Shown here: positions 1 to 64,000 of the stretch, piece by piece
How positions within the stretch are numbered: the first letter of the stretch is position 1
Layout of the letters: every line of letters begins with the position of its first letter
DNA from: Bacteroidota bacterium
GTDB lineage: Bacteria > Bacteroidota > Bacteroidia > Bacteroidales > Paludibacteraceae
Reading direction: 5' to 3'
DNA: 64,000 bases
NCBI GenBank assembly: GCA_021779195.1
Contig: JAJYBB010000004.1
Location: 124,001 to 188,000 of the forward strand
Position numbers and translations under genes: made by a program
The notes under the pieces: generated by a model
What the model saw: the letters and a program-made list of their open reading frames with translations, nothing else
The model's database searches: none
What the model was told of the DNA's origin: nothing

Positions 1-380
1 CTATTCCGAATTATAAAATTGTTGATGCGTTTGTCGAAAACGTTTCGGCTGAACCTATGCGGCGCGTATTGTTGAAAATCGGATTGACTTATGATACCAC
101 TTCAAAACAAATGACTGCTGCCATGGCACTTTTGAAAAATATGCCTTCAAAAATACATGGCATTGCTCCCACCGAAGTGAATGTTTATTTCTCCGATTTT
201 GGCGATTTTTCATTGGGTATTTCCTTTATATATTTTATTCAAAAGGAAGCTGATATTGCATCTACAATTTCGGCTGTAAATCTTGAAATTTTGCAATCAT
301 TCAATGAATCAGGACTTCAATTTGCTTTTCCCACGCAAACTATTTATTTTGAAAAAAATGCAGAGAATATTTCTAATTAA
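1..380 (+). CDS. MscS-type mechanosensitive ion channel, C-terminal part (5' end outside window)
   Basis: The open frame enters from the left edge (first full codon at 3) and ends at TAA 378-380, giving about 125 residues. The sequence resembles the C-terminal alpha/beta cytoplasmic domain of small-conductance mechanosensitive channels: an 'IPNYKIVDAFVENVS' strand, then 'RRVLLKIGLTYDTTSKQM', a typical start of the MscS C-terminal domain, and a final strand ending 'FPTQTIYF'. In the family this domain forms the cytoplasmic vestibule below a membrane pore that releases solutes on hypo-osmotic shock. The membrane helices lie outside the window. The gene converges on recN with only 16 bp between stops. 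Family assignment is by pattern only. Confidence 0.75.
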   Translation, partial: IPNYKIVDAFVENVSAEPMRRVLLKIGLTYDTTSKQMTAAMALLKNMPSKIHGIAPTEVNVYFSDFGDFSLGISFIYFIQKEADIASTISAVNLEILQSFNESGLQFAFPTQTIYFEKNAENISN

Positions 381-396
381 GAAAATCTGCTTCATC

Positions 397-2055
397 TCAA
401 TTTTGCAACAATTCATCGGCATTTTTCAAAGCAGCATCGCTAACAACTTTTCCACTAAGCATTTGAGCAATTTCAGCCACACGTTCATCTTTATTCAATC
501 GTTTAATTTGTGTTTCAGTCTGCCTGCCGCTTTCATCTTTAAATACTCGGAAATGTTGGTTTCCACGGGCTGCAATTTGAGGTAAATGTGTGATTACAAT
601 CACCTGCATATCAGAACTCATATCCTTCATAATTTCGCCCATTCGATGAGCAATTTCACCTGATACACCGGTATCAATTTCATCAAAAATAATGGTTGGT
701 AAGTCAGATTGATGTGCCAATAACGATTTAATAGTCAACATTAATCGTGAAACCTCACCTCCTGAAGCAATTTCACTAACCGGTTGTACTTGACGGTTTT
801 TATTTGCTGAAAATAAAAACTGAACTTCGTCTTGACCTTCTTCGGTAAAATCTTTCAAAACCCCAAATGAAACTTCAAATTGAATATACGGCATTCCTAA
901 TTGAGAAAGTTGTTGAACTAAAAAATTTTCAATCGGTTTAGCCACATTCATTCTACTCAATGAAAGCGCATCCGAAATATTTCTTAACTCATTGAAATGC
1001 AATTCAATTGATTTGGTTAACGCAACAATCTCTTCATCGAAAGAATCAAGCTGTTGCAATTGTTGTGCATAGGATTCGCGCAATTCAATCAGTTCCGAAA
1101 CGCGTTTTACTTTGTATTTTTTTAGCAAATTATAAATTTCACTCAATCGGGTTTCAATGTTCTCCAATCGGGTCGGATCAAATTCTAACCGTTCGTCAAA
1201 AGAAGTGATTTCACCTGAAATATCTTTCAATTCAACAAATGCTGATTCCAATCTATCAACCCATTGATTATGTGAAGATAAATAAACTTTCACTTTTTGT
1301 ATCGAACCTATGCATTCTTTGAGAAGTGGAAGTATCATTTGTTCGTTATCGAGAAGTGAACTGCATTTAAATAATTCGGTTTTAATTTCTTCCACATGGC
1401 TCAATGCTTCCTGCTCTGTTTCCAATTCTTCCAATTCGTTGTTCACGAGCCGGGCATCATTCAATTGATTGAATTGAAAATGAATATAATCAGCATCTGC
1501 ACGTTGTTTATCAGCACGATGCTGTACCTTCTCCAACTCACTTTGAAGGGTTCGCCATTGTCTGTATGAAGCTTGATAATCCTGTAACAACCCGTTGTTC
1601 TGAGCCACAATATCGACTACCTTAAGTTGGAAATTCTGGGTGGATAACAAAAGATTTTCATGTTGCGAATGAATGTCAATCAGCCGGAAACTTAAATCAC
1701 GAATCAAATTTAAACTTACAGGTGTGTCGTTAATAAATGAACGCGATTTACCCGAAGTCGTTATTTCGCGACGAATTAAACAAAGGTTACCATCCTGATC
1801 TATATCGTTTTGAGTAAAAAAAATTGATAAATGTTTATATTTTGAAATATCAAATGTGGCTTCAATCACACATTTTTCGGTATTAATTTGTAGAAATTTT
1901 GAATCGGCACGTTGACCTAAAATTAATGACAATGCTCCTAAAATAATTGATTTGCCTGCTCCGGTTTCACCGGTAATTACGGTTAAACCAGGTTCAAAAT
2001 CAATATCTAACACCGAAATTAAAGCATAGTTTGAAATATGTAACGATTTAAGCAT
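397..2055 (-). CDS. recN: DNA repair protein RecN (SMC-like ATPase)
   Basis: 552 residues, the normal RecN length. The N-terminus carries Walker A GETGAGKS at residues 29-36 within the usual RecN start (LKSLHISNYALI). The middle (about 150-370) is a long charged coiled coil with a central hinge. Near residue 430 the ABC signature ASGGEVSRLML appears, followed by Walker B IIFDEIDTGVSGE. RecN is a cytosolic SMC-like ATPase that acts on double-strand breaks with RecA. It is the last gene of a leftward cluster after the DUF4835 gene (52 bp gap) and coaBC, an order I remember as common in Bacteroidetes. No defects seen. Confidence 0.96.
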   Translation of the reverse strand: MLKSLHISNYALISVLDIDFEPGLTVITGETGAGKSIILGALSLILGQRADSKFLQINTEKCVIEATFDISKYKHLSIFFTQNDIDQDGNLCLIRREITTSGKSRSFINDTPVSLNLIRDLSFRLIDIHSQHENLLLSTQNFQLKVVDIVAQNNGLLQDYQASYRQWRTLQSELEKVQHRADKQRADADYIHFQFNQLNDARLVNNELEELETEQEALSHVEEIKTELFKCSSLLDNEQMILPLLKECIGSIQKVKVYLSSHNQWVDRLESAFVELKDISGEITSFDERLEFDPTRLENIETRLSEIYNLLKKYKVKRVSELIELRESYAQQLQQLDSFDEEIVALTKSIELHFNELRNISDALSLSRMNVAKPIENFLVQQLSQLGMPYIQFEVSFGVLKDFTEEGQDEVQFLFSANKNRQVQPVSEIASGGEVSRLMLTIKSLLAHQSDLPTIIFDEIDTGVSGEIAHRMGEIMKDMSSDMQVIVITHLPQIAARGNQHFRVFKDESGRQTETQIKRLNKDERVAEIAQMLSGKVVSDAALKNADELLQN

Positions 2056-2107
2056 AATGCAAAATTAAGAGACTAAAATTTTTGATTGATATTTTGATTG
2101 ATGAAAT

Positions 2108-2998
2108 TTATTTCAGAATCTGTTCATAACGAGCTGACATTGTAGGATTTACATCTGAAAGTATTTCCACAGCATCGCTTTTCTCTTTGGTTGTTCCTTT
2201 TGAAAAAATGTTGATTAATTCGTCATTTTTTGCATCTAAAAATGTAGAAATCACCATTGATGAAGGGGTGTCACGGTTCAATTCACGCAACACAGGCAAG
2301 CCTTCAGCAATCCGAGCCCGTCCGTTCGATGCATTTTCACTCATCTCATCTAATCCTAATCGGTGATAATCATAGAAAAAGTTTCTAAATTTTTTAAATG
2401 ATTCATCTAATATATTACTAATCAATGCATAACGATTGTGAGTACTCTCGAATGCTTTCCACCCATCTAAGTTAGCCCCCTGTGCTGCATTCACAATATT
2501 TTCAGCCGATTGAAAAGCGGAAGTTCCACCCAATCGCGAAAATGAATCCATATCATAGCCGATAATTATATAAGCATAATACGCAATGACAGCCGTCAGA
2601 TTAGATGTAATTGTGTTTTCATTGAATTCTAATTGATCAAATTCTTTATAATCGAAAGTAAAACTATTGTCTTTAAAGTTAAAAAGAGTCGTATTATAAT
2701 TTGTATTGAAAACTGGTCGTCGTGATTGAACTTGAATTTCGGCGGTATAAGTATCAGATTCAACTTTTTTTATGATAATAGTCATCGAACACTCAATGCG
2801 TTCAGAACTAGCATAAGTCAAATCAGTCCACTTTCTATTATTCACGAAATCGGTTAGAGACTTTTTCAATGTGTTGTATACTTGTTTATTAGAACCTTGA
2901 ATTTGGTCAGAATTAATATTAATAGTACAATTTAATTCTTGAGCATTAGCCATTCCAATCCAACAAATTAGAGAAAAGAAAAAAATCAGTTTTTTCAT
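2108..2998 (-). CDS. DUF4835 family secreted protein (T9SS-linked, PorD-like)
   Basis: 296 residues with a signal peptide (MKKLIFFFSLICWIGMANA, cut before QELNC). The mature part fits DUF4835: 'LNCTININSDQIQGSNKQVYNTLKKSLTDFVNNRKWT' near the N-terminus, a central 'RRPVFNTNYNTTLFNFKD', and 'YYAYIIIGYDMDSFSRLGG'. It sits 13 bp downstream of coaBC and just upstream of recN, the place this family usually occupies. I recall the family being annotated as type IX secretion protein PorD; that name is from memory. It should be periplasmic or outer-membrane associated; the molecular role is unknown. Confidence 0.85.
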   Translation of the reverse strand: MKKLIFFFSLICWIGMANAQELNCTININSDQIQGSNKQVYNTLKKSLTDFVNNRKWTDLTYASSERIECSMTIIIKKVESDTYTAEIQVQSRRPVFNTNYNTTLFNFKDNSFTFDYKEFDQLEFNENTITSNLTAVIAYYAYIIIGYDMDSFSRLGGTSAFQSAENIVNAAQGANLDGWKAFESTHNRYALISNILDESFKKFRNFFYDYHRLGLDEMSENASNGRARIAEGLPVLRELNRDTPSSMVISTFLDAKNDELINIFSKGTTKEKSDAVEILSDVNPTMSARYEQILK

Positions 2999-3011
2999 AT
3001 TCTACTGATTA

Positions 3012-4214
3012 TTATTTATTTATTAGTTCAACAACTTCCATTAATATATCATTAGCCACTTCAATTTTAGATTTGAGAGGAAAAACTTTTTTCTCGCCGG
3101 AACTAAACAAAATGGTAATTTTATTGGTATCGAATTCAAATCCTGCATGGTCGTCTTGTAATGAATTTAACACGATAAAGTTTAAATTCTTTCGATTCAT
3201 TTTCATGATCGCATTCGTTTCTTCGTCGTTTGTTTCGAGTGCAAACCCAACCAAAAACTGACTTTCCATTTTCTGCTCACCTAAAGCTGCAGCAATATCT
3301 CGAGTAGGAACCAAATCCAATGTCAATCTATTTTCTCCACGCTTCACTTTATTGTCTGAAACTGTTTGAAGTTTAAAATCAGCAACTGCAGCACACAAAA
3401 TAGCACCATCCATAGGATAAAACCGATTCAAAGTCTCATTGTACATTTCGTCAGCCGATTCCACGTTCACGCGTTCTATATTAGGATGATGAGTTTCAAT
3501 TTTCACGGGTCCGGCAATAAGACAAACTGCAGCTCCCATTCCGGCACACACTTCTGCTAATGCAAATCCCATTTTCCCGCTCGAATAATTACTTATAAAA
3601 CGTACGGGATCAATCTTTTCGTATGTAGGACCGGCGGTGATCAGGATATTTTTACCTAACAATGGTTTTGGCATGAAATAATCAGTTATCAATCGAACGA
3701 TTTTCTCGGGTTCTTCCATTCGTCCCTTTCCATCAAGTCCGCTGGCTAATTCACCGCTTGCAGGTTCAATGATCGTATTTCCTGCAGCGTGCAAAAATTC
3801 TAAATTTCGCTGTGTTGACGGGTGTACAAACATATCTAAATCCATGGCTGGAGCAATAAACACTGGACATTTAGCTGATAAATATGTAGTTAGCAGTAAA
3901 TTATCAGCAATACCATTTGCCATTTTTGAAATGGTATTTGCCGTAGCAGGTGCAACGATAAAAGCATCAGCCCAAAGACCTAAATCAACGTGACTGTTCC
4001 AGTTTCCGTTTGTAGGATCAAAAAAATCAACCAAAATCGGATTTTTTGAAAGTGTGGCTAACGTTAAAGGTGAGATGAACTCTTTAGCAAGATCAGTCAT
4101 AATTACTTTAACTTCAGCACCCTCTTTTTTTAGCAATCGTATCAGCTGAGCTGATTTATAAGCAGCTATACTTCCAGTAACACCTAAAATTATTTTTTTC
4201 CCCTGTAAAGTCAT
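3012..4214 (-). CDS. coaBC: Bifunctional phosphopantothenoylcysteine decarboxylase / phosphopantothenate-cysteine ligase
   Basis: 400 residues. The N-terminal half is the FMN-dependent decarboxylase CoaC: GVTGSIAAYK at 11-20, catalytic-type His75 (NSHVDLG), and PAMDLDM at 122-128 where E. coli Dfp has PAMN. The substrate-clamp segment reads ELASGLDGKGRM and lacks the cysteine expected there. The C-terminal half (from about 188) is the ligase CoaB: NILITAGPTYEKIDPVR, SNYSSGKMG and the KVKRG nucleotide/substrate loop. Together they convert 4'-phosphopantothenate to 4'-phosphopantetheine in coenzyme A synthesis. It is followed closely by the DUF4835 gene. Confidence 0.95.
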   Translation of the reverse strand: MTLQGKKIILGVTGSIAAYKSAQLIRLLKKEGAEVKVIMTDLAKEFISPLTLATLSKNPILVDFFDPTNGNWNSHVDLGLWADAFIVAPATANTISKMANGIADNLLLTTYLSAKCPVFIAPAMDLDMFVHPSTQRNLEFLHAAGNTIIEPASGELASGLDGKGRMEEPEKIVRLITDYFMPKPLLGKNILITAGPTYEKIDPVRFISNYSSGKMGFALAEVCAGMGAAVCLIAGPVKIETHHPNIERVNVESADEMYNETLNRFYPMDGAILCAAVADFKLQTVSDNKVKRGENRLTLDLVPTRDIAAALGEQKMESQFLVGFALETNDEETNAIMKMNRKNLNFIVLNSLQDDHAGFEFDTNKITILFSSGEKKVFPLKSKIEVANDILMEVVELINK

Positions 4215-4383
4215 TTTGATTTCGATTTAAATTTTTATTGTTATATCGATAGCACCTTAAATTTGCTGACTCTGCGATTGAATTATAAGAAATATTGAAA
4301 TAAAGTTATGACAGGTATTTTAAAGCAGCAAACTGTCATTATGATTTGCAAAAATACAAAATTCAATTGAACCAAACACCAAC

Positions 4384-4440
4384 AAAAAAAGATAAAAGAT
4401 TATTCAGCTTCGACGAGTGAATATTCTTTTATCTTTAATA
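4384..4440 (-). terminator. Hairpin terminator after bamD-rpoZ
   Basis: AAAGATAAAAGA pairs with TCTTTTATCTTT, and an inner TATTC/GAATA pair lengthens the stem, with one mismatch. On the minus strand it is followed by a T-run (TTTTTTTGTTGG). It lies just past the rpoZ stop, so it would separate the bamD-rpoZ transcript from coaBC. Confidence 0.7.
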
Positions 4441-4458
4441 GTACGCAGAAAGATAAAC

Positions 4459-4788
4459 TTATTTCAGTTTTTCTTTAAAAGGATTTCGGTAATAAACCTT
4501 GTCTTCAATAAACTCTTGTGTAGCAATCAATACCGGTTTGGATAATTTTTCGTAATATCGCGAAATTTCAATTTGTTCGCGATTTTCAAAAACTTCTTCG
4601 ATGTTTTCATTTAAAGAAGTAAATTCCTGCAGCTTTTTATCAAGTTCAGCTTTAATTTCGACGCTAATCTGATTTGAACGCTTGGAAATGATCACAACAG
4701 TTTCGTAAATATTCCCAACTTTTGCACTCATTGAATTCATATTCCGCGAAATAGTGTTCGTAGGTGCATTAACTTTTTTAAAGTCCAT
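4459..4788 (-). CDS. rpoZ: RNA polymerase omega subunit (Rpb6-like, Bacteroidetes type)
   Basis: 109 residues. It starts MDFKKVNAPTNTISRNMN and contains NIYETVVIISKRSNQISVEIKAEL, the conserved omega/Rpb6 helix segment in its Bacteroidetes form, then an acidic stretch and a C-terminal KPVLIATQEFIEDKVYYRNP. Omega helps assemble and stabilise RNA polymerase around the beta-prime C-terminus. It follows bamD by 12 bp, a linkage typical of Bacteroidetes, and is probably co-transcribed with it. Confidence 0.85.
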   Translation of the reverse strand: MDFKKVNAPTNTISRNMNSMSAKVGNIYETVVIISKRSNQISVEIKAELDKKLQEFTSLNENIEEVFENREQIEISRYYEKLSKPVLIATQEFIEDKVYYRNPFKEKLK

Positions 4789-4800
4789 AGTTTTTATTGT

Positions 4801-5604
4801 TTATTCTTTAACGATTTTTTTTGATTCATTGAATATCTTATCCGCTTGTTTGCGGTATTTCCCTGTTGGAAATTCGTTAATGTAATTATAATATTCATCA
4901 ATTGTTGCACGGTAACGATCCATTTTCAGTTCATCCACACTTTGCACAGCTTGCTGATATTTTGCATTTAAAATTAAAAAGGATAAATCTTCACGATATT
5001 TAGTGGATGGATATTTCTTCAAGGCATTTTGAGCAGTTATTACCGCAGACAAATAATTGTTTCCCAAATAATTACCAAGGTTGAAATACAATTGAGCATT
5101 CAAGTAAGCTTTATAAGCTAATTTATCATTTAATTCGTCCAACAACTTATTGGCTTCTGGAACTTTATCGCTTTCAGGATAAACTTCAACAAATTCGTTC
5201 AATGCATTTATAGCATCGTGGGTAGCAGTTTGATCTAATCGTGGATCAGGTGAATCAAGATAATAACAATAGCCGATCATATATTTTGCATCAACTACAT
5301 ATTTACCTTTTGGATAAGTTTTTACATATGTTTTATAATACTCGCTGGCCGAAAAATAATCTTTCTGACCCATGTACGATTTTGCTAAATAATTCAACAC
5401 GCTTTCAGAGCGATCGGTACCCTTGTAGTACGTGGCTACTGCATCAAAAAGTGTGGAGGCGCGAACAAAATCACCTTTATCGAAATATTCTACAGCTTTG
5501 TTGTACTTTAACTCTGCATCATCTGATTTCAATAACTTCTGATAATCACCGCATGACACAAAAAACACAACCGAAATGATTAGAAAAAAAGAAACCTTTT
5601 TCAT
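4801..5604 (-). CDS. bamD: Outer membrane assembly lipoprotein BamD
   Basis: 267 residues. The lipoprotein signal peptide ends in a lipobox (VVFFVSC, Cys at 18), followed by GDYQKLLKSDDAELKYNKAVEYFDKGDF, the usual Bacteroidetes BamD start. The rest is a chain of TPR-like helix pairs (YYKGTDRSESVLNYLAKSYMGQKDYFSASEYYKTYVKTYP, then PESDKVPEANKLLDEL). BamD is the periplasmic lipoprotein partner of BamA for folding outer-membrane beta-barrels. A perfect -7 element (TATCTTTG on the minus strand) lies 17 bp upstream of the start. Confidence 0.92.
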   Translation of the reverse strand: MKKVSFFLIISVVFFVSCGDYQKLLKSDDAELKYNKAVEYFDKGDFVRASTLFDAVATYYKGTDRSESVLNYLAKSYMGQKDYFSASEYYKTYVKTYPKGKYVVDAKYMIGYCYYLDSPDPRLDQTATHDAINALNEFVEVYPESDKVPEANKLLDELNDKLAYKAYLNAQLYFNLGNYLGNNYLSAVITAQNALKKYPSTKYREDLSFLILNAKYQQAVQSVDELKMDRYRATIDEYYNYINEFPTGKYRKQADKIFNESKKIVKE

Positions 5605-5620
5605 AAAATAAATTGAACTG

Positions 5621-5628
5621 CAAAGATA
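5621..5628 (-). promoter_or_regulatory. -7 promoter element upstream of bamD
   Basis: TATCTTTG on the minus strand matches the Bacteroidetes -7 consensus TAnnTTTG exactly and lies 17 bp before the bamD ATG. I see no convincing -33 TTTG at the expected distance, so this is only a partial match. Confidence 0.4.
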
Positions 5629-5730
5629 GTTATTTTAATCAGGAATAAAAAATACCCCTTAATTATTTCGTATAATTTTGATACTGAATCTAATAATTAA
5701 CAGTTATTGAATTCGCATTTTAGAAAATTG

Positions 5731-6751
5731 TTATTCCGAGAGATATTTCTTAAATCCTTTGGTATAAACAACCTGATTTTGTCCATATTTGTCGACATAA
5801 ATCAAGTAACATTCCAAATTGAGAATAGTTTTACATATTTGAAGACTGCTATCAACGCCAAGTACCATAAATGCAGTAGCGTAAGCATCTGCTTTCATGC
5901 AAGTTGGAGCAATTACCGTTGCACTTAACAAATTATTCATCACTGGATATCCGGAACGTGGATCAATTTCGTGTCCATATTTTTTACCGTTTTCATAATA
6001 AAACTGATGATCATTTCCGGATGTATTAATAGCTCCATTGCTTATATGGGTTACAACTTGCAATTCATCATCATCGGTCGGATCATCAATGGGTTTATCG
6101 ATTCCGATCTTCCATTTTTTCCTTCAGGATTATGCCCTTTACACATTACTTCGCCACCAATTTCGACCATATATTGTTTACATCCATTTTTTTCGAGTAG
6201 ACGGGCAATAATATCACAGGACAAACCCTGAGCTATTGCATTGGCATCTAACATAATATGTAAATTATCTTTACTGATTCGATGATTTTCCAATTTAACC
6301 TTTTTGTATCCTACAAATGGTAAAATTTTAGATACATCGGGTGTTTTGCTGTGATCGTGATTTCCAAGTCCAAAACCCCAAGCATTTACCAATGGTGCAA
6401 CTGTAATGTCAAAAGCTGCATGTGTTTTTTCTGAAACTTCTCGAGCCATCCTAAACATTTCTTCAAAATAGTCATCGGTATAAACTGAATCAACATTTTG
6501 ATTAATTTTAGAAATAATAGAATTTGGATTGTAAGTTGATAATGAAAAGTAGAAATCGTTTAACAATTTATCAATTTTGAAATGTAAATCAATTCCCTGA
6601 GACTGCAAGTAGATGATAGAATAAAAGTCCACTGCGTTTTTCCCTCATTGCGAATATAGTCAATCTTCGGGTTTGAAAAAAAATGTAGAACTAGTGATAT
6701 GCAAAGAAAAAATAATCCGATGATGGAAATGATCAATCCATTTATTTTCAT
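5731..6751 (-). pseudogene. apbE: ApbE-type FAD:protein FMN transferase, broken by two frameshifts
   Basis: Three frames together make one ApbE protein of about 340 residues. Segment 1 (from 6751) is an N-terminal membrane anchor running into NEGKTQWTF. Segment 2 (from about 6625) continues YSIIYLQSQGIDLHFKIDKLL, STYNPNSIISKINQN and ITVAPLVNAWGFG, up to VEIGGEVMCKGHNPEGKN. Segment 3 gives WKIGIDKPIDDPTDDDELQVV, then SNGAINTSGN, HEIDPRSGYPV, LLSATVIAPTCMKADAYATAFMVLG. Each break is repaired by adding one base to a homopolymer: a T in the run near 6624, and an A (T on the plus strand) in the run near 6115-6121. ApbE attaches FMN to flavoproteins such as NqrB/RnfG. It follows dihydroorotase in the same direction. 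This may be true decay or sequencing error. Confidence 0.85.
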
Positions 6752-6765
6752 TAGTATAAAGTTGG

Positions 6766-8115
6766 TTAATAACTAAATAATAATCTTTGTCCAGGTATGG
6801 TTTCATCAAAATTTCCATTATCGAATACTTTATGTCCATTTACCCAAGTTTTTACGACAGAATGGTCAAATGAAATTCCTTCGAAAGGAGACCAAGCGCA
6901 TTTATATAAAATATTTTCAGAGGAAACACAAAACTTTTTATGGGGATCAACCAACACTAAATCCGCATAAAATCCATTTCGAATAAACCCACGTTTGTCG
7001 ATGTGAAACAATTCAGCAGGCGCATGACACATTTTTTCGACCACCTTTTCCACAGTAAAATGACCACCTTTTGCCATCTGGAGCATGGCTGGAAGCGCAT
7101 GTTGAACTAAAGGACCTCCGGAAGCTGCTCTCAAGCATGAACCTTCTTTTTCGGAAAGCAAATGTGGAGCATGATCTGTGGCAACAACATCAATTTTATT
7201 TGAATTTACGGCATCGATTAAAGCTAAACGATCAGATTCTTTTTTAATCGCCGGATTCCATTTGATCCGATTTCCATAACGAGCATAATCAGCTTCTGAA
7301 AACCACAAATGATGAACACAAACTTCTGCGGTAATTCGCTTTTCAGAAAGAGAAAGATCTGAACGAAAGAGAGACATTTCTTTTGCTGTAGATAAATGGA
7401 AAACATGCAATCGGGAATGATGTTTTGTTGCCAACTCAACTGCTAATGACGACGATTTATAACAAGCTTCTTCACTCCGTATGAGCGGATGATATTGAAT
7501 TGGGATATCTTCGCCCATTAAATTCGTGTAATATTGAATATTATCCCGGATTGTTTTTTCATCTTCGCAATGTGTAACAATCATTAAAGGCGCTTCAGAA
7601 AAAATACGCTCTAAAGATAAACTATTGTCGACCAGCATATTACCTGTTGAAGAACCCATAAACAGTTTAACAGCCGGAATCCGTTGTGGATCAGCTTTTT
7701 TTAATTCATCAATATTATAATTGGTGGCACCTAACAAAAACGAATAATTTGCTAATGATTTTTGAGATGCTAACGTATATTTTTCTTCTAAAACTTCGAG
7801 TGTAGTGGCTTGAGGCAAGGTATTCGGCATATCCATATAAGATGTAATACCTCCTGCAACTGCAGCACGACTCTCTGTGTAAATATCTCCCTTGTGTGTT
7901 AATCCAGGTTCTCGAAAATGAACCTGATCATCAATCACTCCTGGCAATAACCACAAGCCTTCGGCATCCGTTTCATTATAAAATACAGGTAAATTGGAAG
8001 GTTGATTAGTTTCAAAAATTGTTTTAATTTTGTCATCTTCAATAAGAACCGACCCTTTGAAACTACGTCCTTCGTTAAAAATAATGGCATTTCGAATAAG
8101 CTGAGGTATTTTCAT
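6766..8115 (-). CDS. pyrC: Dihydroorotase (class I, zinc amidohydrolase)
   Basis: About 449 residues from the ATG at 8115. A GTG at 8136 would add seven residues and overlap the upstream stop; I prefer the ATG because family members start MKxxLIRNAxIxNEG. The N-terminal metal motif is IDDQVHFREPG, with Gln where many amidohydrolases have the first His of HxH, a form I recall in Bacteroidetes dihydroorotases. Others are KLFMGSSTGNM (carboxylated-lysine region), IVTHCEDE, EVCVHHLWFSE and ATDHAPHLLSEK with the catalytic Asp. It makes dihydroorotate from carbamoyl aspartate in pyrimidine synthesis. The upstream glycosyltransferase ends 17 bp before the ATG, so the two are probably one operon. Confidence 0.92.
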   Translation of the reverse strand: MKIPQLIRNAIIFNEGRSFKGSVLIEDDKIKTIFETNQPSNLPVFYNETDAEGLWLLPGVIDDQVHFREPGLTHKGDIYTESRAAVAGGITSYMDMPNTLPQATTLEVLEEKYTLASQKSLANYSFLLGATNYNIDELKKADPQRIPAVKLFMGSSTGNMLVDNSLSLERIFSEAPLMIVTHCEDEKTIRDNIQYYTNLMGEDIPIQYHPLIRSEEACYKSSSLAVELATKHHSRLHVFHLSTAKEMSLFRSDLSLSEKRITAEVCVHHLWFSEADYARYGNRIKWNPAIKKESDRLALIDAVNSNKIDVVATDHAPHLLSEKEGSCLRAASGGPLVQHALPAMLQMAKGGHFTVEKVVEKMCHAPAELFHIDKRGFIRNGFYADLVLVDPHKKFCVSSENILYKCAWSPFEGISFDHSVVKTWVNGHKVFDNGNFDETIPGQRLLFSY

Positions 8116-8132
8116 TGGGCAAAAATATTGAA

Positions 8133-8873
8133 TCACAATTTTTTTTGAGGATATTTACGAAACAAACTATTCATCTTAAGCTGAATAACGCCCAGAAATG
8201 CTTCACCAAAAATGCCACCGCTCATTTTTGAAGTACCTAATACTCTATTCACAAATACTATTGGTACTTCTTTCAAAGTGAAACCACATTTGAAGGCGGT
8301 GAATTTCATTTCGATTTGAAAGGCATATCCTTTAAAATGAATTTTATCTAAATCAATAGTTTCTAATACATTACGTCGATAACATTTGAATCCGGCAGTA
8401 GTATCGGCAATACTCATACCCGTTACGAAACGTACATATTTGGACGCAAAATAGGACATTAGTACCCGACTAATAGGCCAGTTAACTACATTCACACCAG
8501 TAACATAACGAGAACCAATGGCAATATCGGCTCCCTGATTTTCACAAGCATCATGCAATCTATTCAAATCAGCAGGATTATGTGAAAAATCGGCATCCAT
8601 TTCGAAAATATAATTGTAATTGTGTTCCAATGCCCATTTAAAACCTGCAATATAAGCAGTTCCTAACCCTAATTTGCCTTGACGTTCTACCATATATAGT
8701 TGATTTCCAAATTCAGTTTGGAGTGATCTCACAATTTGAGCAGTTCCATCCGGTGAATTATCATCGATAATTAAAATATGATATGGTAAGGGCTGATTAA
8801 AGACAGTACGAATAATATTTTCAATATTTTCATTTTCGTTGTAAGTTGGAATAATGACTAAATTAGCTGGCAT
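8133..8873 (-). CDS. Polyprenol monophosphomannose synthase-like glycosyltransferase (GT2)
   Basis: 246 residues of one GT-A domain: LVIIPTYNENENIENII at the start, HILIIDDNSPDGTAQIV, then YIFEMDADFSHNPADL (DxD metal motif), IGSRYVTGVNVVNWPISR and DTTAGFKCYRRNVLE. This series is characteristic of dolichol/polyprenol-phosphate mannosyltransferases, which transfer mannose from GDP-mannose to a membrane polyprenyl phosphate. There is no C-terminal membrane domain. The sugar actually transferred cannot be read from the sequence. It is first of a leftward group with dihydroorotase and the broken apbE. Confidence 0.88.
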   Translation of the reverse strand: MPANLVIIPTYNENENIENIIRTVFNQPLPYHILIIDDNSPDGTAQIVRSLQTEFGNQLYMVERQGKLGLGTAYIAGFKWALEHNYNYIFEMDADFSHNPADLNRLHDACENQGADIAIGSRYVTGVNVVNWPISRVLMSYFASKYVRFVTGMSIADTTAGFKCYRRNVLETIDLDKIHFKGYAFQIEMKFTAFKCGFTLKEVPIVFVNRVLGTSKMSGGIFGEAFLGVIQLKMNSLFRKYPQKKL

Positions 8874-8931
8874 TTTATTACGAATCTATGGGTGTTAATT
8901 AATTGAGAAAACTGAAGCTATTGTCTGAAAT

Positions 8932-9738
8932 TTAAAAAATATATAATGCTGACGCATTTGTACGTTCTAAGGTAACTAACTGAATTTCTTTTCCAATCGT
9001 AATATCATTATGTTGCTCTAAGTATTGTCGAACAGTAGAAAAAGCTAATTCAGGTAGATTATTTTCATTGCTTAAATGACACAGAAAAATATATTGCCAT
9101 TTAATGTTATAAGCTTCGGACAAAAAAAGACCCGACTGGCGATTACTCAAATGACCAGTAGAACTTATAATTCTGTTTTTGAGATGTTCTGGATAATGAC
9201 CATTTAGAAGCATGTTTTCATCGTAATTAGCTTCAATTACGATGAAATCAGCTTGAGTAAGATGTTCATAAGCTTCATTTCCCACAAAACCTAAATCAGT
9301 TGCAAATGTAATTCTTTTTTCTTTATATTCAATAGTATAGCCAACATTATCAGTAGCATCGTGCGATACTTCGAAAGCTGTAATACTAAAGTCCCCAACT
9401 TGAACGGTTTCACCTTTTTCGATATACTTTCGGCTACCGTAAAGCTTTTCAGTTACCGAATAGCTCTTTTGTATTCCATCGTGAGCAAGTGTCGTTGTAT
9501 AAACAGGGATATGAAATTTTTCACCCAAAACGCCCACAGATTTTATATGGTCGGCATGATCATGCGTAACAAAAATAGCCCAAATATTTTCAAATCCAAG
9601 ACCCAATTCACGTAAATTCTTTCGAATACTCCGAACACTCAACCCCGCATCGATCAACATGCCATATGACGCATTCCCCACATAATAACAATTTCCACTG
9701 CTACCACTCCCAAAACTCTGAAACCTTAGTCTGTCCAT
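8932..9738 (-). CDS. WalJ/YycJ-like MBL-fold metallo-hydrolase
   Basis: 268 residues. FQSFGSGSSGNCYYV opens the domain as in YycJ/WalJ proteins. The metal site THDHADHIKSV lies near residues 59-69, with later ligands in VSHDATDNVGY and FATDLGFVG and in GHLSNRQSG and FLCHLSNENN. Members are cytosolic zinc hydrolases, probably nucleases, and some are linked to cell-wall signalling or DNA repair; substrate unknown. A TAAATTTG -7-like element lies about 18 bp upstream on the minus strand without a clear -33. Confidence 0.85.
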   Translation of the reverse strand: MDRLRFQSFGSGSSGNCYYVGNASYGMLIDAGLSVRSIRKNLRELGLGFENIWAIFVTHDHADHIKSVGVLGEKFHIPVYTTTLAHDGIQKSYSVTEKLYGSRKYIEKGETVQVGDFSITAFEVSHDATDNVGYTIEYKEKRITFATDLGFVGNEAYEHLTQADFIVIEANYDENMLLNGHYPEHLKNRIISSTGHLSNRQSGLFLSEAYNIKWQYIFLCHLSNENNLPELAFSTVRQYLEQHNDITIGKEIQLVTLERTNASALYIF

Positions 9739-9889
9739 TTAAAAAAATTAATTTGCAAATTTAACAGTAAAAATTGATATATCGAATAAAATTAAATGGA
9801 AATAACGTTAACCTATTATAAATCAATTATTAGCAAGATTGCAACACATTATACTGATCAGCGTTTAAAATAGTCATAAAATTTAATGG

Positions 9890-9924
9890 AAAAAACAAAA
9901 AAGGCTTTAAATAGATAAAGCCTT
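9890..9924 (-). terminator. Terminator after the CDGSH gene
   Basis: AAGGCTTTA pairs perfectly with TAAAGCCTT across a 6-nt loop. On the minus strand the stem is followed by TTTTTTGTTTTTT, a strong intrinsic terminator 24 bp after the CDGSH stop. Confidence 0.85.
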
Positions 9925-9948
9925 CATGTTTTTAAAAATTAACGTAAA

Positions 9949-10149
9949 TTACTTGTCAAATTCACTTTGCTTATGTGATCCATCGCAAAAAGGTTTATTT
10001 TTACTTTGTCCACATCTGCAAAAATAAGTTTTACCAGATAGATCTTTCACTTCACCCGAGGCTAATGTTAATTTTAAATCGCCATCTACAACGTAAGGAC
10101 CACCCTTAATGAAATTTACCGATACAAGACTTTTGTTTTCCATATTCAT
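9949..10149 (-). CDS. Small CDGSH-type [2Fe-2S] protein
   Basis: 66 residues. The C-terminal half holds the CDGSH signature CRCGQSKNKPFCDGSHK, with cluster ligands Cys44, Cys46, Cys55 and His59. The N-terminal 40 residues form a short beta region (FIKGGPYVVDGDLKLTLASGEV) like other bacterial one-CDGSH proteins. Such proteins bind a redox-active [2Fe-2S] cluster; their bacterial role is poorly known. It stands alone with its own terminator. An alternative ATG two codons downstream makes little difference. Confidence 0.9.
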   Translation of the reverse strand: MNMENKSLVSVNFIKGGPYVVDGDLKLTLASGEVKDLSGKTYFCRCGQSKNKPFCDGSHKQSEFDK

Positions 10150-10263
10150 TTAATTTTGTGTTTTATATTAAACAAACGAATGAAAAATAAGGTTCATATC
10201 TTCTATTAAATATGCTGATATCTCAATTCAAAAGCACTTGATAAATATTTGTATCTTCCTAAA

Positions 10264-11670
10264 TTAGAACGTTTTATGTCCTAAAAGAAATTTATTTTCA
10301 GTATTCCGAATATCTAAGGTTTTGATTTTGACTTGCTTTTCGAGATTGAATGTGCGATTCTCAGCATCTAAAATAGTAGAGTTTAATTCTGCACGCTCCT
10401 TTTCAGTAGTAGATTGAGCATATTTGTTACGCAAATCAATTAATTGAGTTTGCAAAGTTTTAAAATCAGCTTGAAGTTTGCGAAATTCGATCCACAATTT
10501 TTTTGCTTCAGGACTTTTAAAATCATCGGCATGAGTATAAACTAAGGAATCATTAATAACAAAATTGCACCGAGTTTCATCTTTCTCGATATTTTCATCC
10601 AGAGACGGCAGACTATCGGTAGTTTGAATTACAGCCTTTCGATGGATTTTAAACATTGCTGCAGCACGAAGTTGATTGTCATCATCTGAACGGATATATG
10701 TTTTTATGTCAGTTGGTACAAACCTATATATCACCACTTTGCCTGCCGGCTGAAACCGATCGGTTGCAAACCAGCCAATTTTATGCAAATCGTCAACAAC
10801 CATCATATAATCGTTATAAGGCGAATTGAACGGAAAACCTATGTTTTCGGGTTTTAAATAGGTATCGGTGGATGGGCTATAACGCGTTACAAATAAATCG
10901 TATCCACCAATTGAATTATCATCATCAGACGCAAAATAAAGGGTAACTCCATCCAAAAGTAAAAAAGGATAATTTTCGTTTGCGGGAGTATTGATCATTT
11001 TCGAAATCGAAACCGGATCAGACCAACCATCAAATAACTTGTATGAACTGAAAATATCCATTTGTCCGTGGATAGAATCGGAGAAAATGATGCGATCGTT
11101 GCGTTGAGTACTATATGTAATTTTATCTACAGTTTTTCGGGAATTCAATTTAAGTCGCTCTTGTTTTAATTTGCCAAGCTCCTTACTGTAATTATAAAAT
11201 CTTAAAAAATCAGACTTATTAACAACAATACTATCCACTACAGCCACATCCTCAATTTTATTCATCAATCGCGACGCAATTTCCGCCTGTGTAATTTTTT
11301 TCTGATATTCAGCTATTTTCGGGTCATTGGGTTTGAGTGTTGCAATAAAAGTTTGATAAGCAGTAATCGATTTATCGAACCTATAGGAATTAAAATACAA
11401 TTCGCCAAGATAATGATTACGTAAAGGGAATTTATTCCCCGAAAGCTCAAAATGAGAAATTGCATCTTCGTAATCTTTTAATTCATAGCAACAACGGGCA
11501 AAACGATAATTATACAATGCATCGTTTGGTTTTTGTTTTAACAATATTTCATAAATCTCACGAGCTTTAGCAAATTGATTATTATTAAAAAAAACTTCTC
11601 CTTCTGATGCACGCTGAGTAAAACCATGTACTGAAAAAAATAAAAAGAGGAATAAAATTCGAATTTTCAT
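10264..11670 (-). CDS. TPR and PD40-repeat secreted protein
   Basis: 468 residues with a signal peptide (about 1-18, MKIRILFLFLFFSVHGFT). Residues 20-130 are TPR-like (FFNNNQFAKAREIYEILLKQKPNDALYNYRFARCCYELKDYEDAISHFE). Residues 185-310 hold PD40/WD40-like propeller segments (RIIFSDSIHGQMDIFSSYKL; TLYFASDDDNSIGGYDLFVTRY; IGWFATDR). The end (about 390-455) is a predicted coiled coil. The TPR-then-PD40 order recalls the start of PorE-like envelope proteins, but no OmpA peptidoglycan-binding domain follows. Probably periplasmic; function unknown. Confidence 0.75.
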   Translation of the reverse strand: MKIRILFLFLFFSVHGFTQRASEGEVFFNNNQFAKAREIYEILLKQKPNDALYNYRFARCCYELKDYEDAISHFELSGNKFPLRNHYLGELYFNSYRFDKSITAYQTFIATLKPNDPKIAEYQKKITQAEIASRLMNKIEDVAVVDSIVVNKSDFLRFYNYSKELGKLKQERLKLNSRKTVDKITYSTQRNDRIIFSDSIHGQMDIFSSYKLFDGWSDPVSISKMINTPANENYPFLLLDGVTLYFASDDDNSIGGYDLFVTRYSPSTDTYLKPENIGFPFNSPYNDYMMVVDDLHKIGWFATDRFQPAGKVVIYRFVPTDIKTYIRSDDDNQLRAAAMFKIHRKAVIQTTDSLPSLDENIEKDETRCNFVINDSLVYTHADDFKSPEAKKLWIEFRKLQADFKTLQTQLIDLRNKYAQSTTEKERAELNSTILDAENRTFNLEKQVKIKTLDIRNTENKFLLGHKTF

Positions 11671-11810
11671 TAGACTTTGTTTAATATTAAGAATTTAGAT
11701 TTTTGAGTTAAATACTAAAATCAAAGAACCGGAAAAAAATCCGGAAATAGTCAGAAATTCAGAATTTAGTATTCAGAGCTCGAAATATTTAAAGTTGCAA
11801 AATGATCAAA

Positions 11811-14534
11811 TTAAAAATTAACCTGACCTGCTGCTTTTTGAATAACTTGTTGAGCTTGCGTTTCGGCTTTGGCATTAATTTCATTTGCTTTCTTTTGCGC
11901 TTCATCCATCAATTTTTGTGCCGCTATCTGCGCAATTTTCTTAGTTATCGGATTTGATGCTTTTGAAATTAAATCATCACCTTTGATTTTGGCATCTAAT
12001 ATTAATTTGTCTGTCAATGCTTTAGCATCAGAACGTATTTGTATTGCTTCAGATTGTGCTGCTTTTATAGCATTATCTTTTTGAATTCGGGCAGCATCCA
12101 CTGCTTTCGTCTTAGCATCATTCACCTGATTGATCACTGATGATTTTGAATTAGTAAGTAAATTGTTGACCGTCCCGGCAAGGTCTAATTTAATTTTGGG
12201 ATGCTGAAATGTTCCGCCAATTTTAATATTGTAGGTCGAAAATTGCCCTAAATGAAATTTATCTGGCAACTGCACAACACCCGAATAGGCTATTGTTTGA
12301 TCCAATCCTGTACTTCCGCCAAGGTTGAGTTTTATATCTCCAATATTCATATTAAATGGTTTGGTATTTACCTTTCCATCTTTTATTTCGAACATTAGTG
12401 CGAGATTTTTGAGAGTTGTATTTGATATTTCATTACGTTTCAAACTCAAAGCCAATGCATTGAGAACAGGAACATTGGCAATACCAATGGATTGCGTGGT
12501 TAACGAACCGTTACCGGAAGCAGAAGAAAGATTTAACATCATATTGTCATTAAGCAATGAATTGAATGACAATTTAGTTGAAAACTGCCCGGTGGCATTT
12601 TCAAAAATCGGTGCAAATTTTCGAAATGTATCTATGTGTTTGGCTATTTCGGTAAATACAACATTTTGAATAGACATATTAAAATTCACAACCGGCTTTT
12701 GTGTATCCGAAGTATCATACATTCCGTTAACAATCATATTTCCACCAAAAGCTTGAAACCCTAAGTTTTGAAATATTAATGTTCCATTCGAAACAGTCAG
12801 AACTCCTTTTGCATTACTAAAATTCATTTGATCATAAACTAACCTGTCAAAACTTGCCTGCATAATGAAATTTATATTCTTTGGCATATCAATCACTTTC
12901 AATTTAGCTGTATCTCTTGGCTCAGATGAGTTTACTTTTTTAGAATTTATTCTGTCGGTATTAGCTATAGACATAAAATCACTAATATTCAAATAATTGG
13001 AGTGAATATTAAGTGATCCGGAAAGAGTTTTACGATGCAACACATAAGCCATGAAGTTTTCTAATTTACCACTGGCAGTCAGGTCATTTCGTCCAATACT
13101 GAATTGCAAAGTATTTAAATTAATATATTGGTTGTTAAAATTAAAGTTCGCCGATTTAATGCGAATTTTCTGAGATAATGAACTCATTTCAAGCAGCATA
13201 TTACTGATATTCAAGTTTCCTCCAAAAGTAAATTTGTTATAGGCATTTTGATCATAATAGGACATTCGTCCAGACAAATTTAAATGCAAATCCAACCAAC
13301 CATTAAGTTTTGTATCAGCCTGAAGCGGATATATTTCGCCAATATTCGAAAGATTAATCTTACCATCTGCCATCAATGTGAATTCAGGATCTGAGATGGG
13401 AAAAGCAAGATGTAACTGCATCACGAATGGATTTCCACCTATCACAAATGAAAAATGCGAAACATCAATAATAGTTTCGTCAAGCATATTTCCGGGATTG
13501 GAAATTTGAGCGGCAATATTGATATTTTGAACAGATTTGGGCAAACCGGGATACTGAAACCAACCACCGGCAGTCAAAAGCTCAAAATTAAAAGAAGGAT
13601 ATTGATCACCGATCATTTTTCCTTTTACCCAACCTCCGACTTTAACTTTTCCACCCGCCTTAATATCGTTAAATTTATTGGAATAAATTGGGGGAATTAA
13701 CGAAAGAATGGATTTGAAATCAACTTTGTCGGTATTTAGGGTTAAATTCATATCATATCCCTGATCGATAAGTTGAAACCAACCGGCAAACGAAAAAGGG
13801 ATGGCATTTAGTCGAGACTCATTTTTACTAAACGTGAATTTCCACTGATTCAAATCAGCATTAATGTCAGCTTTAACTTCAGCATTGGCTTTTGAAAGGT
13901 ATTTCACATTATCCATCCAAAAACTAATACTGTCAACCGAAGTTTTAGTAACTAATTTTGAACTGTCAGCAGTCATATCGCCCGAAGTTTGATGGTTAAA
14001 ATTTTGAAGTACCGCTTTTTTGTTCCCTTGCTGATCCCAATATACAATGTCGGCATGGTTAATTACAAAGCTGCTGAGCTTCAAATGAAATTTCATCTTT
14101 GAAGTGTCAACGGGCTGTGTAGTATCCTTTTTCATAATATGCCAATTATCATCTCCATTTGGCAAAACATGAGCCAGCACCTTTGAATTATTAAATTGTA
14201 ATTTCTTGATATCGTAACCCTGATTCGAAAATAAACTTTTCAGATTCAAAACCAAATCAATATTTTCGCTCATTAACAAAGTGTCTTTCGAAAACTTTCC
14301 TTTCCCAACGATTCGGAAATTTTCCAACTGCACCGAAACGTTTGGAAAACGACGAATAAAACTCACATTAACCTTCTCGAAATCGACCTTAGCATTTAAC
14401 AAATTGTTTATTTGCGACTTAGCAATAATCGATATTTTCCCTTGAAATGCAAAAGGAAGAATAGCCAATGCTGCAAATAAAATAATCAGGGTGCTGAATA
14501 TGATGATCAACGTTTTTTTAAATTTTGGTTGCAT
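11811..14534 (-). CDS. AsmA family protein with alanine-rich coiled-coil tail
   Basis: 907 residues from the ATG at 14534; a frame-open upstream ATG at 14591 lacks a signal anchor at its front and is less likely. An N-terminal membrane anchor (KKTLIIIFSTLIILFAALAILPF) is followed by an AsmA-type start (INNLLNAKVDFEKVNVSFIRRFPNVSVQLENFRIVGKG) and a long beta-rich repeat body. DUF3971/AsmA-like C-terminal features are visible (MSIQNVVFTEIAKHIDTFRKFAPIFENATGQFSTKL; GKVNTKPFNMNIGDIKLNLGGSTGLDQTIAYSG). AsmA-like proteins are thought to bridge the periplasm and carry phospholipid. The last 110 residues are an Ala/Lys-rich helix, unusual for the family. Confidence 0.85.
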   Translation of the reverse strand: MQPKFKKTLIIIFSTLIILFAALAILPFAFQGKISIIAKSQINNLLNAKVDFEKVNVSFIRRFPNVSVQLENFRIVGKGKFSKDTLLMSENIDLVLNLKSLFSNQGYDIKKLQFNNSKVLAHVLPNGDDNWHIMKKDTTQPVDTSKMKFHLKLSSFVINHADIVYWDQQGNKKAVLQNFNHQTSGDMTADSSKLVTKTSVDSISFWMDNVKYLSKANAEVKADINADLNQWKFTFSKNESRLNAIPFSFAGWFQLIDQGYDMNLTLNTDKVDFKSILSLIPPIYSNKFNDIKAGGKVKVGGWVKGKMIGDQYPSFNFELLTAGGWFQYPGLPKSVQNINIAAQISNPGNMLDETIIDVSHFSFVIGGNPFVMQLHLAFPISDPEFTLMADGKINLSNIGEIYPLQADTKLNGWLDLHLNLSGRMSYYDQNAYNKFTFGGNLNISNMLLEMSSLSQKIRIKSANFNFNNQYINLNTLQFSIGRNDLTASGKLENFMAYVLHRKTLSGSLNIHSNYLNISDFMSIANTDRINSKKVNSSEPRDTAKLKVIDMPKNINFIMQASFDRLVYDQMNFSNAKGVLTVSNGTLIFQNLGFQAFGGNMIVNGMYDTSDTQKPVVNFNMSIQNVVFTEIAKHIDTFRKFAPIFENATGQFSTKLSFNSLLNDNMMLNLSSASGNGSLTTQSIGIANVPVLNALALSLKRNEISNTTLKNLALMFEIKDGKVNTKPFNMNIGDIKLNLGGSTGLDQTIAYSGVVQLPDKFHLGQFSTYNIKIGGTFQHPKIKLDLAGTVNNLLTNSKSSVINQVNDAKTKAVDAARIQKDNAIKAAQSEAIQIRSDAKALTDKLILDAKIKGDDLISKASNPITKKIAQIAAQKLMDEAQKKANEINAKAETQAQQVIQKAAGQVNF

Positions 14535-14688
14535 AATGTTAGGTTTTAAAATTAAGAAAATTGCAATTAGAGGGTGCGGATCTATTTCCACTAATTTAGG
14601 TATAACAATTGTCAGAAAAAGTTAGGAATAAAAATATAATATTTTAACATTATATCATTGATAATTACATAGAAAAAAAGGATTCTAC

Positions 14689-16059
14689 TCATTTCTTAAA
14701 CAATATTTTGAAAGCTTCTTCCACTTTCTTTACCCTTATAATTTCAATATTAATTTTATTGCTATTCAATCCTTTAATATTAAAATCGGGAATTAGCATT
14801 TTTGAAAATCCAAGCTTTTCAGCTTCTAAGATGCGTTGTTCAATTCGATTGATCGGACGAATTTCGCCGGATAAACCCACTTCTCCGGCAACACACACAT
14901 GTTTTTCTATGGCAAGATCAACATTTGAAGATAAAATTGCAGAAATTACGGCTAAGTCAATGGCTGGATCGTTTACCTTTATACCACCGGCAATATTTAG
15001 AAAAACATCTTTTTGAGCAATTTTAAATCCGACACGTTTTTCAAGAACAGCCAAAAGCATATTCAACCTCCGTAAATCGAATCCGGTACTCGAACGCTGA
15101 GGAGTGCCATAAGCAGCCGAACTTACCAATGCTTGTGTTTCGATCAGAAAGGGGCGAACGCCTTCAATTGCCGATGCAATGGCAACTCCGCTTAATCCTT
15201 CGTGATGTTGGGAAAGCAGCAATTCAGATGGATTACTAACTTCGCGAAGCCCGCTTTGTAACATTTCATAAACACCCAATTCCGAAGTACTTCCAAATCG
15301 ATTTTTCATACTTCGTAAAATTCGGTACATATAATGCTGATCACCCTCGAATTGTAACACCGTGTCGACAATATGTTCCAGCACTTTGGGTCCGGCAATG
15401 CTACCTTCTTTCGTAATATGACCGATCAATAAAACGGGTGTAGCTGTGGTTTTACAAAATTTCAGCAGTTGTGCGGCACATTCGCGCACTTGGGAAACCG
15501 ATCCAGGTGAAGATTCAATAAATTCGGTGGAGATGGTTTGAATAGAATCGACAATAACCACATCGGGTTGAACATTTTGAATATGTACAAAAATTTGTTC
15601 AAGCGATGTTTCACTAACAATAAAACATTCGGAATTTTCTAATTTCAAACGTTCAGCACGCAGTTTTAATTGTTTCACACTTTCTTCGCCCGATACGTAA
15701 AGCGTACGTTTACTCTTCAGATTTAGAACTACTTGCAAGACCAATGTTGATTTACCTATACCGGGTTCACCTCCAATAAGTACCAACGATCCAGGCACTA
15801 ATCCGCCTCCCAAAACACGATTTAGCTCTTGGTTCGAAGTGTCGATGCGAATTTCTTCAGTGGTTTCCACATCGGTAAGCCGAATGGGTTTTTGCTTAAT
15901 TAATTCAAAACCTCCAATAGAAATTTTAGGACTCGTATCCTTGCTGATAATTTCTTCGACATAACTATTCCATTCACCACATGATGGACATTTGCCTATC
16001 CATTTAGGTGAATCGGCTCCACAATTTTGGCAAACGTAAACTGATTTGGTTTTAGACAT
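14689..16059 (-). CDS. radA: DNA repair protein RadA
   Basis: 456 residues from the ATG at 16059, chosen because it gives the family start MSKTKSVYVCQNCG; the open frame continues upstream to 16107. Zinc finger Cys10, Cys13, Cys24, Cys27. Walker A GGEPGIGKST at 96-105. The RadA-specific KNRFG motif is near residue 250. A Lon-protease-like C-terminal domain (LNIAGGIKVNDPAIDLAVISAILSS) follows. RadA is a hexameric helicase acting on branch migration during recombination. It lies downstream of the trp operon but 464 bp away and is probably transcribed on its own. Confidence 0.96.
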   Translation of the reverse strand: MSKTKSVYVCQNCGADSPKWIGKCPSCGEWNSYVEEIISKDTSPKISIGGFELIKQKPIRLTDVETTEEIRIDTSNQELNRVLGGGLVPGSLVLIGGEPGIGKSTLVLQVVLNLKSKRTLYVSGEESVKQLKLRAERLKLENSECFIVSETSLEQIFVHIQNVQPDVVIVDSIQTISTEFIESSPGSVSQVRECAAQLLKFCKTTATPVLLIGHITKEGSIAGPKVLEHIVDTVLQFEGDQHYMYRILRSMKNRFGSTSELGVYEMLQSGLREVSNPSELLLSQHHEGLSGVAIASAIEGVRPFLIETQALVSSAAYGTPQRSSTGFDLRRLNMLLAVLEKRVGFKIAQKDVFLNIAGGIKVNDPAIDLAVISAILSSNVDLAIEKHVCVAGEVGLSGEIRPINRIEQRILEAEKLGFSKMLIPDFNIKGLNSNKINIEIIRVKKVEEAFKILFKK

Positions 16060-16523
16060 AAAACTTAAAAAAATTACGCAAATTTTTGATATAATCTTGT
16101 TTTGCAAACTTACATAAAAATTTGAGATTTATAAGCGGGTCAAATAAAAATCAAGATTACTTCAATGAAAGTTCTGCAAAATTGTTTTATAGGAAACAAC
16201 TTAATTAACGTGAGAAAAAATCCCGTATTTGCAACTGATCAACGAATTGGTTAAGTAATGAAAGCAGGTCTGAATTCTAAAGTTTGCAAAGGTAAAGATT
16301 TTATAAAAATATAGAGATCAATGTATTAATATATTATCAGGCATAATTTTTCCAAAAATGATATAGAAGAACTAAAAAAGTAGTTATTTCGCTATCAATT
16401 CAATAAAATTTGGGTTAGCTCTGAAAAATTTATAGAGGAAATAAACAATGATTCTGCAAGATTTAAAAAATGTTTTCCGCCTTTTTATTTTCAATAAATT
16501 TGTATCAAAATCAAATTTTGTGC
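16060..16523 (-). other. Intergenic region between trpD and radA
   Basis: 464 bp of AT-rich sequence with no open frame that looks coding, no clear terminator hairpin and no full TTTG-N19-TAnnTTTG promoter. It must carry the end of the trp transcript and the radA start signals, but I cannot place them. Confidence 0.5.
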
Positions 16524-17519
16524 TTAGCCGTATATTTCAATAAATTTCAGAAATGCGTCCTTTGCTTTCCCGCCAGCAAGCGACACAATTGCTTCATTTT
16601 TACATTGTTCAATTGATTTTTCGGGACAACGCGTTTGGATGGCAAAAGCAGAATTAATAATCACCGCATCGCGTTGTGCATCAGTGGCTTGGTAATCGAG
16701 TACTTGCAAAAATATTTTTGCAGCCTCGTCAACAGTATTTCCTCCCCAAAGTTCATGTTGCTGGTGTTTCGCAAATCCCAATTGTTCGGGTGTGAACACA
16801 AATTCTCCCTGATTTGTCTGAATTTTACAAATATCCGTAAGTGAAATTTCATCATAACCATCCAACGAATGAACTATGCTATATTGTACACCCAAATTTT
16901 GATAGATATAATTATATAACCGCATCATTTTCAAATTATATACGCCAAGACATTGATAATTAGGTTTTACAGGACTAATAAGCGGACCCAGCACATTGAA
17001 AAATGTACGAACTCCCAGATTTTTACGCACGGGTGCCACATTTTTCATAGCTGGATTACAAAACGGTGCATGTAAAAATGCAAAACCCGATTGATCTAAA
17101 GATCTTTTAATAATATTAATGTCGGTAGTGAATTTAGCTCCGAAATATTCCAATACATTTGATGCTCCACTCACCGAAGTTGCACCATAATTTCCATGTT
17201 TTGCCACTTTATATCCGGCACCGGCAAGTGTAAAACAACTGCAAGTTGATATGTTGAACGTATTTTTACCATCGCCACCCGTGCCGACAATATCTAAAGG
17301 TTCAAATTCCGACAAATCCATTGGTATTGCCAAACGGAGCAGTGCATCTCTAAAACCGATGATTTCCTCTAACTCAATGCTTCGCATCAGATAAACGGAT
17401 ATAAAGGCTGCAATTTGCGATTCATTATACTTCCCTGCTGCAATATTGGTCATCACTTCAGCAGCTTCATCACGTGTCAGCGATTGATGTTCGAATAATC
17501 TGTTTAATATTTGTTTCAT
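16524..17519 (-). CDS. trpD: Anthranilate phosphoribosyltransferase
   Basis: 331 residues, standard length. The phosphate-binding motif DIVGTGGDGKNTFNISTCS lies near residues 79-97, then KHGNYGATSVSGASNVLEYFGA and a conserved HAPFCNPAMKNVAPVRKNLGVRTFFNVLGPL. The enzyme transfers phosphoribose from PRPP to anthranilate, the second dedicated step of tryptophan synthesis. It follows trpG after 171 bp, a long gap for an operon. trpC, trpF and trpA, which follow trpD in many Bacteroidetes, are not here. Confidence 0.96.
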   Translation of the reverse strand: MKQILNRLFEHQSLTRDEAAEVMTNIAAGKYNESQIAAFISVYLMRSIELEEIIGFRDALLRLAIPMDLSEFEPLDIVGTGGDGKNTFNISTCSCFTLAGAGYKVAKHGNYGATSVSGASNVLEYFGAKFTTDINIIKRSLDQSGFAFLHAPFCNPAMKNVAPVRKNLGVRTFFNVLGPLISPVKPNYQCLGVYNLKMMRLYNYIYQNLGVQYSIVHSLDGYDEISLTDICKIQTNQGEFVFTPEQLGFAKHQQHELWGGNTVDEAAKIFLQVLDYQATDAQRDAVIINSAFAIQTRCPEKSIEQCKNEAIVSLAGGKAKDAFLKFIEIYG

Positions 17520-17690
17520 ATTATCTTATCTTATCTTCTTCCCGCTAAAAAGTCTATATAAAAATAAAATTATTTGGATGAAATCCATTCGAATTGAAAG
17601 AATTTTAATATCTCAATAATAATGCTTTCAGTGCTTCAAAAGAGAAAAAATTTAGTTCGTTATGTATTCGTTTGATTCACTGAAAAAAAA

Positions 17691-18293
17691 TTACTGTTTC
17701 TCTTTTTTTCGAACGTTGGGAACATCAAAAGAAGTTAACCAATTATTTAATAAGTTTTCTCCCAATGGAGTCAGTACAGATTCCGGATGAAACTGCACCC
17801 CTTTGACATCAAAAATTTTATGTGTTAAAGCCATTATCATTCCTGTTTTATCAACAGCTGTAATTTTTAAACAATCCGGTAAAGTTGATTTTTCGACTGC
17901 CCAGGAATGATACCGCCCAACTTCAATTTGTTTGGGTAAGCCATTGAATATTAGGTCATCTTCTAAAACATCAATCATAGAACTTATGCCATGATACACT
18001 TCCGAAAGATTAATCAATGATCCGCCAAAGGCTTCGGCAATCGCTTGTTCACCTAAACAAACGCCTAAAATACTTTTGCTCGGAGCATAAGTTTTGATTA
18101 CATCCAACAAAATACCAGATTCAGAAGGAACTCCGGGACCTGGCGAAAGAATGATTTTATCAAAACGATCAATATCGTCAATCGAGATTTGGTCATTTCG
18201 ATGGACTTCTAAATCGTTGTACCCTAATTTTTTGACAGCGTGGACTAAGTTATAGGTAAAAGAGTCGTAATTATCGAAAACTAAAATTTTCAT
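17691..18293 (-). CDS. trpG: Anthranilate synthase component II (glutamine amidotransferase)
   Basis: 200 residues of a class I glutamine amidotransferase: ILVFDNYDSFTYNLVH at the start, ILSPGPGVPSESG (oxyanion loop), nucleophile Cys in LGVCLGEQAIAEAFGG, and catalytic His/Glu in GVQFHPESVLT. It supplies ammonia from glutamine to TrpE. The family can also serve p-aminobenzoate synthesis (PabA), but position between trpE and trpD supports TrpG. The gap to trpE is 136 bp. Confidence 0.93.
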   Translation of the reverse strand: MKILVFDNYDSFTYNLVHAVKKLGYNDLEVHRNDQISIDDIDRFDKIILSPGPGVPSESGILLDVIKTYAPSKSILGVCLGEQAIAEAFGGSLINLSEVYHGISSMIDVLEDDLIFNGLPKQIEVGRYHSWAVEKSTLPDCLKITAVDKTGMIMALTHKIFDVKGVQFHPESVLTPLGENLLNNWLTSFDVPNVRKKEKQ

Positions 18294-18429
18294 ATTCTTC
18301 GTATTTTTTTACTTCGTGATATTTGTGCTTTACACAAAATTTACTTTCTGTTATTAACTTCTCATTGTTTGTTAGCAATCGCTTCAAATATATAACCATT
18401 TATATCGAAATTGGCTAATAATCTATTTA

Positions 18430-19833
18430 TCAACCTTTGAAAGCTGTTTCAATTGCTTTTTTCAACGCTGCAAGTTTATTATTTACTTCCTGCAATTCAC
18501 TTTCTTCATTTGATTTTGCTACTACACCGGCACCGGCTTGGTAATAAAGCGTATTATTTTTACTCACAAATGATCGAATTGTAATGGCTTGATTAAAACT
18601 GCCATCAAAACCGATGTAACCCAAACAACCACCATAAGGTCCACGATCATGTGGTTCAATTTCATCAATTAATTGCATAGCTTTAATTTTAGGAGCACCC
18701 GAGAGAGTACCTGCTGGAAAAGTATCCGCAAATAGTTTAATTATTTTCGTGTCATTTTTTAACTTTCCACTGACACTCGAAACCAAATGAAGCACGTGCG
18801 AATAATACTGTACTTCCCTGAAAACATCCAAATGAACTTCTTCGGTATTTCTACTTAAATCGTTACGGGCTAAATCAACTAACATGACGTGTTCTGCATT
18901 TTCTTTGGCATCGTTTCGGAGCTTTTCGGCTAAAAGAAAATCCTTTTCATCATCACCGGTTCGTCTGAATGTACCGGCAATCGGTTTGATATATGCTTTC
19001 TGTTTTTTAGCATCAACCACCAAATGAGCTTCGGGTGAAGATCCAAAAATACGAAAACTTCCAAAATTGAAATAAAATAAATAAGGAGAAGGATTTACGG
19101 ATCGCAACGTTCGGTAAAGCATAAAATCATCGCCTTTATACTGTTGATAAAACCTTCTTGAAAGTACAATTTGGAAAACATTCCCCTTATGACATTCTTC
19201 TTTACCTCTGCGAACCATTGCTTTGAAATCTTCATCCGAAATATCACTACACTCCTCTCCGATTGTTTCGAATGTGTATGTGGCAATGTTGTTGTTTTGT
19301 AAAATTTGTTCAACGGATCCGATATTCGATGATTCTCCATCAAGCAGATTCTCAATTATAGTTAATTCATTATTGAAATGATTAATGGCAATAATGTATT
19401 TAAAAAGTAAATAATGCAAGCCAGGCATACTTCCCGGAATTGTTTCGCGTGAAGTGAGCTTTACATCTTCAAAATATTGAACTGCCTCATAGGAAGTATA
19501 TCCAAACAAACCGTTAATATTGAACTTGTTATCATTTTCAACAATTTCAAACGATTTCAAAAATGTATCGAATCGATCAGCTACCGTCATTTTATCAGTA
19601 ACATAAGTTTCAATCTGTCGACCATCAGGATATTCTTCCATGATAACAAATTGATTGACAGATATTCCACCAATTGGATTAAAGCCAATATAGGAAAAAC
19701 TGTTTTCCATCCCATGATAATCCGAGCTTTCAAGCAACACCGAATTCGGATACAAATCGCGCACTTTCAAATAAATACTTACCGGAGTTTGCATATCGGC
19801 AAGCATAGTTTTTGTTTTAACTGTTAATTTCAT
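18430..19833 (-). CDS. trpE: Anthranilate synthase component I
   Basis: 467 residues. The chorismate-binding domain fills the C-terminal half: FQIVLSRRFYQQYKGDD, FGSSPEAHLVV, KPIAGTFRRTGDDEKDFLLAEKLRNDAKENAEHVMLVDLARNDL, then FPAGTLSGAPKIKAMQLIDEIEP and a C-terminal QAGAGVVAKSNEESELQEVNNK. With TrpG it converts chorismate and glutamine to anthranilate. The N-terminal part (LLESSDYHGMENSFSYIGFNPI) resembles the Trp-binding feedback region, but I cannot confirm inhibitor-binding residues. It lies 62 bp after trpB. Confidence 0.95.
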   Translation of the reverse strand: MKLTVKTKTMLADMQTPVSIYLKVRDLYPNSVLLESSDYHGMENSFSYIGFNPIGGISVNQFVIMEEYPDGRQIETYVTDKMTVADRFDTFLKSFEIVENDNKFNINGLFGYTSYEAVQYFEDVKLTSRETIPGSMPGLHYLLFKYIIAINHFNNELTIIENLLDGESSNIGSVEQILQNNNIATYTFETIGEECSDISDEDFKAMVRRGKEECHKGNVFQIVLSRRFYQQYKGDDFMLYRTLRSVNPSPYLFYFNFGSFRIFGSSPEAHLVVDAKKQKAYIKPIAGTFRRTGDDEKDFLLAEKLRNDAKENAEHVMLVDLARNDLSRNTEEVHLDVFREVQYYSHVLHLVSSVSGKLKNDTKIIKLFADTFPAGTLSGAPKIKAMQLIDEIEPHDRGPYGGCLGYIGFDGSFNQAITIRSFVSKNNTLYYQAGAGVVAKSNEESELQEVNNKLAALKKAIETAFKG

Positions 19834-19895
19834 ATATTTCCTTTCATCCTCAAAAAGAGGAATTTTAATGAGTATAATTGTACAACTGAAAGAAT

Positions 19896-21113
19896 TTAAA
19901 CGTACTCTATTTCGTTGTCATGACGAAAAGGTGTTTTGAAATATTTAATATAGGTATCCATATCTTTATCGCCTCGACCTGAAACATTTAATACAACAAC
20001 ATCATCGGTTTTAAATATGTGTTTTTCTTTATTTAATAACGCCAATGCATGAGCAGATTCTATTGCCGGAATAATTCCCTCTAAACGAGTAAGTTCGAAA
20101 GCAGCTTCTAATGCTTCATCGTCGTTGATGGGATACACTTTAGTACGGCCCAACTTTGCAAAAAAAGCATGTGCCGGACCGATTCCCGGATAATCTAATC
20201 CAGCAGAAATAGAGTATGGTTCAATAATTTGGCCATCTTCATCCTGCATCAACAGCGTTTTAGCTCCATGAATAATGCCAATCGTTCCTCGGCTGATAGT
20301 TGCTGCCGTTTTATCCGTTTCTACACCTAATCCACCTGCTTCAGCCGAAATAATCTTCACCCGCTCATCATCTAAATAATAATAATAAGTTCCCATTGCA
20401 TTACTACCGCCACCTACACAAGCCATCAAATAATCGGGGTAATCGCGTCCGGTTTGATCCAGCAATTGAACTTTAATTTCTTCACTGATAACCGATTGAA
20501 AAAATCCAACCATATCGGGATATGGATGTGGACCCACCGTAGAACCGATAATATAAAATGAATCGGGATTAGAGCACCAATACCGAATAGCTTCGTTGGT
20601 GGCATCTTTCAATGTCATGTTTCCACTGGTAACCGGTTCAACAGTTGCTCCAAGCATACGCATTTTCTGAACATTTAGAAACTGACGTTCTACATCCGTT
20701 TTTCCCATAAAAACTATGCATTCCAAGCCCATCAATGCACATGCAGTAGCAGTAGCCACGCCATGTTGACCTGCACCGGTCTCGGCTATAATACGGGTTT
20801 TCCCCATTCGTCTTGCCAAAAGAATTTGTCCCAACGCATTATTGATTTTATGTGCACCCGTGTGGTTCAAATCTTCACGCTTTAAGTAAATATTGGCGTT
20901 GTATTTGGCTGAAAGGCGTTTTGCAAAATACAACGGAGAAGGACGTCCCACATAATTTTTTAGTAAATCGTAGTATTCCGCCCGAAAAGATGCATCATAC
21001 TTGATAGAAAAATATGCATTTTTAAGTTCTTCTACTGTTCCATGAAGAATTTCGGGAATATAGGCTCCACCAAACTCGCCATATAATCCATTTTCGTCAG
21101 CTTGATAATTCAT
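19896..21113 (-). CDS. trpB: Tryptophan synthase beta chain
   Basis: 405 residues. The PLP-binding lysine is Lys89 in LNHTGAHKINNALGQ. Other motifs: GETGAGQHG-type loop (AETGAGQHGVATATACALMGL), VGGGSNAMG (phosphate cup), SAGLDYPGIGP and SGRGDKDMDTY at the end. It condenses indole with serine and is usually a TrpB1 paired with TrpA; trpA is not in this window. It is the first structural gene of the operon, behind the leader peptide and attenuator. Confidence 0.97.
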   Translation of the reverse strand: MNYQADENGLYGEFGGAYIPEILHGTVEELKNAYFSIKYDASFRAEYYDLLKNYVGRPSPLYFAKRLSAKYNANIYLKREDLNHTGAHKINNALGQILLARRMGKTRIIAETGAGQHGVATATACALMGLECIVFMGKTDVERQFLNVQKMRMLGATVEPVTSGNMTLKDATNEAIRYWCSNPDSFYIIGSTVGPHPYPDMVGFFQSVISEEIKVQLLDQTGRDYPDYLMACVGGGSNAMGTYYYYLDDERVKIISAEAGGLGVETDKTAATISRGTIGIIHGAKTLLMQDEDGQIIEPYSISAGLDYPGIGPAHAFFAKLGRTKVYPINDDEALEAAFELTRLEGIIPAIESAHALALLNKEKHIFKTDDVVVLNVSGRGDKDMDTYIKYFKTPFRHDNEIEYV

Positions 21114-21191
21114 ATTTTAGTATATATTTGATTTTAAATAAATTGATCTTTACAATGGAAATTTTCCATCCTCTAAAACGGCTAATTTTTA

Positions 21192-21230
21192 AATTAAAAA
21201 AGGCTTATCGTGAGTTCCGACAAGCCTTTT
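21192..21230 (-). terminator. trp operon attenuator (intrinsic terminator)
   Basis: On the minus strand AAAAGGCTTGTCG pairs with CGATAAGCCTTTT over 13 bp (one G-U) around a 7-nt loop GAACTCA, followed by TTTTTTAATTT. It lies between the leader peptide stop and trpB, with no upstream gene on this strand to terminate, so it fits an attenuator. The segment 21205-21214 (loop plus 3' arm) is perfectly complementary over 10 bp to 21273-21282, which covers the end of the leader peptide frame: a candidate anti-terminator. Confidence 0.88.
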
Positions 21231-21273
21231 GTAATATCTAAATAATTTTGACACTAAACATAGGTGTTACCTC

Positions 21274-21336
21274 TCACGATAAATATATTCGTAAGTGCCA
21301 CCACCAAAATTTGTTTAAAGTCAATTTCACATTCAT
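21274..21336 (-). CDS. trpL: trp operon leader peptide with three consecutive Trp codons
   Basis: A 20-residue open frame, ATG at 21334-21336 and TGA at 21274-21276, with Trp-Trp-Trp encoded by three consecutive TGG codons at 21298-21306 (context NKFWWWHLR). An in-frame stop lies just upstream, so this ATG is the only start. Three adjacent Trp codons in a 20-codon frame, just before an intrinsic terminator and trpB, is the classic signature of ribosome-mediated attenuation: Trp starvation stalls the ribosome there and lets the anti-terminator form. Confidence 0.9.
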   Translation of the reverse strand: MNVKLTLNKFWWWHLRIYLS

Positions 21337-21358
21337 TTTTATATTTCATTTTCGAGTG

Positions 21359-21390
21359 CAAAGATGATATAATAATTTTATTTATGCAAG
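21359..21390 (-). promoter_or_regulatory. Putative trp operon promoter
   Basis: On the minus strand CTTG (21387-21390), a 20-nt spacer, then CATCTTTG (21359-21366) match the Bacteroidetes -33/-7 pattern TTTG / TAnnTTTG with one mismatch in each element. Transcription would start near 21352, about 16 nt before the leader ATG. Confidence 0.45.
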
Positions 21391-21648
21391 AAATTATAGT
21401 TTTTTATCGATTCGTTATGTTAAATGTAGATGTTCAGATTATGAACAATACAATTATATTGATTTTTAGCCACTTAAAAAATCTGTATTGATCAAGAAAC
21501 AAGATTTAATCGTAGAATTTAAGTTATTGCATGCCAATCTCGATTTGACAAACGGTTATATTTTAAATTCTTTTCTTTGAGTCATACAACTTATTGATTG
21601 AAATTTTGTAATTTCGCAACCTAAAAACACAAGCAAATCAGAGTTGAA

Positions 21649-22242
21649 ATGAATATAGATTTTCAAAAACAAGGCGGGTTAGTACCTGCTATCATACAAG
21701 ACGAATTAACGTCTAAAGTATTGATGTTGGGTTATATGAACGAAGAATCATTCATTAAAACCCAGGAAACAGGTTTAGTAACATTTTTTAGTCGGTCTAA
21801 GAATCGGCTTTGGACTAAGGGTGAAGAGAGCGGAAATTTTTTGAAATTAGTTTCAATTACCCCCGATTGCGACAACGACACGTTGTTAATTAAAGTTCAT
21901 CCTGCTGGTCCTGTTTGCCATCTCGGCACCGATACTTGCTGGGCAGAAAGTAATCAGGGTGATTTTGCCTTTTTGAAATATTTGCAGGATTTTATAAAAT
22001 TGCGATATGACGAAATGCCAGAAGGATCCTACACCACTTCATTATTTAAAAAAGGGGTAAACCGCATGGCACAAAAAGTTGGTGAAGAAGCAGTTGAGAC
22101 AGTGATTGAAGCTACTAACGGAACTAATGATGGCTTTATTTACGAAGCTTCGGACTTAATTTACCACCTCATCGTACTGCTTACTTCGAAAGGTTTCTCT
22201 CTTGATGATATCGGTCAAGAATTGAAAAAAAGACATAAGTAG
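21649..22242 (+). CDS. hisIE: Bifunctional phosphoribosyl-AMP cyclohydrolase / phosphoribosyl-ATP pyrophosphohydrolase
   Basis: 197 residues. Residues 1-105 are the HisI cyclohydrolase: LMLGYMNEESF, TGLVTFFSRSKNRLWTKGEESGN, the metal motif DCDND at 73-77, and Cys90/Cys97 in GPVCHLGTDTCW. Residues 106-197 are HisE: GSYTTSLFKKGVNRMAQKVGEEAVETVIEA and EASDLIYHLIVLL. The enzyme carries out steps 2 and 3 of histidine synthesis. No other his gene is next to it here. The IS element begins 39 bp after its stop. Confidence 0.95.
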   Translation: MNIDFQKQGGLVPAIIQDELTSKVLMLGYMNEESFIKTQETGLVTFFSRSKNRLWTKGEESGNFLKLVSITPDCDNDTLLIKVHPAGPVCHLGTDTCWAESNQGDFAFLKYLQDFIKLRYDEMPEGSYTTSLFKKGVNRMAQKVGEEAVETVIEATNGTNDGFIYEASDLIYHLIVLLTSKGFSLDDIGQELKKRHK

Positions 22243-22272
22243 AATTTCGAACAACATCATTATTAATTTGAA

Positions 22273-22281
22273 TATCAAAAT
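22273..22281. repeat. Target-site duplication, left copy
   Basis: TATCAAAAT directly abuts the left end of the IS; the identical right copy is at 23582-23590. Nine bp is within the range known for IS4-family elements. Confidence 0.9.
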
Positions 22282-22299
22282 CATTAGTGTCCACTAAAA
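22282..22299 (+). repeat. Left terminal inverted repeat of the IS
   Basis: CATTAGTGTCCACTAAAA, matched perfectly in reverse complement at 23564-23581. Confidence 0.95.
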
Positions 22300-22405
22300 G
22301 TCATTAACAATTCTTTGAAATCCTTTTCTATTCTTATTTTCCGAGCAAAATAGTTGCGTGACGATTTGAATTTTTTATCTTGCCCAAAATGTAAAAAAAT
22401 GGGCA

Positions 22406-23569
22406 ATGAATACAGGAAAATACGTTTTTGCACAAATGATTGAGGTTTTACCTCAACGAGTTTTTGACGGATTTGTAGCAAAATATGAAGGCAATAAATA
22501 TGTAAAACATTTTACCTGTTGGAATCAACTTCTGGTAATGATGTTTGGTCAACTTGCAAATCGTGATAGCCTTCGGGATTTGATTTTAGCAATAGACGCG
22601 CATAGTCAAAAGAAATATCATTTGGGATTTGGGAAGAATGTTACTCGCAGTAATCTTTCCAAAGCAAATGAAAAACGTGATAGCAAAATCTTTGAAGACT
22701 ATGCTTATTATTTGATTGATATTGCCCGTAAGGGGCGTTCAAACGATGATTTTGAAATAGAAGGTAAAGTTTATGCTTTTGATTCTTCGACCATTGATTT
22801 ATGTTTGAATGTATTTTGGTGGGCAAAGTTTCGCAAAACAAAAGCAGGCATTAAACTTCATACGCTCTATGATATAACGACTCAGATTCCGGCATTCATT
22901 CATATTACAAACGCAACAGTAAATGATGTGAATGCGATGGATGTAATTCCTTATGAATCTGATGCATATTATATATTTGATCGTGGATATGTTGATTTCA
23001 AAAGGCTTCATAATATCACAAAGCATACAGCTTATTTTGTGATTAGAGCCAAAAAGAATCTCCAGTTCCAGTGCACTCAACTAAAACCGATTAATGAGAA
23101 AAACGGAGTCATGAGTGATCAAATAGGCAAACTTACGGGATTTTATATATCGCAATATTACCCGGAGGAAATTAGAAAAGTAGTTTATTATGATAAGGAA
23201 ACAAATAGAACATTTGTTTATCTGACCAATAACATGGAACTACCTTCTGAACAGATAGCATTGCTTTATAAAAATCGTTGGCAAATAGAGCTATTCTTCA
23301 AATGGATTAAACAGCATTTAAAGATTAAGTCCTTTTGGGGTACTACAGAAAATGCTGTCAGAATACAAATATATACTGCTGTAATATCATATTGCTTAGT
23401 TGCAATCATTGAAAATGAACTAATGATTAACCGTTCAACATATGAAGTTCTACAGATATTAGGCATTTCACTGTTCGACAAATCGCCAATTGGTGAGCTC
23501 TTTTTTAATAAAAATAGAAATGATGTCAAAGAACTTCCGTCAGATCAACTGACTATTAAATTTTTTTAG
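22406..23569 (+). CDS. IS4-family DDE transposase (DUF4372 N-terminus)
   Basis: 387 residues. The N-terminal part (about 1-80) looks like DUF4372 (FVAKYEGNKYVKHFTCWNQLLVMMFGQLANRDSLRDL). The catalytic triad fits D126 (VYAFDSSTIDL), D192 (YIFDRGYVDF) and E295. The IS4 signature Y-x2-R-x3-E-x6-K is met by YKNRWQIELFFKWIK. The frame is complete. The protein cuts and joins IS ends. Confidence 0.95.
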   Translation: MNTGKYVFAQMIEVLPQRVFDGFVAKYEGNKYVKHFTCWNQLLVMMFGQLANRDSLRDLILAIDAHSQKKYHLGFGKNVTRSNLSKANEKRDSKIFEDYAYYLIDIARKGRSNDDFEIEGKVYAFDSSTIDLCLNVFWWAKFRKTKAGIKLHTLYDITTQIPAFIHITNATVNDVNAMDVIPYESDAYYIFDRGYVDFKRLHNITKHTAYFVIRAKKNLQFQCTQLKPINEKNGVMSDQIGKLTGFYISQYYPEEIRKVVYYDKETNRTFVYLTNNMELPSEQIALLYKNRWQIELFFKWIKQHLKIKSFWGTTENAVRIQIYTAVISYCLVAIIENELMINRSTYEVLQILGISLFDKSPIGELFFNKNRNDVKELPSDQLTIKFF

Positions 23570-23581
23570 TGGACACTAATG
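23564..23581 (-). repeat. Right terminal inverted repeat of the IS
   Basis: Reverse complement of the left repeat; it overlaps the last codons and stop of the transposase gene. Confidence 0.95.
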
Positions 23582-23590
23582 TATCAAAAT
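23582..23590. repeat. Target-site duplication, right copy
   Basis: TATCAAAAT directly abuts the right end of the IS and matches the left copy exactly. Confidence 0.9.
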
Positions 23591-23617
23591 AATTAATAAT
23601 GAATTATTGATGAAAAT

Positions 23618-24313
23618 ATGAATTTAGACAAAAAACTTTTGATAAAATACGTTGATGTTGATATTTGCCAACAAGAATCCACCGTATTACGGAATGTTCA
23701 GTTGGAAGTTCATTCTGGTGAATTTATCTTTTTAATGGGAAAAGTCGGAAGTGGTAAAAGTTCGCTTTTAAAATCATTATACCATGATGTACGCATTTTG
23801 GATGGCGTTGCCGGCGTTTTAAATTATGATTTACGTACGATTAAACCAGATGAAATTCCATATTTACGCAGGAAAATCGGCATTGTATTTCAAGATTTTC
23901 AATTATTGATGGATCGCTCGGTATATGATAATTTAGATTTTGTTCTTCGAGCTACCGGATGGAAAGATAAAACAGCTATTGACGAGCAGATTAACAATGT
24001 ATTAGATCAAGTTGGAATGAGTTCAATTGGGTTCAAAATGCCACATCAACTTTCGGGAGGCGAACAACAACGGGTGGTTATTGCCCGTGCTTTGCTAAAT
24101 TCACCCGAAATGATATTAGCCGATGAACCTACCGGTAATTTAGATCCCGAAACCGGGAACGAATTGGTCGAATTACTTTACAATATACGATTATCGGGTA
24201 CAACGGTTATTATTGCAACCCATAATTTAGCATGGGTATCTAAATTTCCAGGCCGCGTTTTCCGTTTTGAAAATGAAACTATCATTGAAGTACCTTCTGT
24301 TTCAGTTATTTAA
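23618..24313 (+). CDS. ftsE: FtsE-like ABC transporter ATP-binding protein
   Basis: 231 residues. Walker [10 protein letters not shown] at 41-49, Q-loop [10 protein letters not shown] near 91-100, signature [16 protein letters not shown] at 145-160, Walker [24 protein letters not shown] from 165, and H-loop [10 protein letters not shown]. It is closest in pattern to FtsE, the ATPase that with FtsX regulates septal wall hydrolases. No ftsX neighbours it, so the name is less certain than the fold. Before the IS inserted, the gap to hisIE would have been about 66 bp. Confidence 0.82.
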
Positions 24314-24327
24314 TTTATTAATTGATA

Positions 24328-24531
24328 ATGAGAAGATTAAAATGTCCTCAATGTGGAATATCTCGTTTTTTCGTGAAAAATGCAGCCAATGAAACCTGTT
24401 TGGTTGAAGTAAACGAGAAGTATGAAATAGTGCCTGTTCATCCTGATTTTTCCCTCGAAAATTTCAACCTTGATTGGTTGTATTGTTTGGGTTGTTCCTG
24501 GCAGGGCTCTCCAAAAAAGTTAAGAAAATAA
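24328..24531 (+). CDS. Small zinc-ribbon protein, unknown function
   Basis: 67 residues from the ATG at 24328, 14 bp after ftsE. It has a CPQCG pair near the N-terminus and a CLGC pair near the C-terminus (LDWLYCLGCSWQG), spaced like a zinc ribbon whose central part is beta-rich (CLVEVNEKYEIVPVHP). It probably binds one zinc and is co-transcribed with ftsE. I do not recognise a named family. Confidence 0.65.
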   Translation: MRRLKCPQCGISRFFVKNAANETCLVEVNEKYEIVPVHPDFSLENFNLDWLYCLGCSWQGSPKKLRK

Positions 24532-24657
24532 CGACAACTGTAAATTTAATATTCATTCATCCGATTTCCCTATTTGTACATTTTAAAAATATATCTATTG
24601 CTCTAATTTTCAATATCAATTCAACTAATATTGTATTAAAAAAACACATTCATTCTC

Positions 24658-25851
24658 ATGAAACATTTAATTTTCGGACTGTTATTTTTTATCAACAGTT
24701 TTGCAATTTCAGCAAGTTCATTTACGTTCCATGTTCATAATCCCAACAAGGTGGATGTGCAAAATGCTCCCGTTGTGATTAGGCTGAACAATGTGAAGTC
24801 AATTCCTGCAACCGAATGGGCTCATTTAGCCGTTTTCTTCAATCAACATCAAATTAGCAGCCAACTCGATGATTTGAATGGAGATGGACTGCCAGATGAA
24901 TTGGTTTTTCTGCTCGACATAAAAGCCAACCAAACTTTACCGGTAACCCTAAAAACTATTGCGCCTGCTCAACGAGACAGCTTCCCAACCGAAGTATATG
25001 CTGATTTGATATCAAAATCGAAAGATGGAAAATTCAATTTTATAAAAGAAATATCATCAACAAAAAATGATATGTATAATAAATTACACCATCATGGAAT
25101 AGCATTTGAATCGGCTTTAATTGGATACAGAATTTATTTTGATAACAAAAGTACGATTGATGTGTATGGCAAAAAGAAACAACAACTCGAACTGGCAACT
25201 ACCGAGTGGTATCCTACGGATGAACAAGCAGCTGCTGGTTATGGTGATGATGTAATACGTGTTTTTAACTCGGTAGGCGTGGGCACAGTAAAAGGTTGGG
25301 ATGGGAAAAAAGCAACCGATATTGTGAAATTTGACAAGCGTACCCAACGAATTATCTCTGTCGGGAAGATCCGCACAGTGATCGAAAGCCAGGTTGATAA
25401 CTGGCAATATGAAGGAAAGAAAATTAACTTGAATGTGCGCTATATTTTATATGCCCGACATCGTGATGCAATATGCGAAGTGCGTGCCAACGAAGATATT
25501 CATACATTGGCTACCGGAGTTGAAACCATCGCCGGAGGACCTGTTATGAAGCAAGGAAAAAATCTGGTTGGGTCATGGGGAATCGACTACCCTGTTACTG
25601 ACACGATTAAATATGAGAAACAAGCTTGTGGATTGGGAGTTTTTGTTCCGAAACCCTATGCTTTAAAACAAGTTTCAGAACGATTAAATAACCTGATTCT
25701 CATGCCATACAAGAAAGGTGAAGTATTACAGTTTTATTTTACTGCCGCTGCTGGTAAGGAAGAACAACATCCTTTTACAACTTCAACTTCGTTTTTTGCC
25801 TACCTAAAAAATTGGAGTCAATCACTGAAACCGACCCAGGTAAAATATTGA
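24658..25851 (+). CDS. DUF4861 family secreted protein
   Basis: 397 residues with a signal peptide (MKHLIFGLLFFINSFAISAS). The mature part fits DUF4861: VHNPNKVDVQNAPVVIRLNNV near the start, DDLNGDGLPDELVFLLDI, HHHGIAFESALIGYRIYFDNKSTIDVYGKK, and KGWDGKKATDI. DUF4861 proteins are often found near polysaccharide-degradation genes in Bacteroidetes, but there are no such neighbours here; enzymatic role unproven. It has its own terminator downstream. Confidence 0.85.
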   Translation: MKHLIFGLLFFINSFAISASSFTFHVHNPNKVDVQNAPVVIRLNNVKSIPATEWAHLAVFFNQHQISSQLDDLNGDGLPDELVFLLDIKANQTLPVTLKTIAPAQRDSFPTEVYADLISKSKDGKFNFIKEISSTKNDMYNKLHHHGIAFESALIGYRIYFDNKSTIDVYGKKKQQLELATTEWYPTDEQAAAGYGDDVIRVFNSVGVGTVKGWDGKKATDIVKFDKRTQRIISVGKIRTVIESQVDNWQYEGKKINLNVRYILYARHRDAICEVRANEDIHTLATGVETIAGGPVMKQGKNLVGSWGIDYPVTDTIKYEKQACGLGVFVPKPYALKQVSERLNNLILMPYKKGEVLQFYFTAAAGKEEQHPFTTSTSFFAYLKNWSQSLKPTQVKY

Positions 25852-25869
25852 ATTTGATTTTTATTATTT

Positions 25870-25913
25870 ATCCCGTAAAAATATATGCCAAATATTTTTA
25901 CGGGATTTTTTTT
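25870..25913 (+). terminator. Terminator after the DUF4861 gene
   Basis: ATCCCGTAAAAATAT pairs perfectly with ATATTTTTACGGGAT across a 7-nt loop, followed by seven T. Strong intrinsic terminator 18 bp after the stop. Confidence 0.92.
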
Positions 25914-25977
25914 CTTCAAAATTCCTTTAGAATTGACGTTTAGTTTTGCAGAATCAAATTTTAAAAAATAATCAAAA

Positions 25978-26406
25978 ATGAAAAAACTAATTTTAGGAAT
26001 TGCCGCAATGGCAATGTTGAGCCTGACGGTTGCAGCTCAACCCGTTAAAGGTGTACCAGCTAAGGTAAAATCTGCATTTTCGCAAAAATTTTCAAAAGCC
26101 ACAGATGTAAAATGGGGCAAAGAAGGTAAAACCGAATGGGAAGCCGAATTCAAATTGGGTGGCAAAAGCTATTCAGCTAATTTCGATAATCAGGGAACCT
26201 GGAAAGAAACAGAGTATTCTATTCCTGAAAACGAAATTCCGGCAACAGTGAAGACATCGTTTGAAAAAAAGTATGCTGCTTACAAAATGAAAGGCACTGA
26301 TGTTTCCGAAACTCCAAAAGGAAAAGTGTATGAAATTACCGTTGTAAAAGGAAATAAAAAAATGGAAGTTGCTTTTGATACCAATGGGAAAATTGTAAAA
26401 GATTAA
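25978..26406 (+). CDS. PepSY-like (DUF2874) periplasmic protein
   Basis: 142 residues with a signal peptide (MKKLILGIAAMAMLSLTVAAQ). The mature part has two tandem PepSY-like units: VKSAFSQKFSKATDVKWGKEGKTEWEAEFKLGGKSYSANFDNQGTWKETE, then VKTSFEKKYAAYKMKGTDVSETPKGKVYEITVVKGNKKMEVAFDTNGKIVKD. This is the DUF2874 pattern common in Bacteroidetes secreted proteins; function unknown. It stands alone between two terminators. Confidence 0.85.
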   Translation: MKKLILGIAAMAMLSLTVAAQPVKGVPAKVKSAFSQKFSKATDVKWGKEGKTEWEAEFKLGGKSYSANFDNQGTWKETEYSIPENEIPATVKTSFEKKYAAYKMKGTDVSETPKGKVYEITVVKGNKKMEVAFDTNGKIVKD

Positions 26407-26454
26407 CCTTTGGACTAAAGGCTTATCCTTCAAAGTATTTTAAAATTATGACTA

Positions 26455-26504
26455 TAAAAACCGTTTGACATAAAGGGTAAACTCTTTGTCAAACGGTTTT
26501 TTAT
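26455..26504 (+). terminator. Terminator after the PepSY-like gene
   Basis: AAAACCGTTTGACA pairs with TGTCAAACGGTTTT; the stem continues inward (AAAG/CTTT) past a one-base bulge, and a T-run follows. It lies about 50 bp after the stop. Confidence 0.9.
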
Positions 26505-26610
26505 TTTGCGGGTTGCCTTTTTCTCACGCAGTATGAAAACATATACTTAAAGTTAAATTACGATTATTTTCACACCTACACCCAACCATTTTACTCTAAG
26601 TTTATCTTTA

Positions 26611-27174
26611 ATGATATATAATCCTTTGGATACACAAGAAATAGATATAATTGTTGCAGGCTGCATTCAAGGCGACAGCAAGCATCGAAAAGCGTTTTAC
26701 ATGTTATTTGCTCCCCACATGTTAAGCGTCAGTCATCGATATGCCCGAAATCGTGAAGATGCCGAAGATATATTTCAGGAAAGCGTGCTGAAAACCTTTA
26801 ACAATATACATCAATTAAAAGATCTTGATAAAATTAAATGGTGGACAAAGCGAATTGTAATCAACGAAGCTATTCAGTTTTATAACAAAAACCGAAAATT
26901 GGTATTTACTGAAAATTATGAACTGCTTCAGCAGTGCGAAGATTTTCAGAATGACATTTATAAAAATCTGGAATTAGAAGAAGTGCTGGAGGCAATAAGA
27001 GCTTTACCCGATAAAATGAGATTAGTTATAAATCTTTATGCAATAGAAGGTTACTCTCACGATAAAATCGCTGGTATGTTAAATATTTCGGTAGGAACTT
27101 CCAAATCAAATTTATTTGATGCACGCAAAAGAATCAAGGGACTGTTAAGCAACGTAAGGAGGGAAATTATATGA
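26611..27174 (+). CDS. ECF-type RNA polymerase sigma factor
   Basis: 187 residues. Region 2: MLSVSHRYARNREDAEDIFQESVLKTFNNI, then IKWWTKRIVINEAIQFY. Region 4: ALPDKMRLVINLYAIEGYSHDKIAGMLNISVGTSKSNLFDARKRIK, a helix-turn-helix for the -35 region. Its stop overlaps the start of the next gene by ATGA, so the two are translationally coupled; the partner is the likely anti-sigma. Target genes are unknown, though its own operon is a usual target. Confidence 0.93.
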   Translation: MIYNPLDTQEIDIIVAGCIQGDSKHRKAFYMLFAPHMLSVSHRYARNREDAEDIFQESVLKTFNNIHQLKDLDKIKWWTKRIVINEAIQFYNKNRKLVFTENYELLQQCEDFQNDIYKNLELEEVLEAIRALPDKMRLVINLYAIEGYSHDKIAGMLNISVGTSKSNLFDARKRIKGLLSNVRREII

Positions 27175-28631
27175 TTGAAGATTTACACGACGAATTAGAC
27201 AATTTTCTGAAAGCATCTTTCGAAAATCACAAGTTGATTCCTGATGATAGATTATGGAACGAGTTGGTTCCGCGAATGTCCATTAAATCGGTTTCTTATT
27301 CAAAATATATCAAAATGCGAAACGCATTGATTGGAACAGCAGCCTCATTGGTCGGTGCAATATTTCTTTTAATTGCGTTAAATACAAATATTTTTAAATC
27401 TCAACACTTTGCAATTGAATCAGCAAGAAAACCAGTAGAACAATCATTCCGATCCTTAAAAAACGATCAAGCACAACGTATTAAACCACATCAAGAAGAA
27501 ATAGCAAAACATACCGAACCTTTTATCAACCATTTAAACAAACCTCATTCCACAACTAAAAACCAAATTTTAACAACTTCTCCAACAATTGAAGATCAAA
27601 CCTCGAAAGAATTTTTAGCATCCGAATCATCTGAATCGATTCAGTTAAACAAACAAAACCCGCAAAATGAACAATCGTCGCAAAACGCTTCAGTCAAAGA
27701 TAGCGTGACAACTGAAAAAATCATGGCAAAAACAATGGTGGAATTTTCAACCTCTGTAGACACATCTAAAATCAGCAATTTCGCCAAAAAAAACAAACCA
27801 TCAGTATCAAAACCCGAAAAGCCTATCCTCGAATTTCCTAAAATTGATTTTTCCACCTGGAATCAAGGTAAATTAAATCCGTTTGCAAGTTCGGAATCAT
27901 ACCAAAATCAGGGTAAATTTAGCTTTAAAGAATTTTTTAAACGAATTGAAATCGGAATATCTGCATCCCCTTTCTTGGCTACACGTAGCTTATCACCAGT
28001 CAGTGCAATCGGAAATGCAAACTTCGATGTGCAGTATTATAACAATATCGAAAAATCTGTCATTTCAGGATCTGCAGGAATCGACATTGCTTTTAAATCG
28101 AACGAAGACTGGACTTTTATTACGGGATTCCATCTTTCAAATTATCAGCAACAAACACAAAGTGATGCTTTACATCGCGAAGTCATTCATTCCAACGAAC
28201 TTATGCTTTTCACTTCGGCAGGTAAAATCCCCATTTATGGTACAGGAATAGATCAATTGCCAATTCTGTCAGTAATAAACACAAATGTGAGTATCAATTA
28301 TTTTGAAATACCGCTTATAGCACGTTATTATTGGTTTCAGAATGTATATATCGATGCCGGAATAGATTATTCGCGCATCACTTCGACCAAAACAACAATA
28401 AAAGCAGAAGATTATGCCGGAAATTTAAGTTATTTTGAAATTGCGGGATTGAACAAAAATGCATTCAAAACTCTTTTAGGTATAGGATTTGATTTTAAAC
28501 TGAATAAACATATACAATTAGAATTGGGACCCGAAGCAAAATGGCAAATCAATCCTCTGAATGGTGTGGAAATAAACACACACCCCTTATATTTGGGAAT
28601 ACGTACCGGATTGCGCTTTTCACTCAATTGA
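27171..28631 (+). CDS. Putative anti-sigma factor fused to an outer-membrane beta-barrel domain
   Basis: 486 residues. Residues 1-48 form a short cytoplasmic segment with DDRLWNELVPRM, like Bacteroidetes anti-sigma N-termini. One membrane helix follows at about 52-70 (ALIGTAASLVGAIFLLIAL). Residues 75-250 are a low-complexity linker rich in Lys, Gln, Ser, Pro and Glu. From about 257 a PorT-like beta-barrel begins (RIEIGISASPFLATRSL) with alternating strands to the end (LYLGIRTGLRFSLN). The architecture implies a chain crossing the inner membrane and reaching the outer membrane. It overlaps the sigma gene by 4 bp. Anti-sigma role is inferred from coupling, not from a recognised domain. Confidence 0.75.
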   Translation: MIEDLHDELDNFLKASFENHKLIPDDRLWNELVPRMSIKSVSYSKYIKMRNALIGTAASLVGAIFLLIALNTNIFKSQHFAIESARKPVEQSFRSLKNDQAQRIKPHQEEIAKHTEPFINHLNKPHSTTKNQILTTSPTIEDQTSKEFLASESSESIQLNKQNPQNEQSSQNASVKDSVTTEKIMAKTMVEFSTSVDTSKISNFAKKNKPSVSKPEKPILEFPKIDFSTWNQGKLNPFASSESYQNQGKFSFKEFFKRIEIGISASPFLATRSLSPVSAIGNANFDVQYYNNIEKSVISGSAGIDIAFKSNEDWTFITGFHLSNYQQQTQSDALHREVIHSNELMLFTSAGKIPIYGTGIDQLPILSVINTNVSINYFEIPLIARYYWFQNVYIDAGIDYSRITSTKTTIKAEDYAGNLSYFEIAGLNKNAFKTLLGIGFDFKLNKHIQLELGPEAKWQINPLNGVEINTHPLYLGIRTGLRFSLN

Positions 28632-28802
28632 TAAACTGATTATTAAAAAAACATTTAAGCATTATATTTTGATTATCAACACTATAAAAAGATGGCTTAT
28701 TTAATTTTCATAAAATTATCCTGTCGACCCAACCTTTTTTCGTCTTGCTAATCTTTAATAGTATATACAATTAAATAATCAAAACTCTAAAAAAAGGAAA
28801 GT

Positions 28803-29540
28803 ATGAAAACTCAACTGAAATTCACAAGTATTTTGCTCGTTGGCATTGCCATTCTATTTACTAATTGTACAGGTAGTACAGGTAAAGTTCCAGGTTCGTT
28901 GAATCTGAAAGCAGCTTCGTTAAAAATTGGAGCTGTTCCGGTAGCAACCATTTCAAATGTTTCCCTTACTTCTGCAATTGTTCAAATTCAAAATCTGGTT
29001 ATTGAAGAGAATTCCGAAAATAATTCCCAGTCGAATATGGAGAACAATATGGACTCAAACTTGCCCGATGGAACTGCTGAAGGTGTAAAAACAGCCGAAA
29101 ATGATAATGGTAACATTACATTGGCAGGCCCTTATGTGCTCAATGTATTGAGTGGAAATGCACTGATTGATAATGTAAGTTTGCAGCCGGGTAATTACAA
29201 ACAAGTCAATTTTAGTTTTGTTTCGAATAAAACAAACGCTCATTCGATCGTAATAACCGGAAATTTCAACAAAAACGGGATTCTGGTTCCATTTACAATT
29301 ACATCCGACATTACCAATTCCATTCAGCTTCCGCTTTCAGGCACTGGATTAACCATTACTACAGGAACAACCTCTACACTTTCAATTGTATTTGATGTGA
29401 ATGCCTGGATAAAAAATCTTGATTTTTCAACGGCAACGATTACAAACAATTCGATAAACATAAGTAATACCGAAAACCAAGCTTTGTATACTGTTTTCAT
29501 CAATGCTTTGGCAGCTAACATTGATACTGAAAAAGATTAA
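28803..29540 (+). CDS. Putative lipoprotein, DUF4382-like pattern
   Basis: 245 residues. The signal peptide ends at a lipobox-like LFTNC (Cys near 22), so it is probably a lipoprotein. The mature part contains VSLTSAIVQIQNLVIEE, an acidic Asn-rich insert, then LAGPYVLNVLSGNALIDNVSLQPGNYKQVNFSFV, which resembles the 'value attached by cost of tuning' beta-sandwich pattern of DUF4382 lipoproteins. The assignment is weak. It has its own terminator and lies 171 bp after the barrel gene. Confidence 0.6.
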   Translation: MKTQLKFTSILLVGIAILFTNCTGSTGKVPGSLNLKAASLKIGAVPVATISNVSLTSAIVQIQNLVIEENSENNSQSNMENNMDSNLPDGTAEGVKTAENDNGNITLAGPYVLNVLSGNALIDNVSLQPGNYKQVNFSFVSNKTNAHSIVITGNFNKNGILVPFTITSDITNSIQLPLSGTGLTITTGTTSTLSIVFDVNAWIKNLDFSTATITNNSINISNTENQALYTVFINALAANIDTEKD

Positions 29541-29569
29541 ATAACTGATTTCATGCATTTGTATAAAGA

Positions 29570-29612
29570 AAAATACGCGTAAATAAACAATAAGTTACGC
29601 GTATTTTTTAAT
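29570..29612 (+). terminator. Terminator after the putative lipoprotein gene
   Basis: AAATACGCGTAA pairs perfectly with TTACGCGTATTT around an 11-12-nt loop and is followed by a T-run (TTTTTTAATTG). Confidence 0.9.
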
Positions 29613-29701
29613 TGTTTATCAAAATGGATTATTAATTTTAGATGCTATATTATTCATACATAATACAATATATCATTTATCTCCGACCAAACCGTAACTG
29701 T

Positions 29702-32230
29702 ATGTTTTGTAAAAAAAATTTTCTTTCGTTGATAATTTTGACTCCGCTTTTACTGAGCGCACAAAACAAAATATCCGGATTAGTAACTGATTCACTTACC
29801 AAACAGCCCATCCCATTTGTTTCAGTTTACTTTAAAGGATCAACATTCGGTGCTATGACGGATAATTCGGGAAAATTTTTATTAAGCATTCCATTAAAAG
29901 TAAATATTTTAGAAGTTTCATCGGTTGGATATCGAAAAAAAACAATTAATATTTCAAATTTATCAAAATTAATAAACCTGAAAATTCAGCTTTGTCAGTC
30001 AGCCGTAGCTTTAAATGAGTTTATTGTTAAACCCAAACGTGAGAAATACAAAAAGAAAGGAAACCCTGCGGTAGAGTTCGTTCGTAAGGTAATTGCCGAG
30101 AAAGACAAATTTAATCCATATAATAAACCTTACTTTCATTACCGGCATTATGAAAAAATAAGTATTGCTCTCAACAACTTTCATTCTTCAAAGAAAAAAG
30201 GGCTGTTCGGTCGTTTCAGTAACTCAAACCAATATGTTGATTATTCAATGATTACGGGAAAGCCTGTGCTTCCGATTTCCACTAAAGAGTTGATCGAACA
30301 GTATTATTATCGTAAGTCACCCCGATCTGTGAAGACAATTATTGAAGCGAAAAAAAGTGCAGGAATTGACCAAATGCTTTCCGAAGATGGTGTGGAACAA
30401 TTTTTAAATGATGTTTTTAAAAATATAGATATTTACGACAATGACATTCATTTATTTCTAAAAACATTTGTAAGCCCTCTTTCAACCGGAGGTCCCGATT
30501 TTTATAAATACTACTTGTTAGACACACTTCAAATTAATGGACAGCGTTGCGTCGATTTGGGATTTGTTCCTTTTGTATCTGAATCGACGGGCTTCACGGG
30601 GCATTTATACATCACCCTCGACTCTGTCAACTTTGTAAAAAAAGTTCAGTTAAACTTACCTCGGGATATCAACCTCAATTTCATTCAATATATGCTTATC
30701 GAACAAAATTTCGACCGTGCAGCCGATGGTACACGCTTGTTGAAAAAAGATGAGGTTGCAGTTGAATTTTCAGTTTTTACCAAAGCCAAAGGCTTTTATG
30801 CTCGCCGAACAAATCTGTACTCACAATATTCTTTCTCACGCCCAATGGATTCTAAAATCTTTTCACAGCCTGAAGCTTCAAAGGAAGATACCAATGCAAG
30901 CTCTCAACCCGATTCGTACTGGAAAACTAATCGTCCGGATTCAGCGCAAAAAGATGCCAATTCGGTAGACCGAATGCTGACCCAATTTCGACAAAACCCG
31001 CTTTTTTATTATTCTGAAAAAGTGTTTTCAGCCTTAGTTACAGGTTATATTTCAACAAGTTCGACAAATAATCTATTCTCTCTGGGACCAATGTACAGCA
31101 CCATAAGTTTAAGCTCTTTTGAGGGTTTGCGCGTTCGTGTAGGTGGATTTACAACTGCCAAACTCAACGACCATTGGTTTGGAAATGGGTATTTGGCTTA
31201 TGGAACGAAAGATAAACGACTGAAATACAATGCAGTTTTAGAATATTCATTTAACAAGAAAAAAGAACAAGCCAACGAATTCCCCATTCACTCACTTCGG
31301 TTTTCGTACAATTATGATTTAAACAGGCTAGGACAGCAGTATCTATATTCAACATCCGACAATTTATTCCTATCATTAAAGCGACAACCCGATACTAAAA
31401 TTGACTATATCAGAAACGTACAACTAAGTTATAATAATGAATTTTACACACATTTTGCTTTTGGAGTTGATTTTCGATACCGCACAGAGTATGCAAGCAC
31501 GTATGTTCCATTTATTAATGTTTCAACAGGGCAATCGATTGAAGCCTTTAATCTGGGTGCAGTAGAATTAAAAATGAGATATGCACCAGGCGAAAAATTT
31601 TACCAAACCTTCAGCAAACGTCATAACATTACCCGCGATGCTCCTGTATTTAGCTTATCACATATCTCTGCCATGAAAGGAATTCTTAATTCTTCGTACA
31701 CTTACAACCGTACTGAACTTGGTTTTCAAAAAAGGTTCTGGTTTTCAGCGTACGGAAATGCCAACATTATTCTCAAAGCTGGAAAAGTATGGAACAAAGT
31801 TCCATTCCCCTTGCTCATTATCCCAAATGCAAATCTTTCGTATACCATTCAATATGAATCGTATTCACAAATGAATGCCATGGAATTTATAAATGACCAA
31901 TACGTCTCGTGGGATGCAAATTATAACATGAATGGATGGCTACTCAATAGAATTCCATTTCTTAAAAAACTTAAATTAAGAGAAATTCTTTCGTTTAGAG
32001 GCTTGTATGGTTCTTTGAGTAAACAGAATAACCCTGCCTTTAACCCGAATTTGTACCGATTCCCTACAGGATCATACACCATGGGAAAGTTGCCCTACAT
32101 GGAAGCCGTGGTAGGTGTTGAAAATATTTTTAAATGTCTTCGGATCGATTATGTCTGGCGACTTAACTATTTAAACCATCCGAATATTGAGAAAAGTGGC
32201 TTGAGAGTGAGTTTAGATTTCACATTCTGA
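29702..32230 (+). CDS. DUF5686 family outer-membrane protein with carboxypeptidase-like regulatory domain
   Basis: 842 residues from the ATG at 29702, which starts a signal peptide (MFCKKNFLSLIILTPLLLSAQ); an open ATG 20 codons upstream has none. Residues 22-100 are a CarboxypepD_reg-like/CNA-B sandwich (ISGLVTDSLTKQPIPFVSVYFKGSTFGAMTDNSGKF; VSSVGYRKK). The rest matches DUF5686: KYKKKGNPAVEFVRKVIAEKDKFNPYN, a central plug-like part, and a C-terminal barrel ending SGLRVSLDFTF. It is probably an outer-membrane barrel similar in plan to TonB-dependent receptors; ligand unknown. Confidence 0.85.
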   Translation: MFCKKNFLSLIILTPLLLSAQNKISGLVTDSLTKQPIPFVSVYFKGSTFGAMTDNSGKFLLSIPLKVNILEVSSVGYRKKTINISNLSKLINLKIQLCQSAVALNEFIVKPKREKYKKKGNPAVEFVRKVIAEKDKFNPYNKPYFHYRHYEKISIALNNFHSSKKKGLFGRFSNSNQYVDYSMITGKPVLPISTKELIEQYYYRKSPRSVKTIIEAKKSAGIDQMLSEDGVEQFLNDVFKNIDIYDNDIHLFLKTFVSPLSTGGPDFYKYYLLDTLQINGQRCVDLGFVPFVSESTGFTGHLYITLDSVNFVKKVQLNLPRDINLNFIQYMLIEQNFDRAADGTRLLKKDEVAVEFSVFTKAKGFYARRTNLYSQYSFSRPMDSKIFSQPEASKEDTNASSQPDSYWKTNRPDSAQKDANSVDRMLTQFRQNPLFYYSEKVFSALVTGYISTSSTNNLFSLGPMYSTISLSSFEGLRVRVGGFTTAKLNDHWFGNGYLAYGTKDKRLKYNAVLEYSFNKKKEQANEFPIHSLRFSYNYDLNRLGQQYLYSTSDNLFLSLKRQPDTKIDYIRNVQLSYNNEFYTHFAFGVDFRYRTEYASTYVPFINVSTGQSIEAFNLGAVELKMRYAPGEKFYQTFSKRHNITRDAPVFSLSHISAMKGILNSSYTYNRTELGFQKRFWFSAYGNANIILKAGKVWNKVPFPLLIIPNANLSYTIQYESYSQMNAMEFINDQYVSWDANYNMNGWLLNRIPFLKKLKLREILSFRGLYGSLSKQNNPAFNPNLYRFPTGSYTMGKLPYMEAVVGVENIFKCLRIDYVWRLNYLNHPNIEKSGLRVSLDFTF

Positions 32231-32573
32231 GCATAACGCTGTTTCCAACCTTTTCAATACACAATGGTTTGTAAAAATAACATATTTTAAATGCTAATTC
32301 GCAAGGTTACCACAGTCGCTAAGAAAAACTTTTGAGTTATTCTCTTTACGTCTTTAGCAAATTTTTATTGATTATCTATCAGATAGCTATTTAATCGCTG
32401 AGTCTTTGCGTTAAAAAATTTCATTTTGAAAACTGAATTTTGTATTGATAGTAAACTTTTAAAATTTATTTCTTTGATTATCAATAGATAACACTATTTT
32501 ATAACGAACTATTAAATACAATAATGTACAATAAAATCAGAACCGGGCACTTTACAAAAAAAATACTGAGAAA
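32231..32573. other. Intergenic region with a short dispersed motif
   Basis: 343 bp between convergent genes. No convincing gene or T-tailed terminator. It contains GAGTCTTTGCGTT at 32400-32412, which recurs at 60425-60437, and a related CTTTACGTCTTTAGCAAA at about 32345. Confidence 0.5.
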
Positions 32574-33326
32574 TTATCGTCCTTTTTCATTTAACAAATT
32601 GGTATTATGTTTTAATATTTTCAAAATGAAATATAAAGTTGCCAAAATTATTGTAAACCAGAAAATCCAATTAAAATCAATAATAATCTGTTTACTTTCA
32701 ATAGAATAACTTAAATTATGAAACACAAAGAGCAATAAAAAAATTGCCACCAATCCATTTTTCTCCTTTTTCAGTACTTTTTTTAAACTAAATGGATAAG
32801 TCGGTTTTATATAACTTCGAAATGAAGGTAAAAAAGCAGAAGTACGGGAAGCCCAATTACTGTAAACCGAACGAAATTTACGACGCAAAAATTGTTCTTC
32901 AGCAAACATAATTCGCTCATAATAAATCCAATATACAAATGCAAACAAAATGATAAACCATACATTAACCGTGAGTAAAACTGCACCCAACCACATGAAA
33001 AAATTTCCCAGATAAAGAGGATGCCGTACCAAAGAATAAAATCCTGACGTATTTAACTTTTCAGCTACCTGGCCCTCCTTGGTGTTTCTGCCCGAAGTGT
33101 TTGCTGGAGTAAACCCAACAGTAAATACACGGATAAAAAGACCAAACAATGAAACGAATAAACTTAATACTTCAATCCATGAATAAGAAATAGGATTGTT
33201 AAAATCAGGGTCTGTTTTCTGCAAAATGAAAACAATTAATCCAATTGCCACAAAAATCAGAGGAAAATTGCTTCGATATTTAAACAAAAAATTCCCCTGT
33301 GCCTCAAATTCTTCCTGTAATGCCAT
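32574..33326 (-). CDS. Isoprenylcysteine methyltransferase-like membrane methyltransferase
   Basis: 250 residues with about five membrane helices. The signature is SGFYSLVRHPLYLGNFFMWLGAVLL followed by YWIYYERIMFAEEQFLRRKF, the SAM-binding pattern of ICMT/PEMT-type integral membrane methyltransferases. The extended C-terminus carries two more hydrophobic segments. Substrate cannot be inferred: bacterial members act on lipids or isoprenoid quinones, and many are uncharacterised. It faces DUF5686 convergently and has no operon partner. Confidence 0.8.
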   Translation of the reverse strand: MALQEEFEAQGNFLFKYRSNFPLIFVAIGLIVFILQKTDPDFNNPISYSWIEVLSLFVSLFGLFIRVFTVGFTPANTSGRNTKEGQVAEKLNTSGFYSLVRHPLYLGNFFMWLGAVLLTVNVWFIILFAFVYWIYYERIMFAEEQFLRRKFRSVYSNWASRTSAFLPSFRSYIKPTYPFSLKKVLKKEKNGLVAIFLLLFVFHNLSYSIESKQIIIDFNWIFWFTIILATLYFILKILKHNTNLLNEKGR

Positions 33327-33487
33327 ATGTAATCAGAAATAAAGGATTATGAATTGATTAAATATTAACTGCAAGTATTACATACCTTAACAGACAAATA
33401 ACAAATTATAAACAGCGACAAAAATAATTATTATTTTAATAATATATTCAATAATATGCAATAACTTTCAATTATTATATATTCAAA

Positions 33488-34327
33488 CTAAACAAAACAC
33501 TTGATCATTCGGTCATTCCCTGAAATATCTTGACGTAATTCAACTTTATGAAATCCCATACTAATTAACATTTCAGCTACAGTATTGCCTGTTGATCGAT
33601 TAATTTCGAAATACAATTCTCCACCGAAATTCAAATGTACCTGCGCAAAAGCAGCAATATGTCGATAGAATAAAAGTGGATCGTTATCCGGAACAAAAAG
33701 AGCAAGAGACGGCTCATATTTTACAACATTGGTTAGCATCTCATTTTTTTCTTTTTCAAGTACATAAGGTGGATTACTCACGATAATATCCCATCGAGAA
33801 TTCAACAAAGGAGCATCTAAAATGTCAATCTTTGAAAATTGAACTGGTACATGGTTTAATTCGGCATTTTTTTGAGCAGTTTTAAGTGCAGATTCTGAAA
33901 CATCAAATGCGTAAACAGTTGATTGGGAAAACAAATGTTTCAAACTCACGGCAATGCAACCACTGCCGGTACCGATATCCAATATTTGAATTCTGCTTTT
34001 CAAATTATGATCATTGCAAATCCAGCAAACCAACTCTTCTGTTTCAGGACGGGGAATCAATACCGAAGAATTGACCTTGAAAATCAATCCGTAAAATTCA
34101 GTTTCGCCCAAAACATATTGAATTGGTTCAAAATTTTGCAGTTTAATTATAAAACTTTCAATTTGTTGCCTTATTTCATCAGAAAAAATAGTACTTTTGT
34201 TAATGATTTGTTCAGTGTGCGAAAAACCGGTAAGTTTTTCTAATATCAAGTAAGTGAAACTTTTAATTTCTGTCTCAGGATATAATCCCTGAAGTTTTGA
34301 TTGAATATAACGAGCGGCTTTTTCCAT
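33488..34327 (-). CDS. prmC: Peptide chain release factor glutamine methyltransferase
   Basis: 279 residues. N-terminal helical domain, then FYGLIFKVNSSVLIPRPETEELV at 79-100, SAM-binding DIGTGSGCIAVSL at 117-129, and the catalytic NPPY at 185-188 (DIIVSNPPYVLEKE). PrmC methylates the Gln of the GGQ motif in release factors RF1 and RF2. It is divergent from ribD with about 50 bp between starts. A minus-strand TATCTTTG sits at 34332-34339, too near the ATG for a normal promoter. Confidence 0.95.
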   Translation of the reverse strand: MEKAARYIQSKLQGLYPETEIKSFTYLILEKLTGFSHTEQIINKSTIFSDEIRQQIESFIIKLQNFEPIQYVLGETEFYGLIFKVNSSVLIPRPETEELVCWICNDHNLKSRIQILDIGTGSGCIAVSLKHLFSQSTVYAFDVSESALKTAQKNAELNHVPVQFSKIDILDAPLLNSRWDIIVSNPPYVLEKEKNEMLTNVVKYEPSLALFVPDNDPLLFYRHIAAFAQVHLNFGGELYFEINRSTGNTVAEMLISMGFHKVELRQDISGNDRMIKCFV

Positions 34328-34376
34328 AACACAAAGATATAAAAAAAAAATTTCTATTTATTCATAATCAACCTTT

Positions 34377-35468
34377 ATGGATTCGACAACAACTGACAAT
34401 ATCAGAAGAAAATCTGAAAACGAACGTTTTATGTTTCGATGTTTACAATTAGCCGGTTATGGCAATAACTTCGTTGCTCCAAATCCAATGGTTGGGGCTT
34501 TGGTGGTTCACAACGGACAAATCATCGGTGAAGGCTTTCATCAGCACTATGGCGATGCACACGCTGAACCCAACGCTATCAATGCAGTTGAAAATCCAGA
34601 ATTACTCAGGGAATCAACTCTTTATGTAAGCCTCGAACCCTGTTCTCATTACGGGAAAACTCCTCCCTGTGCCGATTTAATTATTCGCAGTGGCATTCCA
34701 AAAGTAGTTGTCGGCACGGTTGATCCGAATCCTAAAGTTGCCGGACGTGGTATCGAAATATTGCGCAAAGCGGGCATTTCAGTCGAAGTTGGCATTATCG
34801 AAGAGCATTGTCGTGAATTAAACAAACGATTTTTTACTTTTCATCAATGCAACAGACCTTATATATTTTTAAAGTGGGCACAAACGCACGATGGATTTTT
34901 AGATATTCTTCGCTCCAAACCCGAAGAACCACCCCTGCAAATCTCAAATAGAATCACAAAATTGCTAACACATAAAATTCGTTCCGAAAATCAATCTATT
35001 TTGGTAAGTACCAACACCGTACTGTTAGACAATCCATCGTTAACCGTTCGAAACTGGGGCGGTAAAAATCCAATACGATTAGCAATCGACCGAAAAAATC
35101 GGATTCCGGCTCATTACCATTTATTCGATGGCACCGTTCGAACCATTATTTTTTCAGAATCAACAAATTACAACAAAACCAATGTTGAATATATCTCGAT
35201 GGATGGTGAAACGATCAATCTGAATAAACTACTTCAAAAAATTTACGAACGTAATATTCATTCAATTTTGGTTGAGGGCGGATCAAAATTATTAAACAGT
35301 TTTATTGAAAGCGATTTATGGGACGAAGCCAATGTTGAAGTTTCGCCAGCAAAAATTTCAATCGGTGTCCCTGCACCATTTATTAACTTACAACCCGTTT
35401 CACGTCAAAATATTAACGGGAATGAATGGATGTCGTTTATAAATCCTACAAAAAAATTAAATGTTTAA
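34377..35468 (+). CDS. ribD: Riboflavin biosynthesis deaminase/reductase
   Basis: 363 residues. The deaminase domain carries zinc ligands in DAHAEPNAI (His62, Glu64) and SLEPCSHYGKTPPCADLI (Cys89, Cys98). The reductase domain starts near 155 (PYIFLKWAQTHDGFL) and includes LVSTNTVLLDNPSLTVR and ILVEGGSKLLNSFIE. RibD performs steps 2 and 3 of riboflavin synthesis. No FMN riboswitch is visible in the short divergent spacer. Confidence 0.95.
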   Translation: MDSTTTDNIRRKSENERFMFRCLQLAGYGNNFVAPNPMVGALVVHNGQIIGEGFHQHYGDAHAEPNAINAVENPELLRESTLYVSLEPCSHYGKTPPCADLIIRSGIPKVVVGTVDPNPKVAGRGIEILRKAGISVEVGIIEEHCRELNKRFFTFHQCNRPYIFLKWAQTHDGFLDILRSKPEEPPLQISNRITKLLTHKIRSENQSILVSTNTVLLDNPSLTVRNWGGKNPIRLAIDRKNRIPAHYHLFDGTVRTIIFSESTNYNKTNVEYISMDGETINLNKLLQKIYERNIHSILVEGGSKLLNSFIESDLWDEANVEVSPAKISIGVPAPFINLQPVSRQNINGNEWMSFINPTKKLNV

Positions 35469-35595
35469 ATTTTAAACGATCTTATTTCGGAGTAATTTCA
35501 GACCATTAATGCTCTAAAAAGGCTGTAGTACACTCAAACATTTAATACTCATTGATTGTTATAGTTAATATATCTTTCAATCAATTCTTCAATAC

Positions 35596-35626
35596 TTTGA
35601 TTAAGCTAAAAAATAAACTATTTTTG
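35596..35626 (+). promoter_or_regulatory. Promoter for the GH18-CE4-GT2 gene
   Basis: TTTG at 35596-35599, a 19-nt spacer, then TATTTTTG at 35619-35626: both elements match the Bacteroidetes consensus exactly. It leaves a leader of roughly 90 nt before the ATG at 35721. Confidence 0.65.
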
Positions 35627-35720
35627 CACCCTAAAATAAATACTTCGACAATCTAAACATTATTTTAAACGATTGATTATCAAAATTAACATAATCTTAA
35701 ATTATACCATCTAAAGGTTT

Positions 35721-38700
35721 ATGGCAAAACAAATTTTTCAGTCCAACTCCCCTACCCGTTGGAAAAGTTTTATCTGGGTATTTAGAATACTTATTGTTTT
35801 CATGCTCATTTTGGCTTCTTCGGTAGCCATATCGCTTTTCAACAAGCGTGATTATGATTTAAAAGTGCTTACTTTTCACGAAAAGAAACTCCCCGACATT
35901 AATAAAGATAATTCAAAGTCTTACGTATCAAAATCAGAACTGGCAGCATTTGCAAAACATGTAAAATACGAACGCAGAAAACGTCCTAACTCTTTCTATT
36001 TCAATAATCTTCCCGTATCTGAAGTTACAAAAAAAATGCTTCCTGTTCGGGCAGGATTTTATGTAAATTGGGATCAAAATTCACTGAATTCATTAGAAAA
36101 AAATATCAGTAAACTTAACGTCGTCATCCCTGAATGGCTTTTTCAAACCAATTCGAAAGGAAAAATTGAATCACGAAAACAAGACAGCATACTTGATTTT
36201 ATTCGAAAAAATGATGTCAGGGTGTTACCTCTTTTAAGCAATTACTATAATAATCATTGGAATGGAGATAGCGTTTATCTTGAATTAAAAAATCCGGTAA
36301 CCCGAAAAAAACTCATTGAAAATATAAAATTAGTATTGGATACTAATGATTTCCAAGGAATTAATGTCGATTTTGAAGATTTGCCGCTCAAAGCCCATCC
36401 ATATTTTGTTCAATTTTCAAAGGAACTTTACACACTTTTGCACGATAACGATTATTTGGTTACCATTGATATTGATCCGGAATCAGAAGGTGTTTCCTAC
36501 AAGGATATTGCTCCATATTACGATCTTATTTTCCTGATGGCATACAACGAACATTATCCAGACAGCAAACCGGGCAGTATCTCGTCGCTTCCTTTTATTG
36601 AAAAATCACTCGATCAGGCAATGCGTGATGTGCCCTCCCAAAAGATAGTTTTAGGCATTGCCGGATACGGTTTTGATTGGCCTCAAGATTCGCTTGGCAC
36701 AAAAATTTCTTATCAGGGATTAATTTCTTTAGCCAAAGAATATGGTCAGGATGTAAGTTTTAGTTTTGAAAATTCTGATATTACCCTCTATTATAACGAT
36801 GACAACGGCATCAACCATGAGGCTCATTTCAACGATGCAGCCTGTAACTATAATGCCATGCGTACGGCTGTTGATTACGGGGCAGGCGGTGTGGCGCTAT
36901 GGTATCTCGGTTCGGAAGACGAACGCATTTGGGATTTCTTTGCACGCGATTTATCTAAAGCGAATTTGAATTCACACCCCTTTAACCTGAAACAATTAGA
37001 ATATATAAGTTCTATTATGTCAGTCAATTACGAAGGAAAAGGAGAAATATTAGAGATGATCAATACACCTGATGAAGGGAAAACTATTTTTCAATATGAC
37101 AAAAACGATCAGTTAATTACCAACGAAGATTATTTGTCGCTTCCGAGCTCGTATATGTTGAAACGTTATGGCATGTCGAACCCCAAAAAAGTAGCACTAA
37201 CCTTTGATGATGGTCCAAACCCTGATTATACACCGAAAATATTAGACATTTTAAAAGAAAATAAAGTGCCAGGCACTTTCTTCGTTACAGGGATTAATAT
37301 TGAAAATAATATCCCGATTATCAAGCGTATGTACGATGAAGGAAATGAAATAGGAAATCATACTTTTACGCATCCAAACTTAGAAATCACCTCCGACAAT
37401 CGTGAAAAAATAGAACTCAGGTCGACCCGATTGCTATTGGAAACAATCTTGGGACACAGTACACTTCTGTTCCGACCACCCTACAATACCGATGCTGAAC
37501 CTAAAAATTTATTCCAAATCAAATCGTTGGCAATAGCTCATGACGAAGGATTTATTTGTGTAACTTCATTCATTGACCCCAATGACTGGGAAATAGGGGT
37601 ATGTGCCGACACTATTGTTTCACGTGCCATTGCACAGCAGCATCTTGGAAACGTAATTCTGCTGCACGATGCAGGAGGTAACCGCGACCAGACGATTCTG
37701 GCACTTCCTCGAATCATTCAATACTACAAAGCACATGGTTATCAGTTTGTAACAGTCTCGGATTTGATGGGTAAAACCAGAAATCAGGTAATGCCGGTGG
37801 TTCAGACAAAATTCTCATTTTCCGACCGACTTGATTATTTATTTTTCTTTATCACCTTTATCTGGCAACATTTTTTACATGGATTTTTCGTAACTGCCAT
37901 TGTATTGATGATTTTCAAATTGTTGCTTGTGGCTTCATTAGCCATTTTACAACGAAGAAAAGAGAAGAAATATGCGCCACTTCTGAACACTGATTTCCAG
38001 CCAAAAGTAAGTATTATTGTTCCGGCTTACAACGAAGAAGTAAATGCAATTCGTACAGTTAACCACTTATTAGATTCTGATTATGGTGATTTTGATGTCA
38101 TTTTTGTAGACGACGGTTCAATAGATCAAACTTTCACCTTGGTTAAAGATGCATTCAAAGGTAATTCCCGTGTAAAAGTATTTTCAAAACTGAATGGAGG
38201 AAAAGCCTCGGCACTAAATTACGGAATACAAAACGCCACCGGTGAAATTTTGGTGTGCATTGATGCCGATACCATGTTGAAATCAGATGCCATTTCGAAA
38301 TTAATTCCACTTTTTATCGATGAAAAAGTGGCTGCAGTTGCTGGAAATGTGCGCGTCGGAAATTCATTGAATTTACTTACCAACTGGCAATCCATAGAGT
38401 ATACATCAAGTCAAAACTTCGACCGTCGAGCTTATGATTATGTGAATTCAATTATCGTAGTGCCCGGAGCAATTGGGGCATTCCGTAAAAAAGCCATGAG
38501 CGAAATTGGAGGTTTTTCGACCGACACATTAGCTGAAGATTGTGATTTAACCTTGAGGTTATTGAGAGCCGGATTTACTATCAAATCAAGCAATGAAGCC
38601 TTGGCATTTACCGAAGCTCCCGAAACCTTGAAAATGTTTATCAAACAACGTTTCCGTTGGTCTTTCGGAATGATGCAAAGTTTCTGGAAACACCGCGATC

Positions 38701-39071
38701 TACTTTTTAGTGTGAAAGAACCAAATTTAGGGTGGATATTACTACCTAATCTATTAGTATACAATTTTATAATTCCAATATTTTCACCAATTGTTGACGT
38801 CTTGTTTATTGCAGGTTTATTTACCCACAATGCACCTATTTACGCTTTTATGTATCTGTTATATTATGTGATCGATGTAATTATTTCGTCTATTGCTTAT
38901 CATTACGATCATCAGCAATTCACACTGCGAAAGGCTATGATGCTTTTTGTGCAACGATTTGTATACCGGCAATTGCTTTTCTACGTTTTGCTGAAAGCCT
39001 ATGTACGTGCCATCAAAGGTGAGATTGCAAGCTGGGGAACATTGAAACGCACAGGAAATGTCAAGAACTAA
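35721..39071 (+). CDS. Trimodular GH18 / polysaccharide deacetylase / glycosyltransferase 2 membrane protein
   Basis: 1116 residues. TM helix about 17-40. Residues 100-420 are a GH18-like barrel with FQGINVDFED (acid Glu219; the first and second Asp of DxxDxDxE are Gln212 and Asn215). Residues 485-690 are a NodB/CE4 deacetylase: LTFDDGPNPDYT (Asp496, Asp497) and NHTFTHPNL near 545-552, ending ILLHDAGGNRDQT. TM segment about 712-740. Residues 760-985 are a processive GT2: VSIIVPAYNEE, VDDGS, DADTM, AEDCDLTL and QRFRW. C-terminal TM helices follow. By analogy with PgaB plus PgaC it may make, deacetylate and trim a beta-linked N-acetylglucosamine polymer; that is inference. Confidence 0.9.
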   Translation: MAKQIFQSNSPTRWKSFIWVFRILIVFMLILASSVAISLFNKRDYDLKVLTFHEKKLPDINKDNSKSYVSKSELAAFAKHVKYERRKRPNSFYFNNLPVSEVTKKMLPVRAGFYVNWDQNSLNSLEKNISKLNVVIPEWLFQTNSKGKIESRKQDSILDFIRKNDVRVLPLLSNYYNNHWNGDSVYLELKNPVTRKKLIENIKLVLDTNDFQGINVDFEDLPLKAHPYFVQFSKELYTLLHDNDYLVTIDIDPESEGVSYKDIAPYYDLIFLMAYNEHYPDSKPGSISSLPFIEKSLDQAMRDVPSQKIVLGIAGYGFDWPQDSLGTKISYQGLISLAKEYGQDVSFSFENSDITLYYNDDNGINHEAHFNDAACNYNAMRTAVDYGAGGVALWYLGSEDERIWDFFARDLSKANLNSHPFNLKQLEYISSIMSVNYEGKGEILEMINTPDEGKTIFQYDKNDQLITNEDYLSLPSSYMLKRYGMSNPKKVALTFDDGPNPDYTPKILDILKENKVPGTFFVTGINIENNIPIIKRMYDEGNEIGNHTFTHPNLEITSDNREKIELRSTRLLLETILGHSTLLFRPPYNTDAEPKNLFQIKSLAIAHDEGFICVTSFIDPNDWEIGVCADTIVSRAIAQQHLGNVILLHDAGGNRDQTILALPRIIQYYKAHGYQFVTVSDLMGKTRNQVMPVVQTKFSFSDRLDYLFFFITFIWQHFLHGFFVTAIVLMIFKLLLVASLAILQRRKEKKYAPLLNTDFQPKVSIIVPAYNEEVNAIRTVNHLLDSDYGDFDVIFVDDGSIDQTFTLVKDAFKGNSRVKVFSKLNGGKASALNYGIQNATGEILVCIDADTMLKSDAISKLIPLFIDEKVAAVAGNVRVGNSLNLLTNWQSIEYTSSQNFDRRAYDYVNSIIVVPGAIGAFRKKAMSEIGGFSTDTLAEDCDLTLRLLRAGFTIKSSNEALAFTEAPETLKMFIKQRFRWSFGMMQSFWKHRDLLFSVKEPNLGWILLPNLLVYNFIIPIFSPIVDVLFIAGLFTHNAPIYAFMYLLYYVIDVIISSIAYHYDHQQFTLRKAMMLFVQRFVYRQLLFYVLLKAYVRAIKGEIASWGTLKRTGNVKN

Positions 39072-39179
39072 ATAATTTTGTAAAGAGCTAACTATAATTT
39101 TTTATTGAACCGTTCTTATTGTTAACATTGAATATCATTTGAATACAATGAAAACATATGGATTATTCTGATATTGATA

Positions 39180-40874
39180 ATGCAAAAAAAACGTTTAGGA
39201 AAGTATTTTGTTATTCTTTTAGTTGTAGGAATTTTAATTTTTTTGACCGAACATTTGTTTTTTCGACTTGACTTGACTTCAGACAAACGTTTCAGTGTGT
39301 CTGAACAAACAAAACAGTTGATGCGCAAAATTGAACAACCATTAGAAGTGGATTTTTATTTGGATGGCGACCTGAACCCCGGCTTTTTAAGATTAAAACG
39401 GGCAGCAGCCGAACTTTTGGAAGAAATGTCGGTATATTCGAATCAACCGATCACTATACATTATATTAATCCTTCATTAGCTGACAATTCGGAGCAACGG
39501 ACAAAAAATTATGACCTTCTTGCTTCTCGTGGATTAACCCCCACGGCGGTTTATGAAAGAGATAATGAAGGAAAATCCATTCAAAAAATCATTTTTCCCT
39601 GGCTTGAAATACACCAACAAAACAAAACGGTAGCAGTAAGTTTACTGCAAAATGTGATGGGAAATTCGGGAGATGAAAATCTAAATATCTCAATCGAAAA
39701 TCTTGAATTTCAGATTACTGACGGTATACGGCGTGTGCTGAACAATAAAATCAGAAAAATTGCATTTATCGAAGGACAGGGCGAACTAAGCGAAGCACAA
39801 ACTTACGATATCAGCCGTTCACTGAGTCGTTACTTTCAAATAGACAGGGGCAAATTAGGACTTAATGCCGCCATATTAAATGAATATAAAGCCATCATAA
39901 TAGCAAAGCCCACACGTCCATTTTCTGAAACCGATAAATTTATTATCGACCAATATATTATGCATGGAGGTAGGGTTTTATGGCTGATTGATGGCGTTCG
40001 GTTAGCGGAACAAAATTTTTCTACCGCCGGCATTTCTCCCGCAATAGACTTGGATGTGAATCTAAACGATCAGCTTTTCAGATATGGTGTGCGTATTAAT
40101 CCGGTTTTATTACAGGATATTCAGTGTGCTTCCGTTCCTGTAAATATTGCACCTGCCGGCGAAACACCACAATTTGAACCAACACCTTGGTATTATTCGC
40201 CTTTACTCTTAACTTCTCCCGAAAATCCGGTTACACGTAATGTTTCAGAAGTAAAAGCTGATTATTGTTCTGCTATCGACTTGGTGGGCGACAATCAAGA
40301 TGTAAAGGCAACTCTTTTGTTAGCTACGTCAAACAACACACACGTGGTGGGTACACCTACTACCATTGATTTAAGCGTAAATCCCAAACCGACTGACAAA
40401 ACTTATTTCAATACAGGATATTTACCTGTTGCAGTTGCTTTGGAAGGAAATTTCGATTCTGATTTTGAAAACCGTATGATTCCCAAAGGATTGACAAATA
40501 CGATGCCTGTAATCCCAAAAAGTATCATTACCAGACAAATTGTGGTCGCCGATGGAGATGTTATTCGCAACGACACTACCTCTGCCGAAACCGATAGCAC
40601 AAGATTGCCACTCGGTTATGATCGGTACACAGGACAACTATATGGAAACAAACAGTTTATAGAGAATTCCATATTGTACCTAACAGATGAAGATGGATGG
40701 ATGCAGCTTCGCTCCCGCTCTCTGAAAATGCGGTTGCTTAATAAACAAATTACCAACGAACAACGGCTGAATTGGCAAATTATAAATACCGCCATTCCAT
40801 TGGTAATTTTCATTATTTTCGGAATTACTTACCAAATATTAAGAAAAAAGAAATATCGGAAAATTACAGACTAA
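39180..40874 (+). CDS. gldG: Gliding-motility-associated ABC transporter substrate-binding protein GldG
   Basis: 564 residues from the ATG at 39180; a TTG two codons earlier is open but less likely. An N-terminal TM helix is followed by the GldG-like start FRLDLTSDKRFSVSEQTKQLMRKIEQPLEVDFYLDGDLNPGFLRLK. The ABC_transp_aux core follows: NLEFQITDGIRRVLNNKIRKIAFIEGQGEL, HGGRVLWLIDGVRL, PWYYSPLL. A C-terminal TM helix (PLVIFIIFGITYQILR) closes it. GldG works with GldA and GldF in flavobacterial gliding, and homologues occur in non-gliders. No gldF or gldA is adjacent. Confidence 0.9.
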   Translation: MQKKRLGKYFVILLVVGILIFLTEHLFFRLDLTSDKRFSVSEQTKQLMRKIEQPLEVDFYLDGDLNPGFLRLKRAAAELLEEMSVYSNQPITIHYINPSLADNSEQRTKNYDLLASRGLTPTAVYERDNEGKSIQKIIFPWLEIHQQNKTVAVSLLQNVMGNSGDENLNISIENLEFQITDGIRRVLNNKIRKIAFIEGQGELSEAQTYDISRSLSRYFQIDRGKLGLNAAILNEYKAIIIAKPTRPFSETDKFIIDQYIMHGGRVLWLIDGVRLAEQNFSTAGISPAIDLDVNLNDQLFRYGVRINPVLLQDIQCASVPVNIAPAGETPQFEPTPWYYSPLLLTSPENPVTRNVSEVKADYCSAIDLVGDNQDVKATLLLATSNNTHVVGTPTTIDLSVNPKPTDKTYFNTGYLPVAVALEGNFDSDFENRMIPKGLTNTMPVIPKSIITRQIVVADGDVIRNDTTSAETDSTRLPLGYDRYTGQLYGNKQFIENSILYLTDEDGWMQLRSRSLKMRLLNKQITNEQRLNWQIINTAIPLVIFIIFGITYQILRKKKYRKITD

Positions 40875-41046
40875 TCAAGTAAATTATTAATGCAGCCTCG
40901 GGTTGTAGAGTTTACCAAGACATGTTCCATTTATACTAAATCATTGATTCATTTCATATTTAACCATTATCAAAACAAACTTTCCGTTTTGAGTAGAATG
41001 TTTAAATTTTAAAATAAACGGATCTCTTCATTTTACAATAGGTCTA

Positions 41047-42150
41047 TTAATAAAATTTCAAGCATACCGGAGCTCCCAATTCAATACGTTTTCCAGTATC
41101 GATAAGCTTTCCGGATTTTTCATTTCGTTTGAAAATGACAATACTATTGCTAAATTGATGTCCCACGAAAATATATTTTCCATCAGGAGTAATCGCAAAA
41201 TTGCGGGGTCCGTCGCCTTCAGTGGGCACTTGATTGATAAAGGTTAGTTTACCATCTTTCCCAACTGCAAAACAGCTGATATTATTTGCAGTACCGCGAT
41301 TGGTTATATATGCGAATCTCTCATCCGGCGATAAATGCACATCTGCTCCCCTGTTGATTTTACCATCATTTCGATCGACGGTTGTTTGTTGAATAATCCG
41401 TAATTTACCGTTGTGATAACTTAGTACGGAAACCGTTGCATCAATTTCGTGTACCAAATACAATCTTCTTCCATCACTTGAAAATGTGGCATGACGCGGA
41501 CCACTTCCTAACTTAACGGTTAAACTGTCATAAATAGTTAAAATATTTTTATTCGATTCGGGATGATATTGATAAATCGAAATTTTATCCGTGCCCAAAT
41601 CATTAGCTAACAAATATTTGCCATCTGGAGTAGGATATACTTGATGCACATGTGGCTCGTTCTGACGTTCACGGTTAATACTTTTCCCCACGTGCTGAAT
41701 TACCTGCAAAACCGGCGTAAGCGAGCCATCAGATTTTCGACCGAAAACAGACAAACTACCTCCACCATAATTGGCCGTAAAAACATTTTTACTAGTCGAA
41801 GAAATATAGCAAGGACCGCCACTTTGCGTCAATGAACAATTCAATGGTTTCAATTTGCCTGTCAACCTATTGAAAGCAAACGCACACGCTTCACTGCCTT
41901 TTTCACTCTCACTTACGGCATATACAAATTTTCCATCTGCTGCAATATTTATATAACTTGGATTTGAAATACCGCTGACTACCTGAATTGGCTTAAAAAT
42001 TCCGCTATTCATATTGATATTATACGAATAAATTCCTTTGCTTTTTCCTGGATCAGTATATGTGCCAATTAGTAAATGATAGGTTTGTCCCATCAGCATC
42101 ATATTCATAATGAGGAATAATGATAATAATAAATTTCGATTTGTTTTCAT
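41047..42150 (-). CDS. Lactonase-family beta-propeller protein (YbhE/Pgl-like), secreted
   Basis: 367 residues with a signal peptide (about 1-21). The propeller repeats are clear: LIGTYTDPGKSKGIYSYNI, ISNPSYINIAADGKFVYAVSE, GGPCYISSTSKNVFTANYGGGSLSVF, NEPHVHQVYPTPDGKYLLANDLGTDKISIYQ, GPRHATFSSDGRRLYLVHE, GPRNFAITPDGKYIFVGHQFSNSIVIFK. This is the lactonase family that includes YbhE 6-phosphogluconolactonase. The signal peptide argues against a cytosolic pentose-phosphate role; the true substrate is unknown. Confidence 0.85.
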   Translation of the reverse strand: MKTNRNLLLSLFLIMNMMLMGQTYHLLIGTYTDPGKSKGIYSYNINMNSGIFKPIQVVSGISNPSYINIAADGKFVYAVSESEKGSEACAFAFNRLTGKLKPLNCSLTQSGGPCYISSTSKNVFTANYGGGSLSVFGRKSDGSLTPVLQVIQHVGKSINRERQNEPHVHQVYPTPDGKYLLANDLGTDKISIYQYHPESNKNILTIYDSLTVKLGSGPRHATFSSDGRRLYLVHEIDATVSVLSYHNGKLRIIQQTTVDRNDGKINRGADVHLSPDERFAYITNRGTANNISCFAVGKDGKLTFINQVPTEGDGPRNFAITPDGKYIFVGHQFSNSIVIFKRNEKSGKLIDTGKRIELGAPVCLKFY

Positions 42151-42353
42151 TTTCTATATAAATTGTATTTTGATTTCAAATGTACAAATAAACAACAAAA
42201 ATTCATCATAATGCAAACAAAGGTAATGATTTTTGTGTTTTGTTGAAAAAAAGTTTTATATATGAATTAACCTGCTGCAATCCAGCAAAAACAAAATAAT
42301 GATCTGAAAACTGGAAAATACGTATAATTATTAACAACAAAAACAAAATAAAA

Positions 42354-42779
42354 ATGGCGAACCAACTTAAAATTAAATCAGAATGGAAGGGCGATTTGAC
42401 CTTCGTAGCGAATATAAACGGACATAAAGTAATTATGGATGCTCCTGAAACTTCCGGTGGTCATGATTTAGGTCCAGGTCCAAAAACGCTTCAATTAGTT
42501 GCCCTAAGTGGTTGCACAGGAATGGATGTAGTATCAATATTAAAAAAAATGCATGTTGCCATTGAAAAATGTACTATCGAAGTTATAGGCGACGTTACAG
42601 ATGAACATCCGAAGCAGTACTCAAAAATGCATGTGATATATGAATTTACCGGAAAAGATCTACCGATTGAAAAATTACAAAAGGCGGTTAAAATGTCCGA
42701 AGAGACCTATTGCGGAGTAGAAGCCTTGTACCGCAAAGCCATTGAAGTAACTTCAGAGATTCGAGTAATAGAAATCTGA
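42354..42779 (+). CDS. OsmC/Ohr family protein
   Basis: 141 residues. OsmC core with two conserved cysteines: one in TLQLVALSGCTGMDVVSIL and one in SEETYCGVEALYRKA. The family includes peroxiredoxin-like hydroperoxide reductases using two redox cysteines; this one resembles the YhfA/YlmI-like group rather than Ohr. Carbonic anhydrase follows after 5 bp, so the two are probably one operon. Confidence 0.85.
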   Translation: MANQLKIKSEWKGDLTFVANINGHKVIMDAPETSGGHDLGPGPKTLQLVALSGCTGMDVVSILKKMHVAIEKCTIEVIGDVTDEHPKQYSKMHVIYEFTGKDLPIEKLQKAVKMSEETYCGVEALYRKAIEVTSEIRVIEI

Positions 42780-42784
42780 TTAAC

Positions 42785-43411
42785 ATGGACTTACAAAATA
42801 TTTTCAGAAACAATCAGCAATGGATTCGTGAAAAAGTACATACTGATCCAGCCTATTTCAAAGAACTGTCTGCCCGGCATCAACCCGAAATTCTGTACAT
42901 CGGATGTGCTGATAGCAGAGTAAGTGCAGAAGAAATGATGGGTGTTCGACCAGGCGAAGTGTTTGTACACCGAAATATAGCCAACATGGTGCCAAATACT
43001 GATCTGAGCTCTATGTCGGTAATTCATTTTGCCGTCGAGCACCTTCGGGTGAAACATATCATCGTATGCGGACATTATTACTGTAATGGCGTGAAATCGG
43101 CTATGCAATCGGCTGATTTGGGTATTTTAAATCCATGGCTGCGCAATATCCGAGATGTATACAGGATTCACAAAACAGAATTAAATTCCATTGCCGATGA
43201 AGAAGAAAGGTATAAACGGCTCGTGGAACTCAATGTACAGGAACAATGTATCAATGTAATGAAAACCCCTGAAGTACAAAAAGCATTCAATACCAAAACA
43301 TTATTCCTTCATGGTTGGGTTTTCGATATTCAAAGTGGAAAATTAATCGATTTAAAAATTGATTTTGATAAAATCATGGAGAATATTCGGGAAATTTATC
43401 GAATAGAATAA
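42785..43411 (+). CDS. Beta-class carbonic anhydrase
   Basis: 208 residues. Zinc ligands Cys41, His97 and Cys100, and the catalytic dyad Asp43/Arg45 in YIGCADSRVSAEEMMG; HRNIANMV near 62-69; and VCGHYYCNGVKSAM. After Cys100 the usual Gly-Gly is Asn-Gly. The protein interconverts CO2 and bicarbonate. It follows osmC closely and ends 22 bp before the recombinase remnant. Confidence 0.93.
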   Translation: MDLQNIFRNNQQWIREKVHTDPAYFKELSARHQPEILYIGCADSRVSAEEMMGVRPGEVFVHRNIANMVPNTDLSSMSVIHFAVEHLRVKHIIVCGHYYCNGVKSAMQSADLGILNPWLRNIRDVYRIHKTELNSIADEEERYKRLVELNVQEQCINVMKTPEVQKAFNTKTLFLHGWVFDIQSGKLIDLKIDFDKIMENIREIYRIE

Positions 43412-43432
43412 ATTATTAAATTTATTCTAATT

Positions 43433-43745
43433 TCAGATATTGAGTCCTCTCTGAAAAGTTATATTCAAAAGGAATTCATTGGTTTTCAATATAAGTCTTA
43501 AATGTGTAGCATCAAAACGAATCGATTCGAGTAAATGTCCTTTCATTGGGTCTTTGTGATAAATAAATCTCTTTCTCAGCATCCCCCCTACTTTTACCCT
43601 GCACTTCATTAAATCCCAATCTGATAAAGCACATTTTATTTTGGTAGAGAAATTTACCTTTTCGCTACTAACAAAATTTAATCCATATATAGCCCTTTTC
43701 GGCTTGAGGATTATACTTGCGAAAATATACATGAATAGTAGTCAT
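43433..43745 (-). pseudogene. Decayed tyrosine recombinase (integrase) N-terminus
   Basis: Two frames combine. From ATG 43745: MTTIHVYFRKYNPQAEKGYI, running IWIKF then stop codons. The next frame gives FVSSEKVNFSTKIKCALSDWDLMKCRVK and later LLESIRFDATHLRLILKTNEF. This is the pattern of the Arm/SAM-like N-terminal DNA-binding domain of Bacteroidetes integrases (FSTxIK, W/DWD, then ESIRxD). A frameshift lies near 43676-43684. The catalytic domain is absent: the carbonic anhydrase gene ends just beyond. Its placement on the 3' side of tRNA-Cys fits an old integration scar. Homology is by pattern only. Confidence 0.6.
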
Positions 43746-43801
43746 AACGGTCTGTTTTCGGGACGAATTATAGTTGTATAAGGGTAACGGTCTGTTTTCG
43801 G
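43745..43801. repeat. Two 17-bp direct repeats between the recombinase remnant and tRNA-Cys
   Basis: TAACGGTCTGTTTTCGG occurs at 43745-43761 and 43785-43801, a period of exactly 40 bp; a partial TCTGTT follows at once. The sites could be recombinase arm or regulatory sites of the lost element. Confidence 0.8.
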
Positions 43802-43849
43802 TCTGTTATGATTGGATCATTGGACATTTGTAACTCATTGAAATACAAT

Positions 43850-43888
43850 TTAAAAACAAAACTCACAATAGAAATTACTGTGAGTTTT
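43850..43888 (-). terminator. Terminator after tRNA-Cys
   Basis: AAAACTCACA pairs with TGTGAGTTTT across an 11-nt loop; on the minus strand TGTTTTT follows. It lies 11 bp past the tRNA 3' end. Confidence 0.85.
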
Positions 43889-43898
43889 GAGGGTTGGG

Positions 43899-43969
43899 AG
43901 GTACTTGGCGGATTCGAACCGCCGTAAACGGTTTTGCAGACCGGCGCCTAGCCACTCGGCCAAAGTACC
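43899..43969 (-). tRNA. tRNA-Cys (anticodon GCA)
   Basis: 71-nt cloverleaf on the minus strand. Acceptor GGTACTT pairs with AAGTACC, with a T (U73) discriminator as expected for Cys. The anticodon loop is CTGCAAA with GCA, and the T-arm contains GGTTCGAATCC. CCA is not encoded. A perfect promoter lies upstream. Confidence 0.95.
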
Positions 43970-43984
43970 ATGTTTTTCGGAGTG

Positions 43985-44015
43985 CAAAGATAGTATAATT
44001 CCAACGTTTACCAAA
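43985..44015 (-). promoter_or_regulatory. Promoter for tRNA-Cys
   Basis: On the minus strand TTTG (44012-44015), 19-nt spacer, TATCTTTG (43985-43992): exact Bacteroidetes consensus at both elements. It ends 15 bp before the tRNA 5' end. Confidence 0.7.
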
Positions 44016-44161
44016 GTTAAAAATAAAATTAATGAGCCCGAGTGAAATAAAAATTGCAGCATGAATAGAATTCCAGTTCGAATAAAACAAAACAATTTGC
44101 TGATTTTTAATGTCATAATAGAAAAAATATCAAAGTTAAAAAAAAGCCTTAAGAATAAGGC

Positions 44162-44635
44162 TTAATGAAATTCATCTGGTTCGGGATGATGATCTGGTCG
44201 CTTGGGTAAGTTTTGCAACAATTTTCGTTTGAAATCACGTTCGGCTTTATAATAATTAAAAAGCGTTTCAGGTGTTAGTAATTTACGTAATTTCAAATGA
44301 TAATTTCTAAAATTCAAGCCCTGGATATATTCAATTTCAGCATATCGATCGTTTATTTCGGCATAATTCGGCTTATTGTTTTTATCGAGCTTCATCACTG
44401 AGTGAAAAAATTCACGATTTCTTAGGTGTTGACTCCATATTGTCTTTTCATATTGTAAAAAGATCGGCTTAACCAGCAGCACTTCACTTGGTGAAAGGTT
44501 GGCTTGTTCAACAATAAATTTCCATTTATGTTCATGCATTTCTTCCACTTTCGCATTGTTCCAATTTTCCTGAGCACTTGCCATTGCACTCAACGCAATC
44601 AACATCAATAAAATGCTCTTCTTTAATACTTTCAT
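44162..44635 (-). CDS. Spy/CpxP-like periplasmic protein in an ECF sigma operon
   Basis: 157 residues from the ATG at 44635, which begins a signal peptide (MKVLKKSILLMLIALSAMASAQ); the open ATG at 44662 adds nine residues without one. The mature part is helical: KWKFIVEQANLSPSEVLLVKPIFLQYEKTIW, NRYAEIEYIQGLNFRNYHLKLRKLLTPETLFNYYKAERDFKRKLL. The 'LSPSE...' and 'LTPETL' segments resemble the LTxxQ repeats of Spy/CpxP chaperone-like sensors. It is third in the operon after the sigma factor and the membrane protein, so a stress-sensing role is plausible but unproven. Confidence 0.65.
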   Translation of the reverse strand: MKVLKKSILLMLIALSAMASAQENWNNAKVEEMHEHKWKFIVEQANLSPSEVLLVKPIFLQYEKTIWSQHLRNREFFHSVMKLDKNNKPNYAEINDRYAEIEYIQGLNFRNYHLKLRKLLTPETLFNYYKAERDFKRKLLQNLPKRPDHHPEPDEFH

Positions 44636-44679
44636 ATTCAAAAAATTTAAATTTACATTCATTTAAAGCTAAGTAAAGC

Positions 44680-44994
44680 TCATTTTGATGGTTCATTCAC
44701 ATAATAATCCATCAATGAACTTTCGTCAACCTGAGATAAAACATACGATTCATAGCGATCTGATTTTTTTACATTATTATTATAAACAGTATAAAAAACC
44801 TGTGCTAAAATTAGAACACCAACAAACATAGCAGCCATATACATCCAAGGCTTCATTAGCTTAGTCATAGCAACATGTTGAGGTGTTATTTGCGTTTCGA
44901 TTTGAAGTGCTAACTGTTCAAAATAGTTTTCAGGGACTTTAAAAGGAAGTTCAGTCCCAACCTCGTCAAGCGATATGTTCATTTTATTTTTCAT
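44680..44994 (-). CDS. Small membrane protein, probable anti-sigma factor
   Basis: 104 residues with one membrane helix at about 49-71 (PWMYMAAMFVGVLILAQVFYTVY). The cytoplasmic N-terminus contains ELPFKVPENYFEQLALQIETQI, a motif common in small Bacteroidetes proteins next to ECF sigma genes. The short periplasmic tail is acidic. It follows the sigma gene by 169 bp and precedes the Spy-like gene by 44 bp. The role is inferred from position and topology. Confidence 0.65.
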   Translation of the reverse strand: MKNKMNISLDEVGTELPFKVPENYFEQLALQIETQITPQHVAMTKLMKPWMYMAAMFVGVLILAQVFYTVYNNNVKKSDRYESYVLSQVDESSLMDYYVNEPSK

Positions 44995-45163
44995 ACGGCA
45001 TAATTAATTATAATCTTCGTTTGAAAATTGTTCTATCGGTAAATACAGATATTTTATTCTGATTAATGGACTAATATTAGTAATATTGGTTTAATCACCA
45101 ACCTGTTAATTTTTAAAATATGAATATATATACAATTTAAATTTACTCATTAACTGCTATTTA

Positions 45164-45715
45164 TCAATTATCTTCATTTTCAAAAAAATGTTCGATTTTT
45201 TTTACCGCATGATGATATGAAGCCTTTAATGCCCCTGCAGTTGTACCAAGAATTTGTTCCATTTGATCATAAGTCAAGTCATCGAAATATTTCATATTGA
45301 AAACTAACCTTTGTTTCTCAGGCAAAGTGAGAATTGCCTTTTGAAGTCTTAATTGCAATTCATTGCCATTAAAATAAGTATCGGCTTGCAAGTTTTGAAG
45401 CATAATATCCTCTAAATCATCGATAGAATTAATTGATCGGATCCTTTTATTTGCCAAAAAGGTTAAAGTTTCGTTGGTTGCTATTTTATATAACCAAGTA
45501 GAAAGCTGAGATTCGCCACGAAATCCATCTAATCCGTTCCATGCTTTCAAAAAAGTATTTTGAAGAACATCGTTTGCATCATCATGTGTTAAAACCATTT
45601 TTCTAATATGCCAATAAAGTCGCTCCTGATACTCACGCACCAAAATTGTAAAAGCGGAGGTGCGTAGCTTGGGCTGACTCAATTGGTTTTGCAAATCTAA
45701 ATCTTTTTGATTCAT
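45164..45715 (-). CDS. ECF-type RNA polymerase sigma factor
   Basis: 183 residues. Region 2: FTILVREYQERLYWHIRKMVLTHDDANDVLQNTFLKAWNGLDGFRGESQLSTWLYKIATNETLTFL. Region 4: ILTLPEKQRLVFNMKYFDDLTYDQMEQILGTTAGALKASYHHAVKKIEHF. It is a RpoE/SigW-like ECF factor with a DNA-binding helix-turn-helix at the end. The downstream membrane protein and Spy-like protein suggest control by envelope stress. It is distinct from the other ECF factor in this window. Confidence 0.93.
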   Translation of the reverse strand: MNQKDLDLQNQLSQPKLRTSAFTILVREYQERLYWHIRKMVLTHDDANDVLQNTFLKAWNGLDGFRGESQLSTWLYKIATNETLTFLANKRIRSINSIDDLEDIMLQNLQADTYFNGNELQLRLQKAILTLPEKQRLVFNMKYFDDLTYDQMEQILGTTAGALKASYHHAVKKIEHFFENEDN

Positions 45716-45805
45716 ATACCTTTTCTGGGTTTAACTTTTAGCGGGTCATCATTATTTTTGACTTTATTAATGTGCAAAAGTTTAACGGTTATTTGCAGGA
45801 ACATA

Positions 45806-46762
45806 TTAATTAACTCTTGTAATATCGATTCTTCCTTCAAAAAATCCTACAATATTTTGCGTAACAAACTGATTCATTTGAAGTCGAGATTCGACAGTAG
45901 CAGTACCAATATGTGGAGCAAGCACCACATTATCAAGCAAAAAGAGTTTAGGATTTATTTGTGGTTCAAATTCGTACACATCCAATCCTGCTCCATAAAT
46001 TTCATTTAATTGCAGAACTCGAATCAAAACATCTTCATCAACAACAGGTCCACGCGCTGTATTTACTAAAATTGCCGTTGGCTTCATCATCTCAAATTCA
46101 TCTTTACCTATCAAGTGATGCGTTTCGGGTAGCAAAGGCGTGTGAATAGATATCACATCGCTTATTTTCATTACCTCATTTTTTTTTAAAAATCGGGCAT
46201 TGTACAAGTATTCAATTTCCAAAGGAAGTCGATTTCGATTGTGGTAAACAATTTGCATACCAAAAGCCACCGCTCGTCGCGCCACAGCTTGTCCAATGCG
46301 ACCCATTCCAATAATGCCTAAAGTTTTTCCATAAAGGGTATGACCCAAATTTTCCATAACACCCCAAGGCAAGCCATCGGGCAAACGTAACTTTCTGTCA
46401 AACTCAGCCAACCGACGGGTAACAGTCAACATCAACGAAAAAGCAAGTTCAGCTGTAGATTCAATGACAGGATCAGGAGTATTAGTAACCACAATCCCTT
46501 TTTGAGTTGCATAATCCACATCAATATTATTGTAACCCACTCCATAGTTGGCAATTATCTTTAATCTGCCGATTCCAGCATCAATAATTTCGCTATCCAC
46601 TTTAAATTGAAAAGTAGGTATAAAAGCATCAAAATCACCTATCAGATCAAGGATTTCCTGTTTTGAAAAAAAAGGGGAAGAAGGAGCAACAACTTCATAA
46701 TCATTATTTAACTTTTCAAAACCTTCGGTAAATAACCGCGTAGACAAAAGAACACGTATCAT
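45806..46762 (-). CDS. D-2-hydroxyacid dehydrogenase (glyoxylate/hydroxypyruvate reductase-like)
   Basis: 318 residues. NAD-binding motif LGIIGMGRIGQAVARRAVAFGM near 148-169; catalytic Arg in LVNTARGPVVDEDVL; Glu and His in GLDVYEFEPQINPKLFLLDNVVLAPHIGTATVESR. The substrate may be glyoxylate, hydroxypyruvate or another 2-ketoacid. It stands alone, 90 bp downstream of (convergent in layout with) the ECF sigma gene on the same strand. Confidence 0.88.
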   Translation of the reverse strand: MIRVLLSTRLFTEGFEKLNNDYEVVAPSSPFFSKQEILDLIGDFDAFIPTFQFKVDSEIIDAGIGRLKIIANYGVGYNNIDVDYATQKGIVVTNTPDPVIESTAELAFSLMLTVTRRLAEFDRKLRLPDGLPWGVMENLGHTLYGKTLGIIGMGRIGQAVARRAVAFGMQIVYHNRNRLPLEIEYLYNARFLKKNEVMKISDVISIHTPLLPETHHLIGKDEFEMMKPTAILVNTARGPVVDEDVLIRVLQLNEIYGAGLDVYEFEPQINPKLFLLDNVVLAPHIGTATVESRLQMNQFVTQNIVGFFEGRIDITRVN

Positions 46763-47157
46763 AAGCAGAAATTAAAATGGAAATTACAAACAAACAATTA
46801 TTCTGACACATAACAACATTTGAAGATAAAATTTTCATAATGATTTGCAAATGCAGGTCATTTTCATCATTTCTACAAAAATTTATTTACAAAAACTGAG
46901 AACCCGAGATGATACAGGCACAAATTCAATTTAAATTCAAACTATTTGAAACAAATGTCATTTAAATATTGATTTTCAATTTTCATGCAAAAAATTTACA
47001 TTTCTAAATAAACATCTTATAATTGGAAAGTGTTACATAAATAATACAAAAAAAATTTTTTTCTTCCGATTTTTATTTTCACTTTTGCTAAATCGTTTTC
47101 TAAGCGACAAATATAACCAAAAAAAATAACAATTAAAAAAAGCAACCAAAAAATTAC
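46763..47157. other. Divergent intergenic region upstream of sucC
   Basis: 395 bp, very AT-rich, between the divergently transcribed dehydrogenase and sucC. I see no hairpin, leader peptide or full TTTG/TAnnTTTG promoter. Confidence 0.5.
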
Positions 47158-48303
47158 ATGAAGATTCACGAATTTCAATCAAAAGAAATTTTTTCACGTT
47201 ACTCAATTCCAGTAACTGCCGAAAAAGTTTGCTACACAACCGATGAAGTATTATCGGCGGTCCAATCACTGGGGATGCCCGTTGTTATCAAGGCACAAGT
47301 ACATGCCGGAGGACGCGGTAAAGCAGGTGGAGTAAAATTAGCCAAAACAATTGAAGAGGCACGCGAAGCCGCCAATAAAATTTTGGGAATGGACATAAAA
47401 GGCTATACAGTCAAAAAAGTATTGGTCGCTCAAGGGGTTAAATTTAATGCTGAATTTTACGTAGGTTTAACAATCGACCGAAACTCGAAAACAGTCGTAT
47501 TTATGGCAAGCTCCGAGGGTGGAGTTGAAATTGAGGAAGTTGCCAAAGAAAATCCGGCTGCTATTCATAAATTCAGCATTGATCCGGATTTGGGAATGAC
47601 TTCGTTCCTAGCACGAAAAATTGCTTTCAAATTATTCAGCGACTTTTCGTTAGTAAAACAAGCTGTCGATTTATTTCAAAAACTATATCAAATTTTTATG
47701 GATACCGATGCATCATTGGTAGAAATTAATCCATTGGTAATTACCGATGAAGGTAAGTTATTGGCATTGGACGCGAAAATGAATTTCGACGACAATGCAA
47801 TGTATCGTCAATCTGCAATTGAAAAATTAAATGAACCCACAGAAGATGAAAAGAAAGAAATTTCAGCCAAAGAAAGCGGATTGACTTACATCCGTTTAGA
47901 CGGCAGTATTGGTTGCATGGTAAACGGTGCAGGTTTAGCAATGGCTACAATGGACGTAATCAAACATTTTGGCGGAAGTCCAGCCAATTTTTTAGATATC
48001 GGAGGAAGTTCAAACCCTCAAAAAGTGATTGAAGCTATGAATTTGCTTTTAGCCGACAAAAACGTAAAAGTGATTATGATTAATATTTTCGGCGGAATTA
48101 CTCGTTGCGATGATGTTGCACGTGGACTTATAGTTGCATTGGATGAAATGAAAGTAGATATTCCGATCGTCATTCGACTTTCGGGAACCAATGCCGAAGA
48201 AGGACTTCGCATCATTGCTGAACGCAATTTGCCAACAGTAAATTCACTCAGTGATGCAGCCCAGTTAGCCATCAAACTATGTGAAAATTGCAGTGAAAAT
48301 TAA
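47158..48303 (+). CDS. sucC: Succinyl-CoA synthetase beta subunit
   Basis: 381 residues. The ATP-grasp domain starts MKIHEFQSKEIFSRYSIPV and carries VVIKAQVHAGGRGKAGGVKLAKT, with the metal/phosphate ligands in LVEINPLVIT and LDAKMNFDDNA. The CoA-ligase domain has DGSIGCMVNGAGLAMATMD, FLDIGG and NIFGGITRCDDVARG. With SucD it links succinyl-CoA to succinate with ATP or GTP formation in the TCA cycle. sucD starts 41 bp later. Confidence 0.96.
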   Translation: MKIHEFQSKEIFSRYSIPVTAEKVCYTTDEVLSAVQSLGMPVVIKAQVHAGGRGKAGGVKLAKTIEEAREAANKILGMDIKGYTVKKVLVAQGVKFNAEFYVGLTIDRNSKTVVFMASSEGGVEIEEVAKENPAAIHKFSIDPDLGMTSFLARKIAFKLFSDFSLVKQAVDLFQKLYQIFMDTDASLVEINPLVITDEGKLLALDAKMNFDDNAMYRQSAIEKLNEPTEDEKKEISAKESGLTYIRLDGSIGCMVNGAGLAMATMDVIKHFGGSPANFLDIGGSSNPQKVIEAMNLLLADKNVKVIMINIFGGITRCDDVARGLIVALDEMKVDIPIVIRLSGTNAEEGLRIIAERNLPTVNSLSDAAQLAIKLCENCSEN

Positions 48304-48344
48304 TCGTTCTTTTATCCATTTATCAAAAATAATACGTAAACAAA

Positions 48345-49214
48345 ATGAGCATTTTAGTAAATAAAAATACAAAATTAATCGTTCAAGGAATAACAGGTCG
48401 CGATGGAAGTTTTCATACAGCGAAAATGAAAGAATATGGAACAAACATTGTTGCAGGTGTTTCACCCGGAAAAGGCGGACAAACCGTACTCGACATTCCT
48501 GTGTTCAATACCGTTGAAGATGCCGTAAAAGCTACAGGAGCAAATACATCGATCATTTTTGTACCGGCACCTTTAGCGGGTGATGCTATATTGGAGGCCG
48601 GAAATGCCGGATTAGAATTGGTTATTTGCATTTCGGAAGGTGTTCCGACTCTTGATATGATAAAAGCTACCAATTATTTAAAGAAAAAAGGAGTTAAATT
48701 AATCGGGGCTAACTGTCCCGGATTAATCACACCAGGGGAAGCCTTAGTCGGCATTTTACCTGCAGACATTTTCAAAAAAGGCAATGTAGGACTAATGAGC
48801 CGGAGTGGAACGTTGACATACCTCATGGTTAGTTTGCTCACCAATGCCGGACTTGGGCAAAGTACCTGCGTGGGTATAGGTGGCGATCCTGTTGCCGGAT
48901 TATATTTTCAAGAATTATTGCAAATGTTTGAAGACGATCCTGAAACAGAGGCTATCGTTTTGATTGGTGAAATTGGAGGCGATGCTGAAGAACGTGCCGC
49001 TCAATATATTAAAGAACACATTACCAAACCTGTAGTTGCCTTTATTGCCGGGCAAACTGCACCTCCGGGCAAGAGAATGGGACATGCCGGAGCCATAATT
49101 TCGAGTGGAAGTGGCACTGCTGCCGAAAAAATTGCAGCTTTTGAAGCCGTGGGTGTGTCGGTTGCTTCTGTCCCGATGGAAATACCTGATTTAATAAAAC
49201 AGAAAATGAAATGA
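48345..49214 (+). CDS. sucD: Succinyl-CoA synthetase alpha subunit
   Basis: 289 residues. CoA-binding Rossmann domain ([34 protein letters not shown]), then [27 protein letters not shown] and the phosphohistidine loop [23 protein letters not shown]. Histidine in GHAGAI carries the phosphate during catalysis. Operon with sucC, followed by a strong bidirectional terminator. Confidence 0.96.
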
Positions 49215-49230
49215 AATTATTTTTGTTAAT

Positions 49231-49272
49231 AAAACATCCCATAATAGGTAATTATTATGGGATGTTTTAATT
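49231..49272. terminator. Bidirectional terminator between sucD and the GH31 gene
   Basis: AAAACATCCCATAATA pairs perfectly over 16 bp with TATTATGGGATGTTTT around a 6-nt loop. It has T-rich flanks in both directions and serves the converging sucCD (plus) and GH31 (minus) genes. Confidence 0.92.
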
Positions 49273-51404
49273 TACAATTTGATAGAAATTCTGTTTTTAT
49301 TAGTCCAACCAGTGGTAACCCGGCCGGAATCAGTAATCAATTTTACTAAATATAATCTTCGTTTGAATTTCAATTTACCTGATTCAGGTAAAATTTCAAT
49401 GTTAACTGTACTTCCTTCTTGCTCAGCTCTAAATGTATATATTTTATATTCACCCTTTTGATACCCAAAACCATCACCTGCATCCTCATACAAACTTCCA
49501 ACTGCTTTCCCGAGTTTATCAAGAGATACGACTAATCGAAGTGAATCAAGTGAATAATCATTCGTATTTTGAATAGTTTTAATCATTGGAATAATGGAGC
49601 CTCCTTTAATTTTAACTGTTGCCTGATAACCATCGTCGTTTGCAGGGTCAGATTCAAACGATAAATTTCGCCAAATACCCATGGGTAATTTTGGCTTTAT
49701 TGCCCAACGAGGAATTATCATTATATCATTTCCGATTAAAAATGCCTGATCTTCTGCTCTCAAAGCAGTATCTTTGGGGTCGGCAAAAAAAATGGGACGC
49801 ATTATTGGCATACCATTTTGAGCAGCTTCATGAAACAAAGTATAATAATACGGCAATAGTTGGTAACGCCGGTTCAAAGCTGTTCGCGACACATTTTCAA
49901 TTTTTGAACCGAATGCCCATGGTTCTTTATTATTAGTTTCCTTACTGGCATGAGCACGGCAGAATGGAAAAAACACACCCATCGAAATCCATTGACCAAA
50001 TAAATCGGCTGTGGTATTCAAGGCAAATCCACCCAAATCGGGTCCGCTAAAAGGCTGACCGGAAAGTCCTATATTTAAAGTCATTGGTATTGAAACCTTC
50101 ATATTATCTTCGTTTCCATTGTTGTCGCCTGTCCAGGTGGCAGCATAACGCGCACTGCCCAGATAGCCCGACCGTGAAAGAATAAAAGGACGTTTGTCGG
50201 GGTTTGCCTTTAAAATTCCTTCGCGTGAGGCTTTAACCATAAGCATACCGTAAACATTGTGATACCGCCGGTGAATATCAGCAGGCAAACCGCCACCCCC
50301 TCTATGCCAATTGTCCTCAGGCATTGTACCATTGGGTCCGTCAAAAACAGAAGGTTCATTCATATCATTCCAAACACCATCAATTCCGGTTGCCATAAAT
50401 TTTATATACAATCCGCTCCACCAATGTCGCGTTGCAGGACGTGTAAAATCAGGAAAAACGCAATTGCCAGGCCATACTTTCCCAATAAATGTCGATCTAT
50501 CATATTTTTCAACCCAATGATTCCCTTTTGAACCTTCCTCGTAAACAAAATAGTTATTTTCAATTTTAACACCTGGGTCAATCATCCAAACCGAATGAAA
50601 TCCAGCGGCATGTAAATAATTATTAACTGCTTGTGGATGAGGTATTTTTAAAGAATCGAAAGTGAATATTTTATAATTATCCATATAATCAATATCCATC
50701 CACAAAACATCACAAGGCAATTTTTTCAAACGAAAAGTATCAGCAACACTTTCCACCCTTTTATCAGGAACATACGAATACCTGCTTTGCTGAAAACCAA
50801 GTGCCCAAAGCGGTGGCATTTTCATTGTACCTACTAATTTTCCCAACTCTTCAACCACTTCTTGAGGTGAATTTCGTTGAATTACAATTAGCCTGAATGC
50901 TGGTCCATACGAAATAAAGCGAATACTATCGGTCATTTCCATTTGTTGCTTCCAGGTATTGTCGGCAATTATTCCAAACGAACTTCCATCTGCATTTACG
51001 CCCAAAATCCATGGATGCGACTGATACAAACGTTTCCCGTTGTCGATCAAATATTTCCAATTATCAGTATTCCAAAGTGTGATTTTCTCTCCATTACGTA
51101 ATAATGGGCCCTTTATTTCGCCGGTACCATACAAACTCGTTCCCTTTTGAATGGAGAAAGTAGCTATCGATTTTCCATCTTTAGAATAAAAATGTGGAAA
51201 TATTTTCCAACTATCAGGAATTTTACCGATCGTTTTGGGCTCTTTTAATAATGCAAAAGAAGGAAGATTGGCTTTGGCTTTAAAATTTGCGGGATAAAAA
51301 ATGGCAACACCAGAGCCGATCATTAAAGACAAATTTTTTCCTACAGCAAAAATTGAACTACTAAATAATAAGAAAATCAATACATTAAAAAGATTTTTTT
51401 TCAC
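49272..51404 (-). CDS. Secreted alpha-glucosidase, glycoside hydrolase family 31
   Basis: 710 residues with a signal peptide (about 1-20). GH31 features: SLYGTGEIKGPLLRNG near the start, PPLWALGFQQSRYSYVPDKRVESVADTF, VLWMDIDYMDNYKIFTFD, catalytic nucleophile Asp near 347 in GVWNDMNEPSVF, RSGYLGSARYAATWTGDN (acid/base region), GLSGQPFSGPDLGGF, and a C-terminal DUF5110-like segment. It probably cleaves alpha-glucosides in the periplasm or outside the cell. It has no PUL neighbours. Confidence 0.9.
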   Translation of the reverse strand: MKKNLFNVLIFLLFSSSIFAVGKNLSLMIGSGVAIFYPANFKAKANLPSFALLKEPKTIGKIPDSWKIFPHFYSKDGKSIATFSIQKGTSLYGTGEIKGPLLRNGEKITLWNTDNWKYLIDNGKRLYQSHPWILGVNADGSSFGIIADNTWKQQMEMTDSIRFISYGPAFRLIVIQRNSPQEVVEELGKLVGTMKMPPLWALGFQQSRYSYVPDKRVESVADTFRLKKLPCDVLWMDIDYMDNYKIFTFDSLKIPHPQAVNNYLHAAGFHSVWMIDPGVKIENNYFVYEEGSKGNHWVEKYDRSTFIGKVWPGNCVFPDFTRPATRHWWSGLYIKFMATGIDGVWNDMNEPSVFDGPNGTMPEDNWHRGGGGLPADIHRRYHNVYGMLMVKASREGILKANPDKRPFILSRSGYLGSARYAATWTGDNNGNEDNMKVSIPMTLNIGLSGQPFSGPDLGGFALNTTADLFGQWISMGVFFPFCRAHASKETNNKEPWAFGSKIENVSRTALNRRYQLLPYYYTLFHEAAQNGMPIMRPIFFADPKDTALRAEDQAFLIGNDIMIIPRWAIKPKLPMGIWRNLSFESDPANDDGYQATVKIKGGSIIPMIKTIQNTNDYSLDSLRLVVSLDKLGKAVGSLYEDAGDGFGYQKGEYKIYTFRAEQEGSTVNIEILPESGKLKFKRRLYLVKLITDSGRVTTGWTNKNRISIKL

Positions 51405-52066
51405 GACAATAAAAATTAAAATTTAACGAATAAAATTTACTTTTCCACTCAAATATTTATACTCATGATTACCGACTGTCTTTTAAAATCAAATCTTATG
51501 ATCGAAAATATAAGCGTATCAAACAGACTTTAAAATAAGGTCCAAAGGTTGATAATCCGAATTCATTTTGGCGAATAAAATGGCTATATACGTGAATCTG
51601 AATTGTATCACTTTATCATAAAAAACGGCGAATGTGTGTAAAATTGAAAAATTGTCAGGATCTAAGAAATTATTAACATTTGGCTTTTAATTCAAACCGT
51701 AATCAGCTTTTGAAATAACTTAAAAAAATAACTTTTGGACAGGCATATATATGTGGTAATAAGCATCTTTTGTTTTTCGAGGCAAAAATAATCAAATAAC
51801 TCGCTAATTTTATAAAATTAAATATCAACGTCAAATTATATCTATGGAAACGATTGCATTTAAGTATTTATTTAACTAAAATCTTTTGAATACCTTGTCC
51901 GGAGCATTATTTTCAAAACTCATATTTCGAAGACATGCATAAAAAATTTAATGATTTTGAATACCATGTCATCCAGATGCACAATACCCTGTCAAATATT
52001 CTATTCGACAGGGTATTAGCAATAATTTGATTTTGAAAATATTCTCAGCAATCGTCACAGAAATAT
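51405..52066. other. Long intergenic region with one hairpin
   Basis: 662 bp between the GH31 start and the ettA stop, both on the minus strand. No gene is visible. An 11-bp perfect stem (AATACCCTGTC / GACAGGGTATT, 51983-51993 and 52007-52017) near ettA may mark its transcript end, but no T-run follows it on the minus strand. Confidence 0.5.
51983..52017 (-). terminator. Hairpin downstream of ettA (possible terminator)
   Basis: Eleven perfect base pairs with a 13-nt loop, 50 bp beyond the ettA stop. It lacks a U-tract, so function as an intrinsic terminator is doubtful. Confidence 0.4.
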
Positions 52067-53737
52067 TTATTCCATCAGTTTTTTATACCGGATACGTTTG
52101 GGAGCTTCGTCACCCAAACGCAATTTCTTATTTTCTTCGTATTCAGAATATGAACCTTCAAAAACGAATACCTGCGAATTGCTTTCGAAAGCAATAATAT
52201 GGGTACAAATACGGTCGAGAAACCATCGGTCGTGAGAAATGACGACAGCACAACCGGCAAAATCATCGAGTCCTTCTTCCAATGCACGTAAAGTATTCAC
52301 ATCAATATCGTTGGTCGGTTCGTCGAGCAGCAACACGTTTGCTTCCGATTTGAGCGTAAGCGCCAAATGCAGGCGATTTCGTTCACCTCCGGATAATATT
52401 CCGCAAAGTTTTTCCTGGTCGCCACCTGCAAAATTGAATCGAGAAAGATAAGCTCGGGCATTCACTTCTTTTCCTCCCATACGGATAAATTCAGTTCCAC
52501 CTGAAACAACCTGATAGACTGTTTTCTTAGGATCGATATCGGCATGAATTTGATCAACATAACCAATTTTAACAGTTTCGCCAATTTCAAACGTGCCGTT
52601 ATCAGCTTTTTCCAAGCCCATAATCATGCGGAAAAGCGTAGTTTTTCCAGCACCATTAGGTCCGATGATACCGACAATACCGTTCGGCGGTAACGTAAAA
52701 TTGAGATTTTCGAAAAGCAATTTATCTCCATAAGCTTTGGAAACACCCATTGCTTCGACAACTTTATTTCCTAATCGCGGTCCATTGGGGATAAAAAGTT
52801 CTAATCTTTCTTCCTTTTGTCGTTCATCTTCATTCAACAGGCGGTCGTAGGCTTCCAAACGGGCTTTCCCTTTCGCATGACGTGCTTTTGGAGCCATGCG
52901 TACCCAATCCAATTCGCGTTCTAGGGTCTTTCGGCGTTTGCTGGCAGTTTTTTCTTCCATTGCCATGCGCGCCGTTTTTTGTTCGAGCCACGAGCTGTAA
53001 TTCCCTTTCCATGGAATTCCTTCTCCTCGATCGAGTTCGAGAATCCAACCCGAAACATTATCTAAAAAATATCGGTCGTGGGTGATAGCAATCACCGTAC
53101 CTTCATATTGTTGTAAATGATGCTCGAGCCATTCAACTGATTCGGCATCAAGATGATTGGTCGGTTCATCAAGCAGTAAGATATCGGGATTTCGGAGTAA
53201 AAGTCGACATAATGCCACCCGACGACGTTCTCCTCCCGAAAGATATTCAATTTTCCAGTCTTCAGGAGGACACCGCAGCGCATCCATGGCACGTTCTAAT
53301 TTATTGTCTAAGTTCCAAGCATCAGCATGATCCAGTAATTCCTGTAACTCCGCCTGACGTGCAATGAGTTTGTCAAAATCAGCATCGGGTTTGGCAAATT
53401 GTTCATTAATTTGATCATATTCAGCAATCATATTCACAATTTCCTGAACGCCTTCCTGAACTACTTCTTTCACGGTTTTAGAAGGATCTATCTGCGGATC
53501 CTGTTCAAGATACCCTACAGAATATCCCTGAGAAAAAACAACCTCACCATCAAACGATTTCTCAACACCGGCAATTATTTTGAGTAAGGTTGATTTTCCA
53601 GAACCGTTTAAACCAATAATTCCGATTTTGGCACCGTAAAAAAACGAAAGATAGATATTGTTTAACACTTTTTTCTGAGGAAGAAATGTTTTACTAACAC
53701 CCACCATCGAAAAAATTACTTTTTTATCATCAGCCAT
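52067..53737 (-). CDS. ettA: Energy-dependent translational throttle ATPase EttA (ABC-F)
   Basis: 556 residues from the ATG at 53737, giving MADDKKVIFSMVGVSKTF; the open frame extends to 53794. Two ABC domains: Walker A GLNGSGKST and GPNGAGKTT; signatures YLSGGERRRVALCRLLL and ILSGGERNRLHLALTL; Walker B ILLLDEPTNHLD and VLLLDEPTNDID. Between them is the EttA-type arm and linker (ERELDWVRMAPKARHAKGKARLEAYDRLL). The protein binds the ribosomal E site and gates translation by ATP/ADP ratio. Confidence 0.95.
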   Translation of the reverse strand: MADDKKVIFSMVGVSKTFLPQKKVLNNIYLSFFYGAKIGIIGLNGSGKSTLLKIIAGVEKSFDGEVVFSQGYSVGYLEQDPQIDPSKTVKEVVQEGVQEIVNMIAEYDQINEQFAKPDADFDKLIARQAELQELLDHADAWNLDNKLERAMDALRCPPEDWKIEYLSGGERRRVALCRLLLRNPDILLLDEPTNHLDAESVEWLEHHLQQYEGTVIAITHDRYFLDNVSGWILELDRGEGIPWKGNYSSWLEQKTARMAMEEKTASKRRKTLERELDWVRMAPKARHAKGKARLEAYDRLLNEDERQKEERLELFIPNGPRLGNKVVEAMGVSKAYGDKLLFENLNFTLPPNGIVGIIGPNGAGKTTLFRMIMGLEKADNGTFEIGETVKIGYVDQIHADIDPKKTVYQVVSGGTEFIRMGGKEVNARAYLSRFNFAGGDQEKLCGILSGGERNRLHLALTLKSEANVLLLDEPTNDIDVNTLRALEEGLDDFAGCAVVISHDRWFLDRICTHIIAFESNSQVFVFEGSYSEYEENKKLRLGDEAPKRIRYKKLME

Positions 53738-53880
53738 AAAATTTAAAAATAAATCAATTTTATAATTAAAATAAAATGAATCAATAACTTGCAACTAATT
53801 CAAAGTAGCAAAAAAACAAATACTGAATAAGTATATCAATGAACTTTTAGATTATTCAACTTATTCCGTTTAGATACATT

Positions 53881-53915
53881 AAAAAAGAGAAAGCCGAAAA
53901 TCGAATTTCTCTTAA
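53881..53915 (-). terminator. Terminator after the SPOR lipoprotein gene
   Basis: AAGAGAAA pairs with TTTCTCTT; on the minus strand the stem is followed by TTTT. It lies 26 bp beyond the stop at 53941. Confidence 0.65.
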
Positions 53916-53940
53916 AATATACCTTTATTCAACAATAAAT

Positions 53941-54411
53941 TTATTTTTGAACCAAAACCCATGAACCAGGGAAACGAGTGTCAATTTGAGTGATCAATGC
54001 ATGAGCTTGTGCATAGTCGTTGAACGATGCGATCAATACCCTGTACATACCTTTTTCATTAACCACAACAACGGCTTTTTTCCCTTCGGCATTTAAAGTA
54101 TTTTGTAAACCTTTGGCATTTGCCTGTTTACTGAAACTACCCACAACAACATGATACTTATAATTCAACGCATCCGTGTTAGTTTCACCTTCGGCTAAAC
54201 TAAAATTCTCATTTCGTGTAACTTCAGGTTCGGCAGCAACTTGCTGGTTAGCTACAGGATTTGAAGTAACTGACGGTTGAGCGACAACCGTATTAGCTTT
54301 TGCGGGAAGATTTGCTCCCTGAATTTCAGTCAATTTCTGTTTTGTTTTGCAAGCTGAACTGCCTAAAAGCACCAAAGCAAAAATCAACAAGAATCTTACT
54401 GTTCTTTTCAT
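53941..54411 (-). CDS. SPOR-domain lipoprotein
   Basis: 156 residues from the ATG at 54411 (a start two codons earlier is also open). Lipoprotein signal (MKRTVRFLLIFALVLLGSSAC; Cys near 21), a Thr/Val/Ala/Gln/Pro-rich linker, and a C-terminal SPOR domain: YKYHVVVGSFSKQANAKGLQNTLNAEGKKAVVVVNEKGMYRVLIASFNDYAQAHALI. SPOR domains bind denuded peptidoglycan at division sites. It is divergent from sodB and has its own promoter. Confidence 0.88.
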   Translation of the reverse strand: MKRTVRFLLIFALVLLGSSACKTKQKLTEIQGANLPAKANTVVAQPSVTSNPVANQQVAAEPEVTRNENFSLAEGETNTDALNYKYHVVVGSFSKQANAKGLQNTLNAEGKKAVVVVNEKGMYRVLIASFNDYAQAHALITQIDTRFPGSWVLVQK

Positions 54412-54466
54412 ATTCACCTATTTAAATTAGTTTTTTCAAAAAAAATATTCACACTCTTTTATCTTG

Positions 54467-54498
54467 CAAAGATGCAAATAAATAGCGGATTAAACAAA
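54467..54498 (-). promoter_or_regulatory. Putative promoter for the SPOR lipoprotein
   Basis: On the minus strand TTTG (54495-54498), 20-nt spacer, CATCTTTG (54467-54474): exact -33, one mismatch in the -7, the same -7 variant as upstream of trp. Confidence 0.5.
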
Positions 54499-54615
54499 CA
54501 GCTAAAATAATTTTATAAATAATTGTACCGAATCAAACAATATGGAACTATTTGGCGTTTATTCATCAAGAAAAACAAACAAAATAATTATATATTAACA
54601 AATAATTTTATCATT

Positions 54616-55191
54616 ATGAACTTTACATTGCCTGAATTGCCTTATGCATTGAATGCGTTGGCACCTGTCATTAGCGAAGAAACATTGAACTTTCATTACG
54701 GAAAACATCATCAAACGTATGTAACAAACTTGAATAACCTGATCAAGGGAACTGAATTTGAAAATGCCGATTTGGATTCGATTGTAAAAAAAGCTGATGG
54801 ACCTATTTTTAATAATGCTGCTCAAACATGGAATCATAATTTCTATTTTTTGTCGTTAACTCCAAATAACGGAAGTACACCTTCAGCAGCCTTACTCAAA
54901 GCGATCAATGCCGGTTGGGGTTCGCTTGATGCTTTTAAAGACGAATTCAACAAAGCAGCTGTTTCTCTTTTTGGATCCGGTTGGGCTTGGTTGGTAAAAG
55001 ATGCCGATAGTAAATTATCAATCGTTAAAGAAAGTAATGCAGGAAATCCATTGACCCATGGATTAATCCCGATATTAACATTTGATGTTTGGGAACACGC
55101 TTATTATGTTGATTATCGCAATCGCCGAGCCGACCATGTGGCAGCACTTTGGAATATAATTGACTGGGACGTAATTTCAGCTCGTTTTTAA
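54616..55191 (+). CDS. sodB: Fe/Mn superoxide dismutase
   Basis: 191 residues from the ATG at 54616, which gives the conserved start MNFTLPELPYALNAL; the open frame runs upstream from 54523 with no homology. Metal ligands: His27 in NFHYGKHHQTYV, His in WNHNFYF, and Asp/His in FDVWEHAYYVDYRN. NAAQTWNHNFYF and a Gly-Ser-Gly-Trp-Ala-Trp segment are typical. Fe, Mn or cambialistic type cannot be decided here. Strong terminator downstream. Confidence 0.96.
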   Translation: MNFTLPELPYALNALAPVISEETLNFHYGKHHQTYVTNLNNLIKGTEFENADLDSIVKKADGPIFNNAAQTWNHNFYFLSLTPNNGSTPSAALLKAINAGWGSLDAFKDEFNKAAVSLFGSGWAWLVKDADSKLSIVKESNAGNPLTHGLIPILTFDVWEHAYYVDYRNRRADHVAALWNIIDWDVISARF

Positions 55192-55212
55192 TTACTCTTT
55201 TAATGCATTTGG

Positions 55213-55245
55213 AAAAAACCGGATATGTTTATTCCGGTTTTTTTT
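55213..55245 (+). terminator. Terminator after sodB
   Basis: AAAAAACCGGA pairs with TCCGGTTTTTT across a 9-nt loop, with more T following; 22 bp after the sodB stop. Confidence 0.92.
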
Positions 55246-55689
55246 CTGCTTTGTTGCTCAGAAACCGCTTCTTTGAAAATTGGAAATGAAATTTTCTAAA
55301 CAGAGTCAATTTACTAAATATTAGTAGTTTAATATTGTTAATATATATATTTGATTCTTTAAGTCAATTATTAAAGTACTCCACCAAATTCAAAACAATC
55401 GCAAACAATTTACTGTTTTTAATAGAAGTGCAATTGCGACAAAAAGCACAGTTAAAAATTCCATCGAAACATTCAATTTACTAAAAAACAGACATTACTG
55501 AAAACTATCTGTCGTAAAAAAATTATCTTTGTATTCAATTTAGAGGATAGGAAGATTAATTTAACGATTAAAAATCATTCTGATTTGTTATAAAACCAAT
55601 GGCATTAGAAATACTGTATTAAAAAAGGAAAATTTCAGGTGCCAGATATAAACGACTATTTCACAGAAAATCATTAAATTAGAAAGCGA
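55246..55689 (+). other. Intergenic region upstream of the OmpH-like gene
   Basis: 444 bp, AT-rich. A perfect -7 element TATCTTTG is at 55524-55531, about 160 bp before the ATG, but there is no TTTG at the right distance upstream. Nothing else recognised. Confidence 0.5.
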
Positions 55690-56292
55690 ATGAAAAACAT
55701 TTCACTCATTATCAACGCCTTATTGGCGGTAGCAGTTATTATACTGTTTGTTTTAGTTTTAGGGAAAAAATCGGAAAAAAATATTCAAACGGTTGTTGAA
55801 GGTAAAAATTATGTGGCAACCACCGGTAAGCTTCCCATTGCTTATATTAACGTTGATTCTTTATTGTCAAATTATACTTTTGCCAAAGAATCAAACGAAG
55901 CACTTATAAAAAAACAAGAAGATTCACGGCTGACTATTAACACACAAGCAAGGCAGTTGCAAGCTGAAATGGCCGATTTTCAACGAAAATTAGATAACAA
56001 TGCATTTTTAAGTCGCGACCGTGCTGAACAAGAACAAGTACGTTTACAGAAAAAGCAACAGGCATTGCAGGAATTAGACGGTAAATTGAGCCAGCAGTTA
56101 GTTCAAGTTCAACAAAAAATGAGCGAACAACTGCGCGATACAATTAATAAATTTTTGAAAGAGTATAACAAAACGCATAATTATCAAATGATTATCAGCA
56201 ATACTGCGAACGACAACATACTTTATGCCGACAAAGCTTACGACATCACTGCCGAAGTAACAAAACTGCTTAACGAGCGGGTTCAAAAATAA
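55690..56292 (+). CDS. OmpH/Skp-like periplasmic chaperone
   Basis: 200 residues. An N-terminal hydrophobic segment (ISLIINALLAVAVIILFVLVL) acts as signal or anchor. The OmpH core follows: LPIAYINVDSLLSNYTFAKESNEALIKKQEDSRLTINTQARQLQAEMADFQRKLDNNAF, a long coiled coil with LQKKQQALQELDGKLSQQLVQVQQKM, then IISNTANDNILYADKAYDIT near the end. Skp-like proteins escort unfolded outer-membrane proteins to the Bam complex; BamD is also encoded in this window, though far away. Confidence 0.9.
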   Translation: MKNISLIINALLAVAVIILFVLVLGKKSEKNIQTVVEGKNYVATTGKLPIAYINVDSLLSNYTFAKESNEALIKKQEDSRLTINTQARQLQAEMADFQRKLDNNAFLSRDRAEQEQVRLQKKQQALQELDGKLSQQLVQVQQKMSEQLRDTINKFLKEYNKTHNYQMIISNTANDNILYADKAYDITAEVTKLLNERVQK

Positions 56293-56306
56293 AATAGCAT
56301 TTTACA

Positions 56307-56360
56307 TCACCTTATAAAAAAAGGATGTCCGAGCTCGGACATCCTTTTTTTATAAGGTGA
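56307..56360. terminator. 54-bp perfect palindrome, bidirectional terminator
   Basis: Two 27-nt arms are exact reverse complements with no spacer (centre GAGCTC between 56333 and 56334), including A7/T7 tracts and GGATGTCC / GGACATCC. It lies between the converging OmpH gene (plus) and small membrane gene (minus), so it can end both transcripts. Confidence 0.9.
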
Positions 56361-56496
56361 AAATGAAGTTGATTATGACAGAAACATAAAAGCATCAAAC
56401 TGACAAATGTCATTAAAATTTAAAATAAATGCATTAAAAGGGAATTAATTCTAATTTGCAGTACGAAATTAATTCTAAATCATTGATGTATTGCAA

Positions 56497-56820
56497 CTAT
56501 TCTCCCCTAAACGATAAAAATAAAGTAGACAGAGAGTAAATAAGTACGGCAACCACCCATGAATTTGAATTTATGAACATAAAGTAAGCACCTAAAGCCA
56601 GCAGGAGGGCAGCAAATAAGCCCGAACGAGCCAAACGTCGCTGACGAACATCAGTCTCTTTAGATGAAATGACTTGCTTTAACGGAATATAAATTAACAA
56701 CGCTGCTCCAATTGAGAAAATGTAAGGAGCCAAAAACCAAGCTAAAAGTTTACCTACAATACCAATCAAAGCCAAAGAGGCTCCCGTTACATAAAAAATC
56801 TTATTTACTGACTGTTTCAT
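56497..56820 (-). CDS. Small four-helix membrane protein, unknown function
   Basis: 107 residues with four predicted membrane helices (IFYVTGASLALIGIVGKLLAWF; YIFSIGAALLIYIPL; SGLFAALLLALGAYFMF; WVVAVLIYSLSTLFLSF). Between helices 2 and 3 lies a charged loop KETDVRQRRLARSG. It overlaps the FtsB-like gene by 20 bp, so the two are translationally coupled. I do not recognise a named family. Confidence 0.7.
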   Translation of the reverse strand: MKQSVNKIFYVTGASLALIGIVGKLLAWFLAPYIFSIGAALLIYIPLKQVISSKETDVRQRRLARSGLFAALLLALGAYFMFINSNSWVVAVLIYSLSTLFLSFRGE

Positions 56821-57124
56821 TCTCTTTAATTATAAAAATATCTTCGTTATCCTTTTTCAAATAATAATGCTCTCGTGCGAATTTCTCCAAGTTTTCGTCA
56901 CTCGATTGAAGTTCCATTTTCTTCTGTTTGGTAGTTTTGATTTCATCTTGATAAAACTGCATTTCTTTCCTCATTTCCCTGATTCGTTGATACGACTGCC
57001 ATCGATGAATCAGATTGTGTTCATCAAAAAAAGTAACAAATACTGTAAATATAACTATTACAGCAACATACTTATTCAAAAATAGCTTCCTGAAAACAGA
57101 CTTGTGATGATTTGGCTCTGACAT
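56801..57124 (-). CDS. FtsB/DivIC-type septum formation initiator
   Basis: 107 residues. One membrane helix (KYVAVIVIFTVFVTFF) is followed by a coiled coil (YQRIREMRKEMQFYQDEIKTTKQKKMELQSS) and the conserved FAREHYYLKKDNEDIFII tail of the FtsB/DivIC family. These single-pass proteins bridge FtsL and FtsQ at the division septum. It is divergent from dnaX and overlaps the downstream membrane protein gene. Confidence 0.88.
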   Translation of the reverse strand: MSEPNHHKSVFRKLFLNKYVAVIVIFTVFVTFFDEHNLIHRWQSYQRIREMRKEMQFYQDEIKTTKQKKMELQSSDENLEKFAREHYYLKKDNEDIFIIKENETVSK

Positions 57125-57253
57125 ATAAATAATTTTGTTTTCAAAAAAAGAAAAATCAAAACGCTAAACGTCGGACAAAGGTACATAAATATCTTAAACC
57201 TTCTTTTTTTGGAGAAATCTTTTTTTTCTCGAAAAGGAATACGTAAATTTTAC

Positions 57254-57261
57254 TATATTTG
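57254..57261 (+). promoter_or_regulatory. -7 promoter element upstream of dnaX
   Basis: TATATTTG matches TAnnTTTG exactly and lies 27 bp before the dnaX ATG. No clear TTTG occurs 19-20 nt upstream. Confidence 0.4.
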
Positions 57262-57288
57262 CATTTCAAAGGAATACAAATTGGAAAT

Positions 57289-59028
57289 ATGGAAAACTTT
57301 ATCGTTTCAGCCCGAAAATACCGTCCCTCAACTTTTAGTTCTGTAGTTGGACAAACCGCACTGACAACAACCTTAAAAAATGCCATAAAAAGCAATCATC
57401 TCGCTCATGCTTATTTGTTTTGCGGACCACGAGGTGTAGGTAAAACAACCTGTGCTCGCATTTTTGCAAAGACTATTAATTGCGAACATTTAACTGATGA
57501 TTTTGAAGCTTGTAATCAATGTGAATCGTGTGTATCGTTCAAAGAACAGCGTTCCTATAACATTCACGAACTGGATGCAGCCTCCAATAACGGTGTCGAC
57601 GACATTCGTTCACTTACGGATCAGGTTCGAATCCCACCACAAATAGGCAAATATAGCGTTTATATTATCGACGAGGTTCACATGCTTTCCCAAGGAGCAT
57701 TCAATGCTTTTCTGAAAACCCTCGAAGAGCCCCCAGCTCATGCAATATTTATTTTGGCAACTACCGAAAAACACAAGATTATCCCCACCATTTTATCACG
57801 CTGCCAGATTTATGACTTCAACCGTATTACCGTTGCCGACACTGTAACTCAGTTACAAATGGTTGCCCAAAAAGAAGGCATTACAGTCGATATTAACGGA
57901 CTCAATGTAATTGCTCAAAAAAGCGATGGAGGTATGCGTGATGCCTTGTCCATTTTCGATCAATTAGTCAGTTTTTGCGGGAATAATATTACTTATCAAG
58001 GTGTCATTGAAAATTTGAATGTACTGGATTATGAGTACTATTTTAAATTAGTTGAGTCTGTTTTAAACGGCGATGTAAGCAAATGTCTACTGATATTCAA
58101 CGATGTACTCAACAAAGGATTTGATGCCCACCACTTTATTACCGGACTTAGTTCACACCTACGCGACGTATTGGTGAGCAAAGACCCCCAAACTATTGAA
58201 CTGCTTGAAGTTGGTGCCGACATTGGTAATCGCTACAAAACTCAGGCACAGCAATGCACTCCTGAATTTATTTTTCAAGCATTGAAAATAGCAAATGATT
58301 GCGACTTAGATTATCGACAAAGCAGGAATAAACGCTTATTGGTTGAGTTGGCTTTGATTCGAATGTGTCAAATTACTGAACTTAAAAAAAAAGCCTTAAC
58401 GTTTGATGAAAGTCCAATTCCAATCGAAAAGATCATGGTTGAAGCCAAACCCTTTCTTAATGCCGTTCAACATGCACCGATATCAGATCAGGAACATTCA
58501 AAGTCAGCACTTAAGCCTGCTGAAAGTGCCGAGACCACAAAAATCGATACACCACAACGTCCTGCGTTCAAACGACCGGAAAGTATTTCGATATCAAGAA
58601 CAAACGTTGTTGACTCACCCAAAGAAACTTATGGAGAAATTACAACAGAAACTCCTAAATTTAAAAATAAAAAATTTAGTGAAGATGAATTAATTCAATC
58701 ATGGCGGAATTTTGCAAATACTATTTCTGATCAGATTAGAATGTCGAGTTTTGTGTTAAATACCAATCCGGTACAGATTTCTGATACAACTTTTGAAATC
58801 ACAGTAAGTAATATTTTACAAGAAAAAGAATTAATACGACTACAGCCCGACATATTAAATTTCATACAAACTCAACTCGAAAATTCAACAATCAGCATGA
58901 ATATTAAATTGGCTGAAGAAAATGAAATTCAACGCGCAAGCTCTCCTGAAGACCGATACAAAATAATGGCTCAACAAAACCCTGCATTGGATATTCTTAA
59001 AAACGGACTACAATTGGAAATAGACTAA
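57289..59028 (+). CDS. dnaX: DNA polymerase III subunits gamma/tau
   Basis: 580-residue range from the ATG at 57289, giving MENFIVSARKYRPSTFSSVVGQ; an ATG ten codons upstream is open but not conserved. Walker A GPRGVGKTT at 46-54; zinc ligands Cys65, Cys75, Cys78, Cys81; Walker B region YIIDEVHMLSQGAFNAFLKTLEEPP; sensor LATTEKHKIIPTILSRCQ. The C-terminal third (about 390-470) is a low-complexity linker followed by a tau-like domain. It is the ATPase of the clamp loader. I see no obvious frameshift site for a separate gamma. Confidence 0.95.
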   Translation: MENFIVSARKYRPSTFSSVVGQTALTTTLKNAIKSNHLAHAYLFCGPRGVGKTTCARIFAKTINCEHLTDDFEACNQCESCVSFKEQRSYNIHELDAASNNGVDDIRSLTDQVRIPPQIGKYSVYIIDEVHMLSQGAFNAFLKTLEEPPAHAIFILATTEKHKIIPTILSRCQIYDFNRITVADTVTQLQMVAQKEGITVDINGLNVIAQKSDGGMRDALSIFDQLVSFCGNNITYQGVIENLNVLDYEYYFKLVESVLNGDVSKCLLIFNDVLNKGFDAHHFITGLSSHLRDVLVSKDPQTIELLEVGADIGNRYKTQAQQCTPEFIFQALKIANDCDLDYRQSRNKRLLVELALIRMCQITELKKKALTFDESPIPIEKIMVEAKPFLNAVQHAPISDQEHSKSALKPAESAETTKIDTPQRPAFKRPESISISRTNVVDSPKETYGEITTETPKFKNKKFSEDELIQSWRNFANTISDQIRMSSFVLNTNPVQISDTTFEITVSNILQEKELIRLQPDILNFIQTQLENSTISMNIKLAEENEIQRASSPEDRYKIMAQQNPALDILKNGLQLEID

Positions 59029-59114
59029 ATTTCCTCTCCCAAACTATGTTTCATTAGATATTTAATGGGAGTATTTATTTATTAACTAACTGGGATGAAA
59101 TTGTAAACAACAAG

Positions 59115-60290
59115 ATGAAATATTTTAACAAAATTTCGCATATAGTCTGGATATTGTCTATTGTAAGTTTATTTACCGATGTAGCAAGTGAAATGTTGTA
59201 TCCTGTGCTACCTATTTATTTAAAAAGTATCGGATTCTCGATTTTGGTTATCGGCATACTCGAAGGATTAGCCGAAGCCACTGCAGGATTGAGCAAAGGT
59301 TATTTCGGAAAATTATCGGATGCTTCGGGCAAACGTGTGCCGTTTGTGAAAATTGGCTATATCCTAAGTGCTGTTTCCAAACCAATGATAGCAATATTTG
59401 CACATCCAGTTTGGATATTTTTTTCACGAACAACCGACCGATTTGCCAAAGGCATTCGAACTGGAGCCCGAGATGCCATTTTATCCGACGAAGCAACTCC
59501 CCAAACCAAAGGAACTGTTTTTGGTTTTCATAGGACAATGGATACGGTTGGCGCTGCAATCGGACCAGCTTTAGCCTTACTTTATTTATATTTTCATCCG
59601 GGCAATTACATTGCCCTTTTTTATTTCGCCTTTATTCCAGGAGTTTTGGCTATCCTGACCACTTTATTCCTAAAAGAAAAAAAACACAACTCACCAAAAT
59701 CAAACGAGAAAATCCATTTCTTTTCATTCCTGAAATACTGGAAACAAAGCCCTGTTATTTACCGTAAATTATTAATCGGTTTATTGATATTTACCCTATT
59801 CAACAGTTCGGACGTATTTTTGCTACTCAAAGCCAAAGATGCCGGATTAAATGACACCCACGTTATTGGAATATACATTTTTTACAACTTAATCTATGCT
59901 TTTCTCGCTTATCCATTAGGAACCATCGCTGATAAAATCGGAATGAAAAGCATGTTTATTCTCGGACTGATCATGTTTTCAATTGTGTATTTCGGGTTTT
60001 CAATCAATGAAAATTTTTATATTTATCTGATACTGTTTTTTATTTACGGAATTTATGCAGCAGCCACGGAAGGAGTTTCCAAAGCCTGGATCAGTAATAT
60101 CTCGAACCGAAAAGACACAGCAACTGCCATTGGCACCTATTCAGCACTGCAAAGCATTTGCACCATGATTGCAAGCTCTCTTGCCGGAGTTATTTGGTAT
60201 GAATTGGGAGCGAAAGTACTTTTTATTGTGAGTGGAATAATGGCTTTGGTCGTGATCACATACTTGCTTTTAATGAAAATAGAAGAATAA
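59115..60290 (+). CDS. MFS transporter
   Basis: 391 residues with about 12 membrane helices. The start SLFTDVASEMLYPVLPIYLKSIGFS and ILEGLAEATAGLSKGYFGKLSDASGKR, then RTTDRFAKGIRTGARDAILSDE, match a family of MFS permeases widespread in bacteria (UMF1/YjiJ-like). Its substrate is unknown. It lies 86 bp after dnaX but is separated from it in function. Confidence 0.88.
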   Translation: MKYFNKISHIVWILSIVSLFTDVASEMLYPVLPIYLKSIGFSILVIGILEGLAEATAGLSKGYFGKLSDASGKRVPFVKIGYILSAVSKPMIAIFAHPVWIFFSRTTDRFAKGIRTGARDAILSDEATPQTKGTVFGFHRTMDTVGAAIGPALALLYLYFHPGNYIALFYFAFIPGVLAILTTLFLKEKKHNSPKSNEKIHFFSFLKYWKQSPVIYRKLLIGLLIFTLFNSSDVFLLLKAKDAGLNDTHVIGIYIFYNLIYAFLAYPLGTIADKIGMKSMFILGLIMFSIVYFGFSINENFYIYLILFFIYGIYAAATEGVSKAWISNISNRKDTATAIGTYSALQSICTMIASSLAGVIWYELGAKVLFIVSGIMALVVITYLLLMKIEE

Positions 60291-60630
60291 AAATTACACC
60301 TACACTTTGTAGCGCATTTATTTTCAACATATTAATCTTAATATTAAATCATTGATTTTCAATTTGAATTTTAAAGATAACATTATCAAAATGAAACTAT
60401 TATAGTAATAATGCTTAATTCTTAGAGTCTTTGCGTTGAATAAATTTCTTATTCAACTTATACTCAACTATTGATCTGACAAAGGGATTGAAAACCAAAT
60501 GAAATATTTTAAAAATCAAATTGAAGTCCTTAAACAGGTGCTCAAAGCTTTCAAAATCTGATTTATTTTCATAAAAACAGTCGTATTCCTTTCAATTTGA
60601 AAAAAAATATCATTTTATTCTTCCAAACTA
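60291..60630 (+). other. Intergenic region upstream of the ilv promoter
   Basis: 340 bp, AT-rich, no gene. It contains GAGTCTTTGCGTT at 60425-60437, shared with 32400-32412. Confidence 0.5.
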
Positions 60631-60661
60631 TTTGTTGATTAATTTTTTTCGCTTATCTTTG
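60631..60661 (+). promoter_or_regulatory. Promoter for the ilv operon leader
   Basis: TTTG (60631-60634), 19-nt spacer, TATCTTTG (60654-60661): exact match to the Bacteroidetes consensus. Transcription would begin near 60668, about 12 nt before the leader ATG. Confidence 0.75.
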
Positions 60662-60679
60662 CAGCCAAATTTATAAACA

Positions 60680-60751
60680 ATGAATTTCAAACCCATACAT
60701 CTTACTCTTGTCGTCCTCGTCGTGGTACTTTTGGTCAAATATCAAAGGTGA
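60680..60751 (+). CDS. ilv operon leader peptide rich in Leu and Val codons
   Basis: A 23-residue open frame, ATG at 60680 and TGA at 60749-60751. It encodes Ile, then eleven Leu/Val codons within twelve consecutive positions (LTLVVLVVVLLV), ending KYQR. It is closely followed by an intrinsic terminator and ilvD, the layout of ribosome-mediated ilv attenuation: shortage of branched-chain aminoacyl-tRNA would stall translation in this run. Confidence 0.9.
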   Translation: MNFKPIHLTLVVLVVVLLVKYQR

Positions 60752-60792
60752 GGGTGGTTACATCAGTATTTTAAAGTATGATGATTTTATAG

Positions 60793-60827
60793 AAAACCTT
60801 TCTCACCTTACCGGAGAAAGGTTTTTT
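60793..60827 (+). terminator. ilv operon attenuator (intrinsic terminator)
   Basis: AAAACCTTTCTC pairs perfectly over 12 bp with GAGAAAGGTTTT around a 9-nt loop, followed by more T. Its segment 60802-60809 (CTCACCTT) is complementary to 60745-60752 (AAGGTGAG), which spans the leader stop codon: a candidate anti-terminator. It stands between the leader and ilvD. Confidence 0.9.
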
Positions 60828-60947
60828 CGTAATAAAAAATGATTATTATTCAAAAGATCATATAATCAAACTTGAAAATCTTATATCATTCTTAAATTTA
60901 GAAAATTAACGAACTATTCTATTATAAATCCTGTAAGGGTAAAAAGT

Positions 60948-62777
60948 ATGAAACACGAATTACGCAGTCAAACAAGTACAGTCGGTCGTCGGATGGCGGG
61001 TGCCCGAGCACTTTGGAAAGCCAATGGAATGACCAACGAACAAATGGGAAAACCATTGATTGCAATAGCCAATTCATTTACTCAATTTGTTCCCGGACAT
61101 GTTCATTTACACGAAATCGGTCAGAAAATGAAAGCTGAAATAGAAAAGTTAGGCTGTTTTGCTGCTGAATTTGACACGATTGCCATAGACGATGGCATTG
61201 CTATGGGACATGATGGCATGCTTTACTCCCTTCCTTCACGCGATTTGATTGCCGACAGCGTGGAATACATGGTTAATGCTCATAAGGCTGATGCTCTTAT
61301 TTGTATCAGCAACTGTGATAAAATCACCCCTGGTATGCTTATGGCAGCAATGCGTTTAAATATTCCCACGGTTTTCATTTCTGGAGGTCCAATGGAAGCT
61401 GGCGAATTAGATGGAAAACAATTAGATTTAATTGATGCCATGGTTCAATCGGCTGATGATGCCATTTCCGACAATGAAATTCAACGAATTGAAAATGCGG
61501 CTTGTCCCACTTGCGGTTCATGCTCAGGCATGTTTACTGCCAACTCTATGAATTGCTTGAACGAAGCAATCGGATTGGCATTACCCGGAAACGGGACCAT
61601 TGTGGCTACCCACAGCAATCGCGAAAAACTCTTCATGGATGCCGCAAAACTGATCGTCGAAAATGCTTATAAATATTACCATGAAGGAGATGAAACAGTT
61701 TTACCTCGTTCTATTGCCACACGAGATGCTTTCCTCAATGCCATGAAATTAGATATTGCCATGGGAGGATCGACAAACACCGTACTACATATTTTGGCCA
61801 TTGCTCACGAAGCTGAAGTTGAACTTACCATGGAAGATATGGATCGATTATCACTTCAAACTCCTTGTTTGTGTAAAGTTGCACCCAATTCACATTTTCA
61901 TATACAGGATGTAAACAGAGCCGGAGGAATTCTATCCATTTTGGCTGAGTTAAATCGGGGTGGATTGCTCGAATCATCAGTTTTTCGAGTCGATGGTTTA
62001 ACATTGGAACAAGCATTACAGAAATATGACGTGATGCTTCCTACTGTTTCTGCCGAAGTTGTTCAATTATATAAAAGTGCTCCAGGATATCAATTTAATT
62101 TAGTAATGGGCTCACAAACTAATCAATATAAAGAACTTGATACCGACAGGGAAAAAGGTTGCATCCGTGATATAACACATGCTTATACTAAAGATGGCGG
62201 ATTAGCCATTTTAAAAGGAAACATTGCACAGGATGGATGCGTTATAAAAACTGCCGGAGTGGATGAAAGTATTTGGAAGTTTAGCGGAACAGCAAAAGTA
62301 TTTAACTCTCAGGACAGCGCCTGTGATGGAATTTTAGGAGGCAAAGTGGTTGCTGGCGACGTAGTTGTCATCACTCATGAAGGTCCAAAAGGTGGACCCG
62401 GCATGCAGGAAATGCTCTATCCAACTTCTTACATTAAATCGCGACACTTGGGAAAAGCCTGCGCATTAATTACAGATGGTCGGTTTTCAGGAGGGACTTC
62501 AGGGTTGTCGATCGGACACATATCACCCGAGGCAGCTTCCGGAGGTAACATTGGGTTAATTCAGGATGGCGATATCATTGAAATTGATATTCCAAACCGA
62601 TCAATCAACGTAAAATTGAGCGACGAAGAATTATCTGCCCGAAGAGGAGCCGAAATAGCCAAAGGTAAAGATGCTTTTATGCCAAAAAACAGAAATAGAA
62701 TTGTATCAAAAGCTTTACGTGCTTATGCATCAATGGTTAGCTCAGCTGACAAAGGAGCCGTAAGGTTAATTGATTGA
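60948..62777 (+). CDS. ilvD: Dihydroxy-acid dehydratase
   Basis: 609 residues. Iron-sulfur cluster cysteines: Cys123 in [14 protein letters not shown] and the pair in [17 protein letters not shown] near 188-200; Asp81/Asp82 metal region in [14 protein letters not shown]; the C-terminal [21 protein letters not shown] motif appears as [16 protein letters not shown]. It dehydrates dihydroxy acids to 2-ketoacids in valine, leucine and isoleucine synthesis. First structural gene of the ilv operon; ilvB follows after 107 bp. Confidence 0.97.
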
Positions 62778-62884
62778 TCTTTCATAATTATTTAGAATTT
62801 TAAATTCTGTTCATGAGTTTACCTGAATTTCTTGACTAATTCAACTATGGTAACCTGAAACTCATGACTTGTAATAATATATAT

Positions 62885-64000
62885 ATGGAAACAAAAAATA
62901 AAATATCAGGGGGCGAAATTTTAATGCGTTCTTTAGTTGAAGAAGGTGTCGATACTATTTTCGGCTATCCTGGAGGAGCAATTATGCCCGTTTTCGATGC
63001 ATTATTCGATTATGATAAACATTTAAATCACATACTAACTCGACACGAACAGGGAGCAGTTCACGCAGCGCAGGGTTATGCTCGGGTTTCAGGGAAAGTC
63101 GGAGTTTGCTTAGTCACTTCAGGTCCAGCAGCTACCAATGCTATTACCGGCATCAGCGATGCTATGCTTGACAGTACTCCGTTGGTTGTAATTACCGGAC
63201 AGGTTGTTGCCTCCCTATTGGGAACCGATGCCTTTCAGGAAATCGATGTTGTGGGAATAACCCAACCTGTTACCAAATGGTCGTATCAGATTCGTAGAGC
63301 CGAAGATGTGGCATGGGCAGTGGCACGTGCTTTTTATATTGCCCGAAGTGGCCGACCGGGACCGGTTGTACTCGATTTTGCAAAAAATGCCCAGGTACAG
63401 GAAACCAATTTTGAATATAAACCTTGTACATTTATACGTAGTTATATCCCAGTTCCTGAAATGAAACCTGAACAGATTGAACTTGCCGCTTCATTAATCA
63501 ATAATGCAAAAAAACCATATGCATTGGTTGGGCAAGGCGTGGTTTTAGGCAATGCAGAACCTGAACTGAAAAAATTTCTTGAGAAAGCCGACATACCTGC
63601 CGCTTGGACTCTTTTGGGAGCCTCAGCAATGCCAACTGATTTCAGACTTAACAAAGGAATGCTTGGAATGCACGGAAATGTGGCACCCAATATGAAAACC
63701 AACGAATGTGATGTGCTGATTGCAATCGGTATGCGTTTCGACGATCGGGTTACCGGAGATTTGAATACATATGCCAAACAGGCAAAAATTATTCATATTG
63801 ATATCGATGCAGCAGAAATCAACAAAAATGTAACTGTAGATGCGCCAATCTTAGGCACAACCAAAGAAGTACTGCCTGCATTAACTGCAAAAATTCATAC
63901 GGCTCAACATTCGGAATGGATAGATTCATTTAATGAATATGAAGAAAAAGAATTCGAAAAAGTAATTTTACGGGAGGTTTTTCCTACATCTGGCGAGTTG
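62885..64000 (+). CDS. ilvB: Acetolactate synthase large subunit (3' end outside window)
   Basis: The ATG at 62885 opens a frame that runs past the window edge (372 codons seen). Catalytic Glu55 in LTRHEQGAVHAAQGYAR; TSGPAATNAITGISDAMLDSTPLVVITGQV; PFQEIDVVGITQPVTKW-type segment reading DAFQEIDVVGITQPVTKW; RSGRPGPVVLDF. The ThDP-binding C-terminal domain would lie beyond the edge. It makes acetolactate or acetohydroxybutyrate, the first common step of branched-chain amino acid synthesis, and is in the ilv operon behind ilvD. Confidence 0.96.
   Translation, partial: METKNKISGGEILMRSLVEEGVDTIFGYPGGAIMPVFDALFDYDKHLNHILTRHEQGAVHAAQGYARVSGKVGVCLVTSGPAATNAITGISDAMLDSTPLVVITGQVVASLLGTDAFQEIDVVGITQPVTKWSYQIRRAEDVAWAVARAFYIARSGRPGPVVLDFAKNAQVQETNFEYKPCTFIRSYIPVPEMKPEQIELAASLINNAKKPYALVGQGVVLGNAEPELKKFLEKADIPAAWTLLGASAMPTDFRLNKGMLGMHGNVAPNMKTNECDVLIAIGMRFDDRVTGDLNTYAKQAKIIHIDIDAAEINKNVTVDAPILGTTKEVLPALTAKIHTAQHSEWIDSFNEYEEKEFEKVILREVFPTSGEL

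Follow-up and report, generated by a model that had tools for sequence, protein, structure and literature searches.

Upstream of the tryptophan genes of a Bacteroidota bacterium of the Paludibacteraceae lies what is very probably a ribosome-mediated transcription attenuator of the RF01692 family, which controls trpBEGD and in which an RNA strand freed by ribosome stalling (strand 2) catches a partner within the terminator (strand 2'). Through such stalling the leader RNA probably senses tryptophan, and stops or allows transcription of the trp genes. Sequence and comparison together support the Trp-codon leader, a 1:2 hairpin, a predicted terminator and a 2:2' complementarity that appears to be under selection. 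A first-pass annotation of the same 64,000 nucleotides, the whole stretch analysed here and called the window below, had suggested a Trp attenuator of the leader-peptide type that includes an antiterminator. This proposal gains support from a leader with adjacent Trp codons (WW) in 31 of 33 trpB-bearing genomes of the genus and from terminator and antiterminator pairings that are both kept in relatives.

Leader, terminator and downstream genes

All parts of the element lie on the minus strand. The leader peptide ORF (MNVKLTLNKFWWWHLRIYLS*, 21274..21336) has 20 codons and agrees base for base with the frame annotated earlier. Its three consecutive Trp codons (TGG TGG TGG, 21298..21306), read from the sequence and the alignment, are predicted to be the regulatory ones. 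Strand 1 (CUUACGA, 21289..21295), identified by folding and RNAalifold, is contained in the His-Leu-Arg codons after the Trp codons, and strand 2 (UCGUGAG, 21273..21279, or 21273-21282 in its 10-nt extended form), defined from the alignment, lies over the leader stop codon. CUUACGA and UCGUGAG can form a competing 1:2 hairpin. The terminator predicted from the sequence is present as first described, with 13 pairs, one of them G-U, and a U-tract. Its 5' (ascending) arm AAAAGGCTTGTCG (21218..21230) and its 3' (descending) arm CGATAAGCCTTTT (21198..21210, with the U-tract on to 21196) are both backed by the sequence, RNAalifold and covariation, and they enclose the loop GAACTCA (21211..21217).

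The 10-nt complement pointed out in the first-pass annotation, TTATCGTGAG (21282-21273) with CTCACGATAA (21214-21205), is exact. Strand 2' (CUCACGAUAA, 21205..21214), defined by the alignment and by the swap and shuffle tests described below, consists of the second half of the terminator loop and the top of the 3' arm; its core, CUCACGA, is made up of the loop end and the first bases of the descending arm. The gap between the two strands of the 2:2' pair is 58 nt. Absent from the earlier description were the 1:2 hairpin and the location of the complement, which sits on the terminator loop and 3' arm and not on the 5' arm.

A possible -33 element (TTG, 21387..21389) is found 20 nt before a likely promoter -7 element (CATCTTTG, 21359..21366), the former being called from the sequence and the spacing rule for such element pairs. 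The -7 element agrees with 7/8 of the consensus TAnnTTTG as quoted in the text of PMC6414381, and NAnnTTTG is present 21-39 nt 5' of the leader ATG in 36/36 leaders.

A chance origin of the combined parts, already judged unlikely from inspection, is disfavoured by shuffles, a scan of the window, simulated windows and the Rfam match. The leader folds 6.25 sd below its shuffles, none of which (0/200) is as stable. Over the whole 64-kb window and both strands, the single leader-like ATG-started ORF with a terminator is this leader; the scan, which used ATG starts and a few residue patterns, returned no further leader-type attenuators. Among Markov-simulated windows, 0/60 combined such a hairpin with a 10-40-codon WWW frame. 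The match to RF01692 (Bacteroid-trp) spans 21219..21352 over the full model length (1-131) and scores 51.9 bits against a gathering threshold of 49. Its end falls within the 5' arm of the terminator, and the model accordingly includes neither the 3' arm nor strand 2'. The genome itself holds one copy above the cut-off and three more matches with E-values of 1.4 to 9.4.

Downstream of the terminator, the minus strand carries trpB, trpE, trpG and trpD, in agreement with the gene assignment made at first reading. The first gene under predicted control, trpB (19896..21113), scores above the cut-off of TIGR00263, as do trpG (17691..18293) for TIGR00566, a model for the trpG or pabA amidotransferase, and trpD (16524..17519) for TIGR01245. 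For trpE (18430..19833), the best-scoring trpE model is TIGR00564, with an E-value of 3.8e-123 and a score of 411.9 that lies below the curated cut-off of 517.7.

The remaining trp genes are located elsewhere. trpA is on another contig (G000:C13:49905-50609, L265), with threonyl-tRNA synthetase-like and PurM-like ORFs, identified by eye, as neighbours, and trpC is found with a trpF-like ORF, also identified by eye, on a third (G000:C32:56795-57541, L266), giving a split trp pathway. The fetched loci of trpA and trpC yielded no WW leader with an ATG start and at most 40 codons. At G000:C28:183639-184697 (L002) the genome has another TrpB-like gene, a distant one with 36% identity. Near the trp/his divergent region of the window, an IS4 family transposase (22406-23569) lies between hisIE and an ORF that resembles an ABC transporter ATPase by eye. 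Some relatives (L036, L037, L041, L056) have CCCCTAAAGGGG-like repeats between terminator and trpB, and a search expression for them matched 10/36 relatives; none of the repeat words sought occurs in the window. In 16/36 relatives, counted by eye, TrpB has apparently gained an N-terminal tail with SPLGxG or a similar motif at its end, which looks as if it had arisen from a palindromic repeat turned coding.

Conservation in the genus and order

Conservation was assessed in the genome itself and 59 relatives. RF01692 was detected in 30/60 of these genomes at E ≤ 0.001, in 22/60 above the cut-off and in 27/36 within the genus; TrpB was found in 46/60. When scans were started from trpB, a WW leader was located 5' of the gene in 31/33 trpB-bearing genomes of the same genus, and in the other two (G001, G019) trpB lies at a contig edge. 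In the other genera of the order, 5/13 trpB-bearing genomes have a WW leader before trpB, and none was found within 600 nt 5' of trpB in the remaining 8/13. The 36 WW leaders include 31 with three or more Trp codons and 5 with two. As the scans demanded WW, counts of leaders with at least two Trp codons are true by construction, and the informative conservation count is 31/33 genomes. Loss of the TGG run in relatives had been named beforehand as one outcome that would speak against an attenuator. It was not found: adjacent Trp codons are kept before trpB in these 31/33 genomes of the genus.

An alignment (A1) was made of 35 leaders, excluding G053, whose core did not fit the search expression. 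Run on these, RNAalifold returned both the CUUAC:GUGAG hairpin, with 97.1% of cells paired, and the terminator unprompted. In the structure combining 1:2 and the terminator, three pairs have changed on both sides, all of them in the terminator, and its covariation score was reached by 0/500 shuffles. The 2:2' pairing is intact in 98.8% of cases over the 35 sequences, and this value falls to 16-57% when the strands are slid by 1-3 columns. Both stems named in the first-pass annotation are thus kept. No 2:2' pair has both sides changed within the genus alignment, where all shuffles equal the observed value; with these sequences, covariation in the genus alignment alone can provide no proof of 2:2'. 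UCGUGAG or CCGUGAG is kept after the stop where the leader ends earlier with UAA or UAG (G015, G017, G053 and others), which points to a constraint on the RNA rather than on the peptide.

A model (R1) built from A2, comprising 28 of the 35 rows, matched 70/295 genomes of the class at E ≤ 0.01. These matches were dropped as counts: among 29 loci inspected (L080-L108), 24 had a trp gene match and 5 had none. Outside the order, the same leader type stands before trpE in inspected loci such as L083, L089 and L102, and at L106 an R1 match containing TGG codons is close to a match for trpD.

The terminator arm predicted to pair with strand 2

Two wider samples were examined. One consisted of 80 named trpB loci, roughly the first half of which are close Paludibacter relatives; the other comprised the upstream regions of 69 trpE genes, drawn across the class, where 74/227 genomes had TrpE at E ≤ 1e-90. 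Two regions of the trpB set were too short. A WW leader with a terminator was present in 129/147 usable regions (72/78 trpB, 57/69 trpE), and the scan found none in 18/147, some of which are short contig ends. One leader (L203) was set by hand and counted with the window's order in the swap test. Thinning to less than 80% likeness retained 64 of the 129 elements and dropped 65.

In the swap test, the strand-2 segment, taken from 10 to 34 nt past the last Trp codon, was paired with its own terminator or with those of other genomes, kinship being ignored. Over all 64 elements, pairing with the loop and 3' arm gave -8.81 kcal/mol for own and -6.15 kcal/mol for swapped terminators, and 0/2000 permutations were as low. 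For the loop and 5' arm the values were -9.15 and -6.70 kcal/mol, again with 0/2000 as low. A control segment located 34-60 nt downstream gave 321/2000 on the 3' side and 1992/2000 on the 5' side. The 22 elements of the window's order (21 from the trpB set and one trpE-first) yielded 0/2000 for the loop and 3' arm and 5/2000 for the 3' arm alone, compared with 110/2000 for the loop and 5' arm and 1515/2000 for the 5' arm alone. In the other 42 elements, 0/2000 permutations were as low for the loop and 5' arm, none for the 5' arm alone or for the loop and 3' arm, and 6 for the 3' arm alone. By this sequence-based measure both designs are present among these 42, and it is because they mix the two that the loop and 5' arm also beat swapped terminators over all 64.

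An arm test compared each element with shuffles of its strand-2 segment (p ≤ 0.05), again ignoring kinship. In the trpB set, 67 of 72 elements passed on the 3' side only, none on the 5' side only, one on both and four on neither; given the many close relatives in this set, 67/72 does not amount to 72 independent cases. In the class-wide trpE set, the corresponding numbers were 14, 26, 1 and 16 of 57. Two runs gave slightly different counts because the shuffles are random (68 and 67 of 72 3'-only; 27 and 26 of 57 5'-only; 16 and 14 of 57 3'-only). At p ≤ 0.01, 53/72 of the trpB set and 19 and 10 of 57 of the trpE set passed, and with a random partner 18/72 and 5/57 did so. In the controls, the downstream segment passed in 6/70 and 2/31 cases, all on the 3' side. 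A random foreign terminator passed in 24/72 trpB-set elements on the 3' side, plus one on both, these sequences being alike; of the 57 class-set elements, 6 plus 6 passed.

The pairs themselves differ on both sides between lineages. Descending-arm pairs include UCGUGAG/CUCACGA, GUCGUAAG/CUUACGAC, GUCGUGAAU/AUUCACGAC, AACGUGA/UCACGUU, CCGGGG/CCCCGG and UCGCUGUGA/UCACAGCGG, and ascending-arm pairs include GAACAGC/GCUGUUC and UUGAAUCGG/CCGAUUCAA.

These results bear on three other readings of the element. In trp attenuation of E. coli, the antiterminator is formed by region 2 with region 3, the ascending arm of the terminator, and this textbook arrangement has counterparts in the class, where the 26 of 57 trpE-sample leaders match the 5' side only. 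The same test applied to E. coli trp favours the ascending side by direction without passing 0.05 (p = 0.08 and 0.065 for two choices of segment and 0.675 for a third, compared with 0.96-0.99 on the 3' side). For the window element, however, it has only a faint chance of being correct: the 5' arm alone carries no signal in the window's order, and no element of the trpB set, many of them near relatives, was 5'-only. Very improbable, too, is an ordinary terminator in which the 1:2 hairpin and the stop codon are the sole reasons for the conservation of UCGUGAG, the 2:2' complementarity being a by-product. Such an origin would agree with the near-invariance of strand 2 in the genus, part of which is explained by 1:2, and with the lack of double changes in 2:2' there, but it is difficult to reconcile with the retention of UCGUGAG where the leader stops earlier, with the way strands 2 and 2' differ in concert in other genera (GUCGUAAG/CUUACGAC, GUCGUGAAU/AUUCACGAC, CCGGGG/CCCCGG, UCGCUGUGA/UCACAGCGG) and with the preference for the own loop and 3' arm in the swap test.

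The chance that a regulatory protein or a tRNA, of the TRAP or T-box type, reads the leader in place of a stalled ribosome is fainter still. TRAP-controlled trp leaders contain (G/U)AG repeats to which TRAP binds, and the strong conservation of the terminator sequence can mean protein binding. This conservation is accounted for by the double use of the terminator loop, however, and an ORF with adjacent Trp codons stands at this place in 31/33 trpB-bearing genomes of the genus. Within 21100-21450, moreover, RF01692 is the only family to reach its Rfam gathering threshold, and no T-box match was obtained at that threshold.

Proposed mode of action, family and the two-design picture

A leader-peptide attenuator with a descending-arm antiterminator would work as follows. 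With enough Trp-tRNA, the ribosome would run to the stop codon and cover strand 2, and the terminator would form; with no ribosome on the leader, 1:2 would trap strand 2 and the terminator would form as well. A ribosome stalled at the second or third TGG would cover strand 1 and leave strand 2 free to catch strand 2' in the terminator loop while it emerges from RNA polymerase. Closure of the hairpin might then be delayed until the polymerase has cleared the U-tract. Such a switch would be kinetic, the terminator being the stabler fold once the whole 3' arm is out.

Masked folding is consistent with this scheme. It considered equilibrium, pseudoknot-free ensembles at fixed lengths, with an assumed ribosome coverage of 13 nt. 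With no ribosome, P(1:2) was 1.00 and P(2:2') 0.00, and the terminator forms; with the ribosome at the stop codon strand 2 is covered, P(2:2') was likewise 0.00 and the terminator forms. For a ribosome at TGG2 or TGG3, P(2:2') was 1.00 with CUCACGA just emerged and 1.00 with the transcript extended to GC, 0.57 and 0.74 when extended to GCC, and 0.00 with the whole arm out. At TGG1 the values were 1.00, then 0.91, then 0.04, the terminator being ahead already with GCC out. Because a stalled ribosome does not keep the complete terminator from prevailing at equilibrium in the folding model, antitermination would rest on kinetics, with the antiterminator as a decoy that has to act before the last bases of the arm emerge from the polymerase. 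Of the features that define a leader-peptide attenuator, the short ORF with repeated Trp codons is present (WWW), an intrinsic terminator between leader and first gene is indicated by sequence and covariation, and a mutually exclusive structure freed by stalling is suggested by comparison and folding.

Judged by its sequence, the window element is an ordinary member of the catalogued family RF01692. It occurs in Bacteroidetes with trp genes downstream, its nearest named relatives being mostly Paludibacter or Bacteroidales, and it resembles Bacteroid-trp in phylum, gene context, and sequence and structure over the full model, whereas the model lacks the terminator 3' arm and the antiterminator pairing. 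The element shares with E. coli trpL the Trp codons in a short leader ORF, the 1:2 hairpin, the terminator and an antiterminator that would be freed by stalling. It differs in phylum, in having the leader stop codon inside strand 2, and in the use of the loop and descending arm, as against the 2:3 pairing with the ascending arm in the antiterminator of E. coli.

The first-pass annotation had left open how well such attenuation is documented in Bacteroidetes. The RNA family itself is on record, Table 1 of Weinberg et al. 2010 (PMC2864571) listing the Bacteroid-trp motif for Bacteroidetes as an RNA and as cis-regulatory (both y) and not as a riboswitch (n). A 2019 study of F. psychrophilum describes a Bacteroid-trp element conserved upstream of the trp operon, as in the window, and likens its structure to the E. 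coli leader, so that a trp attenuator in Bacteroidetes has already been suggested in print (PMC6414381). A transcriptome paper from 2021 presents strong indications of attenuation by leader peptides upstream of amino-acid operons (PMC9723704), and a map of B. thetaiotaomicron mentions long 5' UTRs whose short ORFs recall leaders of this kind (PMC7366714). How the strands of the switch would pair was not found described in the searched text of the F. psychrophilum leader reports (PMC6414381, PMC9723704). In the partial texts searched we found no mutational test of trp attenuation in Bacteroidetes and, supplements and subscription papers lying outside the search, no earlier description of descending-arm pairing. 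What seems to be new here is this pairing, together with the statistics behind it and the picture of two designs.

It is fairly likely, in our estimation, that the Trp attenuators of the class Bacteroidia comprise two mirror-image designs, one using the loop and descending arm and the other the loop and ascending arm, which have been exchanged more than once between lineages with the loop as a shared foothold. Only 2/129 leaders passed on both sides in the arm test, and both designs occur within each of four family codes (f43, f63, f65 and f90). On a TrpE tree the design label needs at least 10 changes, 2 of which are forced by well-supported branches; this tree is of a quick kind, with 49 rows of which 44 are labelled, many poorly resolved branches and some long end branches, and its labels come from the first of the two arm-test runs (68/72, 27/57, 16/57). 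Once the hairpin has closed, a descending-arm design can no longer act, so that it should be kinetic.

With this analysis, a leader that had no annotation joins a catalogued RNA family, for which a testable mechanism can now be offered. Were the two-arm picture true, the same regulatory logic would have been built from either half of the terminator within one class, and these leaders would offer a natural experiment on how antitermination works.
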